Source: Cyanobacteria bacterium UBA11153
GTDB taxonomy: Bacteria; Cyanobacteriota; Cyanobacteriia; Cyanobacteriales; Coleofasciculaceae
Assembly: GCA_003511885.1 (NCBI GenBank)
Contig: DOIX01000129.1
Coordinates: 1-14,929 of the forward strand
Direction of reading: 5' to 3'
Length of the DNA stretch: 14,929 bases
The notes under the pieces were generated by a model, which ran no database searches, was not told the DNA's origin, and saw only the letters and a program-made list of their open reading frames with translations. This document shows positions 1-14,929 of this stretch, one piece after another. Position 1 is the first letter of the stretch, and every line of letters starts with the position of its first letter. Made by a program: the position numbers and the translations under genes.

Positions 1-240
1 TTTATTTTAATAAAATTTAGGAGATGAAAATCCCGCCCAGTCTGCTTTCTAGCTTTTTCAAAATTTGAACATGAAACAGCCCTGGGGATGGAGGGGGAGC
101 ATCCCGTGAGGGAAGAAATGCAGGTTGTATTCTTGCTCCCCCCTTTCACAAGGCAGGGCTGTTTCAAGAAAAAAATTTGATAGAGCTAAAAACCAGACTG
201 GGAGAGGGTTGTTCACCCTAAATCCTAATAAAATAAAATT
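1..240. repeat. Long imperfect palindrome (MITE-like), left edge cut by window
   Basis: Positions about 1-84 pair with about 153-240 on the opposite strand. Matching blocks, from the inside out, are GAAACAGCCCTG (73-84) with CAGGGCTGTTTC (about 153-164); the stretch around 36-66 (CCCAGTCTG ... CAAAATTT) with the stretch around 172-203 (AAATTTGAT ... CAGACTGGG); and the AT-rich ends. The centre carries another G/C-rich repeat (AGGGGGAGCATCCC, CTCCCCCCTTTCACAAGG). No convincing gene is seen. It lies about 200 bp beyond the stop of the exoprotein gene, so it may also fold in the 3' end of that transcript. Because the left arm starts at the window edge, the true length is unknown. Confidence 0.6.
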
Positions 241-439
241 AGGGATTAATTATTATGAAAAATCCTCTTTCTCCCTTTCTCCCCTGCCCCCTAATTTCTC
301 CACCGAGAATGAAACAGCCCTGTTTCACAAGGGGGCTGGGGGGGGTAAAAAATTTGGCAAAAACAAGTATATTTGCCAAAGTGGGATGCTCCCGATGGAG
401 GGGAGGAAGGTGCAGGATAAAGTCATTCCTCATTCTTCA
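241..439. other. Gene-free repeat-rich stretch downstream of the exoprotein gene
   Basis: The stretch holds a third copy of the GAAACAGCCCTG block (about 311-322), fused to a TTTCACAAGGGGGCTGGGG module (about 324-342). That module is the same type as the one inside the palindrome to the left. The rest is low-complexity AT/pyrimidine-rich DNA. Open frames here (for example 125-493) have repeat-derived composition and no recognisable domain. No clear rho-independent terminator for the minus-strand exoprotein gene was found. Confidence 0.45.
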
Positions 440-3400
440 TTACCAAGGACTACCAATTATAGTGAATCCTGCCCAATAGTAAGGATGAGATAATTGGCGA
501 TTTTTCTCTGTTGCTAATTCTTTTGGGAGGTTAACTTTGGTATTTGTCCCGATTAATTCACCTGAATTAATATGGACTTTGGAGTGTAGCATAGCAAGTT
601 GTGCTTGGCGGAGGGCTTCGGCTTTGAGGGAGATTTTTTCTGTGTGGAGTTGTTGGTAAAATTCTGTCATTAAGGCTAGCGTACCTAAATCGTCTACTTT
701 CCAGAGACTTGCCATGGCTGATTTGACTCCAGCTTGTACTGATAATCCGGCAAAACCCATCTCAGTATTGTTATTTCCTACTGCTGTTTCACAAGCACTG
801 AGTACTAATAGTTCTACGGTTGGGAGTCCATACCATTGTACTCGTCTTAGTTCATTTAATCCTATTTTTGTATCCCACAGTTGAATGTAGGGACTTTGGT
901 TTCCGTCGAGAGGGAAGGAAGCGTGAGTTGATAAGTGAACGATATCAAATTTGGTTTGGCTGCGCTGATTTTGGAGATTGTTTATGGTGAATTGTTCGTT
1001 GAGGAATGATTCTCCTTTACCTACTTTTTGGAGTATAGTAGATAATTCGATAGGGACTGCGGGTAAGGGTAGTAGTGTGGAGTTGGGAAATTTTGATGCT
1101 CCCATGGCTAATATTTTAGCTTCTTTTAGGTTTTGATAGCTGGTATCGGTGAGGCTGATACTGGGAACGGAACCTATACTGTATTTTTCGATTAAAAATT
1201 GCTTGCCATCATGTAAGGCTGCTAGGGGAATTATCCTTAATCCTGCATCCATGGAGAAAATTAGGGTGTTTATTTTTAAGGCGTTTAATTCCGTTTCTAG
1301 GGGAGCGATAAACCATTGATATAGTTGTTGAGAAATTGGTAAGTAGGAGTCACTATTATAATCGTTGATGGCGTGGTAAAATTTTTGTAGTTCCCGGCGT
1401 AAGGTTTGGCTATCGGCATCGAGTACTATTTTGGTAATGGGTGAACCTTCGGGAGGTACTAGTACTAGTTGCAAGCCGTCTGGTTGGGGGAGGGCGTAGA
1501 TAACTACTGTCCTTTGTCCGGTTTGTTTTTCGATAGTTTTGAGGTTATCTCGTAAGTTGGCAGCGGTGACTTTTTTATGGGTGATGTCTTCTCCTAAATA
1601 GTTCTCAAATTGATCTTCAAATTTTTTATCAATCAGGGCAACTATATCATCTGGTTGGTTGAGTGGTAGGTTAATATAGGGGGCATTGAGTGATAAATTT
1701 GGGGCGTTGGGAATTGGCCAAATAAAGGTATAGTCTCCTTGTGGGTTAATGTTAATTTCGGGTTTGACTCCTAAAATGTCGCCCACAAGATAGGCTAAGG
1801 ATTCGAGGGGGTTTCGCTGGGAGATGGGATTGGGATTTACTATAGTAGTGCCAGTTGAGGTAACAATAGTTGGGGTTGCTGGGTTAGGATTGAGAGTGGT
1901 AATCCGATTGGGATCTATTGGTGGTGGCAGGGTGGGAGAAACTGATATAATTTGGATGCGTTCATTATCTTGTTTATGAGTATTTAGATATATTCGGGTT
2001 GGCTGAATACTGCGCACGGGATTATCGTTTCCTCTGGTAATTGCACCTTCTGTACCGTTGATATCAGAATTTCCGACAATAAAGGGAATTTTGCCATTGC
2101 CGCCATGTTGGATAATTATTGTGCCGCCGTTTACTCCTCCGGCGGTAGAGATACTGGCATTTATATTATTTTTATCGTTAAAGCTATCTGTAGCTTGGAA
2201 GAAATTACCTGTGGTAATATTAACGTTGCCGCCAATGCCGTTACCGAGGCTTTGGGCATTAATTTGACTGACGGTGATGATACCTGGTGCATTTAGATTT
2301 ACATTACCGCCGTTACTAAAGGTAGATGTATTGAGAATTCCGGTAGCAATATCTCTATGATTACTAGTCAGGCTAATCCCGCCGGGAGTGTTGATGTTGT
2401 TAGTGATAATATTATTGACAGTGGTAATATCGATTCCGGTTGGGTTGGTGGTGGTTGTGTTACCTTGGACTAGTAAGTTATTGAGCGGGATTGTGCCACC
2501 GACTATATTATTAAAATAAGCGGTGGGAGTATTGAGGATGAGATTATAGTTACCGTTAACTGTATCGTCAAAGGTAACGTTTCCCCCACCGGAAGTGGTG
2601 AAGGCGACATTACTACCCAAAGTAACAGGTGCATCAAAGATAATGTTGTTTTGATTGGTATCGATATCGCCCAGGGTAGTAATATTATTCTTGGCGATTA
2701 GGTTAATTTTGCCACCGTTATTGGTAAATGAATAGGCGTTAATTTGCCCTGCGGTAATTGTGCCTGCGGCATTGACTGTAATATCGCCGCCAATACCTAG
2801 TGCAGATGCGGTAATTAATGCGCCAGTGCTAGTGTTAACATTACCGTTGGTGCTGGTGATGTTAATATTACCGCTATCACCGCTAAAACCACTCAAAAAT
2901 GCAGTAATTGTTCCCGTATCGATATTACCGGGGGCAAAAAGAGTGATATCGCCACCATTTTTTCCACCTGCTGCGCTAATTGTGCCACCTACTGTATTAA
3001 TGATACCGCCACTAGTCAGAGAGATATTGCCAGCTTCAATCCCATTGGCATTAATCGCTTTACCTCTAGTAGTAATATTACCAGATGGGGCGTTGAGTGC
3101 GATCGCGCCTCCGTTACCATTAGCAGAAGATGAATCTAAAACATTGGGAGACGCACCAAATATAGAGAATAAACCAGCCGTTGATGAGGTATCGATAAAG
3201 CCATTATTCGCAGTAATAGTAATATTACCACCTCCCAATTGACCAAAAGAACTGATATCGCCTGTAATAATATTATTCTTAGCGGTAAGAGTGATATCAT
3301 TTCCTCTGTCATTGAGAGAGCCTGAAGCTAGATCGCCTATAATAATATTGCCATTGGCAGCATTTACAGTAACTTTACCGCTATTACCATTAAAATTAAC

Positions 3401-5827
3401 AGAACCCAGGCTGGCTAGTTGAATATCGCCATCATTCGCCGTGATATTCAGATTTCCGCTATTCCCATTGATAGCAGCAGAGATGATATTACCTGCTATT
3501 GTAAGCTTACCAGAAGTCTGGATATCGATATTCCCAGAATTACCTATTCCTACACTAGAAGAGATACTGGCATTTGCATTTAAAATTGGACTAAATTTTG
3601 GACTATCTAGAGTAATGTCACCACCATTAGCAATCAGACTGATATTGCCAGCATTACCAGAAAAACCGGGATTATTCTGGATTAAACCGGATACTTTGAT
3701 ACTGCCAGCGTCAGCCTGTAAGAGAATATTACCAGTATTACCTGCAAAACTCTCCGCAGTTATCCCATTCTTCGGAGTATCTATATTAATATTGCCATTG
3801 TGGGAAATAATGGTAATATTACCAGAATTTGCGGGAAACTGAATATTACGATTTCCCGATGCAATTTGATCGCCACTTATATTAATATCTCCATCACTAA
3901 TTATATTAATATCGCCACTTTGCAGGGGAAGAAAACCATTAAAACTACTGTAATTTGATTGGAGTGAAGTAATACTAATTGTCCCACCACTATGAGATGT
4001 TAGGGTAATATCACCACCATTACCAACGTTATTATTAGTATCAATTGTTCCCACAGTAATATTTACGCCGAAAATCTGAACTGCACCTCCTGGTGTCTCA
4101 ATTACATTCCCTGAATCCATCGAGAAATTGCCAACACCATTAAGATCCGAATCTGCGATAAATGTAATAGTTTGACCATAAGGAGTATTAAAAACTAACG
4201 AATTACTAGCTGGATTATTATTAACTAAATTGTTAATGATAATATCGTTAGTAGCTTCCAGTGTGATATTCCCCCCCAAATTATAAAATATGTTAGAGGA
4301 AATTGTAAAATCATTACTGCCACCATCTGCACTGAGGATTGTGCTATCATTTAATTCATTATCGTTAGGGGCAGTAGGAGCATCGACTATAATAATATTT
4401 CTCGGATCTAGTAGTAAATTACCCGCAATTCCATTGGTAGCAGTTACATCAACATTCCCGCGAAAAATCAGATTTTCCTTACCCGAAACTTCCACAAATC
4501 CACCATTACCTGAATTATTACCACCACGGGCGGTAATATTACCGTAAAATCCAGTAGTATCATCTGCCCAAACTATAACACGACCGCCATCACCATTAAG
4601 CAGGCTATCGGCATTAATTACAGAATCGCTACTGACAAATGTCCGTAAAGCATTAGGAATAAAACCTTTTCCTTGGTAATCGCCACCAATCCGGATTATT
4701 CCACCACCATTAATACCGGATGCGTTGATATTAGCGTTAAATAGTCCCACTTTTTGTCCGATAATATTGATATTACCGCCAAACCCCCCTAACCCCCCTT
4801 GACTGAAGGGGGGAATCAGAGGAGATGAAACATTGATATTACCGGAAATAATGGTAATTCCGGATTCAGTAGGAATAGGTGTGGGAGAATTTGCTAGGTG
4901 GATGTTACCTTCTGGAGAAACACTCAAGCCAGTTTCGATATTCTCTCCTATTCCTGTCAAAAGAGTTGGCAAATCTAAAGGAGTGACAGGAATAGGATTA
5001 CCGGAATTATCTCTAGGCGGTTGTATTTCTAAACTTAGCAAGTTTCCCGGTTGACTAATCCGCACTAAATTAGAACCCGGTACAGCCGCAACGGTAATTG
5101 TGCCATCTGGCGCGTTTAATTCTCCAGTATTAATAATAGTACCACCCAGTAAGGTTAAATTCTGCCCTGCTGTTACGGATAAGTTACCTGCGTTGATGAT
5201 AATTCCTGGTTGGGCTAAGTCAAAGGCAAAACTATTGGGATTGCCGATGAGATTTTGGTAGTTATTTGCACCAAAAGCATTAAACCACCCCCTTGTAAAA
5301 GGAGGGGTGGAATTTATATCGCTTCCTAATAAAGGAGAAGTGTTAAAACCAATACCCGTAGCAGTAGTAGCAGTAAAAGCGGCAGGCACATTTAAACTGG
5401 CATTGCCACCAAAGACAATTCCAGATGGATTCATTAAATATAAGTTGGAATTACCGCCAGTTACTTGAATTAATCCGTTAATTAGTGAAGGTGAACCCCC
5501 GGTGACTCGGCTTAAGATATTCTGAATTTGTGGAGAAGATAGAAAGTTGGCAATTTGGTTGGAATCTAAGCCGAATTGTTGGAAACTGTGGAAGAGATTT
5601 GCTCCATCGCTGGATAATGTCCCGCCAGTGATGTTGAAGTTATTGCCATTTTGGTTAACAATGGTTCCTGTACCATCATTGGCTGGGGTAATGGGTTGGG
5701 CTTGAGCAAGTTGAGATAGAGCGAGGGGTGATATGGTGCAAATGCTAAATAATATAGTTTGTAGTGAGCGCTTTAGCGCTAAAGCGCCTACTACGAACTT
5801 AGTTAGATAAAATTGATTAATTTCCAT
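440..5827 (-). CDS. Two-partner-secretion (haemagglutinin-type) exoprotein with C-terminal CHAT protease domain
   Basis: A 1795-residue predicted surface or secreted protein. A long signal peptide (about 1-43, ending AQA before QPITP) precedes a TPS/haemagglutination-activity domain (about 45-165) with NPSGIVFG at 133-140, the usual TPS signature region. Next comes roughly 900 residues of Gly/Asn/Ile-rich strands (GNINI, GDITL types) that should fold as a right-handed beta-helix. A Pro/Thr/Asn-rich linker (about 1296-1345) leads to a CHAT domain (about 1390-1795). CHAT is a caspase-like peptidase fold; the dyad is visible as His1635 in HLSTHA and Cys1679 in LSACET, so it is probably active. 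The ATG at 5827 overlaps the preceding gene by 11 bp, with AAGGGA upstream, suggesting translational coupling. Three interspersed DNA repeats lie inside the frame. The substrate is unknown and no TpsB transporter is in the window. Domain calls are firm; role is inference. Confidence 0.9.
4784..4816. repeat. Interspersed C/G-run palindrome inside the exoprotein gene
   Basis: CCCCCCTAACCCCCCTT followed by GACTG and AAGGGGGG forms a small inverted repeat. It matches intergenic copies at 9469-9498 and, in reverse orientation, 9648-9677. Within the gene it is in frame and encodes about residues 336-350 ([16 protein letters not shown]), a peptide unlike the surrounding beta-helix strands. Confidence 0.75.
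5285..5312. repeat. Second, diverged C/G-run repeat inside the exoprotein gene
   Basis: CCACCCCCTTGTAAAAGG followed by AGGGGTGG is a short inverted repeat related to the copy at 4784-4816. It encodes about residues 172-181 ([10 protein letters not shown]), just after the conserved TPS domain. The frame is kept, and the PPF core resembles the peptide made by the other copy. Confidence 0.6.
5761..5794. repeat. Palindromic repeat in the signal-peptide coding region
   Basis: GTAGTGAGCGCTTTAGC is followed directly by GCTAAAGCGCCTACTAC. The two 17-nt arms match at 15 positions. It looks like a mobile interspersed palindrome and encodes VVGALALKR plus flanking residues (about 12-22) in the N-terminal region of the exoprotein signal peptide. 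Confidence 0.7.
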
Positions 5828-6932
5828 TACTATTTAATTCCCTTAAATGTCTTTCTACTTCATCAATTAGTTCTGGATAATTTAATCTTTGATATCCCTT
5901 CAGCGCCAAACTAAACCATCTCATAGCTTCAGCTTTATTTCCTAATGCAGCTTCCACTTTTCCCAAACTATATTGAATCTGAGTTTGTTCCTCAATATCA
6001 TCAGGCTCTGCTACCGCAATTGCCTTTGCGTAATATTCCTTTGCTTGGGGGATAAGTGCCATATAATGAAAATAGCGATCGCCAATTTGTCGGTAGATGG
6101 GTGCAGTCTGGATGCCGCTGGCTGCTAAAATTGCGATCGCATCCCCATTTAAGCCATTTTCACTATACAAATTTGCCATAGCAATTGTCTTGGCTGCTTC
6201 GCTCCAAGGTTGCTGGGCAATTGTTGAGGCTTGAGTGCGAATCTCTTGGGCTTTGTCTGCCTCAATTACTCGAAAATTAATCCCGCCAACTCTCACAGAC
6301 TCATCTAAAGAAGACACGCCTGTATCGGCTTCCACTGTTAACAAATAGGAAACACCTGATTGGAGTTTTGGTGTGCCGGGATAAATAATTTCCGTATCGC
6401 TAACTTGAGTAGTCCATTTCACCCCCTCACCTTCTACATTTACTGTATAAACTTTCGCACCTGCTACGGGATGCCAGCGGAGGAGGGGTTTATCATTAAT
6501 AATTGCTGTACGACGGGGACTAATAATATAAGGAATGTCATCTTTCCAAGCAATTTCTTCACCGCGATGAGGACATTTATAAGTGCCTGGGCTGCATTCA
6601 GTTTGTTCAGTTTCCGAGGGGCAGGTATTGGCTTGATTTTTGCCAGGAGATATGGATTGTGTGGATAAGTTGGCACATTGAATGATAACTCGGGCAGCGT
6701 TAGCAGTTAATAACTTATCTCCTGGATAAATTACTGTACCTGTTTTGGGGTAAATAATTCTGCCATCTCGCTGAATCTGTACCTCGCCAGTTGTCTGGAT
6801 AATTTGTCCGTTGGCGATAGGGTGGGGGATATTTTCTCCTTTGATGCCAATTCCTGTTGCTGGAGAATAGCTGTTAATAATGACTAAAAAAAAACTGATG
6901 GCAAATCCTGTTATTCGTCTAACACCCGCCAT
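5817..6932 (-). CDS. Secreted FecR-like protein with C-terminal TPR-type helices
   Basis: A 371-residue predicted periplasmic or exported protein. The ATG at 6932 is chosen because it opens a clear signal peptide ([17 protein letters not shown]) and has AAGG about 7 nt upstream. An upstream extension to 7139 would run through an interspersed palindrome and overlap the previous gene. Residues about 41-90 look like a FecR-type domain ([17 protein letters not shown], then [18 protein letters not shown]). Residues about 138-220 look like a beta-sandwich module ([15 protein letters not shown]), and about 235-365 are TPR-like helical repeats ([13 protein letters not shown]). Four cysteines (86, 104, 113, 120) cluster between the first two parts and could form disulphides. 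It is overlapped by the exoprotein start codon, so the pair is probably co-expressed. Function is not known; it could be a periplasmic partner of the exoprotein. Confidence 0.8.
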
Positions 6933-6958
6933 TTGAACCTTTGTGTGAAATTGAGCGC

Positions 6959-7034
6959 GTAGCAGGGCGAAGCATTCGGGTACAAAAATCCGGGATTTTG
7001 CATAAAATTGATCGCCCGAATGCTTCGCCCCTAC
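6959..7034. repeat. Interspersed palindrome between the CHAT-TPR and FecR-like genes
   Basis: The left arm GGGCGAAGCATTCGGG (6965-6980) is perfectly inverted at 7015-7030 (CCCGAATGCTTCGCCC), with GTAG/CTAC at the outer ends. The loop of about 34 nt contains a smaller hairpin (AAAATC-CGGG-ATTTTG). GGGCGAAGCATTCGGG palindromes are of a type I recognise as frequent in cyanobacterial intergenic DNA. It lacks a T-run on either side, so it is unlikely to be a simple terminator. It could alter mRNA processing within the operon. Confidence 0.75.
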
Positions 7035-7087
7035 AATATCCCGGTACTTATTAGTAATGTATTGTGGTATTAAGCCTATCCTACTTT

Positions 7088-8899
7088 TCACGGTATATTT
7101 CCTTTTGCTTGTAAATATTGCCGAGCCAAACCCAAACACTCATCTTCTTCTGGCACATTATATTCAGAATAGTGCAGCGTATTTTTCCAGACAGTTAGTG
7201 CTTCTTCTTTGTTCCCTTTATTTTCCAAAACTTGGGCTAAAAGGCAATAGGAATAAGGGCTATCAGAAGATAGCGCGATCGCACTCCGTAAATCCGCTTC
7301 TGCTTCATCAAATCGCTCCTGTTTAAATCGCGCCCAACCCCGATTTTTTAAACAAGCAGCTTTCACACCATTGTATTGAGTATGGTTTAAACATTCTGAA
7401 GTATATTTCAGTACTGCTTCTATATTATTTTGTTTCATTTCCAAGCGAGAAAGTTCCGCATAAGCGTCAGGAAGTCCGCGAATTGCGGCCTGTTTGAATC
7501 CTTGAATGGCGCATTTTGTATCGTTAAGATTCTCATCACATAGCCACCCTAAATTGTAATAAGGTTGACCATAATTCCAGTCGAGGAAGGCAGCTAAATG
7601 ATAGTATTGTTGAGCAATCAATAATTGACCATTCTCATGACTTTTTATGCCCAACTCATTCACAAAAGGCGCAAGTTTACATCCGAATGACAGGTAACTG
7701 CTAATAAACCCAACTAAGAAAAGTGCCACTAACTTAAGGGGTAAGTATCTTCGTTGCTGAGGTTTCGGGGGTTTGGGTTCTTTAAGTTCCTGGGGTTCTC
7801 TCAAGTCTTCCCAACTTGGTGGAATAACTGCTGGATGCTGACAGATAACAGGTAACCAACTGGCACTTGGAAATTCATTCTCAATTCCTTTTAATTGTTC
7901 CCTAGCTTGCCTAACTGCAATATGAAAAGGTTCCCCAAAAGCAAACGCCCGTAAAAAATACTTCAAAAAATCTTGTGCCACCCTATCCATCACAGGTTCC
8001 CGCATCACAATCATGGGCGGTAGCGGAATCTGTGCAGCCGCTAAATCTCGCGCTAATCCTAACCCATCACAGGAATTAAAAATAGCTAACCTCAATCCTT
8101 TGCCAATAGCACGATTAAGCGCTAATTCTAATTCACTAATAGTCAAGCTATTATGGTGAGAATGCCGATTAATATAGATCTTGCCATTAGTAGCATCTGC
8201 TGCACTAGAACTATGTCCAGCAAAAAATAAAATATCCCAACTTTCTTTCCAAAGTTGGTCATTAAGTTCCTGTCTGTCTGGTTCCACCAACCAGGTTATT
8301 TCTGCACCTGGTAACTCATTCAGAAACTTCTGGTCTTTTTTAACATTAATACCATCACTATTACCTAAAATAGCCAGTATTTTTACATGAGATTTGGCTG
8401 TTTTCGGCTCTAATAAAACAGGAGCCGGATACTCCGGTGTACTCAAAGCTATCTCAGCATGAGGATAATCACCAAAAAACTGCCAAAGATGCCAGGGTAA
8501 TTTCCAGATATCGGGGTTATCGCTTTCCACAATAACTTGCACTTTTTCAGAGGGCTTTAATTGAGTTCTCAGTTGCGAGTCAATCTTGCGAAAACCCTCA
8601 GTATTTAACCAAGTATTAATCCTGGTTTTTAATCCATCGCAAATGTCACTAAATTCTCCCTCAGAAATATTAGTGACACCACTTTCTTCTATTTCGATGC
8701 CGGAACGAATGCCATATTGAGAAAGCGCCTCATAAAGCAAACGCCAATTTCTGAGAAGTTGGGGAATTTCTGGTGCTGAAGGTAAATTCCCTGTAAACTG
8801 CATGTACAGATTTCCAGCTTCTCCTAACCGGGCTGTAACATGAGGAAATCCATCTTGGAAATTCCCTGAACTAAGACTTAATACCACTAATTTCGTCAT
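7088..8899 (-). CDS. CHAT protease with transmembrane segment and C-terminal TPR domain
   Basis: A 603-residue membrane protein. An N-terminal region (1-160) of unclear fold leads into a CHAT domain (about 170-360) with His229 in FFAGHSSS and Cys277 in IFNSCDG, the expected caspase-like dyad. A charged Lys/Pro-rich linker (about 370-385) precedes one hydrophobic helix (387-407), and TPR-like repeats follow to the end (about 422-600). The basic residues before the helix predict CHAT in the cytoplasm and TPRs in the periplasm. The ATG at 8899 (MTKLVVLSLSSG) is preferred over a TTG at 8953, because the extra 18 residues look non-native; no strong ribosome-binding site is seen for either. It lies between DUF1822 and the FecR-like gene on the same strand. 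CHAT proteins are known as signal-responsive proteases; the substrate here is unknown. Confidence 0.87.
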   Translation of the reverse strand: MTKLVVLSLSSGNFQDGFPHVTARLGEAGNLYMQFTGNLPSAPEIPQLLRNWRLLYEALSQYGIRSGIEIEESGVTNISEGEFSDICDGLKTRINTWLNTEGFRKIDSQLRTQLKPSEKVQVIVESDNPDIWKLPWHLWQFFGDYPHAEIALSTPEYPAPVLLEPKTAKSHVKILAILGNSDGINVKKDQKFLNELPGAEITWLVEPDRQELNDQLWKESWDILFFAGHSSSAADATNGKIYINRHSHHNSLTISELELALNRAIGKGLRLAIFNSCDGLGLARDLAAAQIPLPPMIVMREPVMDRVAQDFLKYFLRAFAFGEPFHIAVRQAREQLKGIENEFPSASWLPVICQHPAVIPPSWEDLREPQELKEPKPPKPQQRRYLPLKLVALFLVGFISSYLSFGCKLAPFVNELGIKSHENGQLLIAQQYYHLAAFLDWNYGQPYYNLGWLCDENLNDTKCAIQGFKQAAIRGLPDAYAELSRLEMKQNNIEAVLKYTSECLNHTQYNGVKAACLKNRGWARFKQERFDEAEADLRSAIALSSDSPYSYCLLAQVLENKGNKEEALTVWKNTLHYSEYNVPEEDECLGLARQYLQAKGNIP

Positions 8900-8948
8900 G
8901 GCAGGATGTTTGATCTTGTCGCACAAAATTAAAAAAATAGTAGATCTA

Positions 8949-8986
8949 CTCAATCTGGGGATATTTTTAAAGAGTTATAGATTGAG
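8949..8986. promoter_or_regulatory. Inverted repeat upstream of the CHAT-TPR gene
   Basis: CTCAATCT (8949-8956) is inverted as AGATTGAG (8979-8986), about 50-90 nt upstream of the chosen start at 8899. It could be an operator or a 5' leader hairpin. Only 8 bp match, so chance is possible. Confidence 0.25.
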
Positions 8987-9105
8987 ATCCACTCTTCCTC
9001 TTGCCAATGATTCTAGCATATTATTTTGGTAATAAGTATTACGTTTCCTATCAATTCCAATCTATATAACTATCCACTAGTAGTGGAAGAAGTGGGGAGA
9101 GATAT

Positions 9106-9146
9106 TTAAGTTTTGTAACATAGATCCTCCCTACTGCGAAATTTTT
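9106..9146 (+). promoter_or_regulatory. Promoter-like motif upstream of the PEP-CTERM remnant
   Basis: TTTTGTAACA (9111-9120) and TGCGAAATTTTT (9135-9146) are separated by 15 nt between GTAAC and TGCGAA, counted from the core. The same pair occurs upstream of the intact PEP-CTERM gene (12249-12283) with 14 nt spacing. A weaker version occurs at 11544-11577. Shared sequence upstream of homologous units suggests a promoter or regulator site; the cognate factor is not known. Confidence 0.4.
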
Positions 9147-9200
9147 ATCAATTCTGGCGATATCATGATGGCGATATCAAAACACACCAATCGCCATTAT

Positions 9201-9240
9201 CCCGCCAGATAATCAATTTTTACCTCACTGGCGGGTTTTC
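9201..9240 (+). terminator. Terminator-like hairpin
   Basis: CCCGCCAG (9201-9208) pairs perfectly with CTGGCGGG (9228-9235) and is followed by TTTTCT. The loop is 19 nt and A/T-rich. The orientation fits plus-strand transcription, but no intact plus-strand gene precedes it, so it would end only a short RNA started near 9140. Confidence 0.45.
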
Positions 9241-9366
9241 TCCTGACTTGGCACATTAGGAGTTGGCGCAATGGTAAAACGCAAAATGAATCAGAAAAAT
9301 CAGGATGACAACCATAACTAATTGATGTCACACTTCACTAAATAATCCCGATAGTGTCTTGTGCGC
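9240..9366 (+). pseudogene. Decayed 3' end of a PEP-CTERM protein gene
   Basis: From about 9246 the frame reads LGTLGVGAMVKRKMNQKN, then QDDNHN and a stop at 9319-9321. The intact gene ends LGSLGIGAIAKRKLNKKN, then QDDNLN. Nucleotide identity by eye is about 78% over the last 24 codons and about 85% over the 47 nt from the stop onward (40 of 47). A TGA stands in frame just upstream (9244-9246), and no signal peptide or PEP motif is present. This is the tail of a duplicated PEP-CTERM gene whose body has been lost. The intact paralogue is at 12504-13277 on the same strand. Confidence 0.8.
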
Positions 9367-9384
9367 TCGGCTGAAAGCCGAGCG
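9364..9384. repeat. Strong hairpin after the PEP-CTERM remnant
   Basis: CGCTCGGCT-GAA-AGCCGAGCG is a perfect 9-bp stem with a GAA triloop, 42 nt past the remnant stop codon. It is followed by AATTTATTA rather than a clean T-run. It may be a terminator of the lost gene or an interspersed palindrome. Confidence 0.5.
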
Positions 9385-9468
9385 AATTTATTATCAGTTG
9401 CTCTTGTTATAACCTGTTATCGTAAAAATATTCTAATACTAATTTACTAAAATAGCGCTACATATTAA

Positions 9469-9498
9469 CCCCCCTAACCCCCCTTATTAACGGGGGAG
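9469..9498. repeat. Interspersed C/G-run palindrome, intergenic copy
   Basis: CCCCCCTAACCCCCCTT followed by ATTAAC and GGGGGAG. The first 17 nt are identical to the copy inside the exoprotein gene at 4784-4800. Confidence 0.75.
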
Positions 9499-9573
9499 CC
9501 AGGATCGCTACTGTAGCAGGCATTTAGAGAATTGATATAAATTGCGATCGCAGTCAATATATAATGTAAGTTG

Positions 9574-9593
9574 CTACTTAAAAGCTTAAGTAG
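9574..9593. repeat. Small inverted repeat
   Basis: CTACTTA-AAAGCT-TAAGTAG is a 7-bp perfect stem in the gap downstream of the DUF1822 gene. No T-run follows on either strand, so terminator function is doubtful. Confidence 0.35.
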
Positions 9594-9600
9594 TTTAGAA

Positions 9601-9677
9601 GCCCCTTAACAAGTAATCCAGTTCCCCCCTTAACAAGTAATCCAGTTCCCCCCTTAACAAGGGGGGTTAGGGGGGTG
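9601..9677. repeat. Tandem 24-bp repeat ending in a C/G-run palindrome
   Basis: The unit CCCCTTAACAAGTAATCCAG plus flanking TT and C bases occurs twice (9602-9623 and 9626-9647). A third partial unit runs into AACAAGGGGGGTTAGGGGGG. The last unit contains the complete inverted repeat (CCCCCCTTAACAAGGGGGG), suggesting local duplication of one arm of an inserted palindrome. It lies immediately beyond the stop codon of the DUF1822 gene. Confidence 0.7.
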
Positions 9678-9700
9678 ATAACTAGCAACATTGATAACTG

Positions 9701-10699
9701 TTAGATTGTAAACGCTTCCGTAATACCGATCTCATCAAGAATTACTTGAAGACTAAAATTCGTTCCCGGTTGCACCCGAAACTGTCTCAATTGAATCCAT
9801 AAATCCATGCCTCTCGATTGTGCTTCCTGAAGATGTTCCCCAGATTCTGAAAGTAACACTAACTTAATATCAGCGGGCAAATAGCGATCGCTTCCAGCCG
9901 GATGGAGTTGTGCTATAATACTAATTCTACTATCTCTTTCTTGACTGATAGCCATCACCAAAGCATTTGATTTATTTCTAAACTGTATCCCCAGATTTAT
10001 CAATTTAGCCCGCACGATTTCCCCATCAGAAAATAGGGCAATACTACTTCCTTTGCGAAATGCTATAGCATCTCGGAATTCCAGTTTATCCGCCGTAAAA
10101 ATATCCTCAATTGCTTGCCAACCAGTTTCAAAAACATTCATCAACCACTCACCCAGATTCACTTTAGGTATAGGTAAAGCCAACTTTTCCAGGTATTCTA
10201 ATAAACTATCCAAAGACTCCAACTGATTAAAGTACAACTCACCCTTACCCGCATTTTTAGCAAAACCCAGCAAATTTGCCTCCCTCTTTTCCTCATCAAT
10301 TTGCACCACAACATAACCGATGCGATCGCACCACACCTCTGGCGGGACGCTACAGATATTTGAACATGGAGATAATTCCGACAAAGATGACTTGCCATCA
10401 GAATTAAATACCTTCACGGGACGACATTCTAACCTACCTAAACCTGGCAAATTTAGATCGGCAATATCCGCACAAAGACGAACAACTGGATGCCAACTAT
10501 CACTATTAGCTAAATCCGTATCAATCTCCATCAACTGTAAATAATCCCGCACCGCCAAAACAGCCAAAGTATTCAGATAAACCTGCTCTTTTTTGTCCAA
10601 AGTAGGTTGTTGATCCGCAAATTTATGAGCCGTTTTAATTGCCGTCTCAGTAATCGGCATCGGCATAGAACTGCCTAGTAAAATGTTGGTATGTGTCAT
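9701..10699 (-). CDS. DUF1822 family protein
   Basis: A 332-residue protein resembling DUF1822, a family known mainly from cyanobacteria with no established biochemical role. Recognisable blocks are YLNTLAVLAVRDYL (about 41-54), VPPEVWCDRIGYVVVQID (118-135) and WLMNVFETGWQAIEDIF (185-201). There is no signal peptide or membrane segment, so it should be cytoplasmic. The ATG at 10699 is chosen; a TTG at 10741 would begin inside a tandem repeat, and ATGs at 10666 and 10660 are possible alternatives. It follows the sigma-like gene by 119 nt on the same strand. In my recollection, DUF1822 genes often sit next to sigma-like genes in cyanobacteria, so regulation of that factor (for example as anti-sigma or adaptor) is a reasonable but untested inference. 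Confidence 0.82.
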   Translation of the reverse strand: MTHTNILLGSSMPMPITETAIKTAHKFADQQPTLDKKEQVYLNTLAVLAVRDYLQLMEIDTDLANSDSWHPVVRLCADIADLNLPGLGRLECRPVKVFNSDGKSSLSELSPCSNICSVPPEVWCDRIGYVVVQIDEEKREANLLGFAKNAGKGELYFNQLESLDSLLEYLEKLALPIPKVNLGEWLMNVFETGWQAIEDIFTADKLEFRDAIAFRKGSSIALFSDGEIVRAKLINLGIQFRNKSNALVMAISQERDSRISIIAQLHPAGSDRYLPADIKLVLLSESGEHLQEAQSRGMDLWIQLRQFRVQPGTNFSLQVILDEIGITEAFTI

Positions 10700-10738
10700 A
10701 ATTAGCTGATACTCTCTACTCACTACATAATTGCCGTT

Positions 10739-10790
10739 CAAACTTTGCGCCCTTTGCGCCCTTCTTTGCGCTCTTTACGTTAAAAATAAA
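10739..10790. repeat. Short tandem repeat (TTTGCGCCC type) between sigma and DUF1822 genes
   Basis: Degenerate tandem copies of TTTGCGCCC/CTTTGCGCT occupy most of the 119-nt gap. Such short repeats are common in filamentous cyanobacteria. The position within a likely operon suggests an insertion or slippage product; it carries no coding signal. Confidence 0.6.
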
Positions 10791-10818
10791 CCACCGCTAA
10801 CCAAAAATACATCTCTCC

Positions 10819-11448
10819 TTAAAGATATCCCCGATCTTCGCCAAATTTTCGCAACCGAGGTAAACATTGACGCTGGTAAAAATTCGCTAGCGTAGAAATT
10901 GAACAATCAAACTCCTCCGCTAGAGACTTCCAAGCAGTCTCCGGCGGTAAGCGACGGAGAATTAAAATTTGACAAGTTAAATCTGGACGACCTTTAATAT
11001 GAATATTCCCTAATTCTCCATCAGGATCTCTCTTTACCCAATCTATAATGTCGTCCAGAGTCGGTGGAATAGGAGCAGGAGCAGGTAAATTGTCTATAGG
11101 ATTGGTTTGATTTTCGGAATTTGGTACTGGTAGAGGCATTTCGATATTGTTTTTCTCATGCTGTATCATCTCAAAATCTAGTAATCTTTTTTTCAGATAT
11201 CCATCCAACCAAGTCGTCACACTACTTCTTTCTGGATCGTATTGTTTTCCGGTATTACTTTCACAAAGATTCCGACATAAATATAACCAAGTTTGTTGTA
11301 GTGCGTCTTCATAATACGGCGTATTTTTCCTCCATAGTTTGCGAGATTTAATAATAGCTTGTACCAGCCGATTTAAGCTTTGACGGCGCTGGATACTCCT
11401 AGGTTTATACTGACAGGTTTGACAAACAAGCGAGTTGAACTCATCCAT
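10819..11448 (-). CDS. Sigma-70 family (ECF-like) RNA polymerase sigma factor
   Basis: A 209-residue protein with the two-domain layout of small sigma factors. Residues about 24-95 fit region 2 (YYEDALQQTWLYLCRNL, then SSVTTWLDGYLKKRLLDF). A Pro-rich linker (about 105-132) follows. Residues about 160-203 fit region 4, with a helix-turn-helix in AWKSLAEEFDCSISTLANF. Regions 1 and 3 are absent, as in ECF factors. It would direct RNA polymerase to a specific promoter set. An N-terminal CxxC (Cys9, Cys12) is unusual and could bind metal or respond to redox state, but no second pair in a classical zinc arrangement is evident. It is the first of five same-strand genes and is divergent from the 105-residue membrane protein. 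The family is diverged, so its promoter specificity cannot be read from sequence. Confidence 0.72.
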   Translation of the reverse strand: MDEFNSLVCQTCQYKPRSIQRRQSLNRLVQAIIKSRKLWRKNTPYYEDALQQTWLYLCRNLCESNTGKQYDPERSSVTTWLDGYLKKRLLDFEMIQHEKNNIEMPLPVPNSENQTNPIDNLPAPAPIPPTLDDIIDWVKRDPDGELGNIHIKGRPDLTCQILILRRLPPETAWKSLAEEFDCSISTLANFYQRQCLPRLRKFGEDRGYL

Positions 11449-11495
11449 AAGTTAACTTTGATGGTGGTGTGACTCCTATCCTTCATTTAGTTATC

Positions 11496-11520
11496 TGGCG
11501 AAATCCCAAGTTTTTCGCCA
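11496..11520. promoter_or_regulatory. Inverted repeat upstream of the sigma-like gene
   Basis: TGGCGAAA (11496-11503) is perfectly inverted as TTTCGCCA (11513-11520), 48 nt from the sigma ATG within the divergent promoter region. It could be an operator or a leader hairpin. The GCGAAA core also appears in the motif 46 nt to the right. Confidence 0.4.
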
Positions 11521-11540
11521 AATTACCAGTTAAGTAATGT

Positions 11541-11577
11541 AAAGTTTTATGAACAAAAAAGTAGCTGCGAAATTTTC
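11541..11577 (+). promoter_or_regulatory. Weaker copy of the TTTTGTAACA/TGCGAAA motif
   Basis: AAAGTTTTATGAAC (11541-11554) is followed 11 nt later by TGCGAAATTTT (11566-11576). The second half matches the copies at 9135 and 12271; the first half and the spacing are less conserved. It is about 115 nt upstream of the membrane protein at 11691. Confidence 0.3.
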
Positions 11578-11690
11578 CCCAATTCCACCGATATATATAT
11601 AGATGTTCAGAGGGAGTGGCTGTCTCCTGTTCCCCTTTACCTCTGCCCTATTTACTAGATAGCTATATTGATTTCAAGGAATTTACAGTC

Positions 11691-12008
11691 ATGATGAGAT
11701 CTCTGCTTGCAAACTTTCTCCTCACACCCATATTTATATTGGTAGCAGTCTTTTTAGCAGGAATCACCCCACCAATCGGTACTAACAACTCGAAGTCAGC
11801 GACAAGTCAAGTAATTGATCTCACTATATTAATCTTGAATCTAGAGATGGGTGTTTCCTATGTGGCTGTGATGGGGTGGCGTATTTCCAGCCTCAAGTCA
11901 GCAGAGATTGAGGAGCAATGTCTGGATTGTCATAAACAAATTCAGGAAAAAGAGGTACAGATAAAAGCAGTTATCCAATCTTTACACAGCCAGATTAAGG
12001 CTAACTGA
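11691..12008 (+). CDS. Small two-helix membrane protein with coiled-coil tail, function unknown
   Basis: A 105-residue protein I do not recognise. The ATG at 11691 is chosen because AAGGA lies about 10 nt upstream and the preceding in-frame residues are not protein-like. Hydrophobic helices are at about 9-25 and 41-62, separated by a short polar loop. Residues 68-103 are charged and heptad-like (SAEIEEQ, QEKEVQIKAVIQSLHSQ), a probable coiled coil. Charge distribution suggests both ends are cytoplasmic. A CLDCH sequence (77-81) matches the CxxCH haem-c pattern, but in the predicted cytoplasm it is more likely chance or a thiol/metal site. It is transcribed divergently from the sigma-like gene, leaving open a regulatory link. 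Confidence 0.6.
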   Translation: MMRSLLANFLLTPIFILVAVFLAGITPPIGTNNSKSATSQVIDLTILILNLEMGVSYVAVMGWRISSLKSAEIEEQCLDCHKQIQEKEVQIKAVIQSLHSQIKAN

Positions 12009-12031
12009 GATCTGGTCGCGATCGCAATAAT

Positions 12032-12169
12032 CAACTGAGATCTTGCACTATTATCAATAGTAGGGAGGCAGAGCCTCCAAACCCTCGTAACCCTCGTTCC
12101 CAGGTTCAACCTGGGAACGAGAATCTAGAGGCTCTGCCTCTAGTTGCAAATGGTGCAAGATCTCAATTG
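12032..12169. mobile_element. MITE-like element with 21-bp terminal inverted repeats and nested hairpins
   Basis: CAACTGAGATCTTGCACTATT (12032-12052, here 21 nt read as CAACTGAGAT then CTTGCACTATT) is inverted at 12149-12169 with two mismatches. Between the ends are three consecutive palindromes: GGAGGC-AGA-GCCTCC (12064-12078), CGTTCCCAGGT followed by its inverted arm (12095-12119), and CTAGAGGC-TCT-GCCTCTAG (12125-12143). There is no coding potential. An additional AACTGAGATCT lies just outside at 12003-12013. It looks like a non-autonomous transposable element; no related transposase is in the window. Confidence 0.65.
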
Positions 12170-12244
12170 AAACCGACTTTAGCTATTAGACAGTTGTTTT
12201 AACCACTGTCGGGTTTTCTGGCGCGTTTTGAGACTCCTTTTGTA

Positions 12245-12285
12245 AACTTTTGTAACAATTGCGAAACTGCTGCGAAACTTTTACG
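12245..12285 (+). promoter_or_regulatory. Promoter-like motif upstream of the PEP-CTERM gene
   Basis: CTTTTGTAACAA (12248-12258 region) is followed by TTGCGAAAC and then TGCGAAACTTTT (12271-12282); GTAAC to TGCGAA spacing is 14 nt. It matches the motif preceding the PEP-CTERM remnant (9111-9146). It would leave a leader of over 200 nt before the ATG at 12504, which includes a possible hairpin (CACAGATA with TATCTGTG, 12334-12366). Confidence 0.4.
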
Positions 12286-12503
12286 AAATCCACTGATAAA
12301 AGAACAGAGGGTAAAAAGAGTCATCTACAACAACACAGATACGAAGCTAACAGACTTTATCTGTGAGGGGAAATTTAGTGCAATTTGCCTCTGACAATTT
12401 TGGGTTTAGTTTCAGCATAATTGCTGATGAATTTAAGAGAGAGAATGTACGTCCCCACTATTTCAAATTCTTGATAGGTTCAACATCAAAAGGAAAAAGT
12501 AAA

Positions 12504-13277
12504 ATGATGAATTCCACACTTGTAAGGCATTCAACTCTACTAGCTGGTGTAGTTACTGCAATTAGTTTATCAATTTTGACGGATACCGCTAATGCTGCCA
12601 CTATTGTCAATGGAGGATTTGAAACCGGAAATTTTTCAGGATGGACTCTTGTCAATCAACCTGGTGGTAGTGGTAACTGGTTCGTTACAAGTGGTAGCGT
12701 TTCTCCTCAGTCTGCTCATTCAATTCCACTGCCAACTGAAGGAACGAAATTTGCTGTCACCGATCAATCTGGTCCAGGTTCCCACGTCTTATTTCAAGAT
12801 ATCTCACTAGAGGCAGGTTTTCAACACATACTATCCTTTAACTGGATTGCTGAAAACTGGGATGGGCGAGGACTTTTTAATCCTGGAACTATGAATCAAA
12901 ATACCAGACCTAACCAACAATTCAGGATCGATCTTGTTCCTGTTGGATTTACTAACTGGTTTGCTCCTTCTTCCAGTGCTGGAATCCTCACCAATATTTT
13001 AGCTCCCGTTGCTCAGAATGCTCCAGTCAATCAGTGGAATAACCTAACATTTGATTTGACTCCTTGGGCAGGTTCTACCGTGAGATTGGCGTTCAGAGAA
13101 GTTGACAACCAATGGTTCTTCAATGCTGGGGTTGATCAGGTTAAGATAGCCTCCACTCCTGTTTCCGTACCCGAACCTAATTCTACATTAGGTTTATTCG
13201 TACTTGGATCATTAGGAATCGGTGCGATCGCAAAACGCAAGCTGAACAAAAAAAACCAGGATGACAACCTCAACTAA
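12504..13277 (+). CDS. PEP-CTERM sorting-domain exoprotein
   Basis: A 257-residue exported protein. The ATG at 12504 opens a signal peptide (1-31, ending TANA before ATIVNGG) and has AAGGA upstream; a GTG at 12363 would add 47 unlikely residues in front of it. Residues about 32-215 form one beta-rich domain starting NGGFETGNFSGWT, a typical opening of cyanobacterial PEP-CTERM exoproteins with a carbohydrate-binding-like fold. The C-terminus has the sorting signal: VPEP (222-225), a hydrophobic stretch (229-242), and KRKLNKK. In known systems such tails are processed by an exosortase in the inner membrane; no exosortase is in this window. The tail continues unusually far with NQDDNLN. A decayed second copy of the 3' end lies at 9240-9366. 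It may take part in sheath or extracellular matrix. Confidence 0.88.
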   Translation: MMNSTLVRHSTLLAGVVTAISLSILTDTANAATIVNGGFETGNFSGWTLVNQPGGSGNWFVTSGSVSPQSAHSIPLPTEGTKFAVTDQSGPGSHVLFQDISLEAGFQHILSFNWIAENWDGRGLFNPGTMNQNTRPNQQFRIDLVPVGFTNWFAPSSSAGILTNILAPVAQNAPVNQWNNLTFDLTPWAGSTVRLAFREVDNQWFFNAGVDQVKIASTPVSVPEPNSTLGLFVLGSLGIGAIAKRKLNKKNQDDNLN

Positions 13278-13397
13278 TTGATGTCAGACTTCACGAAATA
13301 CTCCTGATGGTGTGCTGTGCGATCGCCTTTACCTAATAATGCGATCGCATTTCCTCTCCACCGTTTTCTTAAGAACATTTCTGGCGACGGATCGGAA

Positions 13398-13418
13398 ACA
13401 AATAACTAACAACTAACT
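13398..13418. repeat. Short repeat copy 1 (ACAAATAAYTAACAACTAAC)
   Basis: The 21-nt stretch recurs at 14216-14236 with one mismatch, and similarity extends weakly upstream. It ends 6 nt before the start codon at 13425 and replaces any ribosome-binding site there. The type resembles short heptamer-like tandem repeats of cyanobacteria. Confidence 0.55.
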
Positions 13419-13424
13419 TAAACC

Positions 13425-13613
13425 ATGTGTCCTGCAACTATTGTATTTTGCTTATTTATAATCTTGCTAACTTGCTTAAAACCCAAATTTTTCTGGGAAA
13501 GCAATGAAGTTAGATCGATGAGGTATCGCCTAGGGGATCGCGGCGCTAGCATTTTTTACTATGCCATTGGCGGTGGTGCTTTAGCTATAGGCTTAATAGT
13601 GTTAGGTCGTTAA
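13425..13613 (+). CDS. Small two-helix membrane protein, function unknown
   Basis: A 62-residue protein with hydrophobic helices at about 4-17 and 44-60, separated by a polar loop (KPKFFWESNEVRSMRYRLGD). The layout, with PKFFW after the first helix and a Gly-rich second helix (IGGGALAIGLIVLG), resembles small two-helix membrane proteins of the DUF6199 type; this is a tentative match by appearance. No ribosome-binding site is visible before the ATG. It stands 38 nt before another small membrane protein gene on the same strand, so the two may form an operon. Confidence 0.55.
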   Translation: MCPATIVFCLFIILLTCLKPKFFWESNEVRSMRYRLGDRGASIFYYAIGGGALAIGLIVLGR

Positions 13614-13651
13614 TTTTTTCACCAACCATAATCTACAGGGAGATTGTTCCG

Positions 13652-13990
13652 ATGATAGTTTTATTCCTCGAAAGTATTATTAACATCACATCATTCATTT
13701 TAACAATCCTCAGCGCTATACTTCTATCGATCGGTTTACTGGGATCGTCATCTCAGCGAAGATCCTGCTCTCAGAGGAGGCGAGCAAATCTATTTTCTAA
13801 GTTAGCCCATAGCTTTAAATCCTTCTGGAAGGAGGGAAAATGTCATGCTCTCAACCGGGAATTACTTCAGATAGTCAGGGATCGAGATATTGCTAGTAGA
13901 TTGGTGATGTCAGCAAAACTCAACTATCCTGGCAAATCAGAAGAATGGTATTTGGAAAAAGTGATTTATGATTTAAGGCGCGGTCGTTAA
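13652..13990 (+). CDS. Single-helix membrane protein with conserved cyanobacterial C-terminal segment
   Basis: A 112-residue protein with a good ribosome-binding site (AGGGAG, about 10 nt before the ATG). One long hydrophobic helix (4-30) is followed by an Arg/Ser-rich stretch (33-46), so the C-terminus is likely cytoplasmic. The last 46 residues (LNRELLQIVRDRDIASRLV, then YPGKSEEWYLEKVIYDL) resemble a short segment I recognise from many uncharacterised cyanobacterial proteins (A-RL, hydrophobic, YPGKSE-WY-EK-IYDL-R). No activity is known. It follows the 62-residue membrane protein gene by 38 nt. Confidence 0.7.
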   Translation: MIVLFLESIINITSFILTILSAILLSIGLLGSSSQRRSCSQRRRANLFSKLAHSFKSFWKEGKCHALNRELLQIVRDRDIASRLVMSAKLNYPGKSEEWYLEKVIYDLRRGR

Positions 13991-14109
13991 TTATATCAGA
14001 ATCAGACATAATATCGGCGTATACTTACCCTGAAATTTTTAATTTTTCCACAGCCCCTGCTCCTTTTGGTAGAGGTTGATTCCGTATAATATACCCTGCG
14101 ATATCTTCG

Positions 14110-14194
14110 CGCTGCTCCTTGCAGATCGCATTTTCTGATAATATAGGGCGCGATCGCGAAACGCTGCTCCTTGCAAATTGCATTTATTCAGAAT
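14110..14194. repeat. Direct repeat pair, 33 bp each
   Basis: CGCTGCTCCTTGCAGATCGC (14110-14129) continues with ATTTTCTGATAAT. The second copy starts at 14162 with CGCTGCTCCTTGCAAATTGC and continues with ATTTATTCAGAAT. The offset is 52 bp, and the first 14 nt are identical. Confidence 0.6.
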
Positions 14195-14272
14195 TTTATT
14201 GACAACAGACGAAAGACAAATAATTAACAACTAACTCCAATTCAGCGTCTCAATCCTCAAACTCACCGGAGA

Positions 14273-14310
14273 TTAGAAGTCGGGTTTCTTCTATGAAACC
14301 CGACTTCTAA
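14273..14310. repeat. Perfect 16-bp hairpin
   Basis: TTAGAAGTCGGGTTTC (14273-14288) and GAAACCCGACTTCTAA (14295-14310) enclose a 6-nt loop TTCTAT. There is no T-run on either side. This palindrome type (AGAAGTCGGGTTTC) is, as I recall, frequent in cyanobacterial genomes, so it is called an interspersed repeat rather than a terminator. Confidence 0.7.
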
Positions 14311-14483
14311 GTGCGATTTCCCCCCCCCACCGCCTTAGTCCCTGTCAAAAAATCTAATTTTGGTTAAATTAAAGAAAATATAGCAATTATCCCATTTCTC
14401 TCTAGCAAACATCCAGATGAGAGAGATTGGGTAATGGAGAGATGTAAGTCACCAATAATTGAGATCGTCGGGATAGAAGCAAG

Positions 14484-14929
14484 ATGCTCGAACCAGAACA
14501 TATATTACACGATCGCTACCAGCTCAAGGAAAAACTCGGACACAATGCCAGCCGCCAAACCTGGCTAGCCGAGGATATCCAGACATCACCGCCCCAAAAA
14601 GCGATCGTCAAGCTGTTATCATTTGGCGGTGATGTACAATGGGACGATTTAAAACTATTTGAGAGAGAAGCCCAGGTACTCAAACAAATCGATCATCCCC
14701 GGATTCCCAAATATCGGGATTATTTTCATATTGACGATCGTTACCTCTGGTTTGGCTTAGTCCAAGATTATATCCCAGGTTATTCCCTCAAGCAACTCCT
14801 GGAGATGGGGAAACGATTTAGTGAAAAACAAATTCGGAAAATTGCCATCGATATCCTAAATATTTTAGAATTTCTCCATCAACTCAATCCACCTATATTA
14901 CATCGCGATATTAAACCAAGTAATATACT
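14484..14929 (+). CDS. Serine/threonine protein kinase, N-terminal part (runs off the window)
   Basis: The first 148 codons are present; the gene continues past the right edge. The kinase fold is clear: start of the N-lobe RYQLKEKLG (11-19), ATP-anchoring Lys43 in AIVKLL, probable helix-C Glu62 in FEREAQVL, HPRIPKYRDYF, hinge region LVQDYIPGYSLKQLL (92-106), and catalytic HRDIKPSN (140-147) with Asp142, Lys144 and Asn147. The Gly-rich loop is degenerate (GHNASRQTW, only one Gly), a pattern seen in one branch of cyanobacterial Hanks-type kinases. The activation loop and any C-terminal sensor or membrane domain are outside the window. It should phosphorylate Ser/Thr on unknown targets. Confidence 0.92.
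   Translation, partial: MLEPEHILHDRYQLKEKLGHNASRQTWLAEDIQTSPPQKAIVKLLSFGGDVQWDDLKLFEREAQVLKQIDHPRIPKYRDYFHIDDRYLWFGLVQDYIPGYSLKQLLEMGKRFSEKQIRKIAIDILNILEFLHQLNPPILHRDIKPSNI

Follow-up and report, generated by a model that had tools for sequence, protein, structure and literature searches.

FecI/FecR/FecA signalling brings together an ECF sigma factor, an envelope protein and an outer-surface protein. The EACC2-caspase systems, as described in the eLife 2021 paper (PMC8195603), comprise an ECF sigma factor, a DUF1822 protein and a constant N-terminal caspase-like module followed by a variable C-terminus, which can be CHASE2. In the CASP/Craspase systems of type III-E CRISPR, the TPR-CHAT protease Csx29 cleaves Csx30, a protein that binds and inhibits an ECF sigma factor; the account of this case in PMC10028731 rests on binding, ChIP and reporter assays in E. 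coli.

The window, i.e. the whole stretch of 14,929 nucleotides analysed here, is an entire contig (C429) of a 437-contig genome, and its open reading frame list bears out the five same-strand genes of an earlier, sequence-only reading. In order along the minus strand they encode a sigma factor, a DUF1822 protein, a CHAT-TM-TPR protein, a secreted protein and a TPS-CHAT exoprotein (Table 1). The start of the last gene overlaps the stop of the secreted-protein gene by 11 nt, and the starts at 8899 and 6932 were chosen to agree with where homologues begin and where the signal peptide lies. Among named relatives Limnofasciculus baicalensis (Coleofasciculaceae) is the closest, its secreted protein being 76% identical. 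The gene row is interrupted by approximately 800 nt holding an inserted element of 209 nt, which looks like a small mobile insert and contains two tandem 24-nt copies at 9602-9649. Outside the cassette, the plus strand encodes a protein with a weak PEP-CTERM sorting signal (12363-13277) and the start of a Ser/Thr kinase gene that is cut by the contig end (14484-14929).

Table 1. Coordinates of the five genes and of two further elements in the window.
Feature	Position	Strand	Description
TPS-domain exoprotein with C-terminal CHAT	440..5827	-	PF05860 (E 8.6e-42), PF12770
Secreted protein	5817..6932	-	Signal peptide, variable N-terminal domain, Fn3-like domain, TPRs; longer ORF from GTG 7139
CHAT-TM-TPR protein, 603 aa	7088..8899	-	PF12770 and TPR matches; longer ORF from TTG 8953
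209-nt element	9468..9676	.	30-nt inverted ends, 93% complementary; in the DUF1822-CHAT gap
DUF1822 protein	9701..10741	-	PF08852 (E 8.4e-72); ORF start TTG 10741, ATG 10699 also possible
ECF-type sigma factor, 209 aa	10819..11448	-	Regions 2 and 4 only; from ORF and predicted-structure comparison
GCGAAAAA-N15-GATAAC element	11490..11518	-	Upstream of the sigma gene; conserved

Like the EACC2-caspase system of PMC8195603, the window has a CHAT domain near an N-terminus (PF12770), an adjoining ECF sigma factor and DUF1822 protein, and a variable C-terminal end, although no family named EACC2 is among the Pfam or NCBIfam matches of the window proteins. Unlike the systems in section 9 of that paper, it couples the TM-TPR part with a secreted Fn3/TPR protein and a TPS-CHAT exoprotein; the terms "hemagglutinin" and "two-partner" are absent from the main text of PMC8195603, whose source data could still list such loci. 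The output half (sigma, DUF1822 and CHAT, often with CHASE2) is already published (PMC8195603), whereas the link from it to a sensor in the outer envelope seems to be new: neither the coupling of the envelope module with a TPS-CHAT exoprotein nor the exchange for a kinase at its cytosolic end was found in the open-licence literature searched. As in CASP/Craspase, a CHAT protease, an intermediate protein and an ECF sigma factor are encoded together, but the trigger there is RNA via Cas7-11 (PMC10028731) and the trigger proposed here would be an envelope signal; no cas domain, including the Cas7-11 effector, is found among the nine window ORFs scanned. A CHAT domain in a filamentous cyanobacterium is also a feature of HetF (NCBIfam NF045509), but the CHAT-TM-TPR protein reaches 24 bits with that model, for which the cut-off is 1200.

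The observation of the sequence-only reading is partly confirmed. Among the nine window ORFs, Pfam recognises DUF1822, the TPS domain and the CHAT domain of either CHAT protein. The FecR-like label, which the sequence-only reading gave to what is here the variable N-terminal domain of the secreted protein, has no support from Pfam: at the level of sequence profiles, FecR gives no match to this protein at E 0.05 and is absent from the 25 families listed for 19 of its relatives. Fn3 and TPR chains match it by profile, and its sole hydrophobic segment by simple hydropathy is N-terminal and signal-peptide-like. The parallel that had been drawn with FecI/FecR/FecA is functional at most. Besides FecR, a membrane-spanning anti-sigma factor with a cytosolic N-terminus was not found in the window (Pfam scan of nine ORFs, simple hydropathy), nor was a TonB-dependent receptor with a signalling domain among those ORFs, and the cassette, unlike the Fec system, adds proteases.

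The pathway that we infer, with its topology, its direction, protease activity, DUF1822 as both inhibitor and substrate, and autoregulation, would run as follows. The TPS-CHAT exoprotein would leave through a TpsB pore whose gene lies elsewhere and would encounter its cue at the outer membrane or outside it; the secreted Fn3/TPR protein would then pass the cue on, within the periplasm, to the TPRs of the CHAT-TM-TPR protein, which would switch on its own cytosolic CHAT protease. This protease would act, most likely, on DUF1822, which is proposed to keep the small ECF sigma factor inactive, and cleavage would release sigma to transcribe its targets, probably including its own operon. A signal running from outside to inside is the probable direction, and a route that leads from the envelope proteins to sigma by way of CHAT, irrespective of the substrate, is slightly favoured. 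The exoprotein does carry the N-terminal TPS domain of TpsA. No TpsB is encoded in the window, where the contig ends 440 bases past the exoprotein gene, and five ShlB matches lie on other contigs.

Homologues were surveyed in 146 genomes across the phylum, with matches to sigma in 29, DUF1822 in 41 and the secreted protein in 16 (each at E 1e-5), and, at E 1e-10, to the CHAT-TM-TPR protein or to domains of it in 49. All 29 sigma-positive genomes are also DUF1822-positive, and 12 of the 41 DUF1822 genomes lack a sigma match at E 1e-5. Within the order, the secreted-protein profile finds matches in at least 187 of 388 genomes, a lower bound because at most five candidates per genome were scored and not all matches were listed. 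Ten domain profiles were then mapped on fetched stretches (20 around the secreted protein, 20 around sigma/CHAT genes and 80 from a second survey, mainly the best-scoring); L098 was dropped as a copy of L095, while close copies were kept in one genome (L094/L090) and between two (L092/L093). Twenty-three loci, in 22 genomes of two families (six genomes in the window's family and 16 in a single genus of another), have the order sigma, DUF1822, CHAT-TM-TPR, secreted protein; all four genes are visible at 21 of them, and sigma is lost to the contig end at the other two (L121, L124). Names carried by similar proteins include Microcoleus. There is room downstream of the secreted protein at 16 of the 23 cassettes, and 12 of these carry a same-strand TPS and/or CHAT exoprotein gene; at one (L122) a gene of the CHAT exoprotein type lies on the opposite strand, and at three (L130, L141, L146) neither kind is present in more than 8 kb. 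The remaining seven end within about 300 bases. The adjacency that the sequence-only reading had put forward for a search is thus not unique to this genome, although both halves of the row also occur independently.

The secreted-protein gene has a same-strand TM-TPR gene within 3.5 kb upstream in 92 of 102 cases. The N-terminal part of these TM-TPR proteins is a CHAT domain in 26, a helical membrane domain without a Pfam match (HEL) in 41, a Ser/Thr kinase with a Cys-rich start in 14 and of another kind in 11, some of the last being split or truncated frames. Counted among the 11 is L147 (10014-11072), in which an EAD4 domain is fused to TPRs in the CHAT/kinase position. The TM-TPR proteins of L150, L157, L168 and L169 share an N-terminal domain of about 90 residues without a Pfam match, and at several loci genes lie in two frames or pieces and are maybe pseudogenes or sequencing errors (TM-TPR at L086 and L108, DUF1822 at L129 and L138). 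The window's own genome holds a second envelope module on another contig (L088, contig C90), of the kinase type, where CHAT and TPS are encoded by separate genes that face the other way.

What lies upstream differs with the type. A same-strand DUF1822 gene precedes 23 of the 26 CHAT-type modules, and sigma also precedes 21, compared with 0 of the 66 kinase-, HEL- or other-type modules; eight of the 66 stretches hold less than 2.5 kb upstream, and the firm figure is 0/58. Fisher's test gives p = 9e-19 by locus and 3.6e-5 by genus (5/7 against 0/32, with labels hand-read from listings and some genera in both groups), and both values overstate independence because the positives come mostly from two families. 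Three CHAT-type modules (L092, L093, L175) have neither gene upstream on their strand; in L175 a partial DUF1822 gene lies on the opposite one. Around the sigma/CHAT genes, 15 of 20 stretches have a sigma match and none has an adjoining same-strand secreted-protein gene; here the extracytoplasmic sensor domain CHASE2 often forms the end of the CHAT protein (called by Pfam in four of five proteins scanned, and by our own CHASE2 profile in the others). At three CHASE2-type loci (L071, L073, L074) an exoprotein-type CHAT gene stands just before DUF1822, in L071 and L073 between sigma and DUF1822, and in L071 and L074 its product has a strongly hydrophobic N-terminus. Across the chosen stretches, the C-terminal end of 44 CHAT homologues is TM-TPR in 30, CHASE2 in 10 and neither in four.

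The locus is therefore composed of two separable modules that are joined here: an output half (sigma, DUF1822 and the cytosolic CHAT) and an input half (TM-TPR, Fn3/TPR protein and TPS/CHAT exoprotein), with the CHAT-TM-TPR gene as their point of fusion. Since each half occurs separately, CHAT/sigma/DUF1822 behaves as an output that either CHASE2 or the TM-TPR envelope module can drive, and the envelope module behaves as an input able to drive a kinase or CHAT. The refuting conditions set by the sequence-only reading thus receive a divided answer: the adjacency is seen beyond this genome, but sigma, DUF1822 and CHAT are found together without the envelope genes, and the envelope genes are found with kinase-type or other partners and without sigma.

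Separate occurrence of both halves is also what would be seen if the two modules adjoined by chance and were inherited together, without a shared pathway, and the secreted-protein tree can be read in the same way, as all 23 cassette members fall in a single clade (support 98/96; three rows shorter than 180 residues were dropped, with L092 and L093 among these or near in length). Against this, the halves join in one fused gene and DUF1822 is associated with the CHAT type, with the contrast given above. Furthermore, the CHAT tree places 22 cassette members together (97/94) and L153 in a separate group of eight (100/99), and the sigma tree groups L153 with L064 and L068 (98/96). The output half has therefore been replaced, or the cassette assembled, at least twice, with the proviso that L153 is a single locus on a long branch in all three trees. 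Chance neighbourhood is already disfavoured and, as an explanation, very unlikely. The cassette sigmas of the two families fall apart in the sigma tree, where those of the window's family sit with CHASE2-type sigmas (99/98, a 19-row group), a pattern that may reflect fast change in the other family or a further exchange of partners. Because of the conserved order in 22 genomes, the CHAT/TM-TPR fusion, the association of DUF1822 with the CHAT type and the output genes of another lineage in L153, the shared trans-envelope pathway of the sequence-only reading is partly supported, with the qualification that its halves are separable; the five genes very probably form one functional unit.

The sigma factor has no Pfam or NCBIfam profile match, and its best sigma chain by sequence profile is at E 0.069. 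Its AlphaFold2 model (pLDDT 87, pTM 0.47) fits region 2 and region 4 structures separately, region 3 being absent, and sigma folds prevail among the matches listed (Foldseek, VIA), none of them at Foldseek E 0.001. The element upstream of its gene is common to both cassette families: a relaxed form is present in 11 of 21 five-gene cassette sigma upstreams against a Markov mean of 0.04, a count inflated by kinship among the sequences and by a pattern picked after inspecting them, and in 1 of 14 other sigma upstreams. The element is a candidate promoter and could be the one that this sigma factor itself uses. A different stretch, AAAATTTCGCAG, stands at 9131-9150 and 11561-11580, upstream of the CHAT gene and of the sigma gene, and again upstream of sigma in L095.

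In its strict form the element occurs once in the 6.6-Mb genome, before the window sigma gene, as might be expected if the system worked from the inside out, with sigma and CHAT merely expressing or processing the exoprotein, for example with a sigma factor that transcribes just this operon. The strict pattern has little power to find a regulon, however, and the reversed control pattern also occurs once; moreover, the envelope module is found elsewhere without any adjoining sigma gene. Such an inside-out arrangement is improbable.

The catalytic residues of the CHAT-TM-TPR protein are the His in FFAGH and the Cys in FNSC, and those of the TPS-CHAT exoprotein the His in STHA and the Cys in SACET. 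We infer that both CHAT types would be active enzymes, because the His/Cys dyad is kept in 44/44 aligned cytosolic-type and 79/79 aligned exoprotein-type domains, the window's included (domains below 300 and 240 residues, respectively, were left out of the alignments), and with dyads in every aligned domain CHAT proteolysis is plausible. Homologues of the CHAT-TM-TPR protein share a stretch ahead of the CHAT match. The window protein has one clear TM segment at about residues 388-406 (hydropathy 1.77), with TPRs C-terminal to it, but the segment is marginal in 15 of 30 homologues (best 19-residue hydropathy below 1.6) and no more than 19 of 30 have flanking charges in favour of N-inside, so that the TM segment would be the weak point of the proposed topology.

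The DUF1822 model (pLDDT 86.5) begins with helices and continues as alpha/beta with a C-terminal beta sandwich; it does not look like TPRs, contrary to the TPR label in PMC8195603, and among the matches listed against the PDB no anti-sigma fold stands out. All 34 loci in which the three genes are mapped have DUF1822 between sigma and CHAT. This constant place and the Csx29-Csx30-sigma precedent are the reasons for favouring cleavage of DUF1822, which by that analogy is a tentative candidate for a CHAT substrate that inhibits sigma. The main rival, for this last step only, is that CHAT cuts its own chain on stimulus and the freed part engages sigma, with DUF1822 as a scaffold. Autoproteolysis has been proposed for EACC2-caspase proteins in PMC8195603, and the variable sensor end is joined straight to CHAT, but the invariable position of DUF1822 would be left unexplained, and this version of the step is unlikely.

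The caspase-like domains, together with the EAD4-fused relative L147 and the reading of related systems as conflict systems in PMC8195603, would also suit a role in immunity or cell death, in which the exterior proteins sense an invader or contact with kin, the two CHAT proteins execute damage and the sigma response is secondary. PADLOC (2023 library) matches none of the five proteins, and the long retention of one order by two families would suit routine signalling better than an arms race. This role, which is partly compatible with the envelope-to-sigma pathway, is therefore quite unlikely as the main one.

Taken at its broadest, the proposed pathway would be a plug-in envelope sensor made of a TPS/CHAT exoprotein, a secreted Fn3/TPR relay and a TM-TPR receptor, with an exchangeable cytosolic output: a Ser/Thr kinase, a helical membrane domain, EAD4 or another small domain, or a CHAT protease that releases sigma. 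Combined with CHAT proteases on both sides of the envelope and with DUF1822 as a new class of anti-sigma factors inactivated by cleavage, this full picture is rather doubtful. The data place DUF1822 and the secreted TPS-CHAT proteins, two unexplained families, in a testable pathway, and the occurrence of one sensor module beside different outputs marks the boundary between input and output. Such a pathway would tie bacterial caspase-like proteases to an envelope signal, as the CRISPR Craspase ties them to RNA.
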